Shown here: positions 1 to 64,000 of the stretch, in pieces
How the letters are laid out: the number at the start of each line of letters is the position of its first letter
How positions within the stretch are numbered: the stretch's first letter is position 1
NCBI GenBank assembly: GCA_000827325.1
Contig: KN832878.1
Span: 310,001-374,000 of the forward strand
DNA: 64,000 bases
Direction: 5' to 3'
DNA from: Oidiodendron maius Zn
Lineage: Eukaryota; Ascomycota; Leotiomycetes; Myxotrichaceae
Program-made: the position numbers and the translations under genes
Notes under the pieces: model-generated
Told to the model about the DNA's origin: nothing
The model's database searches: none
The model's input: only the letters and a program-made list of their open reading frames with translations

Positions 1-76
1 CGGATTTGTCCCTCTTTCAGGGGCTCACACCACCGCTCCCTCGACCCCGTCACTGAACAACGAACCCCAATTTCCC

Positions 77-1506
77 ATGGCAGAGGTGCCCAGACGTACC
101 GCCAGGCATACTCGAGCTCAATCGTACAACCCGCGAAGACCAAATCGCCTAAGTTTGTCTTTCCCAGTTGCTGCGAGCAATAGTGGAAGCGAAAGGCCTA
201 CACCGACATCCACAAATCCATCCCCATCCCGAACACCAGCACCAGATTCAGTTCCACCATCACCTAACGATAGTAATAGCTTCTTGGTTGCTATCGCAGG
301 TCAAGAGAGAAGAGTGCTAGAGCTGAAGGAGGAACTTCAGAAGGCAGAAGCCGAGCTTGCTACGCTGAAGCTTCAATGGGCGGCCCACGAGAGAGCGAAG
401 AAGAGAGCTGAGATCAGACATATACAACCGCTCCAGCCTCTACAATCGGTTGTGACGGAAGGCGGGAGGCGGGGTGAGGAGGTGAGCGGTCCAACTCGTC
501 AGAGCGCCGAGCTAGAGAGGAGGAAAGCTCTCCTCTCGAACATCCCTAGAGAACCTCGCAGGAAGGTCATTACTGGAGGGCATACACGCACACTCTCTCT
601 ACTCTCCCCAGATAGATCTAATTATACGCAGCCGTTCCCACCTGTGCAGGAGTCGGCGGCCGAGAGCAGAGAACCGCCTTGTAGCACGACGATGCCAGAC
701 ACGAGCAAGGGTATAACCAAGATCCGCTCAAGACATTCTTATCAAGGCGGCGTTACCGACAATGCAAAGCAAATCGCGGTAGACATGAAAGCGGGGCTGT
801 GGACATTTCTGGAAGATCTGAGACAAGCTACTGTTGGCGACGAGCCGATTACCGGCAAATCGAATCGAACAGGTGGAGACTCTCCACGGTCTGGTCCAAA
901 ACGAAAGGGCAGTCCAGGCAATCAGTTGAAGACGGAGGTAGATCAGACTACGCAGCTGCAGAAAGGAAACATTTCGCCGAGGACCTGGGATTCTCTAACA
1001 GGCTCTAGTTCAGTGCTTCTAGATGCCGGAGGCACATACTATTTGGACGCCTCGCGCCAAGGCTCCAAATCTGCTGCTGCTACAAAAGAGGACGTGGCAA
1101 AACTGTTTCCACCCGACGCCGATGAACTTGACGATTCCTGGGGAGAGTGGGACTCCCCCGCTCCCGTATCACCAAGATGGAGCGGGAGCACGGAGCTCTC
1201 GGGGCCATCCACACCTGCCACTACCAACACTGAAAACCGCTCCGTCAAGTGAGTTCCTATCCCACCCGTCAATATCCCTCCGCAGACATGACCTAATCGC
1301 CCTGCAGGATCCTCGATCATATCACAGATGATGCAGCCGTGCTGTCCAAGCGTGACGAGATCCAATGGCCCGCGCTGGAGAACCTCACGCCATCTAACCT
1401 CAAAAGGACCGTGTCTACCATCATGAAAGAGTGGGAGAAGAGCCTTACGCCGACCGAGGAACGACAAGATCCGATCTCGGGGTCTGGTTCGAGGAAAAAA
1501 GATTGA
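77..1506 (+). CDS. DUF4048 family protein (5' end possibly outside window)
   Basis: Exons 77-1248 and 1308-1506; the 59-nt intron has GTGAGT and CAG ends and a CTAAT branch. The joined protein is about 456 residues. The arrangement matches what I know of fungal DUF4048 proteins: a basic RLSLSFPV block near residues 24-31, a coiled-coil stretch QERRVLELKEELQKAEAEL near residue 75, then GHTRTLSLLSP and the GLWTFLEDLRQATVGDEP block near residue 240. The rest is Ser/Pro-rich and looks disordered. No biochemical function is known to me. The frame stays open to the left edge and a CTTTCAG acceptor-like site ends at base 20, so the real start may lie upstream of the window; ATG at 77 is the first in-frame start visible. 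Family call is firm, start is not. Confidence 0.8.
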
Positions 1507-2708
1507 TGGTTCTGGATAGCTATTGTCCCTTCTATCTCCTTCTACTTTTAATATCATGAGTACCGGACGACGGCAATTTATGCGATGGGCGAAAATTCTA
1601 AAGGCCATTCGATAGATGATAGGGGTGTTCACGACGGACGACGGATAATATGGTTGCATGAAATGAACGACAAAACGCTCAACCCCTTTATATACAATAT
1701 ATAGCCCTGGTGGTGTACGATACATATGGCACGTGCGGATTCAAGCGAGCCCTCTCAGGTCAGACGGGCATACGAGATAGAAGATATGTGGCTATATTTG
1801 AGATGCATTGGAGCCATGGAGATAATATGATATTTTAGATGTATATAGATCACATTATATGATAAATTTATTTGAATTTGGGATCAAGGGGTTATGCCTG
1901 AATTAACCTTCTGACGATGGTTATTGAAGGCGATGTCAGAGTAGTAACATACATCTGAATCGAGCAGCCACAAGGGAACTCCCCCCCTTCAAAAAAAAAG
2001 AAGAAGAGAAGGGTTCGTAGTATTTCTTAACACTTTAACACCACGAAGAACGCAAACAGAATGAGGATAGACTTCTCCTAAATCTTCTTCCGTCCCTACC
2101 ATATCATTCAACTATAAATACGCCCTTTCCAGAGACGCATGAATGGACGTCATTTAGTAATATTATTTCACGTCGCTTTTAAATGCGCGAAAGCAATAAA
2201 ACTGTCAGCATCAAACTCTCTGCCCCTCACAACATAACATGACACTTAACCTCTCCAGACGGAGCATATTAAATTAATTATCAGTAATTCATATTGAAAT
2301 GCAAGCCTAAGCTAGTTCAGTAATGTAGCTCCCAGCTACTTGGTATCAATCGTATGGCATGCATATCCACATATTCGTCAGGGGGAAAAAAATCACCTGC
2401 ACGCCTATACCTAAGCCAATGATCCCAACTTTCCATAATGTAAATGCACCAACGCAATGCAATTCCACGCAAAAAGCAAGCAAGCAGTTAATATACACTC
2501 GTCTCTAGTACCATCCCAGAGATAAATATTCATAATTCTGTCTTCTCTTTCCCCCCTTCCTTCATTCCGTTCAATTCGTAATTTACTATCTGGCATCCAA
2601 GGAATGGAATGTAGGGACATAGAATGGTGCTTCAGATGCATCTGCTTTGGATAGATCTACCGACTGTTGAAGTAGTGAAGCTGCCGAAGCTTGACTGGGA
2701 ATGATTCT
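1507..2708. other. Intergenic, convergent 3' ends
   Basis: AT-rich spacer between the 3' end of the DUF4048 gene and the 3' end of the Ulp2 gene, so it should hold two terminators/polyadenylation regions. It contains a C run followed by an A run near 1981-2000. I see no gene in it. Confidence 0.6.
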
Positions 2709-5700
2709 TTAATCGTGGGATCGGTCTTGGCGTGGTTGCTTAAACTTCTTGGCTTTACCAATGATCATCGCATCGGCCGCGTCTACTTGATAGTTGCCAA
2801 TTGGAGAACCGGTGTGTCTCATGGTGGCGGCGCTGAGAGGGCTGAATGGCGATGTTTTGGATGCATGCTGCTCAGGCGTGGTTGATGAGGAAACTGACGA
2901 GAAGCTTGGATCGGAGAGGAGGCGAGGACTTGGAGATCTAGCGGGGCTTCTCGTGGCGCGTGTATCATCTGGGCCATTAAGAAGCATTTCATCGCCTTCG
3001 GAGTGATCGTCTTCAACTTCCTCGTCATTAGATAGAGTGTCGTGAGCTTCAACAATCCCAGAAGAGTCATCCTCAGATCTGCCACTTCCAGAGACCTCAA
3101 CATCATGTCCATCGCTCGCTAGCACCCCGTTTCCCGGCTCGTAGATGGTACGAGTACGGCTCTGAGGACGAGGATCCGGGTCATTATCGCCTGCAGACTC
3201 CATGTCATGCTGAATTGTGCTTGGTGATCCAAAACCGTCATTTTCATCCTCATACTTCTCGTTACGACCAGCTGGGAATGGTGTGGGTCGACGCTCTCGA
3301 GTTGGCTTGTGGATAACTGAAATCTGTTCATCCTCTTCGACGCTCGTCTCTCCAGCGCCTGGGCTACCCAAGCGGCTGATATTTTCGGAAGAAACCTCTG
3401 TCGGAGTTGTAACAGACTGCTCTGGGATAGGTTGCTTGGGAGCCTGCTCCGAGGAGACGGAAGGACTAGTAGTCCCCCCAGGAGATAGAGACTGGGATGA
3501 TGATGGCTGCTTAGCCTTGGTGATTTCAGAAGTGATGCCGTCATCTTTCTCAACTTGCTTATTCTCGTCAGCTTTAGCTAACTGCTGAGCTTGCAGATTG
3601 AAGAGGATGTCTCGAATCTTGTTCCGAGTCCCAGGAGCCGTGGGCCAGAGATCGGATTGTATGTCAACGACATTTTGCATGATGCTGTGAATAAACTCGT
3701 CTGGTTGCTGCAGGAACCTCTCGACATAGTTGAGTAGGAAGAGACCACAGTCAGAGTAGTTATCTTGCTGGGGGATATTGGTTGCTGTCATTCCGATAGC
3801 ACCAGGAGTGGGAATCTCAATTCCATGCTTTGCCTTTATCTCTGCTATCAAATACTCCTTGAGATTGGTGCATGTTGGCGAGTGCTTGACACCGAGAGAG
3901 TCAAGAGTAATAATTCTGGGCTCGTCGGTCTTGTACTTTCGTGGTGGGGGTCCATGAGACTTTCTCTTACCCTTTTTGGTCGGGGTTGACTTCTGCAGTG
4001 AATCTTGGGCAACATCAGCAGTCACACTGGTCGGTTCTGGGGTAGTGGCCCTGTCGGCTTTCCCAATGGCATCTTGCTGCGACTGGGAAGTTTCTTGGGC
4101 CTCAGGATTTTGGTCCAGGAGTTTGGGAGCATTGCAAATAATGGCCACATACCAGTGGGTGTGCTCATTAACTGGGACTACAATGTAGTCATACGAGAGC
4201 AGGTCGATCTTGGAGGTCCATCGCTGAACAGCTTCATAATTGAAACCTTTTTTCCCATTCTTGTTGGTGGTAAGTCGCTCGTAGAAGAACGTGTTCATGA
4301 TGTGGATGCGTTTTGCTTTCTCCGGATTGGATTTGAGAATGTGTTGCTCCATCCAGCGAATATAGAATTCGATCAGATTATCATTCAAAAACTGACCTTC
4401 GTCAAGTCTTTCGATTTCTTCCGAGTCGATGGTGGCCTTGTCTCTGCCTTTTGGAGGATAGACAATGGGCTCCTTCCAGATTTGCTTCCACTCCGGGTTC
4501 GCAACTGTCCATTCGACTTCCCCTACTGAACCTCGCCGAGATGGAGGAATCTCGTCTTTCAGTCTTGCGGAAGAGCGAATTGCTTGTTGTTTATTCTTGG
4601 ACGCTGAAGCTTTGTCATAAAATTCATCCACAGTGAGGTCGAAAATGGTCTGATCATTAGACTCGGCTTTGTTGGGCGGCAGAAATGTCTTCTTTGATCG
4701 AGTTTGTTGGACGCCAGATTCTACGTCCTTGCCTAATTGGTCAATGATTCTAGGGCCGCGAGTCACGGCCTCCTCCATGGTATTGGATCTAAGATGGGAC
4801 TTTTGCACAGCGGGTGAGATGCTGGCTGGCCCATCCTTGGCAGGGGGACGACTCTTCAAATCCGAGAGGGCAGTTTGGCGGTATCTAGCAAAAACTCTTT
4901 CTAGATATTCTCTATAGGAATTTTAGCACAGCCATCGAAAAGTCAGCAACTAAGATAATTAGAAGACGAACCTATCTCTGGTTAAGGCTTTAATAGTAGC
5001 ATTTAGAGCAAGTTCCTTGGCCAACTTTACGCTGTGGTCGGAGTTTGTTAGGGTAAAGAGGATATTGGCAGCACCACCAAAGGAATTATCTAAAGATTTA
5101 CGGATGATTAACTTTGAGCTCTCCTCGCAATAGATAATCAACGATATAGAGTTCGTCGTCATGTTGAAGTGAGGTGGTACATTTTGGCCCTCGATGGCCA
5201 AAGAACCACCAATGCGGTTATAGACAAAGAACCATTCTTTCTTGGGATCGTCCAGGAGCCAGGGGTGCTTTGGAGAGTAAACTTGTAAGACTTGATATCT
5301 ATCTTGTCTTGACGTTTTCGTCTCCGGAGCTGCTTTCTTGGAAGTCGGAAATGCAGCAGGTTGTATATTCCCCTTCTCAAGCATGTCGATCTCCTCATCA
5401 GAGGAGCCATGGATAGTTTCGGCTTGGAGGGCTTCTCTCATGGATGGGGTAGATTGTGGCTCTGATCGCTTTCGTTTATTAGATAAGTTCGAACGAGGCT
5501 TCGTGTAATGGTCGACAGAGAGATCATCCATGCTATCCTCAGAGTCTATAAGTTGAGCTTCTGCGCAGTCTTGAGCACTGTTACCCTTTGGGCGAGGCGG
5601 AGAGAGAAATTTCGAGCCTGGAAGACCCTTGATGATAACTTCGGGGACAGACGCAGACAAGCCTTCTCCAATAGTCATATCGGCATCGGCAATGGGGTCC

Positions 5701-8059
5701 TTGGGGTCATCCCCGCGGAGAATTCGACGCGGCTGTGGTGGAATAGCAGAAGACTTTGAAGCCTCGGGTTTGGTATAGCGGCCCTGAGGCTTCTTGAACC
5801 GGTCAACCTCGTCGTTCTTAGCCATCTGACCATCAGATATACTTTCTTGCAGCATATTTCGACCGCGGTTGATTCTCTGTGGGCTTATAGCTCTGGAGAC
5901 ATCCCGTGGAGAATTGTGAAGATCCCGGTCACGGCCGGGCCTAGCGATAGTTGCACTATCGTGTGTGCTGCGAGTTGAATGGAAATTATCGTCGATCGCA
6001 TCTCTGGAACGGGCCATATCAACCCATCCACTCTCAAGTCTCTGCTTCTTGTGGGGATTATGGTTTGGTCGTGGGTGGCTGTCGCCATGGAGGTTGAAGA
6101 CCTTTGGCTTAAGGAATTTCGACTCGAGGGGAGCTGGATCCTGAGAATCGTTCGAGACAAGTCGATTGATGGGGCGGAAGCTGCCGCGGCCAGCAGGTCT
6201 ACCTCTCTGGATGATGTTAGCAGGATTATGGTTGTGCTAGATGATAAGCATACCATGGGCTCTTCTTGTTGCGGGTTTGGCTTTTCCAGTCGAGGATCGA
6301 GGGGGCTGAGAGACAGCCGTCAGTAAATCAGTAAATATATGCGGCGAGGCAAAATAACGCACCCGTAGTCAGGAAGGCTGTTATTTGTGGCGGAATGGTA
6401 CCTCTTTGCAGCATACCTGACACGCGTGTTAACAAACGACATGACAATAAGGTGGGCGCTAAACGCACCATTGGGATCCGCCCCTGGAGGCTTTCTTCGG
6501 TTCATTAGAGGTCTTCACCACAGGCTTGGGAGATTCAAAGCCACTGAGTTCTAGCCTGAGGGGTTGCCAGTTAGTATAAAATATCCCTTACACGTGTGCA
6601 GGAAAGAGAAGCAAAGCATACTCTTTACTGGACGCGGCCTTGGAAGTGCCGTTGCCACGCTTCCGCTCTTTCTCGTCTCCAGTCTTAAGTCTCTTTGAAG
6701 ACACAACCTCGCCTTCGTTATCCTGCGCAACAAAAATGTTAGCAACGCCGGGGCCACCAATCGCGTGCCAACCATACAGCCTTGAGTGGCTTTGGAGGGG
6801 AATATTTATACGCCGAAGGCACAAACGGGGACTTACGAGGGAGTCGGCAGAATCGTCAATCTCAAGCGATCGCTTCTCGGTGGGAGAAGAGCCTAACAGC
6901 GTGTCGAGGGAGCTAGCGTACTTATTGAAGCGGCGGCGCTTGGCTCCAGGACTCTTGCCGGACATTTCAGTGCCTTCATGCTCTACCACGGACGGCGCAT
7001 CGTGGGCAGGCGGGGGTGAAGGGGAGCGGCGGCGTTTCTTGGTGCCGGTGCTGGAGCTCGTGGCATCAGAGCTGCTGGACGGATGCGCGGGAGTGGCCGG
7101 GTTAGGGTGGGATACAAACGAGGCGTTGTAGGGAAGTGGGAGTTGAGGCTCGAGATCTGGGATTAAACGTCAGTCGCGCTCGCTTGTGATTGGTCCCTGC
7201 GACGACAGGGGAAGGAGCCGCCAGAACTTTCTTGTTAAAATTTACCTTCATCATTGTCATTATCATTAGAGAAATAATTTGCATATGGATTTTTCTCGTC
7301 TTTGATGTTTTCGGTCTCGTTTGCCTTTGTATCGTCAACCTGCTCATTGACCGGACTCTTGGGAATGGAAGCGATTGAGATCGGATTCTCATTGACCTTG
7401 GTTGTACCAAGAGTGTTTGTATTGGCAGGCTGCTCGTTCTTAATAAATTTCCTCTCATCAGAAGTTGCAGGATCAACGACTCCATGGATAACTTTCTTAG
7501 CCGGAATGTTTTCTCCAGAGATACCCTTAGAAGTAATCTCGTGAGGACTACTCTCTCCTTTAGTAGTCTTCTTGGCAAGCATCTTGGAACCACCCTCTCC
7601 AAGAATTGCCTTGCCAGGAGTGGCCTGTGACTCGATGGAGCCGGGCTCAAAAATTTTGTCTCCTGACGGTTTCATCTCAGACGAAAGCACTTCGGTGTCA
7701 GACTTCGCAGAATTGTCATTTTCTGAGACTGTCTCCTCAAGACTGGTTGCTTCGACGGGTACAATATTCCCACAAAGGGATGTTTTAGAACAGCTGAGTT
7801 TCTCCTCTTTCTTGATCTCACTTGACTCATTCTTACCAACTTTCTTCGTATTTTTAACAAAGAAGTACTTCATGTGCATCATGTTGTCTGACAGCTTAAA
7901 CTTGGTTCTCGGGAATCCAGCGAGGGGGTTGTCATGGAAGTGGTGGAAGAATGCAATATAGCCGACCTTCTCCTCAAGCTTCTCCCACACATCATGGTCT
8001 GTGACAGTGTCACCGAGGAAGTCCATCTTCTCGTTCATTTTACAACGACGGGTAGCCAT
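2709..8059 (-). CDS. Ulp2-type SUMO (Smt3) protease
   Basis: Eight exons on the minus strand: 8059-7246, 7156-6837, 6722-6622, 6555-6469, 6416-6363, 6305-6254, 6206-4972, 4911-2709; introns 47-114 nt. Total 4866 nt, 1621 residues, frame kept throughout. The C48/Ulp1 cysteine-protease domain lies at about residues 1030-1290: LDEGQFLNDNLIEFYIRWM entry motif, catalytic His in HTHWY (about 1140), Asp in ITLDSLG (about 1225), Gln and Cys in PQQDNYSDCG (about 1270 and 1276). A conserved block at about 785-887, before the seventh intron, contains LQVYSPKHPWL and matches the region upstream of the protease in fungal Ulp2 homologues. Long acidic, Ser-rich tails on both sides fit Ulp2, which trims poly-SUMO chains in the nucleus. 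The first exon carries a separate unrecognised block (FFHHFHDNPLAGF). It joins exon 2 in frame, but a separate small gene ending at 7235 cannot be excluded; then Ulp2 would start near 6960. Confidence 0.82.
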
Positions 8060-9170
8060 ATTGATAGTGGATCCGAGTGATGAGACGAGAGGTATGTCTT
8101 ATTTTGTGAAAGAAAAAAAAAGTCGAAATACCCTCCTAATGCAGAGGATTCAAAGACACAAGCAGAATTTTTTTCGCAGGTTTTCAAAAAAAAAAATTTG
8201 GAATGAGTTCGGGAGATTTTTGAAGTCGAATATCAGCGATACTGAGCTGAATTGGTACGTGAATTTCCTTCCCTGTGAAGGAAACCACGAGATGTGGTGG
8301 ATTGAAAAGAGGCCTGAAGGCGAAGTGCGCGGCCCACAGAAGAAGAAGTGTGTTTCTGAAGAGTAGTACCGATTAAGGTCTCGAAGAAGCAGAATAAATC
8401 TGTTTGGAATAGAAAATTGGGGTTTGGGGCAAAGTTTTATTATGAGAGTGGTGTCGGGTCGTAAGTGGAGTTGTCGTAAACGGTAGAGAAGGAGAAGAAG
8501 GGAGCACTTGGAAGAGCTGGGAGCTACGATAATGATATGCCCTCCTTGAGACTAGATGTGGGGCACAACAGCCTATTGTGGTTGCGGACAGCTATTTAGA
8601 CTATATAATTGTCGGTGAAGTAAATGGCGGGTGGTGGTTCTCATTGTTCTTTGAGATCCGCTTCGATGATATTGAATCTCTCGATTTTTCACCATGCATC
8701 TGAAAATCGAATCGATTTGAATTTAAGAGGCAAACTGTAATCAGGGAAATATGGCGGTATACTTTGATAATGATGTTGGAACGTAGCTCAACAGTCACTC
8801 ATATAGCTCTCATATATGAATCTGTGAAGTTTTAACATAGACAGATATTTTGATAGTGAGCGTTGATCAAGCAGTTGAACAGCGATCCAACAGAACTCAA
8901 CCATGTACGCAATGTTTAGGCAATCACAGCCATGAAGCACACACCAGACTCTCTCACCCCGTAACAGCATAAATTTCACTCTCGTGTTTCGACTCTTGGT
9001 CTTTAGCTGCGGGTTGAAGAGATTGTTCAAATAGACATGCATTGCAACTCTTGATACAGCTGTATATGTACGAAAATTTCGCAATACAGGGCTTTCCATT
9101 AGCAATCACACTCGCCATCTATCCTCCCGCAATAGCTGCCTCCTGTCTACAATTCCAGAGATCTTCCCAT
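8060..9170. other. Intergenic: Ulp2 promoter and COX6 3' region
   Basis: About 1.1 kb holding the upstream region of the Ulp2 gene (poly-A runs near 8110 and 8190 on this strand) and the 3' region of the cytochrome oxidase gene. No coding stretch that I can support. Confidence 0.55.
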
Positions 9171-9953
9171 CTATTTGCTCTCCTCAGGGTACAGATCCTC
9201 CTTCAAGCTCACGCCTAGCTCTTCTCTAAGCGGCTTCAGCTCTTCCAGGTATTGCTCATACTGGCCACGGTTCTCAACCTTTGCCTTGATACCTGTAAGG
9301 AGATATGATTAGCGTGGTGGCTCGGCGGAAGGGCTAATACGACTTCTCGACGTACCCTCGAAGATCCGCACAGCCGTGGGGAAATCGTTGACTCTTCTCG
9401 CGGCCTTTAATGCAGCGGTGATGACGGATGGGGATGGGACGAGATCGTATGCGAAGGCATTATTGAGGTTTCTCTGTGAAGGTAGAAACATCCTCATTAG
9501 CCTTGGCACGCGTTATGGCACCACAACCAGACTGTAATCCATACCTGCAGCTCAAAGACATCTTGCACTTGATCGAACTCCTTCTCGTACCTGTTTTTAT
9601 AGATAATCGTTAGCAATTGAGGATGCCACACAACACATGTTCGTCTGTGTGCGGGCGGATTGGTCCCATCCAGCTTCGCGACCATTGCCAGCGCCCATTG
9701 AGGCCCAAACTCACCTGGCAGTGAACTCCTCAAAGCTCTCCTCGTGGTGGCTGCCGCCCTCCTCATCGCTCTTGGCAGATAGCTGGCGGGCGGAGGAGCT
9801 GAATGAGCTGGCGGAGCCGGAGGAGACGATCACGGCTGGGACGGCGAAGAGAGCGCTGGAGCTACGGGGCTTGAGGCAGCGGAGGCCATTGGCGCGGAAA
9901 AAGGTCGAGGGATTGGCGCGCGTGGCGACGCGCAGCAGCGAGGTTGATGACAT
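9171..9953 (-). CDS. COX6: Cytochrome c oxidase subunit VI (Cox6/COX5A family), mitochondrial
   Basis: Four exons: 9953-9715, 9590-9545, 9473-9356, 9292-9171; 525 nt, 174 residues. Residues 1 to about 60 are Arg/Ser/Ala-rich without acidic residues, as expected for a mitochondrial presequence. The mature part has YEKEFDQVQDVFELQRNLN, then SVITAALKAARRVNDFPTAV, then YEQYLEELKPLREELGV, the helical-repeat core of the Cox6/COX5A family. The product is a nuclear-encoded structural subunit of respiratory complex IV at the inner membrane. I chose ATG 9953 (MSSTSLLRV); an in-frame ATG at 10010 would add 19 residues and make a poorer presequence. Length fits the family. Confidence 0.92.
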
Positions 9954-10834
9954 GAGGAGAGGCGGTGTTGGGAGGGTTGTTTGGAGAGGATGTTTGATGG
10001 TGGTGCTCACGATATTTTCCAGGAGTCGTTTGGAGAGGATTCCGGTATGGATTTGGAGTGAGGATTTGCAACGACGTGATTGGCTGGGTTGGCAAGCAAG
10101 TCATGGACGCTGGTGCCTGAGCAATGAGGCTGCATAGCCGAGGTTCATCACGCGGCAACATTGCAGTAGCTGGTTTGTATCACGGATCTGTTACAATGCC
10201 CTCTGGCATCCCAAATCATCTTATGATAGATTAATAGATTAGAAAATCTTTGTACGAGGTTGATCATGCATCATGGTCACGACGATGCACTTGTACCTAT
10301 GTTCTCAATTGAAGTTCGACGTCAACGACGTGAGCGGGCAATGACTGCCGGACTATGTATGCGGAGCATTCTTACCATTATTCAAGCATCTTCCTATCTT
10401 GGGAATGGCAGAGCTCATACTAATGCAATTTATGCTTCAATTGGCTTCACAGTCGGTTCACGTCGGAATAAAATTTTGTGGCACGCTACGGTATCCATAT
10501 GGATCTGCTCTCCGATGTGCCTCAATATCATTTCGATTCAACACCAACGCAAATATATTATAACATATATTGACATTACCAGTTATGACACAGTTCTGGC
10601 TAGGACGATTGGCCTAAATTGAGCTCATAGTGCGGTTGAGGGAAGTTCTTGAGCCAATTTACTCTCCTCCGAAGTGTAAGGCGATCAGAGTTACCGAAGA
10701 TATATAATGGTAGTTGAGGGAGAGTACGACGCTATTAGAAGTTAATTTGAAATTTGTTTTACTGTCACATTAGTCCATATATCCTCGTTGACTTCCTACC
10801 TATCTTACCTAGGTATGGATAGAGCATGTAACTC

Positions 10835-10842
10835 TCACGTGA
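10835..10842. promoter_or_regulatory. TCACGTGA palindrome (E-box-like)
   Basis: Perfect 8-nt palindrome with CACGTG core about 560 nt before the elongase start. Such sites are bound by bHLH factors of the Cbf1/USF type in fungi. Role at this gene is inference. Confidence 0.35.
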
Positions 10843-11089
10843 CTGAAAGCACATGCTCATTCCCGCATTCGCTACTATTTTCACTGGCCCACCGCGCAAT
10901 TTCGGCAGCTCCGGCACGGAATATGTATCTCGATCATATTCATTGGCTCTTCCTGCCTGCTAATTTGTACAATTACGCCCAATTGTTGCCGTATTGGCAT
11001 CGTAGTACAGGTAATTCCTGGCCAAGCCCCTTTTCCCAGTTGTGAGGCGTCTTACATAAGCCAAATTTGCTCCTAAGGCCACATCCCGC

Positions 11090-11290
11090 TTTCCTCTTTC
11101 GCTCGTGTGCGCAGGGAATTTCTCTCACTCTCTCCTATCATCACTACCGTCTTCAGTTCTTCTCCTTCTCCCCAATTTCCCAACTACATATCACCACTTC
11201 TTCTCGTCACTCCTTCGAGTCTCTTCTTTCTCGATCCCTTCTTCTTTGTAATCTCTTTGCTGCGGCTCTACCATTTCGCCTCTGATAGAC
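11090..11290 (+). promoter_or_regulatory. CT-rich tract upstream of elongase
   Basis: Pyrimidine-rich stretch (CTTTCTCTC, CTTCTCCTTCTCC and similar) ending about 110 nt before the ATG. Long CT tracts just before the transcription start or within the leader are common in strongly expressed filamentous-fungal genes. Confidence 0.5.
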
Positions 11291-11401
11291 AGTCGCGTTG
11301 TCCCACTTGCAGCCGGCAGAATATCTACCTCTTAATAACTTGTCACTTTACAACCTTTTTAATATCACCCTCTGCGACGACCTATCGCGCCCTCCTCCAC
11401 G

Positions 11402-12722
11402 ATGTCGTCTAGCCCGGCCGATCTGCTCAAGCAGATCCCCCTGCCTAGCATCGAGCGCCCGTTCGGCATCGAGTTGTGGCCACTCTTCGACTGGGCCTTC
11501 ACGGCCGTCAAGGGCTACCACCCACAGGACTTTGACTTCCAGCCGCATCACACACCCATGTCGACGATGAAGGAGTCCGCGCTCGCCATCCTGACGTACT
11601 ACATCGTGATTTTCAGTGGTAGGGAGCTGATGCGCAACCGCCCGGCGATGAAGCTAAACGGACTGTTCATGATCCACAACTTCTACCTGACAAGCATCAG
11701 CGGCATCCTGCTCTTGCTCTTCCTGGAACAATTGATTCCAACGGTATACCATCATGGAGTCTTCTATGCCATTTGCGACGTGAAGGGTGGCTGGACTCCT
11801 CCTCTAGTGATCCTGTATTACGTATGTGCGCTGTGGGAAGGAGACCGTGTTCGGATGCTGACTGTGAGTAGCTGAACTACCTGACGAAATACCTTGAGCT
11901 GCTGGACACCGTCTTCCTGGTCCTAAAGAAGAAACCATTGAGTATGACTTGATTTTGCGTCCATAATGCGCGTATCATGCTGACTCCGAGTGCAGCCTTC
12001 CTCCACTGCTACCATCATGGTGCAACAGCGCTCCTCTGCTACACACAGCTCATTGGCCTAACGTCGGTCTCATGGGTGCCCATCACGCTGAATCTGACGG
12101 TGCACGTTGTTATGTACTGGTACTACTTCCAGAGCGCGCGCGGCATTCGCATCTGGTGGAAGGAGTGGATTACTCGTCTCCAGATAATTCAGTTTGTGAT
12201 TGACCTCGGTACGACCCCCTCGCGATTGGCACCGCTTTGGGCGAATCCCCTTTTTCGCGAAATCCCTTTCGCGGGATCCCCCTCTTCGCGCACCCCGATC
12301 CTATATGAACCCTTATTGACAAAATCTTCACAGGATTCGTGTACTTCGCCTCGTACACATACTTTACCTCGTCCTACTTCACCTGGATGCCGAACATGGG
12401 CAAGTGCGCCGGCGAAGAGTTTGCGGCGTTCGCGGGCATTGGCATCTTGAGTTCTTACCTCCTGCTTTTCATCTCCTTCTACTTTGCCACGTACAAGAAA
12501 GACGGCAAGCGCCCGACTGGCCGCAAGGCTGCCCGCTCGCTCTCACAGGCGGAGATCCCGGATGTCGCGACCCTGACCGGCGCAAAGAAGTCTCAGAATG
12601 GACATGCAAATGGACACGCGAATGGTCAAGCAAACGGACATACTAATGGGCACGCCACGAACGGCCATGCAACCTCGACCGCCACACCCGGGCGCCCCGT
12701 GACGCGGTCGCGCAAGGCATAG
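11402..12722 (+). CDS. ELO-family very-long-chain fatty acid elongase
   Basis: Exons 11402-11821, 11872-11941, 11996-12208, 12334-12722; 1092 nt, 363 residues. The product is the condensing enzyme (3-keto acyl-CoA synthase) of the ER elongation complex, adding two carbons from malonyl-CoA to fatty acyl-CoA for sphingolipid and phospholipid chains. Diagnostic signs: several hydrophobic membrane segments, the [15 protein letters not shown] motif, the histidine box HCYHHG at residues 167-172, MYWYYFQ, and [11 protein letters not shown]. It resembles yeast Elo2/Elo3 more than Elo1, but I do not assign a paralogue. After the last membrane segment there is a basic tail and an Asn-Gly-His-Ala-rich run ([20 protein letters not shown]) from about residue 320. 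Splice phases fit; the third intron (125 nt) has a CGCG-rich repeat. Confidence 0.93.
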
Positions 12723-15274
12723 AGGGAAGGATCTTGAGATGCCAGGATGAATTTCGCATTCATCGGCTGACTCTAGACTAAAAGACGAGAAAGAGAGAGA
12801 TGTGAGAATAGAAAGTGTGGAAGAGTTAGATAGAGCGAGGGAAGGGGAGATCCCTCGACACGAAATGGGATGAGTTGTATGGAGCATCTTAGCATCTATC
12901 CCACAACACACCTTTACAATGTATGAGCAGGCGGGCGTGGGAGGTCAGGGGGGTTCGGAGGGAAGCGGTTTCTTCCTTGCGTTTTGTGGGCAACACACTT
13001 GGCCAAACTGGAGCGCTTGCTGGGGTACGGATCACATGAAAACCTTGAAGACGGGCGTCTACTGTACCAACTCAGTTTTTTTTTCCTATTGTATTAACAG
13101 AGAGTTGCATTGCATTCCACGGGGAGGTGGGGGGATCTGTGTATCTAGGTCTTGCGCGATGTAAGGTAATGATGAGTGTTCCGATAGGTGCTGATAGCAA
13201 TGTTGCACTTTGCCTTGGAGATCATCCTTGATACTGTTGCACTGTAGCACTTGCCACTTCTCCGCACTTGCTGTCGTTCTTCAATGGCTCTTCAGGCGCT
13301 TGACCATCAAGTGGCGACTGGAATAACTTCATGCGATGGCGCCCGAGACGCGCGGATGCTGTATTGTCTCCATGGTTGGCGTCTCTTCCAGCTCTTCCCT
13401 TGCTCCCTCTGGATATCTCCGGTGGCAAACAAACTATTCGCCGGCATGATGCCCTCTGAGACGCGCGGATGTTGCATTGACCTTGAACTACTTTGCTGTG
13501 CCATATTTCTTTGCTTTTATTTTCCAGATCTCTTCTTCCATTGCATGCATAGATCTCTCCCGAGGTGGCGACCCGACATCCTTATACCCGCTGGCACCCT
13601 CCTGCCCCGTAGATCCCATACAACCTTCTGGATTGAGGGCGCGCACCGTGGAGAGAAGCAGTCGGCGCGCGGGCCTTCTCTGGCGATTATCCGGTGATAA
13701 ATGCCAGACGCCAAGTGTACAACCCAGAGTGGTACAGTAGGAGAATAGCCGTATGCACGACATGACGCCGGAGCAGAGTGATGTCGTCTCATGCGTGAGC
13801 CCGATCATCCCTACAGCCTGATAAGAGGTGTTGCGCACACACCAACTGAAGGCCGCTGGGAGGGACTGGATGTACATGATGTACCGTACACTGCAGTAGT
13901 GTACTGTCGGGGGAGAGGTAAAGTCAGGTGTTACAATGTGTCCTGTACCGTACTGTACATACACAATGTTTCTTTCGGGTATGCGACGAGGACATGACCG
14001 TTTCTGGGAGAATGATTTCCTTCCCTCTGAGGGATCACCCTCAGCACCATGAATACTAAGCTACGTTAATCATTATGATACACTCTTCTCTCTGCCCTTC
14101 ACCACGAATACTACATGACCCCATAGAGCATCCCTCTTGAGCGGTACCTTACGTAGCTGGGCGTAGTCTCCCCCGATCCGAGCTTTGCGCCGAAGAGGTA
14201 CTTCCGTGTGTACCATAGATAGTATGTACCTGCAGGTACCTCCCGTCTTTCCCAGCATCCCCACCCCCCAGTCCGATCACATCAACCTCAAACACGCCAG
14301 AAACCCCATCGACCGCAGAACGCAGAAGGAATCCGACGTTCCTCGCCCAATCCTTCTCCGTGGAGCAGCAGCCGTCTGCCGCCCCTGCGCCAGCTCCCAG
14401 GCCCGCCCACTCCAACCAGCACCGTCCAATGCTCGCCGGGTCGTGGGCTGAACATGGGGGTGCCGCAGGATTGGTGGGATCGAGGCGTCAGGAGCCGTAC
14501 AGCCTCGAGAAGCCGCAGCTGGGATGAACGAACGCGCACACAGCTGGGAGTATGATGGTCTCGGGATGCCCGCCGCACCTGAGAGAGCCGTCTGGAGAGC
14601 CATGGAGGGGCGGGAGAAGGAGGACAAGACAAGGCAGAGGCAACGCAAGGCATAGTACTCACACACAAAAGGGACACACCTCCTCCTGCATCCCTCTGGG
14701 CTCCTTTTTTCCTGCATTCTTGCTGTCTCCCTCTCGTGCCCTCCCTTCCTCCTAACCTGCGAAAGGGTTTGCGATACACCTTTTGCAAGTGTTTTCTGTT
14801 TGTTTGACCCTCTGCCACAGCGCTTCGTGGTTCGGGCCGTGCTTCGTCCAAAGTGTGGGTTATCAGCCAGGAGATGCCCCTCGTTGCCTCTGCTGGAGTA
14901 TCAAACCTGAAACCACCCGCCCTCATTCTCGACCACAACGACAATCGAAACGTCCGAGGCGGTCTCCTGAACGGCTATCAGATCTCGCATTTCCCCCATA
15001 TATCCGCCCCGCGTCGGCGGCCTTTTTGTCTTGGTTTGGAGATTGACTTTCGTACAAGGCAATAACCTCTCAATAGCGCTGCTGGGACCTCCGACTCGAG
15101 CCCACAACACGTCTCCGCACGATACACACCAAATTACGGGATATAACGGTGCATACTGCACACTGCCGGACGTTACGGCGCTGTCTTAGCTTCATTTCCA
15201 AGGGCTTCGGGCGTACCTGCATATTATATCGTTACACACAATAACCGGGCCCAATACTACCAAGAGAGATTAAA
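12723..15274. other. Long intergenic region
   Basis: About 2.5 kb between the elongase and the TPK-repeat gene. Several open frames are present on both strands (for example 14288-14944 minus) but they overlap one another, lack recognisable domains or splice support and look like GC-rich chance frames. It holds a 22-nt direct repeat (13345 and 13458) and GTACCGTACTGTACA-like motifs near 13880-13960. Confidence 0.5.
13345..13479. repeat. Two-copy direct repeat, 22 nt
   Basis: The word GAGACGCGCGGATGYTGYATTG occurs at 13345-13366 and 13458-13479, 113 nt apart, differing only at the two Y positions. The intervening DNA is not repeated. Confidence 0.7.
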
Positions 15275-16777
15275 ATGCCTCTCGTCGAGCTCTCCGTCCC
15301 GCTGGGGCCGGAACATAAACCGCCTGCGAAGGAGCACCAACACCACCTGCCGGAGTCCGAGGTGCTGTCCGACTATGAGGACCTGCTCGTCGACAATGAT
15401 ATGGATGGCGAGATCCTGAGCCTGCCCGCCGCCGGCAACAACATTCCTCCCGCGCTTCCCCAGAGGAGCCAGAAGAGAGTCTCGCGCCTGCTGGACAACG
15501 TCATGGTCGAGCTACAGAACCTGGATGGCAAGATGCCTGTCGAGGAGAAGAGCGAGTCTCTCGACCCCCATGAATGGTATCTGTCCAGCGAGGAGGATGG
15601 CTCGCTGTCTGGGGACGAGGACCTTGATTCCGAGGTCGAATTTGGCCCACCGAGCGTGAGCGACGGCGAGGCCCTCCAGTCACGATCCTCGCGGTCGAGC
15701 AGTCTCAATTCCGAAAAGGATATCACGGTCAGGACAATCACCTTCAAACCCGCTGGCAAGCCCCGGATCATCGACATTCCCGTGCGCGGCTCACCGGTTA
15801 GGAAGCACCCCCCGATAACTTCCTTCTCTAGCATGCCTACAGGCACGAACTTCAGTGATTTGTGGGAGCCTGCAGAAGCAGCCGCTCCGTCGTGGCCACC
15901 CGCGGCCCCCGCACCGTTGAGATTATCCTCCTCCTCTACATCCCTCCCCCGGCAGATCAGGTCTTCTACAGAAACCGCGGCCACGGAACCCTCCAAGAGA
16001 ATGAACATGATTCAGAGAAGGGCATCGAAGGTGTCGTCGCTGTCATTACGCAGGACGGGCCGATTGAGCTTCAGTACTTCCTCCTTCTCTTCTTCAACTC
16101 CCTCTTCCGTTTCTTCTGCTTCCGTTTCTTCTTCTCTTACTACTCCCGCCCAGCAAGAAGCTAGCATCTCCTCTGACCACTTGACCCAGAGCGAAACAAG
16201 TGAGCTTCCTGCTGTGTCTACAGATGACGCCAGCAGTAGCACGAGCGACAACCGCCCTGCCAGCAGAAGCAATACCCTCACCAAGAACCCTCCGACCCCG
16301 AAGACCCCTAAAACTCCCAAGACACCGAAGACTCCTAAGACTCCCAAGACTCCCAAAACCCCCATCTCTCAAACCGCCGCGCTCTGGATGAACGGCCTCT
16401 CTCGCACCCTCAGCACCACCCGCCGCCCATCTCGCCACTATCGCCCGCCGGTGCCGCGCATCTCCATTTCCTCTTCCACCTCCCCTCCTGCCCGCCTTAC
16501 CCGCGTTGCAACCCGTCCACTCCTCGCCGCTGTTGCAGAAGCAGACGAGGAGAGCGAATCATTCAATGTCCGGGAACGATCAGCCACAACGCCACAAACA
16601 AGACACGAATGGACGGCGGGGTATACGCGGGTCGGTCGCCCCGCGGGCGTGCCCACCAGGCCGTCGTATTTGAGGAGTCCGCCTACAGCCGGGATCAAGG
16701 ATCGGAGAATGAGTCTGGGCGTGAGAGGCATTAAGAGGAGAAAGAGTATTAAGGGGCGAAATCGGTATTTGGGGTAG
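15275..16777 (+). CDS. Hypothetical Ser/Pro-rich protein with TPK repeat
   Basis: Single open frame of 500 residues. I do not recognise a family. The N-terminal third is acidic (LSDYEDLLVDND, SSEEDGSLSGDEDLDSEVEF), followed by a Ser-rich part and a repeat of Thr-Pro-Lys triplets at about residues 345-367. The C-terminus is strongly basic and Ser-rich, ending in a KDRRMSLGVRGIKRRKSIKGR-like stretch that could act as nuclear localisation or phospholipid/RNA-binding tail. Codon use is regular, without stops over 1.5 kb, and the conserved-looking C-terminal block (VGRPAGVPTRPSYLRSP) argues for a real gene. The whole protein appears intrinsically disordered. ATG 15275 is preceded by a purine-rich AATTAAAATG-like context typical of a start. 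Confidence 0.75.
   Translation: MPLVELSVPLGPEHKPPAKEHQHHLPESEVLSDYEDLLVDNDMDGEILSLPAAGNNIPPALPQRSQKRVSRLLDNVMVELQNLDGKMPVEEKSESLDPHEWYLSSEEDGSLSGDEDLDSEVEFGPPSVSDGEALQSRSSRSSSLNSEKDITVRTITFKPAGKPRIIDIPVRGSPVRKHPPITSFSSMPTGTNFSDLWEPAEAAAPSWPPAAPAPLRLSSSSTSLPRQIRSSTETAATEPSKRMNMIQRRASKVSSLSLRRTGRLSFSTSSFSSSTPSSVSSASVSSSLTTPAQQEASISSDHLTQSETSELPAVSTDDASSSTSDNRPASRSNTLTKNPPTPKTPKTPKTPKTPKTPKTPKTPISQTAALWMNGLSRTLSTTRRPSRHYRPPVPRISISSSTSPPARLTRVATRPLLAAVAEADEESESFNVRERSATTPQTRHEWTAGYTRVGRPAGVPTRPSYLRSPPTAGIKDRRMSLGVRGIKRRKSIKGRNRYLG
16300..16368 (+). repeat. In-frame TPK triplet repeat
   Basis: Seven or so consecutive Pro-Lys-Thr units inside the hypothetical protein. The codons vary (CCG/CCC/CCT, AAG/AAA, ACC/ACT/ACA), so the repeat is kept at protein level and is not fresh slippage. 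Each unit is a minimal proline-directed kinase site. Confidence 0.8.
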
Positions 16778-17506
16778 GGAATGGAATAGGATGATGGGAT
16801 GATAAGATATAGGCCATGGGCCATGTGTATATGGAAGGAAATACTGGCGTTGGAATTTGGATGTCAAATTCGGACTTGAATTTGAATTGAAATTGAAACG
16901 GAGCGGGCATGGCGTTTGGATGGATACCAGCACGGGACAGTGATACCACTTTTCTTTTTCCCTTCTTTTGTTGAATTTTTCAGTTTACGAACCGGGATGC
17001 GATGGGATATACCAGCATATAATTACGCAGCGTGTGCACATACATAGCTTGGTGAATATGGGACAGAACGAGTATGCGAAAATCTTGTGAGCTCTACCTT
17101 CATCTTGCGTAAGTGAGACATGATCGGCTTGATTGAGCCCGGGATTGTGGCTGTGCATATAATTTGAGACATCCCGACGAGGAAAAGATGTTCCTGTGAT
17201 TGCTGCTAGGTTTCCTATATTCTGATATACAATATCTAATAACTTGCAGCAGAATAAACATTCTCCCCTCAAAATACAGCATTAATGTCCCCGAACTTAA
17301 TAACTCAGGGGCTCGGTTACATCATGTGATTACATATCACGTGACTAGAACATAAGGCTTAAACTCATACCTGATAGTTAAGGATTGAAAATCGCTTAGG
17401 GCTTCGCACAATCGCAATAATTGAAACTCGCGAACTTTTCAAGCTCCACCACGACCAACAACAACACCCACCGACCACCGACAGCAGGACAGGAAAATCA
17501 ACAGCG
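16778..17506. other. Intergenic, RPL4 promoter
   Basis: About 730 nt with TTGAAATT-like short repeats near 16870 and two CAYGTGA sites near 17320-17345. No gene seen. Confidence 0.6.
17337..17344. promoter_or_regulatory. TCACGTGA palindrome before RPL4
   Basis: Perfect TCACGTGA 163 nt upstream of the RPL4 ATG, with a near copy TCATGTGA at 17322-17329. Cbf1-type sites occur in ribosomal-protein promoters of several ascomycete yeasts (established for Candida). Use here is inference. Confidence 0.45.
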
Positions 17507-19002
17507 ATGGCATCTCGTCCCACTGTCACTATCCTCAAGGCCGATGGCACGGCCAGCGGGGATACACATCCTCTGCCTAAGGTATGACTTACCTCTTACT
17601 ATCGTTGAAACGAGTCCATTCCCGCTGGCAGCTTTTGTGGGAGAGAGATTTGGATGACGGCGATGGGAGATTGGGAATTGGGCAGGGAAATTGGTTATGG
17701 CATAGAGAGAAATTCAAGGCTGATGAGTTGTGTGATTATAGGTTTTCAATGCCCCGATCCGTCCTGATATCGTGCAGACGGTGCACACCGGTGTCGCGAA
17801 GAACAGACGCCAGCCCTATGCCGTGAGCGAGAAGGCCGGTCATCAGACGAGTGCTGAGAGTTGGGGTACTGGTATGTACCTCTGTTTTATTATTCTGGGA
17901 TTGGAGATCGGATTGGGAGAGACGGACTGGAGGAGAGACGGAATGAAGAGAAGTTATTGGAATATAAAACGGTTGATTTAATATGGAGAGATGCTGATCG
18001 GTCTACTTTACAGGTCGCGCTGTTGCCCGTATCCCTCGTGTCTCTGGAGGTGGAACTCACCGTGCTGGTCAGGCCGCATTTGGTAACATGTGCCGCTCTG
18101 GACGCATGTTCGCCCCTACCAAGGTCTGGAGAAAGTGGCACCAGAAGATCAACCTGGGTCAGAAGTATGTTGATAACCCACTCACTTCTCATCTGTCCAT
18201 CATCTTATATAACACGGATACTAATGGTTATGACAGGCGGTTTGCTACCGTCTCCGCCCTCGCTGCCTCCTCCGTCCCCGCCCTCCTCCTGGCCCGCGGT
18301 CACCAAATCTCCAATGTGCCCGAGGTCCCGCTCGTCATCAACTCCAGCGTCTTCTCCGATGCCGCTATCTCGCGCACCGCCGCTGCCGCCTCGCTACTCA
18401 AGTCCGTCGGCGCCGGGCCGGACGTCGACAAGGTCAAGAACTCCCGCAAGCTGCGCGCCGGCAAGGGCAAGCTGCGCGGCCGCCGCCACCGCCAGCGCCG
18501 CGGCCCACTCGTCGTGTATAACCCAGAGGTCGACGGCACCGAGATCGTGCGCGCCTTTCGCAATCTCTCCGGCGTCGAGACGTCATCCGTGTTCGCGCTC
18601 AACCTCCTCCAACTCGCTCCCGGCGGCCACCTCGGACGCTTCATCATCTGGACATCGTCTGCGTTCGCCGCTCTCGATACCATCTACGGCAGCACGACCA
18701 CTCCATCCGCGCTCAAGAAGGACTTCCTCCTGCCCTCGCCCCTGGTCCAACAGGCTGACATCGGCCGACTGATCAACTCGTCCGAGATCCAGAGCGTGAT
18801 CCGCGCCGCGAAAGGTACCGCGCGCACCAAGCGTGCCGGCGTGCAGAAGAAGAATCCCTTGGTGAACAAGCAAGTGCTGCTGCGCCTGAACCCGTACGCT
18901 GCGGGCTACGCCAAGGAGAAGATCGGCAGCAAGGGACTTGGAGCCGGCAAGCCTGATCGCGCACACGGCACGCCGTTCGCGAAGGTGTTACATGAGGATT
19001 AG
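17507..19002 (+). CDS. RPL4: 60S ribosomal protein L4 (uL4)
   Basis: Exons 17507-17581, 17742-17871, 18014-18164, 18237-19002; 1122 nt, 373 residues, the normal length for fungal RPL4. The protein starts [10 protein letters not shown] and has the signature [51 protein letters not shown] and the basic [20 protein letters not shown] loop that lines the peptide exit tunnel. Large-subunit structural protein, nucleolar assembly then cytoplasm. Coding DNA of the last exon is GC-rich with strong codon bias (CTC, GCC, CGC), as expected for a very highly expressed gene. Three introns lie in the 5' third, a usual layout for fungal ribosomal-protein genes. Confidence 0.97.
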
Positions 19003-19560
19003 ATTAGGGCTGGCGCGGGGCTCTGATGAAGCGATAGGGAGGGCGTGTTTAAGTGTAAACTTTGCTTGACGGGTTAAATTAGGTGAAGACAACATTCGGA
19101 TAAAGATGAATGGGAGCGTTGATAAATGGTGGACGGGTAGGAATGGCATGAAGGAGCGCTACTATCAAATGCATGGCAGTTCCTTGCTGACTAGGTTCTA
19201 TCTACATGATCAATGGAGACAGTCTCATATATACACTACTGCGCACCGTGCGTGAACTTCTTTAGGTGATTATGATTCACATGGCAAAGTCTTCGGAAAG
19301 GAGGGAAAGTAGCTTGTTTCGCAGCGAAGCTCTCGCAGAAGCATATTAAAGAAGCTAACTACCCACTCTCTAGAGGGTAAGCAGCGGGGCGGCTAGCTAA
19401 TACTGTATCCCATCGAATGCCAAATAACAATCGCAGTGACGCAAAGTATTATAATTTCGCACCCTCCAATGCGCAAAAAGCCAATGCATGCAAGATGTGT
19501 ACCAACGCCCCTAATTAATTCCCTGCCCACCCGGATCCGATTTTACAAGTTCTGTTCAAC
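19003..19560. other. Convergent 3' spacer
   Basis: About 560 nt between the ends of RPL4 (+) and the chromodomain gene (-). Contains both 3' untranslated regions; no gene seen. Confidence 0.6.
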
Positions 19561-22500
19561 TTACATCAGATGGTTGCCGAATCTGCTGCTCGCAGGCACA
19601 GTAGTGAACAAAGCTTCACCCGCGAAAGTTGTCCTATACGGCGGTCCGTCTCCTGGTGCAGGACTATTTCCTCTACTGCCCACGCTCAACACTCTCGCCA
19701 TAGGTCTAGATCCGGGACTCATGGTTCCCATTCTAGGACTGCGCGGAACGCTAGTTCCTCTAGTGGCTCGCCGGCCGTTGAGCATGGCCTTGAGCTCATC
19801 TGACTTCTTTTCGAGCTCTCGCTCTGCCTCGACTTTTTCCGCTTCCAATTCCCGGATCCGAGCGAGGTACTGTTTCATCTCGCTCGAGGCTTGGATCTCG
19901 TGGATGCGTCTGGCATTCTCGGAGGCCTTTACCTGAGCAGTAGCTAATTCAGCTCTTACCTCGTTGAGTTCAGTTGCCGCCTCGCCGGCCGCGGTCGAGG
20001 CCTGCTGATAATTCATCCGCATGTATTCGAGCTCATTCTGCATATTTGAGATCCGCTTCTGATGTCGTTCACCCTCTGCCTGAACTTTTGCCACTTCCTC
20101 TCTCATCCGATTGAGCTCGGCGACCTCAGGAATGGTAGAGCTTGTGAGTTCGGCACGAGCAGCCGCTAACTGGAAATCACTGTTGGCCTTCTCTTCCTTG
20201 AGCTTTGTGAGATCGGCAACACGTGCGTCAAGCCGCTGTTGCAACGTATTTGCTCGAGAAGTTGCTTCGTTCAAATCGTGCTCGAAACGACCACGATCAT
20301 TGAGAGCCTCTTGGTATCTTGGTTGCATATCCTGAATAGACTTCTCAAGACCTTTGCATCTGCTCTCGAGCTGCTGGTACTCGCTACGGAGCGCAGCGTA
20401 CGAAGCATCTCGGCGTTGTAATTCAAGTTGCAGCTCAGCGTATGAGGTATCTCGGTGCTGTCCTTCAAATTCAAGTTCCCTGACCTTGACAATGTTAGGT
20501 CGACGCAAAGAACGGGGGATGGATTCCAATTACCTTTGCTTCTAGTGAGGATATTAAGTTTGCCACCTCAGCATCTAGAACAGTTGGCTTTGGGGGCCTC
20601 TCCGCCTCGAAGATCCTCTGGCTTGGCTCGACATCCATTGGGTTCAAAAGGCTGCTGATGCTAGAAGGATTCATAGTCCGAGGGGCTTCATCAATAATCG
20701 GGGTGCGCCGCTGGCGCTTCGATGATGCGTCATCGTCCTCTGCACTCTATACAAGCTTAGTATGCATTCAAAACAAAACAAAACAATACAAATTGGGTAG
20801 AGGACGTACCAATGATCTTTTGAAGGTCGGTTGCAGTAGTTGGGCCGACGAAATATACGATTCAGACAGCTGTGCCTGACCCGGCAGCGGCTCACTTCGT
20901 TGCGTGTCTCTTTCAGCGTCTTCCGCATTATCCAGATAAATTTCGAAGCCGTCCAGATCTGGCATCGACGGCAATGGCCATATTCTATCCGTCGGCATTC
21001 CAGTTGCGAACATTCCAACCTCTGTAGCGGCAGCTGGAGGATTATGATAACCAGGCGGCAGAATACCAACCTCACGTCGTGAATGCAGCACGCAGCTCAA
21101 TAGCGCCCTTCTTCTGTCCGCTGGATCCATCCGTTTGTCAAAGCACAACTCAAAGTGCTCAATAGAGCGGAGAATTGTGAGGTGAACAAGAGGTGCAAGA
21201 CTCCCATCATGCAACAGGCCTTCTCGCAATATTCGGGGATATCGTTCCTTTTCGAAAGTCGAGTCAAATGCAATGATGATCGAGGCGGGTTCGATCTCGA
21301 TCTTAACGTTGCTGTTATAGAAATCGCTTGGAAATAAGCTGATTCTCATCGCCCCATGTTCGGCCACGCAAGGCGCTATGTCCGGTCGGTCTGGCCGATT
21401 GTAGGTGCATCGTTCCTTCTTCAGAATTGTTTCAAGAATATCCACCATTCTCCCTGGGCGAGCTACCAGAGCGACATGTATATTAAATGGTCTTAAGAAG
21501 GTTAAAAATGAGTTCAAGAAGACGCATTTGGTGCTGATGGTCTCCGCCCAAGCTGCCTGCATATCAAATGGGTCTATTTCCTGCGTCGACAGATCAGACC
21601 TGACCAAGTCTTGGTGATCGCAGAGTTCTTTCAAGCGACCAAGCAAAGAATCAATCTCAGTAATCAAATTCTCATCTGGCCGCTCGGTACTGAGAAATGC
21701 CTTCTGCTGAGCTCGGGAGTTGGTGAGCTGCACGTCATAGATGTCTCTAGTAATGCTATTGAGAGGTAGCGGTACGACATACTCTTCTGTTCCAAGAGGC
21801 AAGATTTGCAGTGCTTTGTTAGATTCTGAGTCTGAAGAATTTCTTGAAACTGGCGAAACGAGGGTCTCTGTAGTACTCCTTAATGGTAGCATCTGGTTTA
21901 TGAGAGATGGTTCTGTGGTCGGAGCCGCGGAGGCAGCTCTGGCTTCGGCTTGTCTAGCAATCGTACTAGCGGCTGCGTTTGCTCGAGCCTGTTTAAACAT
22001 ATCTGCGACATTCTGGGAGCTGCTAATGGCTTGTTCCGCCATGGTTGGGTAGGATGGCGGAGTTGGTCTCGGGGGAAGAGGGCTGCCTGACGAGTCTTGG
22101 CCCTCTATTTTGCCTGACCAGGAAATATCTTGTGCCTTCTCAATGCTTTGTATGACGCTTTCTGGGGGTCGGCCAACCAGTGTCTGATTACGCGATTTAG
22201 TAGAAGGGGGGCCAGTAAATCCTTCTGAGATTGATACAGCTTGGGTTGACAACTCTGTTGAAGGGGGCGGGGCTGGTGACCTGATTTGTGCTGGCTGCCA
22301 CGATTCCTCGAGAGATTCCGAATTATCAGTTATGAAGCTTATGGACAGTTGTGATGGTCGTCTGTTGATATCCCTGGTTGGTGGAGGGCGGGACGGAGCT
22401 TTTGCGCTGAGGTGGGATGAACTGGGTCTAATTTGGGGTTGCTGTGAGGGGCTATAACTTAAATGATCGCTATATTCGATGCCTTGATCAGCGGAAGCAT

Positions 22501-23394
22501 CCGAGACGCAGGATGGTTTACGCTGCGTATCCTCCGAGGGAGTGGTTTCCTGCTCCGATGGAATATATGAGGAGCAGCCGGGCAGTTGAGAATCTTGGAT
22601 GGCGGGCGCGGGTTCATCCCACAGAAACGGCCTGCGGGACGGTGGTGGATTTATTGATTTTGCTGAAGGCGGAAGGTAATCGGAATCTTGTGAAGGCTTT
22701 GAAGCCTGCGACGCGTCTGAAGATAATGTTGGAACTATGGCATATGCGCTGCGTTCAAAACCGTCATCCACTCTAGGTACTAGCACAAGAACCTTATCCG
22801 CCCCGCTACTGAGCGTCTGTTCCTCTTCGTATGTATCCTTAATCTCAGCAGGCGGATCCCCGGGTACAGCATGAACAGTGGGGTAATTCTCAGGACCCGC
22901 CTCAGAAGGTTTTGTTCGAATGGGCGCGTCTGATATTCTCGGACGTTTTGTTCTGCGAAAAGCCTCGTTATCAGAATCAAAGGTCGAGGATCGCTCTCGA
23001 TCATCAAATGCGCCTCCACCCTGTATCTCTAATCTCTTCCGGTTCCAGTCCTTCACGGCCTCCCGGTTGACGTTGTAATATGGCTCCTACGTAGAATGAT
23101 ACGTTAGCAAGTTGATCCCATCTACTAGCCAGACCGCAGCATGCGTACCCAGCTAGGCGCATAAGCTTCCCCCGTGTCTGGATTATCTTCCCAGTCGATA
23201 AGATAGCTGAGGAGCCCGTCCCTGGTCTCTTCGCCCAGTATACTTCGCACCGAATAGTACTCCTCCGATGCCTTTGACTTGCGCTTCCTCTTCTTAGGGC
23301 TGCTCCGTGGGCGCAGTGGGGACGCCGTGTACGGGTTACGGCTCAGTGGTCGTGAACTTGATCGTCGGGTCCGTTCAGCACTCGCGGGTTCCAT
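19561..23394 (-). CDS. Chromodomain plus Hda2/Hda3-like HDAC complex subunit
   Basis: Exons 23394-23149, 23086-20810, 20746-20534, 20484-19561; 3660 nt, 1219 residues. The N-terminus has a basic KKRKRKSK run and then a chromodomain at about 45-105 (YYSVRSILGEE, YLIDWEDNP, SWEPYYNV), interrupted by the first intron exactly at SW|EP. A long Ser/Pro-rich linker follows. At about residues 520-790 is a globular block (ITRDIYDVQLTNSRAQQKAFL, LVARPGRMVDILETIL, LVHLTILRSIEHFELCFDK) that fits the fungal HDAC class II complex subunit 2/3 family (Hda2/Hda3, HDA2-3 domain). The last 300 residues are heptad-rich coiled coil (KVRELEFEGQHRD onward). Expected role: nuclear scaffold bringing a class II histone deacetylase to methylated H3 chromatin. 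Exact subunit identity is inference. An earlier in-frame ATG at 23439 would add 15 residues. Confidence 0.82.
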
Positions 23395-24849
23395 TGGTAC
23401 GGATGTGTTGTGGTGTAGATGCCATGGCCGAGGAAACAAATCTGGGAAAGGTGAAGGAAAGATATGGAGGACAAAGAACAGTTAAGCGAAGATTTCGGCT
23501 ACACAAGAAATGCGGTCTAGAGAAAAACGCGCTGGCTGGCGTTGAGAGAAGGCACGAGGTTTGCGTGTGCGTTGTTCGTTATTGAAGTGTTTGGCGATGG
23601 CTCGATGAAGGAAAGTATGTAATCTGCAATAGCGCGATGGACGGTTGCCGGTTGCCGTACAGTCGCCGAAGTCCCGTGGCCACTCTCACGCTGCCCCGCT
23701 GACGACGCTCGGCCGGTGTGGTGGCTTGTCCAACCTTGCTCGAGAGGAAAATGAGATGAGAGAAGGGATGGGAGACGAGGCTGAAGGGGCGCAAGAGATG
23801 AGTGCAGTGATCAAGGGAGGAATGGTCTGTCTTTGTCGTCTCTGGTCTTCACAGGCTGGCTGGCCCATCCGCTCGCTATTTGCTCTTCTGGTCCTCTGCT
23901 CTACTACCTTCCGAAAACTACCAGGGTCTATCACCTGCCTCTAAGCATACATTACCGTAGGAAAGAGCTTTGACATGGCATCAAGATCGCCGCTCTGCAG
24001 ACCAGCATCTCAAAAGATGGGTCCCAGTCCTATCAAATAACAACGCGGCTATTTCGGGTTTGTGTATTTCGCCTTGCAAGTTCTCGTCGCCTCCACTCTT
24101 ATCTCTCTAATGTTGAAACGGAGCCAATAGAAACCATCCAAATCGTACTGTAGTAATCAATCTATGGAAGGCCATCGAATCATCCGTGTTGAGAGAGATG
24201 TCCCTCTTTACTTCCAAATCTCACTCCCGTCCTTAACTATTGGTCTGTTGGTGGCGGGGACGACATAAACAAGTCTCGAGGATTAGCTATCTTACATATT
24301 AAATATAGACGATACCACATGCTTAAGACTTGGGGTGGTTCTATTATCTGGATGATTGATAGCCTTTTTTTTTATAAAGGATCGCTTCTTTGTATAAGTT
24401 ACTCTCACGCGAAGGGGGTGCGGGAGAGCCTTGCATGATTGTGAGATATTTAGGCAAACGTTGCTCCATTCTACAGTAGGGGTAGCATATTAAATTGCCA
24501 GATGAGGCGGAGTATCTTACAACAGCTCCCAAGAAGCAAGTACGCTTGTTCGTAGCCAATACAAAAATGGCGGAAGTAGTGGTGCCAGGCTGAGAGCACT
24601 TTCAAATTGTGGTTAGCCTGAACGTTGAAACTCTATGTTAGCCATTCTGTATGCCCCCTAGAAGCACACAGAATGTATTGTGTTTATCTAATCTAAAAGA
24701 AGAAGAATTAAGTAAAACAAAGGTGTAGATGGACTCAGAAACTAGACCTTTGTCGTACGATCATGCTCATATGACGTGATCACAATTGGCACTCTATATG
24801 GCTACTTACCTACTTATCTAAGTTGGTATATCCCACACCTTTGATGGAC

Positions 24850-24889
24850 CCAAAAGGGGTAATCTTAGTACCTAATTACACCCCTTTGG
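24850..24889. repeat. Imperfect palindrome, 40 nt
   Basis: Left arm CCAAAAGGGGTAAT at 24850-24863 faces right arm ATTACACCCCTTTGG at 24875-24889, and the centre TTAGTACCTAA continues the symmetry. It could form a cruciform or be the remnant of a small terminal-repeat element. Confidence 0.6.
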
Positions 24890-25013
24890 CTAAAAAGGTA
24901 AATTAGCGTGGTATATCGACACGTAATCGTCTATAGTGTGTTTGTATCGCGCGCTATTCCAACGCCTACCTACCTTTGGTAAATGCTTCTCACGTCTTAC
25001 TGTATTCATCCAC

Positions 25014-25226
25014 CAGGGGGTGTCGGAATTGATGGCACAGGCGCATACCCAATTTCTTCTTATATATTACTGTAACGCGCTCTCCCACCGGATTCCACTA
25101 CTAATTTATATCGATTAGGCATCTTAGATATACGCGCACGAACTTTTTCCTTTTTAATGTTGCTCCATTGCTAATGTGGTATTTCAGCTAAAGTGGTGCC
25201 TGTGCCATCAATTCTGGCACCCCCTG
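25014..25226. mobile_element. Small inverted-repeat element (MITE-like), 213 bp
   Basis: Terminal inverted repeats of 29 nt: left 25014-25042 beginning CAGGGGGTGTCGGAATTGAT, right 25198-25226 ending in the complement, with 27 of 29 positions matching. The 155-nt interior is AT-rich and non-coding. This is the layout of a non-autonomous DNA transposon. I see no clear target-site duplication (flanks ATCCAC and TGATCC), and no transposase in the window, so the superfamily is not assigned. Confidence 0.65.
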
Positions 25227-25609
25227 TGATCCTATCTGCAATGCTTAGTAACCGTCGGGTCAATCAATCACATCTAACCTGTTCAACAGTCTACGATCGT
25301 ATACTCGCTCCGGCAGAAGCTGGTGAACCAAGATTGTTCGACTGAATACTAAAAATCATTAGGACCTGGTGCATCGGAATGTTACCGTCAATTTGACTTC
25401 AATCTCTCTCTGAAGCTACAGATGTTAGAGATTAATCGGCCTATAGAAAAGGATTAGTCGTCCCATGGCGCTTCAGCAGTAGAATCAACGCGAACATGGT
25501 GAAAGGTCTTCCCGTTGAGCAAAACCATTACATATTTGCTCTATTGCCTACTTGAATTATGAAGTGTCGCGGCGTAAACGTTATCCTTGGTGCACTCTAT
25601 TTTTGGGTT

Positions 25610-25665
25610 TAAATTATTTATTTATTTATTTGATTTAATTTAAATATTCTTAAAATTAAACCCGT
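25610..25665. repeat. TTTA-rich simple repeat
   Basis: About four TTTA/ATTT units followed by TTTAATTTAAAT. Simple AT-rich sequence, no gene. Confidence 0.6.
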
Positions 25666-26752
25666 TCTAGTTGAGATGTCGCGTCGCTATGGTTCATCTA
25701 GCTATCACGTCAAAATAGGCTAACGACGCTAGTAAATAGACAATTGGCGTTTAAGGTCTACTGATTCATACACAGCCTTATAGCGGGCTCCCAACCAAAA
25801 TAAAATACCAGATAGCAGCCAGCATATGAGGGACGGCTGCAGGACCAATATGAGGCGACCATTGTCAAGCTCTGAAAACAGAAACCAGGGTACAATCTTG
25901 CCCTCCTGAGCATGCAGGGAAGGCAGGTGGTTAGCAGAGGGGCATGATGATCCTGTGTGCTGCAGAATACCAGGGCCAATTCAAGGGTTGGCCCCATCCT
26001 AACGAACCGGAACTCCCGCTCTGCTTTTCGCCATCCTCGGCGAGAAAGCCAAGAGCTTCTCACCCTTCAATTAAAACAACAAAAGAATCACTTAATGCTG
26101 GAGCCAGCAATAATGAGACATATGAGAGTCTATTATTGTGCTGTCCTGTACATGCATATCTTCGTCGCGCAACTTAAAGATATCTAACAGATTAAAATGC
26201 TTTTATTTATAATTTTGCATTGAAAATATCGAATCTTGATTCAGGATGTCACCGTAGATCTAAGGCATTTCCCGAGGATGAATCGGACACAGAAGCCACG
26301 AAGAAAACTACGGGATGCCACTCGAAGGGAGAAGAGTGCCAGTAGATTGATGAACGAGGTAGACGAGACTGAGTGTCTACACTTATGAGATCAATAAAAC
26401 TAACACTCTTCTCTACAGCTATGAAGCCAAGCGCTCCTCTTCGGTCTCTCTTCTTAGACAGAAACGACCCTTATATGCATTACGTTGTATTCTCTCAGTG
26501 TTGAAAATAGAGAAATTTAGCCATAACTCCTATTTTGGTGGGAAGGAAGTGCGAAATTAACCTTTGCCCCGCCTAAATAATGTGTCTTGCTAAAGCATCC
26601 CAAATTGCCGGTTCTACAACAACACTGTGCCTTGAAATAATCCGGTATATTAAGTAGACGCGAGTTGTAATGCTCTACGGTGTCATGAAGGTCTATAGAA
26701 CCTAGGTATATTCTAGCACCGATACCATCCCAACAATGAACTTGGCCAAATC

Positions 26753-29700
26753 TCAATGCGCCTTGCCAATGCCCTTACCAACGCCAGAGCTCTTATCCAT
26801 ATTCGCTCTATTGAGCTTCGCAACGGACCCAGCATCTAATGAACCATACCATTTTTTCATAGCATCCATGTGATTTTGCTCCGCCTCGCCGTATTCCACC
26901 GGCGGGCCGCGAACCTCGGGTTTGGCGACGCAGTCCTTAAAGACAGCCCAGCTGCATGCTTCGCTGTTTTCTGATCGCAGCGCAAAGCCCTTTATTTTAA
27001 TTGCAATGACTTGAAAGTTGCGAAGTAAAATTCCATCCCCTTCTTTGACAATAGGTAGCGCCTCCTTATAGGGACGGAATACCTGAACCTCCGTGACGCC
27101 ACTGGGAGCAATTGATGAATCTGTAATGTTGAAAGCGATTTGGTATTGCCTTGGACCACCTTTTGATCGCTGTGGCTCTGCCGGTGTGCTCGTCACTATT
27201 GCCATAACATCGAGCTTTTGGTTAAGGTGATATCGAAGGACCTTTAAGGCTGTAAACTCGCTGAGATCTGTCCGCAGAGCTCGAGATAGACTGAGTTTGA
27301 GATCAACTACCGAGGTAGAACGGAGATCGTGTTGCGTTCTTGGTGAAGATTTCGGTTCTGCCATGGTCATCTCGATGTTCTGGTCATTGTGCCCCTGCTT
27401 AGATTGGCTATCTGGAGAGGCAGGTGACTTTTGTTGATCATCATGTTGCGCCGGACTGCGAGAGTTATCTGGTGTGGAAGAACGCATGATTTCAGCTATT
27501 TGAGCTGCAGATCCAGACGCAATACGCCGACTCCTTCTCGGACTAATTCGAGTGATTTTCGTGCTACTGTTGACATGGTGCTCGGCCATAGCTTCAGAGA
27601 CATCATTCAGAGAGTCAGGACGATGTCCTGTGGGTTGTTCGTCTATAACTTCTTCGATTGTGGGTTTAATCTCAACAGACTCAACTTCCTTGTTTTCAGC
27701 GCCGTGAACGTCTATTCGAATGTTGTTTCCTTCGGGAAGAGGAGCGCTCTCTGTCTTCTCTCTCAGAATAATATCTCTAGGTAGTGAGATCTTGACAGCC
27801 TCGGGGGTTTCTGTCACATTTGTTTGACTGGGGAGAAGAGAGGACTCTTGAGAATCCTTGACGAGTGAAACTTGGGTCGCATCTGGAGTCAGAAGTTGAA
27901 CACCACCTTGAACGAGTGAATGGGCTGGATCAGTAGCTGCCACCTGTGCATTCGTCTTAGAATCAGGAGCTGAGTTAGGCGTGGCAACTTTCTTGGCCAA
28001 AATCGGAAACGATGAAATTGCAGCCGCTTCGTCATTAGCGCCATCGAGGCTAAACATTCTAGCCAGTAGTGATGGCTTGGTTGTAGGTGCTGGCTTCTTC
28101 ACATGAGATTTCGCGTCACTAGCTACATCATGCGTAGTCTGGCCTTGTGCGGGAGGGGAGGAGGGCTCGCCTATATGATCTAGACCAGTAGTTTGCTTGT
28201 TTGACGCATCATTTACCTGGGCAGGAAGAGTATCGTCCTTATATTCTGGTTGCAAACCTTCTTCTTCCCTGGCACCGTCGAATTCTTCGTCGATATCGCC
28301 ATCCTCCTCGACTACCCCGCCATCACCTTCGATAGCTCCTAGAGCATCTTCATCTTTGCCGGACGGTTCGCTTGAGTCATCGTCTGCAATATTTGTCGAT
28401 ATCTCAGAACGTTGCGAATAGGGGACGTCTTTGTCATGGTCAACTCCTTCCTTATCATCCATCTCACTAGCTGACTCATCTTCATCTTCTTCCTCGCCAG
28501 ATTCAGATTGCTGTTCAGTTTCAGGTCCTCGGTGGACAGATTTCGAGGCTGGAGGAGTAGAAATCGGCATCTCTTCGTTGTCTTCTTCGTCCGAGGAGAG
28601 TAGATCTATAACTACAGGCTCGTTTGCCACAAGAGACCTGTGTTGTGGTTCGTCAACTTCCATTTCATCCTCATCATAAATTTCTTCTTCACCATCTGCA
28701 TCAGAGAAGTCTTCTTCACGATATTCTTCGGAATATTCCTCTGACACCCCTTCATCTTGCATACGTTCTTCATCGTCTGAATAGTATCGGTGGCGAAGAC
28801 CACTATCTCTCTCAGACATTTGGTCATCGATTGCCTCTTCTTCCTCTTCTTCCTCTCGTTCTTCATCCTCATCGGCTTCCATCGAGCCTTCGGTGGCCCT
28901 ATTATCAATGGAGCGCTTGGAAGAATCTTGCTCCTCAGCATCATTATCGCTCTCAGTTAAATCCACAACATCAGACTGTTTATCTTTCGGGCCGGACACA
29001 CTGGAAGGCGACGAAGGTAAGAGGTTTTTCTCAGCCTGACGGTTTTCATCCTCATGGTCTGGCAACTCTGGGTAGGGGACAGATCCTGAATTCAGTTGCC
29101 AGGGATTATCCACCGGTTGGCTCCGAAGTTCCGTGCCGAGGGTTGGGTAAGGGTGATAGGAAGATATTTGGGATCGTGATATCGGAAACTCATTTCCTGG
29201 ATACTCATCTTCGAATTGTTGTCTTCTATGACTGCCCCCTCCTATCCCACCTACGTACAAACTCTCGTTGTGTAATCCTTCCTTGACCGGTTCCGAGAGA
29301 TCTGGGTGAGCATTGGGACTCTGCCATTGGCCGAATTGACCGTTAGGCAGAAGCTGGCTTTCGAAACTCTGACGGCTGATTTCGTTCATACCCGTTGTCT
29401 GATCTTGGAAAGCTGGGAATTCTGAGACTTGCTGCTCTCCAACATGCTCCATATGGCTGGATGAGAACAGCTCTCCTTGGTCGTCCTCAACACGGTTTGG
29501 TGGTTCTTGAGCTAATGAGTTTGTAGATTGTACGCCAAGTGTCGGAGTGGTGTCCTTGATACTATCGCCATTTTGTGTGAATGGGTTAGGCTTAGACGTA
29601 ATTAGTGGCGACACTTGAGGCAGTATATCTGAAGGTATAGGCTGAAGTCGAGGCAAGCGGGGAGCTTGAATAGGCGTCTCTTCCAGAACGTATATTTGCT

Positions 29701-30699
29701 GCGTTTCATACGTCGTATTAAGACCAATATGGATATGTGCCGCTGGTGATACAAAATCCGTGGTACGAATCTCGGGCAAATCAGAGCCATGCTGCAGATG
29801 ACCGTTACCTAAAACAGAAGTCTGGGCATTCCCTAGAGTATCCCTGGCGTCGAGTTCCACTGTTTGGTTGCCCTCGTCCGCCATATTCGAAGTGGGAGCA
29901 GTTGTAGGCAAGGTGGCGATAGAAGATTCTATCTCTGGTTCATCTGGTTCAGGACTCGGAGAGCGACTGACATATCTCCATGTTGAACTTAACCTTGATT
30001 TCTTCCTGCCTTTACCTGGTATGGTTCCATCCTCTTCAGAGAAAGGGTCATAACCTGTGTCGAAAAGAGAGCCGTAAGATGTTCGTGCACGTTTGATGAA
30101 GGCTGGAGATGACCACTCATCCCCATTTTTCAGGACAATTTCTGGCTGTGTTGGTCGATTGTTGTGGTCCTCTGATATCTGTCGCTCGGGTGTTTTCTCT
30201 GCTTCTAGAATCACGTCCTCTTCCTCATGTTCTGGTGGCGGATGGTCAATATCGATCAGTTGTTGTGCATCAGTGCCTTCTGGCGTAAACTAAAGCTCTC
30301 ATGTTAGAAATGAAGCACATTGCTCAGCATCTTCAGACGAACCTGTAGAAGTAACCTCTCCGTAAACTTTAACTCAAAGTCCACTCCATTGCCTGGAGTA
30401 GATGGCGCAGCGGTATTCCGCAACCATTCCACGCCGTCGAGACAAATGATCACCTCATCCCCGCTGGCTATACCGGATTTTGAAATTCTCTTGGCGCTCG
30501 AGCCTGAGAATTGAACGCGCACTTGGCCCTTCGATCGGCGCAAACGAAAATCGGGTTCTGCGAGCAGGAAGGCGACGGAGCTGGTTGCAGAGCTGTAAGG
30601 CCAAGTGAGGGTAACTATTGCTTTGACCGATTTTGTCGACAGTGCATCAAGCTCAGGGTTGAGCTCTGCGATTGGAATATGGGCAGAGAGGCCTGCCAT
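26753..30699 (-). CDS. Telomeric ssDNA-binding protein with POT1/Cdc13-type OB domain (Telo_bind)
   Basis: Exons 30699-30343 and 30289-26753, intron 53 nt; 1298 codons, 1297 residues. The N-terminal 120 residues (from MAGLSAHIPIAELNPELD) look globular and OB-like. The centre is long, disordered and very acidic, with a run of Glu/Asp about 28600-28900 and two typical SUMO-interaction motifs, VVDLTESDND and VVIDLLSSDEED. The last 160 residues fit the Telo_bind OB fold: SLSRALRTDLSEFTALKVL, QKLDVMAIVTSTPAEPQ, YQIAFNITDSS, VQVFRPYKEALPIVKEGDGILLRNF, then SEACSWAVF. Family members bind G-rich telomere overhangs. Domain order (C-terminal Telo_bind) is like the large fungal Cdc13/CST-type proteins rather than S. 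pombe Pot1, but I do not assign orthology. The only ATG in frame at the 5' end is 30699. Confidence 0.78.
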
Positions 30700-31049
30700 A
30701 ATGGGAGATGTTGAAACCAAGTCCTGTCATAAGTTCGACGTGTTGCTGTTTTCAAATCGTGGATGGAGAACGCGACTGGGGAATGATGACGCCGGGCGGT
30801 GAAGAGCGGCAGATTCTCTCCACTTCTCCACTATCTAGCACTCGTCCCCTGGGCATAAAGTATAAAAAGTCTGACTGTGTTCTCTTTTACTGATTATCTA
30901 TCATACATTAGCTATTGTCTTCAAATGTGAATATATGTAGGTATTTGGCTACTTGTTCTATAAGTTTCGTCCTCTTATTCACTGAAGACAGTGGCCGAAC
31001 TGCCAGTATCGTTGAGGAGCTGTTCGCCGGTCATCCGAATGTGGTCTCC
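30700..31049. promoter_or_regulatory. Shared divergent promoter region
   Basis: 350 nt between the starts of the Telo_bind gene (-) and the monooxygenase (+), so both promoters must lie here. A TATAAAA-like word (AAGTATAAAAAG) sits at about 30859. Confidence 0.5.
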
Positions 31050-32562
31050 ATGGGCTCTGTTACAGAATCAGATGGACCCTTCCATGTGAAGAGAATTGCT
31101 ATCATCGGCGCAGGCCCAAGTGGTCTAGCAGCTGCTAAGTTTCTCTCGGCTGAACAGTCGTTCGAAACAATTGATATCTTTGAAAAGCAAGCTCAGGTTG
31201 GAGGCGTTTGGAACTACACGTCTCATATTTCGGGATCAATCTCAGTTCCTCAAACTAGGCCGGATGCTCCTCCAGATCCCCCGATATGGCAGGACGGTGC
31301 TGCAGCCCCGCTCTTCAGCAACCCGATGTATGAACGGATGAACACCAATATCCCAAAACGTCTGATGCAGTATTCAGACTTGGATTTCCCTGCAGAATCA
31401 TTGCTTTTCCCAACACGAGAGGACGTCCAAGATTATCTCATAAGATATTCACAGGATATTAGGCATCTGGTCTCATTCTCTCAAGAGGTTGAAGATGTTC
31501 GCCAAGTCCGTACTGGCTGGGAGGTCGTGGTAAAGTCGACTATCACGGAAGAGACAAAGAGGGTGGCATACGACGCCATCGTCATTGCAAATGGACACTA
31601 CTCTGTACCATCTATACCTTCTGTCCAAGGGATTGCCGCCTTTAATGCGGCTCATCCGACTATTATACAACACTCCAAGACATATCGCTCTCCAGATTCT
31701 TTCGCTGGCAAGAAGGTGGTTGTTGTGGGCTCTGGACCATCTGGATTGGTGCGTACTGGTAACACCAATTTCCTTGTGCATTGTGGTCTCTTGTAAAGAA
31801 CGGATGGTTTGGTCTACGATTTCCTCAACACGGCAACTAACTTTGTTTGCATAGGATATCGGTACACAAATCAGCAAAGTGTGCAAGAAGCCCTTACTAA
31901 ACTCTGTACGGACTTCACCTCGTCTTAAGTTGGGGGAAGAAAACAAAGAGGAGGTCCCTCCTATCACAGAATTTCTCGTCAAGGAGAGAGGAGTGAGGTT
32001 TGAAGATGGGCGCGTCGAAACAGACATTGACGCAATAGTATACTGTACCGGATACTTTTATTCATACCCGTTTCTCAGACAATTAGATCCACCAGTCGTC
32101 ACCACTGGTCGCCGAGTTCGTGGATTATATAAACATGTGTTCAATATCAATCATCCTACTCTAACATTCATAGCCCTGCCCCAAATGGTCATTCCATTTC
32201 CGACTTCTGAGGTGCAGAGCGCTGCGGTTGCAAAAGTATGGGCAAATAAATTAAGCCTTCCAGGAAGAGACGAGATGCGGATGGCAGAGAAAACAGAGTT
32301 GAATGAGACAGGAGAAGGGACAGAATTTCATACATTTGGATATCCCAAAGACGCAAATTATCTCAACGGTCTCCACCGTTGGGTGAAATCGGCAAGCGAT
32401 GGATTTGCAAAGGAGCCGGCATTCTGGGATGAAATGCATCGGTGGGAGAGGGAGATCTTTGGGCAGCTGAGGAAGAAGTTTGTTGAGAGTGGTGGGCGAG
32501 CGAAAACGAGCGTGGAATTGGGGTTCCTATTTGAGAATTGCAACGAAAAGACGATAGAATAG
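31050..32562 (+). CDS. Flavin-containing monooxygenase (FMO)
   Basis: Exons 31050-31748 and 31855-32562; 1407 nt, 468 residues. Two Rossmann dinucleotide motifs: GAGPSG at residues 20-25 for FAD and GSGPSG at 227-232 for NADPH, the second cut by the intron just after it. Between them YDAIVIANGHYS and FAGKKVVVVG; near the C-terminal side YCTGYFYSYPFL, the usual end motif of the FMO class. It is expected to be a cytosolic N- or S-oxygenating class B flavoprotein; the substrate cannot be told. It resembles yeast Fmo1 and the general fungal FMO group in length. An upstream in-frame stretch without ATG precedes 31050; I use the first ATG, which directly precedes the FAD motif at normal spacing. 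Confidence 0.92.
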
Positions 32563-33606
32563 ACTGAGGGAACATAATACTAGATATGTGGTAATATTCT
32601 TTCGATTTAGAAATTATATTAATCCTCATTGTGCGTCATTCTCATCATAGTACAAATCATACAGTACCAGTACATATTATTCGAGGGGAAGATTCTAGCC
32701 CTATATCGAAAGGAATTGGTTAGCTATGGATCCAAGACAATTTAACATCGTCTACACTTCTATACTGCAGATCAGACATTGCCAATACATTCTTTTCAAG
32801 CTCAACCAGAAGCATGCGAGCACGACGGCTGAATCATATTACCAGAGTATGGGGTTTCCTCATGCAGGCGGATAGGCAGACAGTGGAGGGGATAAGCTTA
32901 CGTAGAGGTGATCTTCAGCCCTTCTAGCCTCACCTCGCAGGTATAGTCCCTTAGGGGAAAAAGGCAGAAGTCGATTATCATGTTCCCATCTTTAGGTCAT
33001 CACCATGTCATGGCAGCCGCACAAGGGGCCCTCGTGACGATGGTTTTATAGTGGGCGTATGATCTCGACCACGCATCGGAATCGCCAGCTGAGTAGAGGA
33101 ATCAGGCTGTCGAAGATTTGAGTAATATGGAGGTCTTGCTGTTGAAAAAAGAACGGGGCAGAAAAAGATTTCGGGCATTTATCTGCGAGTCTTGAAGCCT
33201 TATATACGAGGCATTAATCCCGAATATCTGCCTGAGGCATTTTAGCCCCCCCGCTCTCAGTGGTCAGGCGTGAGAGTTACAAAGTAACGGTTTCTGCATT
33301 TCTACATTACTGTATAGGTACTCTTCCCAAGACAACGACAATCAACCGACCTCTCCTTCTCCGACTTGCCAAATAATATACACGATACTTGCGAATCCAT
33401 CGTGCCCTAATCTTCTAGAATCTATCTACAAATACGTACACACCTAAATTTGAGACATCTCTGCCTTGACCATCACAACGCCACGCCTCTATCGAAGTAC
33501 CACCTCAGATTCCCTTGAACACACGCAACCTAGTACTTCAACCGCCCACCGCTTGGGAGGCTCATTCGACTTCTCACGCCCCGGAAACGTGTCTCCCCGC
33601 AGCGGA
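32563..33606. other. Intergenic
   Basis: About 1 kb holding the FMO 3' end and the eIF4E promoter, the latter with several short CT-rich pieces at 33340-33500. No gene seen. Confidence 0.6.
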
Positions 33607-34776
33607 ATGGATAATCTCTGGACTCGCCGTTCGAAGTAAGCTTAAAACATAGCCCAGCCACGTGAGCACGAAGTACAGACAGCTAACGACCAGTGGATAC
33701 AGCTCAGGCAAACTTTCTCTCTCAACTGGGGGAGCAGCAACGAACGGTGCTCCCTCTGGGGACCATCCCACGAGGGGCTACACACTGGGGCGGAGGCATG
33801 GTGACAGTTCATCACACAACAACAAAAATCCCTTCAACCTCGCGACACCATCATCAGCCACTATCTCCTCCCCCGCTGCAGGCGCATCAAGTGCGTTTGG
33901 CCTAGGATCGGGCGCTTTTGCTTCCTTCGGTACGTCCAAGACCCCCAAGACGCCTGGGGGCGCTCTGGACTTCGGAAGCATTGTGGGAGCGCCATCGAAA
34001 ACCCCGACTACTGAGAAGCAAACAAAAGACCTTGTCTCTAAGCAGTCGGAGACGTCCCTCTCAGAATCGAAGAGCTCTGTATCTGCGCCAGTACACAACC
34101 TACGACACAGCTGGGTATTCTGGTTCCGCCCACCGATCTCAAAATCGAACGGTTTTGTAGAGTACGAGAAGACCCTACATCCTATTGCGACTGTCGATAA
34201 TGTGCAAGACTTCTTTTCAGTATATGCGCACCTGAAGAGGCCATCAATGCTGCCATTGGTGTCGGACTACCACCTTTTCAAGAGAGGCGTTCGGCCAATC
34301 TGGGAAGACGATGATAATAAGAGGGGCGGCAAGTGGATCGTGAGACTGAAGAAGGGCGTCTCGGATCGCTACTGGGAGGATCTGCTCCTTGCGGTCATCG
34401 GCGACCAGTTTGCTGAGGCCAGCGAGGATGTTTGTGGGGTTGTTCTCAGTGTGCGCAATGGGGAGGATATCTTGAGTATCTGGACTGCCAATGATGGTGG
34501 AAGGGTTCTCAAGATTAGGTATGTTGTATTCTATGCATAAATGCCAATGATCATACTGACGGTACATATAGAGAGACGATGAAGCGTGTCCTAGCATTCC
34601 CACCAGACACGAAGGTTGAATGGAAGAGCCACGATGACAGCATCCAGCAGCGAACTGCTATCGACGACGCGCGTAAGGAGAAAACATCCCAGCATGGCCT
34701 TCACTCCTCAGGACCTTCTCGTACGGGTAGCAAGGACGACTACCTCTCTCACCCAAAGAAAGAGCAAGGCTCGTAA
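33607..34776 (+). CDS. Class II (4EHP-like) eIF4E cap-binding protein
   Basis: Exons 33607-33635, 33694-34518, 34572-34776; 1059 nt, 352 residues. The first 130 residues are Gly/Ser/Thr-rich and disordered (including TSKTPKTPGG). The eIF4E fold follows: HSWVFWFRPP at about 148, TVDNVQDFFSVYAHLKRP, DYHLFKRGVRPIWEDDDNKRGG, GKWIVRLKKGVSDRYWEDLLLAVIG, CGVVLSVRNGEDILSIW. The second cap-stacking Trp is kept (about W213), but the first is Tyr (about Y167, in FVEYEKTL), as in metazoan 4EHP and other class II members. Such proteins bind the mRNA cap and often repress translation rather than start it. The short first exon and both introns are supported by consensus sites. Class assignment is by residue comparison only. 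Confidence 0.9.
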
Positions 34777-35804
34777 CCACTTGGCCCTCACTCTGGCTGA
34801 GCGGGTACTCACCCACGGCATTATTGTACAAGTATGGGGCTGTATTCATTGGTAAAAGCGACATGGGATTGGCTTTTGTCTCAGGCCAGGGTCTTACGTG
34901 CAGAGCAATGGCGGAGCAGGCTTTTCGCGTTGTACTATAGTTTTGAGAGGCTCACGTCGTGGGCCAGAATCCCTTTTTGATATAGCAACCGTATGGCAGT
35001 CCCGTTACTCGGTTTGGCAAATTTAACAGCGCAGCAGTTCCAGGGCCTTATGAACGGGCATATCTCCTCCATAATCCTAGGGGACACATAGGTGGCTGAG
35101 AATGGCGCACCTGAGACTGGCCCTTTGCTCGCGTACAACCACACTTTATTCCCTCGGGCAATTTGCTTCTGTGCGAATCTAGCAGACGTCAAGGAGATCC
35201 GTGGCCAATTGAATGAATGTCAGCTACGAGAATATTAAAGGTTAGCAGAGAACATTTAAACCAGCAGATATATTTCCCTTTTCTGGACATAAATAGACCG
35301 CGGTCCAAGCGAAGCCATCCAAAAGCGCGCGGCAGTGCTCATGGGCAGGCGCAGCAGCTCGGCTCATGAGCTGCGTAGAGCGCATTGAAATTTCTCACGA
35401 TCCCCCTTCATATTTCCCTAGCCTCTTTGTTTCCTCGCCGTTTCCTTTTCTCAATATTTTCTCCTTCGTCCCAATTTCTTTTGTTCTTCTCAGGAATGTA
35501 AGAAATGTCTGCTCGGTTCAATGCCCCTATTTCCATGTTCGCATCGTCCCGCAGCCGCTAATGACGTGTGGGGAAGCTTTGTAGAACCTCAACGGAGCTC
35601 CTCTTTCCTTCCACCCGCCGACTATCCACTCTCATACTCGAGGTATTCTCATATCATCCTTCTACTTGAGACTCGCCTTGCCTCGTTGCCGTAGCCCCTA
35701 AGAGCTCCATCGTCCTCCCTATCGTCACGCCACTTCTCCCAGCCACCTCTCCTTCGCTCATTCCCCAAGAGCAGTACCGCTCCCGGCGCAACTGGCCTAA
35801 CACG
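34777..35804. other. Intergenic, glycogen synthase promoter
   Basis: About 1 kb. The half next to the glycogen synthase gene is CT-rich (for example CCTCTTTGTTTCCTCGCCG near 35420), typical of an active fungal promoter/leader. No gene seen. Confidence 0.6.
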
Positions 35805-38119
35805 ATGGCGAAAGAGTATAGAGACATCCGGAACCATTATCTCTTCGAGGTAGCGACCGAGGTGGCCAACAGAGGTGCGTGGCTCCTGAAACATTTACAG
35901 ATGCAGAGACTAATCCAGGAAAGTTGGCGGCATCTACTCTGTCCTCAAGTCCAAGGCGCCCGTGACAACTGCCGAGTATGGCGATCGATACACTCTCATC
36001 GGGCCTCTTAATAGGCAATCGGTAGGTCTCCTATGCGCAGGACTTCTGTGCCAGAGATTAATGCGAATGTAGGCTACCGTCGAAGTCGAAGCACTCACCC
36101 CGACAAACCCTCAGCTCAAAGCCACAATCGAAGCCATGGAGGAGCGAGGAATTAGCATCCTATATGGTCGCTGGTTGATCGAGGGGGCCCCACGAGTGCT
36201 TTTAATTGATACAAAGACGGGATATAGATTCCTCGATGAGTGGAAAACGGATTTGTGGAACACTGCTGCCATCCCCTCGCCTGCCGGGGACAGCGAGACC
36301 AACGAGGCTATAGTCTTTGGCTACCTCGTTGCGTGGTTCCTGGGAGAGGTACGCAGTACGGACATATTATTTAGCTCTTTTTTGCTAATACTCGCAGTTC
36401 GTCGCCCACGAGAAGGAAAGAGCTGTCATTGCTCACTTCCATGAATGGCTCTCTGGTGTAGCCCTACCATTGTGCAAGAAGCGTCGAATAGACGTCACGA
36501 CGATTTTCACTACGCATGCCACCCTCCTTGGCCGCTACCTCTGCGCTGGCTCTGTTGATTTCTACAATAATCTGCAGTACTTTAATGTCGATGCGGAGGC
36601 AGGAAATCGCGGAATCTACCATCGGTATTGCATTGAACGGGCAGCAACTCACGCCTCTGATGTTTTCACTACCGTCTCTCACATCACCGCATACGAAAGC
36701 GAGCACCTTTTGAAACGCAAGCCTGATGGCGTTCTCCCAAACGGTCTCAATGTCACTAAGTTCTCTGCCATGCATGAATTTCAAAATCTCCATCAGCAAG
36801 CCAAGGAAAAAATCCACGATTTTGTACGGGGCCACTTTTATGGACATAATGACTTTGACCCAGAAAATACGCTCTACTTCTTCACTGCAGGAAGGTACGA
36901 ATATCGTAATAAGGGTGTCGACATGTTCATCGAATCATTAGCGCGTCTGAACCATCGTCTCAAGTCTTCGGGCTCGAAGATGACCGTTGTTGCCTTTATT
37001 ATTATGCCTGCACAGACACATTCGTTAACAGTGGAGGCTTTGAAAGGCCAAGCTGTTATCAAGTCACTGAGAGATACAGTCGACGTTCTTGAGCGTGGAG
37101 TTGGGAAGCGCATCTTTGAACGCGCTCTCAAGTGGCATGACGGCGAGCCAATGCCAGATGAGAAGGATCTAATCACTGCTCAGGATAGAGTCCTGCTCCG
37201 AAGGCGGCTATTCGCCATGAAGAGAGATGGCCTGCCACCTATCGTTACCCACAATATGACAAACGACGCTGAGGATCCAATCTTGAACCAAATTAGGCGG
37301 GTGCAGCTCTTCAATCACCCATCAGACCGCGTAAAGATCGTCTTCCATCCTGAGTTCTTAAACTCAGCAAATCCCGTCCTGCCAATGGATTATGATGAAT
37401 TCGTACGAGGTACTCACATGGGCATCTTTCCCTCTTACTATGAGCCGTGGGGTTATACTCCAGCTGAGTGTACGGTGATGGGTGTGCCTAGCATTACTAC
37501 GAACCTGTCAGGATTCGGTTGCTATATGGATGAATTAATTGAGAACTCCACCGACTATGGAATCTATATCGTGGATCGCCGCATGAAAGGAGTCGATGAA
37601 TCGGTCAATCAGCTCACGTCCTTCATGTTCGATTTTGCAGGCAAGTCGAGGCGTCAGCGCATTAACCAGAGGAACCGAACAGAGCGCCTCAGTGACCTTC
37701 TGGATTGGAAACGGATGGGTATGGAATATGTTAAAGCTCGTCAACTGGCACTACGAAGAGCCTATCCAACTTCATTCGAGGGCGAGGAGTACGATGATGA
37801 TTGTATCCCAGGGGTGGAACAGAAGATCTCTCGGCCGTTCTCCGTCCCAGGATCGCCTAGGGACAGGAGTGGAATGATGACCCCAGGTGACTTTGCTAGT
37901 CTTCAAGAAGGCAGGGAAGGTTTAAGCACCGAGGACTATGTAGCTTGGAAGTTGCCGTAAGTGTCATTGACTACATATGAGGGGAAATTGCTAATGTTAG
38001 GATACAGTGAGGAAGAAGATCCTGATGAATACCCGTTCCCTCTGACCCTTAGAACGAAGCGGTCAACAGGACCTACCAGCCCGGTCGGCGAGACAGTCAC
38101 GAATGGCGGAGGCCCGTGA
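35805..38119 (+). CDS. GSY1: Glycogen [starch] synthase
   Basis: Exons 35805-35874, 35924-36021, 36073-36348, 36398-37956, 38008-38119; 2115 nt, 704 residues, the usual length for the family. It transfers glucose from UDP-glucose to the non-reducing end of glycogen in the cytosol (GT3). Signs: [24 protein letters not shown] at the N-terminus, [30 protein letters not shown]-like stretch, [20 protein letters not shown], and the catalytic [15 protein letters not shown] with the E-x7-E pair. The last 80 residues carry Ser/Thr-Pro sites ([18 protein letters not shown]), the regulatory phosphorylation tail. The second exon acceptor had to be taken at GAAAG|TTGG to keep the conserved VGGIYS block. 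Symbol follows yeast usage. Confidence 0.96.
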
Positions 38120-38710
38120 TCTTCGAAAGGATATTGTAGGTAGCCAGAATCAACACTTTCCGCATAGTGAGAAAGAGAGTCGATTCGATCGCAGGAGAAG
38201 TTCACAAACGCACGAAATACCGAGCTCAGAAAGTGAGAAGACAGTGGGTGCCAGCAAGCAATGTAACAAGATGTTCATGTCTGTCTTTTGTCTTTTTTTG
38301 TTTTATCGCCTGTATTGCTTCACCCTGCATTTCCACATCTCTTATCTTGTATCTACACTCGTCCGGCTACTCTTTTGCTTCTCACTCTTATCATTCGCTC
38401 ATTTTTGTTACGGGTCGATGAGCCTTCTACATGGCGTGCATCAGGGTTTGTATGTACAGTACATAGGCATTGACCATAGCTGTCTTCCTGTATAAATTGG
38501 AACTGTCATTTCTCCCCTGGCCAAGTAATGGTATACTGGTCGAATATTGCCCTGAACTTACTATGAGCAATGAATATCTTGCACTGTCACTTTAATCGTT
38601 GCGGAAGCTTATAAATAAGTCTTCTTGTCGCACAATAACTTTCCCAATCTAACATATATGAAACGCCAAAGAATTCCAACTTCCACCCTTAAATTTCAAA
38701 TATCCTCCCA
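38120..38710. other. Convergent 3' spacer
   Basis: About 590 nt between glycogen synthase and the Cys-rich hypothetical gene; T-rich stretch at 38285-38400 is likely the 3' untranslated region. No gene seen. Confidence 0.55.
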
Positions 38711-39703
38711 TCACCATTTCTTCACCCCTAAGCTCTCACCTTCTTGCCATCCTCGCCTCCGGTTTTTCAGTCGTTCTTTCACAGTCCCCCAAATCTTCCC
38801 ACTACAGCAAAAACCTTCTCTCCTCGCATTCCTATCCGTCATTCTCTCTGTCGTGATCTCTCGCAGACGGTGCTGCACGCATGTGTCGCACTTGCAGTAC
38901 ATACTCACTTTGTATCTTCCAACCTTCGTTCCCCTGTTGGGATATAGCTTGCATGAGTGGCAGTGGCACCGGCCTTCCTGTGTGTGGTCGTGAGAACGTG
39001 GATCTTGGGCTCCGGAACCGCTGCCTGGATTCAGAGAACGAAGTTCAATGTCGTCGTTATCACCGTTGAAGGAAGCGAGGGTGCGAATTGATGAGTTCTG
39101 CGAGTAACCGACAGCAAATTTTTTAAGTGGAATGAAGAATTGAGCTGATTCAGCACGGAGAGATTCCTCCTCCTCAGGCCTTAGGTCTCGTCTTTCTATG
39201 ATAAGAGAGGCGGAGATGGCCTCCTCTTGGGAGGAGTCGTCTTGGGCCGTCTGCAGGTGCGAAGGCAATTCTGTTTGAAGAGACATGAAATGTCGACCTT
39301 CGTTTATGATTGGTATATTCAGAGGCTTGCGTCCAGAGGTGGCCTCTAGGATTTTGGAAGCAGAATTCCCACCGCTTGATGCCTCGTGAGACGGCTTCAC
39401 ATCTTGAAAGGACCCAAATACTCCTCGTAATGTGCTCTTTGAAAGACGTCGTGCTCCAACCTTAGGTTTGGCATGAGTGGACAATGATGATGTAGGCCCA
39501 TGCTCCTCTTCGAGATCAATTGCAGTTGCAGTTTGGCTTTCAAGTTCTTGGTTCTGTAAAGACGGAGCTAAGACTTGTTGGCCTTTGGGACAGTTTAGAA
39601 GAACCTTTAGACAGCGATGAGTCGAGGACCCAGTGTATTCCGAGGCTGGATGAGTAGTTGTCCAACTTTTGGATTTGCTGCAGAGGATCTTGATGGTTGG
39701 CAT
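38711..39703 (-). CDS. Hypothetical protein with C-terminal Cys/His-rich segment
   Basis: Single frame of about 330 residues starting MPTIKILCSKSKSW. No family recognised. Most of it is Ser/Glu-rich and probably disordered (LRPEEEESLRAES). Near residue 250 a Cys/His cluster appears (GRCHCHSCKLYPNRG, then MYCKCDTCVQH), spaced like a small metal-binding knuckle: C-x-C-x2-C, 17 residues, C-x-C-x2-C. The tail is basic and Trp/Arg-rich. No introns needed. It could be a lineage-specific nuclear protein; it could also be a spurious frame, although nearly 1 kb without a stop in DNA of average GC supports it. Confidence 0.5.
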   Translation of the reverse strand: MPTIKILCSKSKSWTTTHPASEYTGSSTHRCLKVLLNCPKGQQVLAPSLQNQELESQTATAIDLEEEHGPTSSLSTHAKPKVGARRLSKSTLRGVFGSFQDVKPSHEASSGGNSASKILEATSGRKPLNIPIINEGRHFMSLQTELPSHLQTAQDDSSQEEAISASLIIERRDLRPEEEESLRAESAQFFIPLKKFAVGYSQNSSIRTLASFNGDNDDIELRSLNPGSGSGAQDPRSHDHTQEGRCHCHSCKLYPNRGTKVGRYKVSMYCKCDTCVQHRLREITTERMTDRNARREGFCCSGKIWGTVKERLKNRRRGWQEGESLGVKKW

Positions 39704-40617
39704 GCTGTCCAAATTGTCTTTTCTCTTGTTATTGCGTTACGCAAAATCGCGGGGTTACTTTCTTCTCCCGAAACGTCTTGCGTATTGAAGAGACTATTTC
39801 ACTTTGGTTATTGAGCTTTTCAAGTTACGTTAACTTCTCTTATCAGGTGTATCCGTATCTGTTATCAAGTCTCAATTTTTTATTCGTATTATCTGAGGAT
39901 GTGCTGTAAATGGAAACCTGGATTGAAAATACATCTTGAATGTGGTAACGGAGAACTGCTTATATTTATTTCTCACCTTCGTAGTGGAGCTGTTAAATCG
40001 AGCAGTAAATACCGACAAAGAGAAATTAGGGGGCGCATATACTCTATCTATTTTGGAAAGTACCAGCAGCATTATCCTTTGTAATCAATGGTATCATTAC
40101 TCGGGGACTTCGATGGTGATTCTTTGTTTCGGTGGCAAATCTCACAAGCTTTGCTTCTCGAAGTAAAACACAGAATGATAAATAAGGATAGATTTGATGA
40201 GAATGACGAAATTGAAGTATCACAAACAATTAGATAAATTTAGAAATTAGAACGGAAATCTGGCGTAACTAATGCTTTCGGTGCCTTGCTGCAGGACTTC
40301 TTGCCGTTTCTTCCAGAATGTGCACATCGGACGAAAGGACCTGACCTAAATCAACACTCGCGCACGACATTTTTGAGATTTGATAAACACATCAGATGAA
40401 AGGACATGTTTAAACACTGCGATGTGCAACAATATTGCAGGCGAATTGATCACGCTCCGCTACCTGAGTACGCTTCCAAACATCGGATCAAGGCAGCAAT
40501 GTATAAACTGCGATATGCAATAAATATACTACCCGTAGCCTGCAGTGTGCCTCATCTCATTTAGAAGAAAATGAAGGGGAAAGAGTCTATCATCTGGAAT
40601 ATCGCCTATCTGCACTA
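39704..40617. other. Intergenic
   Basis: About 900 nt, AT-rich, between the promoter side of the Cys-rich gene and the 3' end of the Ayg1-like gene. Short frames around 39870-40230 on both strands have no support. Confidence 0.55.
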
Positions 40618-42121
40618 TTATACCATCACACTTTCCATCCATGGATATACTGACGAGTTCGCCAGCGGGTATCCCATATGAAGCGCATCGTTGAAAAATC
40701 TGGCACATGTAAGTTCATTTCCATCCTGAGCTGCACAAGTCAACAGCACCTACCTCGCCTCTTTTGGAGTACCGTGCTCGAACAAGATCATCGAATCTTC
40801 AATGGGCATTAGACCATCCTCGACCCCCTGATTTCGTTTATCAGCTTGCTGATGGTAGCAAACCCCTTGCTGCATAACTCACATTGATGAGCAGAAGCCT
40901 CGTGGATGGTGTATCCATAATTCCGGTCTCCAGCAGCGAGAACTTTTTCTGTGCGGATTCCATATATTCTTCGGCTGACTTATATCCGTGTTTAGTAGAT
41001 AGCGCTGGCCAGAGGCTCATGTGCAGTCAGCTTTAAAAATATTAATTACTCATGTAGTACTCACGAGAATGGGTATTCATGTCCGTCCGCCTTCTCCAGC
41101 CAGTCACGCCCGAAGAAGAAGTGAGTCCCTGCACCCTGGGCCACGCTGCCCCTCAGTCTCTCCTTATGTGTGTGGGCAATCCTCACAGCATAATATCCGC
41201 CACAGCTCAAACCCCATACAATGACGCGGGTCATATCAAAGGTTCCTTGTAATTCCATCCAGTCCAATATACTAGTCCAGAGACGGTCAGCACTCAACGG
41301 ATCGCTGGGATCAGCTGGACAGTCAGCTGTTCCAGGAACCTCTACTATAACAGAAGCCCATCCACGGGCCAGAAACTCGTCACTTCGTACAGTATTATCT
41401 GGCCTGTATCCATCAAGTCCGGTGATCAACAGCACAGCAGGGACTTTGGAACCAGGCTTTGCCGTCTTCGCAGGAAGACGCATATAGATGGGAATAGTAT
41501 CCCGATCAAGCCCTTTACGAGCGGTATGCGGAACCATGATTTCCTTTATAGGGGCATCCCAGTTACTAGCAGCCTTCATATAAACATTCTTTTGCGCCTC
41601 CCAGGCTTTCCATTTAGACTCTGAGCTCGCCTCTGGAAAGCCAGTGATGTATGGGAAACGCGAGATGCGGTAGATGCATGCCGCTCGAAGATATAATTCG
41701 GAGGCCAGGACCAGTTTTCCAGCAGCTGCGGCTTCGTCGCCTTGGCGAGTAAGAGACTCTCCAATTGGGAAGAATGCTTCAGTGTATGCGTCACCATATC
41801 CGTCATTGATATCGTGCTTTAAAGGGTTAAAATTTCTTCTTCTCCAACCAGACATGATAAATCACCTTGATCAGCTGTTCAAATATTGGCTCGAAATCCT
41901 CATATTTTCCATCATGGAAAGGATATAGACTTTTTCCACACTGCGATACATTGTCAGTGCTTTTCCATCCAGGCATAAGCGGAACGGCCGAGCCAGAGAA
42001 ATCATACTGGAAATTTCCACTTCGTTTCCCACAATTCCTTGATTCCATCGTGATGAGGCATCTTCTCGTCAAATTTCTTTCCAAGGATCCATTGCTTAGT
42101 ATTTGCAACCTTAGAGGCCAT
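40618..42121 (-). CDS. Ayg1-like alpha/beta hydrolase (polyketide-shortening type)
   Basis: Six exons: 42121-42008, 41940-41866, 41816-41065, 41015-40883, 40827-40754, 40699-40618; introns 49-67 nt; 1230 nt, 409 residues, against 406 in Aspergillus fumigatus Ayg1. Conserved stretches in order: [83 protein letters not shown], the nucleophile elbow [11 protein letters not shown] (Ser about 267), [26 protein letters not shown] (Asp) and ALHMGYP (His). Ayg1 cleaves a C-C bond of a heptaketide naphthopyrone to give 1,3,6,8-tetrahydroxynaphthalene for DHN melanin. No PKS or other melanin gene lies nearby, so the substrate here is open; many Ayg1 homologues serve other pathways. Confidence 0.88.
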
Positions 42122-45100
42122 TTTGTGTATTCAATAATCCTTCCAGATTGTGACTAGGATGCTCAATTCTCAAGGGTTTCTTGGCGCGCACAAGTTATAG
42201 GGTAGACTTGGCTGTAGCTGAAAATTAATTCAATGGTCAAAGAGCCGTGAAGCTCTGGATTGGCAAATGTAAACCATTAATATGGGAATGTTCTCTCTCG
42301 GCCGGGCTTTCCTCTGTGTCGCAGCGGCATGCACGTCGGATGTCCGAGAGATGACGGACATCAGCACGAATGATATTGCATATGCGCGAAATGTAATTCA
42401 CCATGTAGTATTTCACTCTAGAAGCCACAGTAGAGTGTTCACCTCAATCGGAAGATTATCACAGCATCGGGCTGGGTAGAACTGGTCCCATGACGTCACA
42501 TTCCAAGCTCTGATCCAGACACGTACAGGCATATTGCATACAGATCAGCATAGCTGTAAAGGATGACAGCGCTGTAGCATAAGTACTCTTACAGTATTAA
42601 GCATTAATTCAGGGATCGGGCAACTTTTGCTCTGCTATGGCAGATATATACAACAGCTGTACGATCCGCCATAATCTATGGTGCTACCGTCTAGAGCAAC
42701 CTTCTAAGGGCTGATCACAAAAGATCTCTATTACTTTCAGTATCGTCTTTTCTCGGGCCATTGAAAACATTTGAAAGTGAATAGGCGAAGGTGAAGAAGG
42801 GCTACAAATATAGAGAAGCCGTCCTTGTAGAAATTTTCAAAACACTATACCCTGAGGCCCTTTCTCACGCCTCTAATGACCTTTTGTACTCTCAATCCCT
42901 GAATTACTTTCCAATTCAACTAATACTATAGACATTATCAAACAATTCAAGGGCCTCGATAAGGCAGATCGCAATGATTTCAAGTCAACTATTAAACAGA
43001 TATCAACCTACATAAGAGATGTAGAGAATAGGAAGAGGAAGGGTAGGGAATCTGCCGACTCTAAAGCTAAGATGAATGAAGCGGTACAAAACCTTTATGA
43101 GATTGTCGATAACTTTTTCTATTGACTATACCCGAGTACACCCAATTCCCTCAGGAAAGTTTGGATCGATAACAAAGCTCGGAGCTTGATTAGAGAGATC
43201 TACACGTTGGTCCAGGGCCTTGATATAAAGAGTCCACCGTACTCAGAAGATCTAAAAATATACTGAAATCGAAAGGAGAGGGGCTACTGGCTCATTATCA
43301 GACAATCTTACCAGATTCAAACGCCTATAAGTATAGCATTTGGATTCCTGAGCCTGAAGAAGGTTGAGGATATTAAGCAACCCTACTACTATAGCACAAC
43401 TAACAATTCAAGCCAAGAGCATTGATAAAGATATAGCCTGTATAAGCCTTCCTCCAGACATGAACGACCTTGATGCACTCGCAAAGGCAAATGCTACAGA
43501 CACCCAGAAAATAAAGGCCCAGCAGTAAAGCACTAAAGAGGAAGTGCTAGAGATTTTGCTTGAAATATATGACTTGAAACTAGTACCTGTATAAGTACAC
43601 GATAGCCTCGACATTAGAGAAGAGGGTACCTTGGACGCTATTAAGACCGAAAAATGGCTCGGTATTGCAGGCGAAAACAAGGGCGTGTAGACTGGGTTTT
43701 GACGCGAATGTGGGCGGCATCGGAGAAGGTTCTCATCAAGAGTCGAAGCCATCGGGTATGTAAGGCCTCACTCAAACATTACTGGATACCCCTAGAGGTT
43801 ACGACCTATATCCCCCCCGTTAATGCATACCTAAATGGTAGAATTGTAGTCTTCCAAGAGCGGGTAGAAAATTCTAGCTTATATGATATGATCAAGAAGG
43901 CACTTAGTAATTAGAGCTAGGTTGAAATCTAGAGTAGCTAAGAGGGTAAAGATAGAGGGGTAGCTCTATATACTAAGGGTATCGTATAGAAGAGAAACAG
44001 ATACTACGGGAATGGACATAGAAACGTGGCTGGAAGCATGACAGAGAGAACCAAGGGTAGCTAAGTAGGGATAGTAGGAGAGAGATTCACTAGGATCTTA
44101 TTCGATAACCTCTGAGTGATACGATTCTAAAACTATACTAGAATCTATAGAAGGCGGCAACCTTTACTTTAGTCTAGTTCTGTATAAGTCGAAGAGGACT
44201 AGTTAGCTTTCTATACTACTTGGTAGATTAGGGTACTAGATTTCTAGTCCCATGTTTACTAATATAGATAGGAGGCGAGCCCGTAATATGTACTACGCCA
44301 CTACCCTCTAGAAGAGAGTAGGAGCTAGATCCTCTGTGCGATATATAGATGAGGGATCGATATCGTAATATTACTCGATACTCGAGAAGAGCAAGAACAG
44401 TTGCACGTTAGACTGTATAATCAGGCTCCATGACTCTGTTCCAGGTGGCTAGGAATTTATTGTACGCATAACTCTAGTTAAAAATCAGTGACTATTTGTA
44501 GACAGTGAGGGTTTATAGAGTTAGTTGATAGATAGATCCGAGCTTTTAACCCTATTTAATAATTTCCTTAGGGGTAGGATAGATAGCAGCATTACATAAC
44601 GGTATTTTAGCTAGTTAGAGCAAAAATTTATCAGTCAATCAAGCCAAGCCTAATCCATTCAGTTCAAATGTCGCAGTTTTAATAGTAATACGCAGCGACG
44701 CGCAAAATATTGATCGAGTTGATAAAATATGTTTTCAGCACAGCAGACATCAAAATATTAACAGTGGCATGTAAAACAGAATTCATCAGAGGCGCATCTT
44801 CTCAATTATGATACTTGTCTTCTTCCGCTACTTGCTATTTGGACTGTAACAGGCAGATAAAGGAAGGGATTGGTAGGTCGACGCTCGTAATGGCATCTGA
44901 GAGTCGGAAGACGTGAAATCTGGGCAAGGCTGCCAGATAAGCGAACGGAAATTCATTTTGAAAGGACTAAAAGGGGTTCAAAATAAGCGATGGTAGCGTG
45001 GTATAGAGCTACATATATCAGCTACGGTAGGGGTCTTTCGGCCATATCTTATTCCCGAAGATTATCAAACTTAAAATGGGATGACTTTCTGGCTGGCCAC

Positions 45101-45970
45101 TCGATAAACTTCTTGGGGGAGATGTGCTTGGCGAGAAGGCACTGTACCCACCTCAACGAAAGAAGACACGAAGGTGGGGAATTGGTTGAAAGTAGGAGAC
45201 TATCTAAAATACTTTATATATGTGTAGTTCAAATCTAGTCCTAGAGCTGAGTTTGCGAAATATATCTTAGATCTGAAGCATTCGGTCTGGCACATTACGT
45301 ACCATATGGTCTTTACGCTGTGGTTTATATCATCCACCCAAAACTTCTCTCAAACAACTACATCAACTCAGGGGGTAACACTTATTTAAACATGAGCACA
45401 AGATACTAATATAAATAATTCAACCTCACACTGTGTTCTAGATAAAAATCAAGTCCCAGTCATATCCCCTCCAGCACCTTAATCTCAGTCCCACTCTTAA
45501 CTATCCAGCCTCTCAATCTAACACCTCAAGCTTTTCCTATTCGCCGTACCTATTCAAGGATTAAAGGCACAGCCTAAATCTATCAAACATAACCTTTTTG
45601 ACTGCTCTTTCTCTGTCATGTCCTTCTTGCCCCTACTCAATTAGCTTTAGCAGTTGAAGCTTTGGCGCGGCCTCAGCTTCAAAACAAGATTCCCAACAGA
45701 GCCTACTGCTCCCTGTTAACCAAAATTATTACCTATTGGCTGGTGGGCATATTAGATCTCTGTCAATATCAAACACCAGATGCTGCAATCTGCAACTTCG
45801 TCTTTACAATACACTTCACTTCTTACTATTATCCTGTAAGTACACTACTACCTGGAGGACATTTAAATATTTAACAAACATAAACAGCATCAATAATCGC
45901 CTCCATCTTGATCGGGGGCGTGTGATATTTGCGCTTTCCACAGACAAGCCCTAATTTACCATATTTTAAC
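42122..45970. other. AT-rich accessory region without intact gene
   Basis: About 3.8 kb. From about 42.8 to 44.6 kb the DNA is rich in TA, CTA and TAG words, the look of old repeat DNA after C-to-T decay (RIP-like). It contains the fossil listed next. From 44.7 to 45.97 kb it is AT-rich spacer leading to the DUF7587-like gene; no gene seen. Confidence 0.55.
42860..44480 (+). mobile_element. Heavily decayed repeat element, possibly LTR-retrotransposon (gag-like) fossil
   Basis: Protein-like codon patterns appear on the plus strand but are broken many times, and the whole stretch is TA-rich. Some short pieces are reminiscent of Copia-type gag regions, but I cannot show flanking LTRs or a pol region. 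It looks old and clearly not functional. Family assignment is weak. Confidence 0.3.
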
Positions 45971-47597
45971 ATGAGAAACACATCATCCAACATGGGATCT
46001 CAGGTCTCTGTTTGGCTATCTGAGCTATCGAGCAATTCGTCGGAATCAACTGATGAAAACTCAGACACTTTTACGGATGATAGCTATGAGTCTAAAGGTG
46101 TTTCCATTACCTCCAAGGAGCGACACGATTCTCAACATGGAGAAAAGACGAGGACGGGTTCATCTCCGCACACTAGTAGCAAGAAACGGCGATACGACCC
46201 AGAAGATAGTGAAAGCGAAGACAGTAAAAACAAAGATGAGACAATATTTAACAAAAGGCCGCGATATGCTTCAGACAAAAGTGAAAATAAATCAGAATCT
46301 CAATCTGATGGCAGTACTTCTAGCAATAAAACAGAATACGATTCAGATGAGAATAATCAGACAAATAAAAGCGGCGATAGAAAAGATTGCCGCTCGAGCT
46401 CTCTAAACTCAGACGACGAGGGTAAGTGATAAATTGCAAAATTATTTAGATCATCCAGCTAATGAATCCACGACATTGGCTTAGAGAACGATAAAGCATC
46501 ACCAAGCAAAGAAGAGACGCAAAAAGACTTGAAGGACTGCGCAACAGAATCGTCGCGTAAATTGGGTGTGAGTAAATCTATAAGATGGCTCTGCTGTCAA
46601 GATATCTTCTGGCAACTCGTCTGACCAGATGCAGCCAAATTATGAAATTCCGACTACACTCAAGCGACACGAGCGATACACCACGCTTTGCAAAGAGCTC
46701 TCCGTCATCTTGAAGAAGTCGACGGAGTCTCTATTATCACCAGAGGGGCTAGCAGATGGCTTAGAGTTGATTGAAACACTTAAGATTAAGTATCAATGCT
46801 TGCTCTATCCTGGGAACTCCAAGAAATTGGACAGAGATATCCCCTATCCCATGACTATTGAAGAAGTTCAAGAGCGAATTCAGGGGTCGGAAGAAGATAA
46901 GCATTCTTGGCTTGCGTCTGCGCAGGGGAATATACCAGAGAGTGGCATCCTGTATCGCACCTGGGATAAGTCAAGCCAATGCCAGATCCTCAAAGTTGAT
47001 CTTGGGTTCCTATCAGGAGGTGCATGCTCAGATTTTAGGAGTAGAGAAGGTCGAAAGAACCATCTGCAGTGCCACGCCAACTGGGGAAACAGAAGGAAAA
47101 CTCCGTTTATATCTACCACGCCGTCTATTAAAGTTATCGCTAGGTATATAAAGCAATTTGAGAGACGCCAGAAGGCACAGGTCAACACGATTATGCTCAC
47201 GGCCATTAACGCCAAAGCTCGTCAGGCAGCAGGCTGGCCAGTTCTCAACATGTTAAACGAGCTCATACATTATGGGGCCAAGATTCCAGCTAAGTGTGGC
47301 CTTGCAACTTACGTGGGCGAGTATCTCCTGCCGTTCCGCATACGTCCAGAGGAGAATATCTGGACATGGTACCATACAGATACTCTAGAGTGGCTCAAAG
47401 ACCATAAAACAGATGATATGGAAGTGTGGGAGGCAAAGGTGGTCCGGCCGGTGTATGAAGAGCATGAAAGATCGAGAAAGGCCGGGGCCAGCGACGAGGA
47501 GACGAAAAAAGATGTGGAGGCACTGTTACTGAAACTGATGCCCTCCGCCGTTGAGAGCCACCGGAGGGCTACAGCGCAGGGATGTCTCTTTCGATAG
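45971..47597 (+). CDS. Repetitive charged protein with DUF7587/ART-like C-terminal domain
   Basis: Exons 45971-46421, 46485-46567, 46629-47597; 1503 nt, 500 residues. Residues 1-180 are Ser/Asp/Lys-rich and hydrophilic, with a degenerate three-fold repeat of a basic cluster followed by an acidic Ser run (KKRRYDPEDSESEDS, KRPRYASDKSENKSE, NKTEYDSDENNQ), giving likely nuclear localisation signals. The C-terminal 320 residues look globular. LYRTWD, HANWGNRRKTPFISTTPS and YVGEYLLPFRIRPEENIW come in the order Arg / Ser-Thr-Thr / Glu, the pattern of R-S-E ADP-ribosyltransferase folds and of the fungal DUF7587 family as I know it. No activity is shown. The gene sits in the AT-rich island and its coding DNA has lower GC than neighbours. 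Coding-like composition continues past the stop to about 47753, so the 3' end is uncertain. Other in-frame starts: 45995. Confidence 0.6.
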
Positions 47598-48797
47598 CGG
47601 ATAACGGATGGGAAGGCCAAGGTGAAGTGGCATAGCGAACAGTTCGACGCCGCAGCCGCAGCCATCCTGGCGTTACGCATAGACGACAGCGTCAGCCTCG
47701 CCCCCCAGGAACTGTGCGGTGCGGCAGTGATGAAGGGGCAGAAGTGCACTTAGATGGGATGTAAATGCGTAGGAATCAATCAATTTAAGGCGCTGGTTTT
47801 ATTTTTATTCCTTTACGAATGCAACAACATGTGCCCGAGGGGCACATGTGAAGGGGAAACGGGGATAATAGGGACTCACACACTTGCGGCCATTAATCTA
47901 GGCCTGACCACTTACCCCTCTAAGAATATTGACTACATTTCGTATACCTACGCCACAGTACTCTCTTCTTCGTGATCGCATGTACCTCTAATGCTTTGTA
48001 CCATCAAATCTCCACTAACGGTCCTTTTTCAACCCCACCGGCAACCATCACAACATTCGAGCCCGCTTACCTGGGGCCAGCCTCAGGAACCCCGTTATCT
48101 CATCAATTCAGGGTTGGTTCGGCTTCAAAACGCCCTCCAGGATATGTATATTTCGGGAACCAAGTGGGAGAGGGCTTATATTTACGTAGCCTATCATCAG
48201 TATATCAATCGGATTGTACAGTAGACTTAAAAACTCCTACTGCATCACTTACAGAAGGGTCTATGATCTGAGAGCTTGAGCCAAGGGATACAATTGAGGT
48301 AGATATTAACCATTCGCTAGAAGCTCGATTCCACCAACCCTCTGAGTCTTGCTTTGAAGTGAATCAGAGTAGAATGCATTTGTTTAATTGCTATTGTCCG
48401 CAAGGAGGGAATAGCTGTCACTTGAAGCCTTAGTTGCGCCATGAATGCCATAGCAAACAGAGCTAATCCGCACTCGGGGCCGTGACTATAACAACTCAAA
48501 GAATGCCAGCACGAAACTGAGCAACTGACTGTCTGTCAACATAAATACCCAACAGACGATGCTCCCATCCTGATTGGAGTTCGCGTGCTTCATTCTACTC
48601 AAGGAGGCGAAGGCGATGTCAGCCATATATTATTCGCCAGCCCCGAAATAGCTAGGTCAAGTTATTCCAGCCACGTCCAGCATCCCCGCTCTGGATGCTC
48701 AGGGGTGGCTCGAGCTGACAGGAGTAGTAAGTATTAAGGTTTACCAGATCACCGCAGTATCTCTCAACATCCACACATTCCAAGAGAAAGAATCAGG
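47598..48797. other. Intergenic, F-box gene upstream region
   Basis: About 1.2 kb. Contains a protein-like but unassigned piece at 48080-48224 and a hairpin at 48667-48712. No complete gene supported. Confidence 0.5.
48667..48712. repeat. Hairpin-forming inverted repeat
   Basis: Arms AGCCACGTCCAGCATCC and GGATGCTCAGGGGTGGCT pair over 6-7 bp at each end with a small internal loop; apical loop CCGCTCT. It lies 86 nt before the F-box gene start, so it is in its promoter or leader. Confidence 0.6.
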
Positions 48798-50766
48798 ATG
48801 AAGTGGTTCAGTCGGAAGAAGAAGAAATCCCAGAGCGTCGACGGCAATTATAATTCCCCCTTTCGGTTCGACCCGGCCCTTTATCCACTGCCGCCAACGA
48901 GCTCCGTGGACTGCACTGCACGACTTTCCGCGCCGCTGCTCGAGCGCATCTTCGGGCTGGTCTGTCCGCACGCCCACGATGAGAGCTACGAGACGTGCGA
49001 GCAGTCGGCTGTGGAGGATACGTGCATGCTCTGCAATCTGCGCGATCTGGCCCACTGCGCACAGGTCTCAAAGAGGTGGAGGAAGCTGGCGGCCAATGTG
49101 CTGTAAGAGGATCCCGACATCGAGTGCATATATTATATATCCGTGTCTATATCTATACATATACAAGAGACAGCTCCCTACGCAGAAACAGAGCTAATAC
49201 TACTTCTGTAGATACCACAGCATCCGAATCGACGCCGTCCACTACTGCGAGCGCGAGGACATCCTGGCTGAGAAGCGCAAGCACCGGTCCTTCATCAACC
49301 GCAATGCCGACCCCGAAGACACGCCTCAGATGCGCCTGCGCCTGCTCTGTCGAACCCTGCGCCAGGATGAGACGGGCCTCTCGCAGAAGGTGAGGTTTAT
49401 AAAGGCGCCGTACATGACGAGGGAGACGTCCAAGGCCGACCTGGCGCGCATGGTGGCCGTAACCCCGAACCTTCGATATGTGGATCTGCCCGAGGGCGTC
49501 TTCACGGACGACACCTCGTGCCACACTCTAAAGCAGGAACTCCAGGGCCGGTGTCCGGATCTGCGGAAAATGACATACATGGGCGGCGCAGAGAGGAGCC
49601 TGGAGCTGTTGACTCGCGGCGTCTGGAGGAACCTCGAGGTGCTCGAGCTGTCGAGACTGAATATGGATCCCACAATATTGAGAAATGCGCTTGGGTCTCT
49701 GCCTCATCTTCGAGCGCTAAAGGTCTCAGATATGAAGACGTTTGATGATCAGCTTTTCCGGCATAATGACTACCTCCCCCCGTGGCCTGCCCTCGACGAG
49801 CTCATCATCTCTAACGTCCCCAACGTCACGGCCGACGGACTGGTGGCATATCTCTTCCGCTCTGACGCCCAGGAGGCTCTAAGGAGCCTCTCCTTCACCG
49901 CAACTGGCGTGCACCCCTCATCTCTACAGCAGATACTTTCATTAGCTCCCCAACTCGCATTCCTATCAATCATCGAAGGAGTCACGTCCTCCTTCCCAGC
50001 TGGCGTGCCTCCTCTCACCTCCACTTCCCTCTCAACGCTGCACTACGAGATCACATCCGCCGCCTCAGCAGGGACATACTCCAACACCACCGCAAGTTAC
50101 TACGCCTACCTTACGTCCTCTCTAATATCTAATGGCCTCCCCGCCCTACGCAAACTATATGTCAGGGTATGTCTCCTCACATACACACCACCTCCCCTTC
50201 TCTAAGCTAATTCCTGTTCTCAGGATCCCCACTTCCCGGAATCCCTAATTGATCTTGCCCCTCCAGCCCCAGCATTCGCCTTCGACGAATCCTCAGTGCC
50301 CCGTCTCCACCCCTCCACCAGCGCATCCTCCCCATCCGCACGTCTCTCTCCTCACTCCACCGGCTCCTCGCTCCTCTCGCAACCCAACCGTCTGAGCTCC
50401 AACAACCCTTTCCTTCCGCAACTCTCAAATCCCAATTCGCATTCCCATCTTGGTCTGCGTTCTCCGTTGCAAGTCTTCTCCAAAGGCCTGGATGAGATGG
50501 AATGGACGTTTTCTTCCGTAGAGCCCGGGGCTTCTGGACGGCGCGGCAGTGCCACTGCGTTGCGGCCTGTGAGTTCTTCCGGATTGGATGATGGAACGAG
50601 GGGATGGGGCGGGGTCGGGGGAGGGGCGAGGAAGAGTGTGGTTGTGGGGAATGGGTTTGGCGGGTTTTTGGCTGTGCCGGTAGAGGAGATGGGCATTGGA
50701 GGGAGGCCGAGGAGTGCGGGGGGTGAGAGGGTAAGGAGGGGGAGCCAGTATGATATGTGGCGTTGA
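48798..50766 (+). CDS. F-box protein with leucine-rich-like repeats
   Basis: Exons 48798-49102, 49212-50166, 50224-50766; 1803 nt, 600 residues. After a basic N-terminus (MKWFSRKKKK) comes an F-box-like helix region at about 42-110 (LSAPLLERIFGLVCPH, NLRDLAHCAQVSKRWRKLAANVLYHSIRID) with an inserted Cys-containing stretch (CEQSAVEDTCMLC). The block YCEREDILAEKRK, VRFIKAPYM, NLRYVDLPEGVFTDD, LRKMTYMGGAERSLELL and LEVLELSRLNMDPTILRNAL is typical of a conserved pezizomycete F-box family; the regular LxxL spacing suggests leucine-rich-repeat-like solenoid. The last 180 residues are Ser/Gly-rich and disordered. Expected role: substrate adaptor in an SCF ubiquitin ligase; target unknown. Intron sites have consensus ends (GTAAGA/TAG, GTATGT/CAG). 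Confidence 0.88.
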
Positions 50767-51094
50767 TGGAGGAATACGAGAGAGTTGTTAATGGGAATGC
50801 GGATGGGGTTACTGGATTGGGAGGTGGGAGTGTGTGCGGGTCATGCATAGACTGAGATAAGGACTGTAAACGTGAATGAATGAATAATATGAACATCTTT
50901 GGTCCGATCTGTATGTATTCATCCGTCTATGCGTGACATACATGAGAATGAGCTGAAGCAAATGGCATGGTATCATAAAACTCATAACCCAACCCATCCA
51001 TCATCCTGAGTTTTGCTACATGCCGTATTTTCCATCCCATCCCAACACATTTAACCTTTCCTCAATATCAAGTATGGAAATATTACTGAAACTA
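50767..51094. other. Convergent 3' spacer
   Basis: About 330 nt between the F-box gene and the RA-PH gene; both 3' untranslated regions, no gene. Confidence 0.6.
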
Positions 51095-53415
51095 TCAGTC
51101 ATAGCTCGCCCTTCCCCGATTCATAATCGATCCTGCCCCATTTCCACCCGTATACCCACCCCTCCTCGGTCCAGCCGCCGTCGTGGGCCTCCCTGCAGCA
51201 TCCCTATTGAGCAATGTCATATTGGGGACATCCGTCCCATTTCCTCCACCTGGCCCTTCCCGCCCAGTCGCGACCTGCACTAGCGGCACGCCCTCGGGAG
51301 CCATCACGCCTCGCCCCTTGCCGGATTTATCCCACTGCGGCGCTTCCTTGAACTGCGGTGTGAAGTCCAGGAGTGGTTTCGGCTGGTTACCTTCTCTGCT
51401 CGTGGGCGTCGAGCGTACAGAGAGGGAACGTCTGTGAGCTTGAGTTGAGCTGTTCAGGAGGGACGGGCCGTCTGTGAAGGGTGCATTGGACATCTGAGCC
51501 TCGCGCTCGCGCTGAGCCTTCAAGCGCTCTGAGTACGTACGCCCTAGCAGGCCGGAAGAGGCAAATTCTTCCTCTGCGTCTGGTGGAAGGCGATACGACA
51601 CGGGCGGGGGGTGTCGTTTGGAGTCGCGGGGCGCGGGGGCAGAGGAGAGACGGGCGCCGTTTCGAAGATGGAAGGGGATCTGGGATGGACGGGATTCTTC
51701 TTCGGATTCATAGCTGTCTGCTTCGGGAGCGGCGGGAGAGACTACTTCAGTACTACTACCGAAGAGAGGCTGGAAGGAGCCGATGAGATACGGCCTGTCG
51801 TCTCCTGTACTCCGGTCTAGAGCTCTGGCCCCTGGAACAGCGGTGGTAGGTCTAGAGGTCTTCTTTCCCTTCTTCACTTTCTTGCCAGGCTCGCCTCCTT
51901 CGCCCATCTTGTGAACGAGGTACCAGCTCCGCCAGCGTTGGACGGCGCCGTACCACTTATTGGCCAGCATCTCATCGTCACTGCTGAAGAAGTGCACGAA
52001 ATTCTCCGTGCTCAGGAACATGGTAGTCTTCTGCTGACTCTTGACAGCATAACAATGCTTCTTCGGGGCCTTCAACCTCCGCAGCTGTGCCGGAACCGGA
52101 GTGTAGATGTCAAAATCAGACAAGTGACACAGATTTACAATGTCCTTGTCTGAAGCTTTGGCGCCTTGCTTCTTGGACATGAATATCTGGCCGGTGGAGA
52201 GGAGCGTGATATAGGACTTGTGCCACCGTCCGGGCTTCTGCGAATGATACAGATATACTGTCACATCAGGGGGGGGATCCTTCGGAACTGAGGAGGCCTC
52301 GAGGTCCGTATCATATTTGGGAGAATCGGAGTTCTGCAGTACGAGGGCGTTCTGCGTGTCGCGGTCCCAGGAGTTCATGATATCCCGGATATGCTCGTAG
52401 CGCCGTACTCGACGCTCTAGACCTAGTTGGGTGTATGATTCAAGGAGCACGGTGTTCGCGGGAGCGATATTATGGCTCATGATATTCGCTGCAGAGTAGA
52501 AGATATCCAGGGCAGTTGTATTAGGCGTGATGGGAAGATTGATCGAGGATTGCTTATGCCGAACCAGTACTCTCTACAACCATATTAGCATCGCAATATA
52601 CGTCCATATATATCATAACTCACCCTCTCCCCAGCATTAACAGCAGAGATCGGGGCATCGTTGCCAGGAACTATCATGGTACCTCCCTGCCCCACTGGGC
52701 GAGGCAATGGGGGTTCATTGCTGATCCTGGGTGTCTCATTGCTTCCACCCGAGCGCGCAATGGACGATGAGCTTGGTGCTGTTGCAGTGGGTACAACTGA
52801 AGGCGCAGGAACAGTAGTAGTCGGAACCGGTGGAGGGCTAGTCTTCGTATGCATGCTGCGCTTCCTTGAGAAGAGGTTGAACTTCTCCTTCGCTGGACTG
52901 CCAACTCTGGGGACTGACGGCCCCTGAACGGCGGCGTCGAGCGTGGCCTCTAGGCGCTCCAGATCCTTTCTCTTCTGCTCTGCCAATTTCTCCTCAACTT
53001 TCTGCGCAAAGTCTCTCTGGTCCTCGCTTTCTCTTCCTGGTCCCCATTGCCCCTCACTTATATTCCTTAGGGGCAGAAGCTGGCTCGTTGGCGCTTGGCT
53101 TCCGGGCGCAGGCTCCGTGGCTCTCCTCGTCGCACTCCTAGACACTGTCTGGTTCAATTGGGTTGGGGGAAGCGCGGGGACCGCGGGGACTGTAGCCGCC
53201 AGGTGTGCATTCTGCTCGACCTTCGACACTGCTCTTGGTCGTCTGTATCTGGACATGCTCCGGACTGGGGCATCGTCCTTCTGTTCTCTGGCAGCCGCAA
53301 ATGCAGCCACCTGCTCCTTCTGCGCAGACTCCTCTGCGGCGGCCCGTCTCACAGATCGGTATCGCGTGTACTTGGGCTGGACGGTCGTCAACTCAACCTC
53401 TGTCTCTTGGGACAT
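51095..53415 (-). CDS. Ras-association (RA) plus PH domain adaptor protein
   Basis: Exons 53415-52624 and 52573-51095, intron 50 nt; 2271 nt, 756 residues. Residues 1-260 are Ala/Pro/Arg-rich with a short coiled coil (FAQKVEEKLAEQKRKDLERLEATL). An RA-like domain follows at about 262-345 (RVLVRHKQSSINLPITPNTTALDIF, TVLLESYTQLGLERRVRRYEHIRDIMNSW), starting right at the intron. A PH domain is at about 375-475 (VTVYLYHSQKPGRWHKSYITLLSTGQIFMSK, FDIYTPVPAQLRRLKAPKKHCYAVKS, FFSSDDEMLANKWYGAVQRWRSW). The tail is basic and Pro/Gly-rich. The RA-PH order is that of the MRL (RIAM/lamellipodin) and Grb7-type adaptors that link small GTPases and membrane phosphoinositides to polarity or actin. Function in this fungus is inference. 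Confidence 0.85.
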
Positions 53416-54062
53416 GCTGGGCGTTTGGACGGTGCTGGTGTTGGCATAGAGATCGAGCGGTTACGGGCGCTGAGGATAGGAGACACACGGTGATACCGAA
53501 CAGTAGCGACCATGATATCAAACGCCTCGGTAGGGAGTGAGATATTGGACTCTTGTGCCGTACCTATGTATAGGACTTCGCTCGTGGCACCAAAGTGAAT
53601 ACTGGCGATATTGTGGCGGAGGCGCGTCAGGCGGAAGAGAGCGCGATCCTTCAATGAAATTGAAATTGAAATTGAAATGTCTCTGCCGTCTGCAGATCTC
53701 CCGGTGGCTGGGATTGGACGAAGCAACCATACAGCACTGGGATACTACACGTTACATCTGACACTCTACACGTCATATGTGTGGAGGTGGATTGGGCTGG
53801 CAAGTCAAAAGAAAAATTTTAAATTGTATTTCTGCTGCCAGGTTATTAGGCCGCTATTTTGGCATTGCGAGTACCTACCCCTCCCGAGGCACAATGTTTG
53901 AATTACAAGTCCAAACTTTTCAGCCATCTGGGGCTAATTGCTTCTATTGCAAATTAACCGCCGGTTTTAAAATCATGGCCAATGCTATAGCCAGCATGCG
54001 CAGTCTATTGTCTCTAGCATGAGACAATGTCTCTCGACGCCGAGCTCGCCAATGTAGCTTTC
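53416..54062. other. Intergenic with a hexanucleotide repeat
   Basis: About 650 nt, promoter side of the RA-PH gene and 3' end of the reductase gene. A short TGAAAT repeat is listed separately. No gene seen. Confidence 0.55.
53655..53678. repeat. (TGAAAT)4 microsatellite
   Basis: Four perfect copies of TGAAAT about 240 nt upstream of the RA-PH gene start. Confidence 0.9.
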
Positions 54063-55188
54063 CTATTTTCGGTACGCCCTCATCTCGCGCCTCCACCACC
54101 CCACAAAGTCCTGCGTCGCGACATCGATACCAAGTTCTTGCAGCGTCCTCGTAGACAAGTGGCAATCATACGGCCTCTGCACGCTCGCGTTGGGATCGTT
54201 GCCCTGCGCATTCGCCTCCATGCCTTCGAGCGTCAAGCCCATGATCTGCGCGAAAAGCTGACAGATCTCGTACTTGGTGTATTTGTCTTCCGACGAGAAC
54301 TGTAGAATGCCGGGAAGGACGGCTTTCTCTTGCTTCGAGAGGTATGCCGCAGTCACATCTAGGTAGAGTGTCAATGCCACTTCCAGAATTCTAAGAGGGG
54401 GGAGGAGAGGCTAGAAATGTCTTACCATGGCAAACGCGACCTACGTCCTCCGTGTTCGTGGGATACCGGATAGCCCAGTGGTCCATCCTGAGTCCAGCGT
54501 CCTTATCTTGGGCTTTCCACACTGCATCCATGAGAACGTTAACTGCGCTCTCAGAAGGCTTCTCGGCTTCTCCATACAGCACCGGCACTCTGAGAACGAC
54601 TCCCCAGCCTTGTTTGCCTGCACTTTCATACTCCCTCAATACAGCCTTTTCGCCCTCATATTTGGTCTCACCGTAGAGATTCGGAGGCTTGGGTCTGCTA
54701 TCCGCTTCGTACGGCGCATCGCCCTCAGTGCCGGGGAACACATAGTCCGTAGAGATATAAATGAGGAATATGTCCCTCGCAGCACATATCTTTGCGAGCG
54801 AGGCCGAAGCTGTAACGTTCAAAGCTCGAGTGCCTTCGGGATCGCTATCGCATTTATCTGGGAACCGGTTTGCAGCGCCTGGAAAAAGCAACATTAGCAA
54901 AGGATCTGCCGGAGAAGTCGAGGGTAATCGAGAGATCTTACAATGCACCACGACTTGCGGTCTTGATCTTGTTAGTTCTTTTTTGCAATTGAGATGCCTG
55001 GCTTACTTGACTTCTTCAATGGTGCTGGTGATATTCGCCTCGGAGCCCAGGTCGAGCTTCAAGGTTGATGGACGCTTTGCGCGGGTAAATCCAGTTCCTA
55101 CAACCTGCCATTCCTTTCTCTCGAACGCAGTAACGACCTGTCGCCCCAGCAGACCTGTAGCACCGGTGATGAGAGCTGTCTTAGCCAT
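54063..55188 (-). CDS. RmlD/MAT2B-like NAD(P)-dependent reductase
   Basis: Exons 55188-55007, 54961-54942, 54878-54426, 54358-54063; 951 nt, 316 residues. Extended short-chain dehydrogenase fold: N-terminal GATGLLGR nucleotide motif at residues 9-16, KPQVVVHCAANRFPDKC, ISTDYVFPG, and the YGETK pair (Tyr-x3-Lys). C-terminal SSEDKYTKYEICQLFAQIMG and RPYDCHLSTRTLQELGI match the RmlD substrate-binding half. The closest well-known families are dTDP-4-dehydrorhamnose reductase and the beta regulatory subunit of methionine adenosyltransferase (MAT2B); fungal single-domain members are usually annotated as either. The second exon is only 20 nt but is needed to keep the conserved VVVHCAAN block. Cytosolic, substrate uncertain. 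Confidence 0.88.
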
Positions 55189-56628
55189 AGCGATGTGTAG
55201 CTGTGTTGTTGGGAGCTCGAAGTGGGAGGCGGGGAACTACGTCGTATGATGGCGGGATGATTTCAGGTACCGCAGCAAGCTCTGAGCTTGACGCGTCTTA
55301 CCGACGAATCACATTTGTGGGAGGTATTTACTTTGCACACTAACAATGTTACGAATAGATTTTGCAGCTATCTGCCTACGCATGTATCACATTTCTTCTT
55401 CGCGGCAGCCTGGCAGACTAAACGCAATGAAAAAAAAGTCTCTCTCGAGATATGTGGTTTCCAAAGATTCCCAAGTATACCGAAGCACACTTGGAGCGGT
55501 CACTGAGAGAACAGTCAGCTGCGGATCTCGAATGTATCGAACTGATAGGTACGTACTGGTTATAGTTTTCAACTGCATGACCCGTTAGCAAGGCTTCAAA
55601 CACGTCACTACCAGAATGAACATACCTAGCAAAAACGCAATCTCGGACGAATCCTCACTGATATGCTAGAGAGAGGGTCAGTATATCTAATCGAGTGATC
55701 GTTGGGAGGCACGAGAGCAAAGACGTACCGTAAAACCCATGCACTAAGATGGAGAGAAAAGAAGGGAAGCTGGAAGGGACACGCTCTGTTTAAATAAATT
55801 TTCGGGGCGCGCTAGCGAATATGCTCGCTTAATGGTTCGCTTAATTTATTTGCAGGGACAGCAAACATGCTGACTAATTAAGCCCCTTTCTTTGGTGTTT
55901 TTTTGTTTACCTTTGGATGGGATAGAAAGGGATGGACAAATAGCATGTTCAAAGGAAAAGTCGGGTTCAATCGAGTGAAGATGAATAGATAAGTGCACCA
56001 ATTGATTGTATTATTTTCTTTATCGACAAGAACGAATCCTATTTCCTAGTCCAATATCATCGAGTCTTCTTTCTGGCTCTAATCAGGTCTTCCAAGGTCA
56101 GGTAAATTACAGAGAAGACGCTGTTCATAAAGCACGACCGGAATATTCAAGATCTCACTCGTGTGCTCTTATATGACCCGGAGACCCAAGTAAGTCAACC
56201 AGAGCAGGGCCAAATAAATTACTTGCTCTCTATTTTTCTCGCGGTTTCTCACACGCCATTCTCTTTCTCTGCTGTATATATATCTGCTCTCCTTCTTTTC
56301 TCCCTCCATTTGTCACATTCTCTCTTCATCTGTTCTCTCATCAGCCTCTTCATGCCACCTGACTTATACCTATTTCTCATAAATACAAGACGCTCACGCT
56401 ACCATATCATCATCACACACCCTCCATCATCCCTGTCTAATATAAAAACGGCTGATGCAGTAATTCATTCACGAATGCCATCTGGAGCCTTGGGGAATGC
56501 GTGACTGACAATATACCCTCTATCCAAGAGAAATACAAGAAGAGATGTCAAAGCAGAGGAGAAACTACCATGAGATCATAAGAGCATAGCCACAGCTCTT
56601 CCACACAACTCGAGCTACAGTTTCCCAT
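55189..56628. other. Intergenic
   Basis: About 1.4 kb, AT-rich, with several T-rich and CT-rich pieces at 56230-56350. Short overlapping frames only; no gene supported. Confidence 0.55.
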
Positions 56629-57514
56629 CTACACCCCCACCCTCTTCTTCCCAGGCACAGGAGCATCCTTCTCCGCCGCCTCCAATGCGTACTCCCTCCC
56701 CTCCCCATTAACCCTCTCTCTCCACTCACTGACATGCTCCGGGATCCCTTCAATCCTATTATACGGCCCCGGCACCGGATCTCCCAAGACCTCATACATC
56801 GGCACCACGCCCGTCCAGACCCTGCTCGTGACCGCATCGTCCTCTAAATCTCCCCTTTCATCCGTCGGTACGCCTTCCCTGACCTTCGCACTCCCGCTCT
56901 CAATCTTCACACGCAAGATCTGCGTCGAAGACATCTCTGCCGCATTAGGAGGCACGCGGGAGTTGCGCCAGCGATCAGGGACGACGGAATTGGTGATGAG
57001 TTCCATGGCGTAGAGTTTCTCCTCGACGTCCTCCACGAGACTCGCATACCCGAACAGGACTGCTGAGCGGTAATTGTAATTATGCGAGTTGGGTGTGAGA
57101 GTAAGGACGATGCCGTCGACTTTGGATGCTGCGACGCAGACAGGCAGACCTGGGGGTTCGCTGCCGGTGGAAGAGCGGGAGAGATTCATGATCCGCGATG
57201 ACACGTAGCCATGGAGATATATGTCTAGTGGAGAGGAGAGATCTGCAGAGGGGTGGGAGAAGGAGCCCATTTGGCCTATTAGGGGCAGGATCACGGGGAA
57301 GGGAGAGGAAGGGGGGTTGAAGGAGACGTGGAGAATGGGGGAGGTGTTGATTATGGTGTGAATCGTGCGGAGGGAGTAGTCCGCTGGTGAGTATTAGAGA
57401 GGCCAGTTATTGTGATGTAAAAAGCAAGAGCATTATAGAGGACAGACCTTGGTGGTTGTATCTCTTGACGGTGTTATGCACGTTTTTGGGGTATTCGAGG
57501 TTGTGCCGGCCCAT
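56629..57514 (-). CDS. FMN-binding split-barrel (pyridoxamine phosphate oxidase-like) protein
   Basis: Exons 57514-57448 and 57383-56629; 822 nt, 273 residues. Residues 1-25 (MGRHNLEYPKNVHNTVKRYNHQ) are followed by ADYSLRTIHTIINTSPILHVSF, a Pro-rich loop, then LPLIGQMGS, LDIYLHGYVSSRIMNL, LPVCVAASKVDGIVLTLTPNSHNYNYRSAVLFGYASLVED and the helical KLYAMELITNSVVPDRWRNSR. This is the pattern of the pyridoxamine 5'-phosphate oxidase-related (Pyridox_ox_2 / NimA-like) FMN proteins common in fungi. Members bind FMN or related flavins; most are uncharacterised and not true PNPO enzymes. The 64-nt intron (GTCTGT donor, CAG acceptor) restores the frame to an ATG. Confidence 0.87.
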
Positions 57515-58806
57515 CTTGGCGGGTTGATAGTGATGAATGTTGACGAGGGAAGTGAGTTATCTCAGTGTCTCTTGTACAGATAAAATAAAGGGACACATCA
57601 CTTACCCACCCGCCTAGTGCGTGTTTAGATATATATATATTTATTTATATCTGCTCCTCTGATGTGTTGGAGTAGCTAATCTTAGAGTTGCTATAAACTA
57701 TCCGCATTTGGCAACTCCACGCGGGCATGTCGTGGTTTCGGCACAGTTACTGGAACTTTTTGCCTCGCTTTTGACTAGAGCCGTCGATGTTATGTAACTA
57801 AATATGGTTAAATGTAAAGTACTCTATCCTATCATTTAGTGTTCTAACACGTCTATGACCACTAAATAGTCCGTCTTTGCTGAAGTTAAGTGCATAGTCA
57901 CTGAAAATATAGTGATTTTTTCAGGTCCTACTATCTATCCCCTCGTCCGGTGCGAACTGCCCACGCTAGGAGGGCTCTGCAAATACTCCCGTGTGATTTG
58001 ATATTCAGGAAAATACATACATTATGCTTTACCTTTCGTTAGTTTCTGCGTATCGTTCTGCCCATATGATGCGCCTACTGTGCACCTGTGTATTTTGTTG
58101 CTGGAAGTGCCGCTTTACAACCTATTTTTATTCGATAGAGTCATCTGCCTAGGATAGGTAATTATTATTCCGTACATATAGACGTTTCGACAGAAGCTCA
58201 CGTATTGTATAGGTATATGCGAAATAATGAGGTATGGTGTCATATCCAAGTGCATTGAGATACTGGCGCGATTATTCGGAACCTTTTAAGATAATGAGAA
58301 TAGACGAAATGCCACCAACAATAAGTGATACGAGTTCTGGAGATTCCAAGCAAGTAATCTTACAATAAAATTGATTCACTCTACCTCTTCTCAACTCATC
58401 CAGACAAAGTTAGATGATAGTACAATAAAAGATTTCAACAGTAGAGGTTTACAAGAACATCTATTATGTTATACCAGCTCATTTGCTAGCGAAATGTAAC
58501 ACAATTCTCAATACGGGAGAGGCTTGTAGGGGAGCGACTTTTGTTTTTCAAGCGACTGTAGCAACTCCCCCACCTTCGCTCTCAGAAGATCTCGTTGTAG
58601 CGCATGGACCTGTGAAAAACAGATTGGCACAATATTCTTTAGATTTAGACCAATTTTCGAGCGATCTCACCTTATAGGCGCCTCCTTACTTCCTGAGTAG
58701 GTACCTTACCTATTCCTCTGTGAGGATCACAGCTACTTATCTCTAGGCAGCTAACAGCAGCTCAAACACCCATCTACGCGCTGAGAACACACAGAAAAAG
58801 TCTAAA
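57515..58806. other. Divergent intergenic region
   Basis: About 1.3 kb between the starts of the split-barrel gene (-) and cutC (+). An AT run (ATATATATATATTTATTTATAT) lies at 57629-57650. AT-rich from 57.6 to 58.5 kb; no gene seen. Confidence 0.55.
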
Positions 58807-59484
58807 ATGCCCCTGGAAATCGCGTGCTTCAATCTCGAATCGGCGCTCCGCGCCCACGCCGCCGGCGCAGACCGCATTGAGCTCTGCGCAGACCAATCCG
58901 TCGGTGGCATCACGCCCTCGCTCGCGCTTTTCACTACCCTGACAAGCAACATCAGCACGCCCATCAACGTGATGATCCGCCCACGCGGCAACGCTGACTT
59001 CTGCTGTACTACTGCAGACGTCGCGCAGATGGCAGCCGACATCACGGCCTTCGCGCGCGCCGGCGCGTCCGGGTTCGTGTTTGGCGGTCTCACTTCAGAT
59101 GGCCGGGTGGACGGTGACCGGATGCGAGAACTGGTGAGCCTGGCACAGGGCCGGCCGTGCACCTTCCACCGAGCGTTTGACGCAGTGCCCGGGGAGCAGG
59201 CCGAGGAGGCGCTAGAGAGGGTGATTGCATGTGGGTTTTCTGCGCTGCTGACCAGTGGAGGAGCGCCGAACGCAGTGCAGGGGCGGGAGGCACTCCAGAG
59301 GCTGGTAGAGAGGGCGGCGGGCAGGATTCCGATCATCGTCGGGGGAGGAGTGCGCAGTGGGAATGTGGGAGACCTGGTGAAGGGGACGGGGGCATCTTGG
59401 TTCCATTCGAGTGGGATTGTGGATGGCGGCGAGGTGGCCAGCCCGGAAGAATTGAAGGCGCTCAGACAGGTGCTAGGTGCTTGA
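58807..59484 (+). CDS. cutC: CutC family copper homeostasis protein
   Basis: Single exon, 225 residues. TIM-barrel protein with LEIACFNLESALRAHAAGADRIELCADQSVGGITPS at the N-terminus, VMIRPRGNADFC, GFVFGGLTSDGRVD, RPCTFHRAFDAV, ALLTSGGAPNA and IIVGGGVRSGNV, all hallmark blocks of CutC. CutC was linked to copper tolerance in Escherichia coli and binds Cu(I) in human; the enzymatic role, if any, is unsettled. Coding DNA is GC-rich and without introns. The motif order and length (bacterial CutC about 230-250) are normal. Confidence 0.95.
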   Translation: MPLEIACFNLESALRAHAAGADRIELCADQSVGGITPSLALFTTLTSNISTPINVMIRPRGNADFCCTTADVAQMAADITAFARAGASGFVFGGLTSDGRVDGDRMRELVSLAQGRPCTFHRAFDAVPGEQAEEALERVIACGFSALLTSGGAPNAVQGREALQRLVERAAGRIPIIVGGGVRSGNVGDLVKGTGASWFHSSGIVDGGEVASPEELKALRQVLGA

Positions 59485-60122
59485 GAGTACAGTAGCACAG
59501 TGTCACCAGGCACAGATTTCTTGGCAGGGACCGTCTCATGTCAGCAGAAGCTGGTGGAAGGGGAGATACGAGGTTCCTGCATCTGTGGCGCGGGGTTAGC
59601 GCCGAGGTTTATAGCTACTTGAGGAGACTGATAGAGGGATGGGGAGAGAGAGGACGAGAGATATGCCAGTATTATTATAGGAATGGATCAATTGGGCATA
59701 GGAATGTATATTAATGACTCTTTATACAAGAATATTTCTTGTGGTGATTTTACAGTAATTTATCATTGTGTATTCCTGCGCATCTACCCGAAGACCCCTG
59801 TTCAGGAGTTCTTCCCGTTTTGGGCCTTCCATCGCCGCCGTCAAATCTGCCGTTTCACCTCCGCTCACTTGCCTCTTCCATCTTCACTACCAGACAGACA
59901 TCTACGACCACAGTCACTCCTTCAGTCCTTTACAGTTTGCGAAACCCTCACGCTCTCTCGGTGCTTTTCTGCGCCTTCCACTCCCTTCCGGCGTCTAGCA
60001 CGCCTCCCACTCCTTACCCCTTCTGAGGTGCCTTCTGTTGAAGTGTTAATTGATTAATACACGAGTCGATTGATCTGCGAGATACCCTCATTTCAACACA
60101 CCTCCCATAAGACGGTCTCACG
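59485..60122. other. Intergenic, CRH promoter
   Basis: About 640 nt; the part from 59770 to 60020 is pyrimidine-rich, like the leaders of strongly expressed wall genes. No gene seen. Confidence 0.6.
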
Positions 60123-61808
60123 ATGTTCTCCTTCTCCTCATCCGGTCTCCTCCTCCTCTCCTTCGTCTCGCTCGCCCTCGGCCAAACCTACACCAAGTGC
60201 CAGCCACTCAACACCACCTGCCCGCCAGACGACGCTCTGGGCACTTCGCATGACTTCAATTTCAACTCTTCCACCGTCCTTGCCCAAGGTTTCGACACCA
60301 CCATCGGCGAGGTCGGCTACGGCGACAATGGCCTCGAGTTCACCATCTCTAAGAAGGGCGACATGCCGACTGTCGTCTCTAACTTCTACATCTTCTGGGG
60401 CTCCGTCTCCGTTGTCATGCGTGCCGCGAAAGGCCAGGGCATCATCTCCACGATCGTGTTATTGTCTGACGATCTCGATGAAGTCGACTGGGAGATGATG
60501 GGCGGTAATGCAACCACCGCCGAGAGCAACTACTTCGGCAAGGGTAACACCACCACCTACGATCGTGCCTTGTACCACCCGGTGAACTCGGACATAAGCG
60601 ACAATTTCCACAACTACACTACCCACTGGACCTCCGACCAACTACAGTGGTGGATTGACGGCAACCTCGTCCGTACTCTTCAATACGGCGATGCTCTTGG
60701 TGGTCGTAACTACCCTCAGACACCCATGACGGTCCGCATGGGCATCTGGGCCGGTGGTGATTCTTCGGAGGATCCATACACCATCGAATGGGCTGGTGGT
60801 TTGACCAACTATAATGATGGCCCCTTCACGATGTACGTGCAGAGCGCCACCGTGACTGACTTCTCCAATGGGAAGCAATATGCCTATGGCGACCACTCCG
60901 GCAGCTGGCAGAGCATCCAGACTATTGCGTGCGTAGCAGATACACCCTCCTCACTATTTTAGATACTAATATATAACAGCGGCAACTCCACCATCAAGGA
61001 TACACTCAACGCCCCTCCTCCTTTGACTCTCGCTCAGAAGTGGAACAACCTCTCCTCCGGCACCAAAATTGCCATCTACGCATCTGCAGGCGGTGGAGGC
61101 GCTCTTCTCTTCGCCGCCCTGCTCTTCGTCTGCATCCGCCAGCGTCGCAAGGGCCGCCAGGAGCGCGACGCCTACAACGCTAAGATCGAGGCCGAGCGCG
61201 AGGAGGCCTACCGCGACCAGATCCAGCTGCGTGAGAAGGGTCTCGGCGGGTGGAATAAGAAGGAGTATGAGTCCCAAGGCGAAGATGCGCTAGGCGGTTG
61301 GGGCGGTGAGCATGTCGCTCCAGGGACGAAAGTCGACGGTGATGGCATATCCCCAGTCTACCACTCACCTGCCTCACCCGGCCTCCGTTCACCTGTACCA
61401 GGAAGTATCAACCCATTTGATACCCGTGCCAACAGTCCCGCGCCCTCGCGACACATGACTCCTGGCCCCATGGAGTCCCAGTTCCCCCAACAGCCGCAAC
61501 GCTCCATGACTCCTGGCTCGCGCTCCATTACAAACACCCCCGGGGGCCGATCCATGACTCCTAACCCTAGAAGCATGACCCCAGGAGCGAGAACCATGTC
61601 TCCGGGCCCACTCGTCGCACCACAGCCGCAACGAGCATGGAATGGCTCCCCGCAGCAAGGCTCTTTCGCCTCATATGGCGGCCAACGGAGTCCGCAGAGC
61701 CCAAATTTTCCGCTCGCAAGCCCCCAGGGTCCGCCACAGGGCTATGGGAATGGGTATGGCAACGGTGGAGGGTACGGCAATGCGAGAGGGGGGTATCAAC
61801 GGTTTTAG
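60123..61808 (+). CDS. CRH-type GH16 chitin-glucan transglycosylase with transmembrane anchor
   Basis: Exons 60123-60928 and 60980-61808, intron 51 nt; 1635 nt, 544 residues. Signal peptide 1-20 (cleavage after LALG). GH16 domain to about 260, with the catalytic DEVDWE at 119-124 (Glu 120 nucleophile, Glu 124 acid/base), YHTTHWT-like stretch and WWIDGNLVRTL. Members of the Crh1/Utr2 family (GH16_18) join chitin to beta-1,6/1,3-glucan in the wall. Instead of a GPI signal, a transmembrane helix at about 299-321 is followed by RQRRKGRQ and a 220-residue cytoplasmic tail with repeated SMTPG units and a Gly/Tyr/Asn-rich end. Such TM-anchored CRH proteins are known in filamentous ascomycetes. Acts at the plasma membrane/wall interface during growth and septation (inference from family). 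Confidence 0.93.
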
Positions 61809-63087
61809 ATGATGCCTCTTCTTGCTTCACGATTTCTGGCCTGGTTTCACTCACACGTTGTTTACCCTAGATCTTGGGGTTTGTGGTAAATTGGTGCTGG
61901 TGTTACGGCGCATATTTCATGCGGGAGGTCTTCGGGTCTTAAGAACTCACATGGCTGTGGATGCACTCACTTACTCACTTTTCCGGTCAGCCAATCGTCA
62001 ACATGAACAGAGAAGAAAGGAAACAGGAAGAAAACGGAAGGCAAAAAGAAGAGAAGGAAAGGTACGTAATTTGCCTAACTCATCAGCAGGTCTGGTGTGT
62101 GCTGGCATTGCATTTCTGTGTCCTTTTATCTCATGTCGTCCTGTCTTGTCAATCTGTCTATATCCCGCTCTGTACCAGAGATTTGCTCTTCAGAGTGTAC
62201 CGTACTGTACACGTACATAATTATTTAACTAGTGAACGCGATAGAATGGGAAGAAAGGGAATTATGATGACTTTCTAGATATATTTTCTCATTCCCCGTG
62301 AGCTACTTCAGTGTGCTTTTGAGTTTCGGTACGAAGGTTATAATGCCAAGCATCCCGTGATCTGGGGAATCACAGGCCAGGACTCGCTTAGAAAAGGGGG
62401 GACATAGTGCCAGTTTTAGCGCCAACTTTATATATCCTACATACGTCACACCCGAATCCGAATTCCTAAGGAATATATATTCCCAAACACATACGTCACA
62501 TTAAGATCTCTCCACACCTTCCATTCCCACTCTACCTTATCCAAGGTCAAGGATCGTCCTTTCTACCCCTCGGTCTAATATCCAAGTTTTTTCATCTCAC
62601 CGCTTGTGGAACACACCAATCACATCTCTACGCCCAGTCGGAAGATTTCAGGCTGTGCGAGAATTTCTGGATTTGTTAAAATAATAAAATTAAAAAATAT
62701 TTATTACTACCCTGCTATATATTTTCTCTATACACTTTAAACCCTTCAATGCACACTTATGACAACACAAGGAAATAAACACCTCTAACCCAGGATCTCC
62801 CAACAGCATTGGTCCCTGATGAAATGCCACGACGTTCCAGACTTGTGAGTCGAGAAAATATTGAACGTGGTGAAGAAGTGAAGATAGGAAATAAAAGGTT
62901 GGGTTGAATATAATATATATGGTTTGAGAATGGGAGAAGGAAAATAATGCTTGTGAATGTGAAATAAGATGTGGCAGCTCGAGCTGATTTAACCCATGGA
63001 TGAGATGATGATCTCAAGTCATAATTGGCCGGGTCAATGCGAGATAAATCGCCGAGAGCACAATCCTCGAAGATCAACAGCACAGGT
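61809..63087. other. Convergent 3' region
   Basis: About 1.3 kb between the CRH gene and the wall-protein gene. Contains TGTACCGTACTGTACA at 62196-62211, also found near 13945. AT-rich at 62670-62730. No gene seen. Confidence 0.55.
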
Positions 63088-63815
63088 CTACAACAGCAGA
63101 GCCACGAGGCCAGCGACGAAAGCACCCAGACTGGCACCGTTCTGCACGCCATTGTTCTCAATCTGGAGAGGAGCAGTGGGCGAGACTTGAGGTGAGTTGG
63201 GGGTCTGGGTCGGTGGGACAGGAGAAGCGGTGACAATGGGAATAGTGACCTCGCCGGGTTTGGTAACTGGGAAGGTGGTGCCGGAGACGACGATAGCGGT
63301 AGTTCCGGGTGGGACGGAGGTGATGAATAAGGAGGTGATATGTATGGTGGATGTGTTGAGGCCAGCGGAGGAACTGACGACCGGGACCGTAGAGGCGACT
63401 ATGGTGGAGTTGCTAGTCTTAGTCTGCGTAGGGCACGAGGTTGAGTTGGCCGGCTTTGTTGGCATGCCGGAAGCCGAGGTGGTTGGCTTCACTGGCTTGG
63501 TAACCGTACATCTATAAACGTGAGCATACGTCTAGTCATGTCACTTCAATCGACTTACGGGCAGTCAGTGACAGTCAGGGTCTCGCTCGTGGTGACCGTG
63601 TAGGTCTTGGTGCCGATGGTCACCTGGGTTGGGGACGGGCAGAAGGTAGTGTAGATATCCGTCGTGAAGGTGGTGTACGACGTGACGTACGAGGTAGTCT
63701 CATTTCCGTCGTGGCCGCCCCAGCCGTCACCACTCCATCTCTCTTCGATGATAGCGGTGGCAGTGGTGGTTGCAGCAAGTGCAAGAGCCGCGACGAAGGC
63801 ATGTATGTTCTTCAT
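63088..63815 (-). CDS. GPI-anchored Ser/Thr-rich cell wall protein (Sed1-like)
   Basis: Exons 63815-63559 and 63511-63088, intron 47 nt; 681 nt, 226 residues. Signal peptide at 1-20 (MKNIHAFVAALALAATTTAT). A conserved block TYTVTTSETLTVTDCPCTVTK spans the intron and, with the preceding FCPSPTQVTIG, matches the Cys-bearing repeat of Sed1/Spi1-type wall proteins. The middle is Thr/Ser/Pro-rich (O-mannosylated), and the C-terminus NGVQNGASLGAFVAGLVALLL is a GPI-attachment signal with a likely omega site at Asn or Gly about residue 206. Structural glycoprotein linked to the wall, often stress- or stationary-phase expressed (family knowledge). The promoter extends beyond the right edge. Confidence 0.9.
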
Positions 63816-64000
63816 GGTGAAGGTGAGTGGTCGGAGATGGTGTGCAGCCGATATCAAAGTGTTAGAGGAATTGAACGAGTGGAAAACGAGTGTCGTAGGG
63901 CTGTACCGTCGATGCTATGTCGGATTTGGTGAAGAAGAAAAGAGAGAAGACTTGAGATGGACGAAGGGCCTTCAAAATATAGGAATGCCTCTTCCAGTTG

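What the first reader, a model, noticed from the sequence alone, without database searches (positions are those of the whole stretch)
45971..47597. Charged repeat plus ART-like domain gene in an AT-rich island
A 500-residue protein joins a three-fold basic/acidic nuclear-type repeat to a domain whose conserved-looking blocks come in Arg / Ser-Thr-Thr / Glu order (LYRTWD near 46950, FISTTPS near 47105, GEYLLPFRI near 47318). This is the layout of R-S-E ADP-ribosyltransferases and of DUF7587. The gene sits between a decayed element and normal genes and has lower GC, so it may be a fast-evolving or transferred accessory gene. A DNA- or histone-directed modifier is one speculative possibility.
Basis: partly seen in the sequence, partly recalled or inferred. 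Interest (0 to 1): 0.7.

Follow-up and report, generated by a model that had tools for sequence, protein, structure and literature searches.

The report
Fungal DUF7587 gene, fold unproven
This is an intact-looking gene, probably fungal, of a known protein family of unknown function (DUF7587) lying beside old repeat remnants; it may carry an enzyme domain that attaches ADP-ribose to other molecules, but that could not be shown here.

Summary
The gene model holds up. Three predicted exons (45971-46421, 46485-46567, 46629-47597, +) give 500 residues. The domain matches Pfam DUF7587 above its curated cut-off (exon-3 frame 37.1 bits, E 4.4e-9; spliced protein 36.3 bits). Three parts of the reading are weaker. 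(1) The DUF7587 match ends at profile position 98-108 of 146, so the Glu block GEYLLPFRI lies outside it. (2) The three-fold charged repeat does not stand out from its composition (p 0.08). (3) The bare order R / S[ST][ST] / E occurs in 21 of 43 other long frames of the window. The ART fold could not be tested: both AlphaFold runs failed (mean pLDDT 38.1 and 31.8), and sequence searches of solved structures gave one insignificant non-ART hit each. The genome has one other DUF7587 place above cut-off, very divergent; dispersed repeats flank the gene. Verdict: new member of a family without known function; ART-like fold possible (about 0.45), nuclear ART activity speculative.

The parts
45971..46421 (+). 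Exon 1: start ATG, Ser/acidic/Lys-rich N-terminal region, probably disordered, with basic clusters KKRRY and KRPRY
   Evidence: Frame and GTAAGT donor; composition and repeat test; no Pfam match at E up to 10
46422..46484 (+). Intron 1, 63 nt (predicted)
   Evidence: GTAAGT...CTTAG, keeps frame; not confirmed by RNA
46485..46567 (+). Exon 2, rest of the charged region
   Evidence: in-frame codon score 0.09 against 0.013 and 0.008 in the other forward frames
46568..46628 (+). Intron 2, 61 nt (predicted)
   Evidence: GTGAGT...ACCAG, keeps frame; not confirmed by RNA
46629..47597 (+). Exon 3: linker, DUF7587 domain and charged C-terminal tail, stop TAG
   Evidence: Open frame; DUF7587 37.1 bits on the exon-3 frame
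46941..47261 (+). DUF7587 (PF24494) match, profile positions 3-108 of 146
   Evidence: 39.2 bits, E 2.2e-8 in the genome-wide search (window coordinates converted from G000:C9:356941-357261); curated cut-off 27 bits
46950..46967 (+). LYRTWD block, candidate R of an R-S-E triad
   Evidence: LYR also present in the second DUF7587 frame of this genome
47106..47126 (+). FISTTPS block, candidate S
   Evidence: second frame reads FISVFSR
47316..47342 (+). GEYLLPFRI block, candidate E; outside the DUF7587 match
   Evidence: second frame reads SEFLIWRYI; local alignment of this half p 0.077

Best explanation
An intact-looking three-exon gene, probably fungal, encodes a 500-residue protein: a probably disordered Ser/acidic/basic N-terminal region with basic clusters that could serve as nuclear signals, then a DUF7587 domain and a charged tail. 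Shown: open frame, splice sites that fit, DUF7587 profile score over the curated cut-off (first two thirds of the profile), and no near paralogue in the genome. Inferred: DUF7587 has an ADP-ribosyltransferase-like fold, with LYR on strand 1, FISTT on strand 2 and GEYLL on strand 5; the protein binds NAD and transfers ADP-ribose inside the cell, perhaps in the nucleus. My probabilities: DUF7587 member 0.97; ART-like fold 0.45; active transferase 0.25; nuclear 0.5. The overall confidence given is for the reading up to and including the ART-like fold, not for activity.
For: DUF7587 above the curated cut-off. In-frame codon preference for exons 1 and 3 (0.135 and 0.041, against -0.071 to -0.007 in the other forward frames; 14 neighbouring frames, which also trained the score, span 0.028-0.146). 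The second DUF7587 frame of the genome (31.1 bits, profile 2-143) has LYR, FISVFS and SEFL in the same order. An R, S/T, E triad on strands 1, 2 and 5 marks the R-S-E clade (PMC7955679, passages). A pattern written after seeing the motifs matched 1 of 5000 shuffles and 0 of 43 control frames.
Against: The Glu block is outside the DUF7587 match, and its similarity to the second frame is not significant (p 0.077). The loose triad order is found in 900 of 5000 shuffles and 21 of 43 frames; the second frame does not fit the strict pattern. No ART family in Pfam or NCBIfam; single insignificant non-ART hits among solved structures. No [QE]x before the Glu: YVG precedes it here, LAS in the second frame. 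Both AlphaFold models failed. Within exon 3 the gene's frame scores best in 6 of 9 windows of 120 nt from 47000 to 47480; it does not at 47000 and 47060, inside the domain, nor at 47480. The best outside hit of the exon-3 protein among phages is a terminase nuclease domain, E 9e-3, covering LYR to FIS but without STT; I take it for chance, but it does not point to ART.
Confidence: 0.4

Rival explanations
1. DUF7587 is an ART-like scaffold that has lost catalysis, or a binding domain; the protein works as an adaptor through its charged N-terminal region.
For: Only one Glu in the block and no [QE]x[QED]-like motif; the second frame has SVF in place of STT. Eukaryotic ART-like domains that lack the canonical triad are described (PMC7955679, passages).
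Against: The window copy keeps an R, an STT and an E in order.
Confidence: 0.25
2. DUF7587 has a fold unrelated to ART, and the R/S/E likeness is chance.
For: The loose order is common by chance; no sequence search ties it to ART; the best phage hit is a terminase nuclease domain (E 9e-3).
Against: LYR and FIS blocks are shared with a second, very divergent DUF7587 frame of the genome, so these blocks are probably conserved in the family.
Confidence: 0.3
3. The gene is decaying, or its 3' end differs from the model (compatible with any fold): 52 codons, the last a stop, with gene-like codon preference follow the stop in frame.
For: 47598-47753 scores 0.085 with GC3 0.77; 1.0% of noncoding samples reach that. 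The stretch lies near repeat remnants. The gene's frame scores poorly in part of exon 3.
Against: All three exons are open with fitting splice sites; chance or an older exon could explain the stretch.
Confidence: 0.2
4. Horizontally acquired accessory gene (compatible with any fold).
For: Repeat-bearing, AT-rich flank; a single copy without near paralogue.
Against: Codon preference fits the neighbours; no DUF7587 match above cut-off in 395 genomes of one bacterial phylum or in 14 control genomes; no match in plasmids.
Confidence: 0.1

Closest known systems
Pfam PF24494 DUF7587
   Same: Profile score above the curated cut-off; LYR at the start, FIS block inside the match
   Different: Last third of the profile not matched; long Ser/acidic N-terminal extension matched by no Pfam model
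R-S-E clade of ADP-ribosyltransferases (Pfam ART clan)
   Same: R, STT and E in the right order
   Different: No sequence-profile match to any ART family, no usable structure, no [QE]x before the Glu. DUF7587 is not among the 14 clan families with eukaryotic members that the 2021 paper names (PMC7955679, passages), but I believe the DUF7587 model is newer than that paper
Second DUF7587 frame of the same genome (G000:C1:4831465-4831896, L003)
   Same: DUF7587 31.1 bits; LYR, FIS and E-F-L blocks
   Different: BLASTP of the exon-3 protein against it: E 1.7; an ATG nine residues into the frame printed leaves no room there for a Ser-rich N-terminal region in that frame

Membership tests
DUF7587 (PF24494) | Profile score above the curated cut-off of 27 bits (Pfam's own criterion) | tested here: met
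   37.1 bits on the exon-3 frame, 36.3 on the spliced protein, 39.2 genome-wide, 39.7 on the domain piece
DUF7587 (PF24494) | Match over the whole profile (not required by the cut-off) | tested here: not met
   Match ends at profile position 98-108 of 146; the C-terminal 78-aa piece alone has no match
R-S-E ADP-ribosyltransferase | ART fold: split sheet 4-5-2 / 1-3-6 | tested here: inconclusive
   AlphaFold pLDDT 38.1 and 31.8; no fold search was made because the models are unusable
R-S-E ADP-ribosyltransferase | Arg, Ser/Thr and Glu on strands 1, 2 and 5 | tested here: inconclusive
   Residues present in order; strands unknown; order common by chance
R-S-E ADP-ribosyltransferase | Sequence-profile match to a known ART family | tested here: not met
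   Only DUF7587 and sub-threshold unrelated families in Pfam; none in NCBIfam
R-S-E ADP-ribosyltransferase | NAD binding and ADP-ribose transfer | not testable with these tools
   Needs an assay
Nuclear protein | Localisation to the nucleus | not testable with these tools
   Basic clusters KKRRY and KRPRY seen in the sequence; no localisation predictor on hand

The most novel reading that the evidence does not exclude
DUF7587 is an unrecognised R-S-E ADP-ribosyltransferase family of fungi, and this member, guided by its charged N-terminal region, modifies DNA, RNA or chromatin proteins in the nucleus independently of PARP.
Probability: 0.1. Interest if true: 0.6.

Novelty: new member of a known kind. 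Interest (0 to 1): 0.25.

Why it matters
No paper in the library searched mentions 'DUF7587' or any of 'PF24494', 'IPR056009' and 'DUF7587 domain' (the IPR number was recalled and is unverified). If DUF7587 members are ADP-ribosyltransferases, fungi would have a further NAD-using enzyme family, and the R/S/E residues named here would make it testable. If not, this is one more gene of unknown function.

Tried and rejected
Fold prediction: exon-3 protein alone (collected, pLDDT 38.1) and the 159-aa domain aligned with the second frame (collected, pLDDT 31.8). Both unusable, so no fold search was made. Alignments A1 and A2 are visibly wrong around the FIS block; splitting the second frame into two pieces did not help.

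Relatives for a deeper alignment: viral contigs with the exon-3 protein (7 pattern matches, no relative), with the second frame (none) and with A2 (1 of 15, a 37-residue hit opposite a 767-aa frame; taken as chance). Bacterial genome contigs with A2 (0 of 62). Plasmids by DNA and by protein: none. Phages with the exon-3 protein: two records of one Lactobacillus phage, E 9e-3, 81 query residues covering LYR to FIS. The pair alone aligns at 32% identity with E 7e-10 for that single, preselected comparison, but the phage stretch is a terminase nuclease domain by Pfam, not DUF7587, and has no STT; taken as chance. Phages with the second frame: one hit, E 0.2. DUF7587 in 4 bacterial genomes: 0 above cut-off; in 395 genomes of one phylum: 0 above cut-off, 7 at E up to 0.01. 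The best of these lies in a 386-aa frame that looks like a phage-type integrase (by eye); the other six were not examined. One search, meant for a second phylum, returned the same matches and handles, so it adds nothing; one of the two centre records bears a title (Limnohabitans) that does not fit this.

Chromodomain idea: a frame just after the second DUF7587 frame (L003:2087-2278) looks chromodomain-like by eye and could be joined to it by a 40-nt intron (read; not tested). Pfam found nothing. Solved structures gave three cpSRP43 chromodomain entries at E 0.28-1 among 6 hits, below a restriction-enzyme hit. It was not among the 44 chromodomain matches of the genome. A profile of 8 chromodomains of this genome scored it 0.9 bits; 352 of 1866 scored shuffles did as well, while in 8 of 8 leave-one-out controls no shuffle reached the control (2 of the 10 chromodomain rows read, with stops, were dropped). 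Rejected. One search was a first version of that test with two rows read on the wrong strand and is void.

Family PF01129 (ART) in the own genome: no match, but no control rang either, so uninformative. PHROGs and PADLOC: none. Rfam on the window at gathering thresholds: none. Inverted repeats around the gene: one 14-nt pair, not pursued.

Full report
What is there. The window lies in a 45.9-Mb, 58-contig assembly. I take it for a filamentous fungus from its gene content and short introns (inference); the species was not identified. Between an esterase gene on the minus strand (FrsA-like, frame 41061-41861) and a long open frame starting near 49.2 kb (F-box-like by eye; no Pfam match) lies a stretch of about 7 kb in which this is the only gene I could identify (frames of 70 aa or more listed for 41.8-45.96 kb, and of 50 aa or more for 45.5-48.2 kb; most were not scanned). 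Of 7 stop-free GT-AG combinations found in the ranges searched, I report the one with the first acceptor after each of the donors GTAAGT and GTGAGT, 500 aa. In-frame codon scores of exons 1, 2 and 3 are 0.135, 0.09 and 0.041, against -0.071 to +0.013 for the other two forward frames, and 0.028-0.146 for the 14 neighbouring frames that trained the score. The support is uneven: in 120-nt windows starting from 47000 to 47480 the gene's frame is best in 6 of 9, but not at 47000, 47060 and 47480.

Domain. The exon-3 frame matches Pfam DUF7587 with 37.1 bits, E 4.4e-9, the spliced protein with 36.3 bits, and the 159-aa domain piece with 39.7 bits over profile 3-108 of 146. The last 78 aa of that piece, which hold the Glu block, match nothing. 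So the Arg and Ser-Thr-Thr blocks belong to the family match and the Glu block does not.

The genome. One other place scores above the DUF7587 cut-off (C1:4831465, 28.9 bits) and one below it (C11:466229, 18.7 bits, with a stop inside) (introns could hide others). The second frame has LYR, FISVFSR and SEFLIWRYIPEEAI. The two are hardly alike: BLASTP E 1.7. In a local-alignment test the whole-domain score is reached by 0.5% of 1000 shuffles, the STT-to-Glu half by 1.4%, the R half by 9.4% and the Glu half by 7.7%; the best paths do not align the two FIS blocks, so they are not to be trusted in detail. The gene has no near relative in the genome.

The ART claim. ART clan members share a split sheet, and the R-S-E clade has Arg, Ser/Thr and Glu in the active site (PMC7955679, passages seen; the whole paper was not read). 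Here the order R, STT, E is real, but the bare order is common: 900 of 5000 shuffles of the exon-3 protein and 21 of 43 other frames of 170 aa or more in the window. A stricter pattern matches 1 of 5000 shuffles and 0 of 43 frames, but it was written after the motifs were seen, and the second frame does not match it. An intermediate pattern matches both frames, 144 of 5000 shuffles and 1 of 43 frames. No ART family was matched, and the sequence searches of solved structures gave one hit each, at E 0.61, 1.8 and 0.83, none of them an ART by name. AlphaFold gave pLDDT 38.1 without relatives and 31.8 with one. The fold is therefore open. My 0.45 for an ART-like fold rests on the motif shapes and on recalled likeness to ART sequences, not on a test.

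A result that points elsewhere. Among phages the exon-3 protein hits two records of one Lactobacillus phage at E 9e-3 over 81 query residues. The phage stretch is a terminase nuclease domain by Pfam (29.3 bits, cut-off 24). The pair alone gives E 7e-10, which overstates it because the pair was picked from a 2.3-billion-base search. The conserved letters include a YR and the WG before the FIS block, but not STT. I read it as chance or composition.

N-terminal region. The first 178 residues are 23% Ser, 22% Asp+Glu and 16% Lys+Arg. A 24-residue offset is the best self-match but is reached by 8% of shuffles. Tandem Repeats Finder saw only 2.3 copies of a 15-nt unit at 46203-46236. Disorder and nuclear signals are inferences from composition. 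The start shows no signal-peptide-like hydrophobic stretch (by eye).

Surroundings. Downstream, parts of 47911-48319 match 48 other pieces of the genome; at C20:843322-843797 such pieces form an element of about 475 bp with inverted ends, so this is probably a decayed MITE-like copy. Upstream, parts of 43803-44650 match 14 other pieces at 66-74% identity. Pieces are not copies, since one copy can give several, and the tool calls its counts lower bounds. The stop is followed in frame by 51 sense codons and a further stop, with gene-like codon preference reached by 1.0% of noncoding samples (length); I leave this unexplained.

Distribution. No DUF7587 match above cut-off in 395 genomes of one bacterial phylum, in 4 bacterial genomes or in 14 control genomes. 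No collection of fungal genomes was on hand, so conservation, horizontal transfer and evolutionary rate could not be tested.

Literature. Four searches were made. Two returned nothing. From the other two only listings were seen, except for PMC7955679 (passages).

Conclusion. The ART and nuclear-modifier readings remain hypotheses. Ordinary in kind, moderately interesting as a member of a family of unknown function.

Noticed in passing
window 47911-48319: MITE-like dispersed repeat with 48 other matching pieces in the genome; at C20:843322-843797 the pieces form an element of about 475 bp with inverted ends.
   Followed up: partly
window 43803-44650: Another decayed dispersed repeat, 14 other matching pieces at 66-74% identity; no element type identified.
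   Followed up: partly
window 47598-47753: 51 in-frame sense codons and a stop after the gene's stop, GC3 0.77, gene-like codon preference.
   Followed up: partly
L003:1471-2320 (G000:C1): The second DUF7587 frame may continue by a 40-nt intron into a charged linker and a segment that looks chromodomain-like by eye; the chromodomain reading failed its test.
   Followed up: yes
own genome, e.g. C11, C15, C3: Many chromodomain matches carry a similar set of stops (often 2-3 TAG and 1-2 TAA), as one would expect of a decayed repeat family.
   Followed up: no
L137 701-973 (Lactobacillus phage Lv-1): Terminase nuclease stretch with weak likeness (E 9e-3 in the phage search) to the LYR-to-FIS part of the window protein.
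   Followed up: partly
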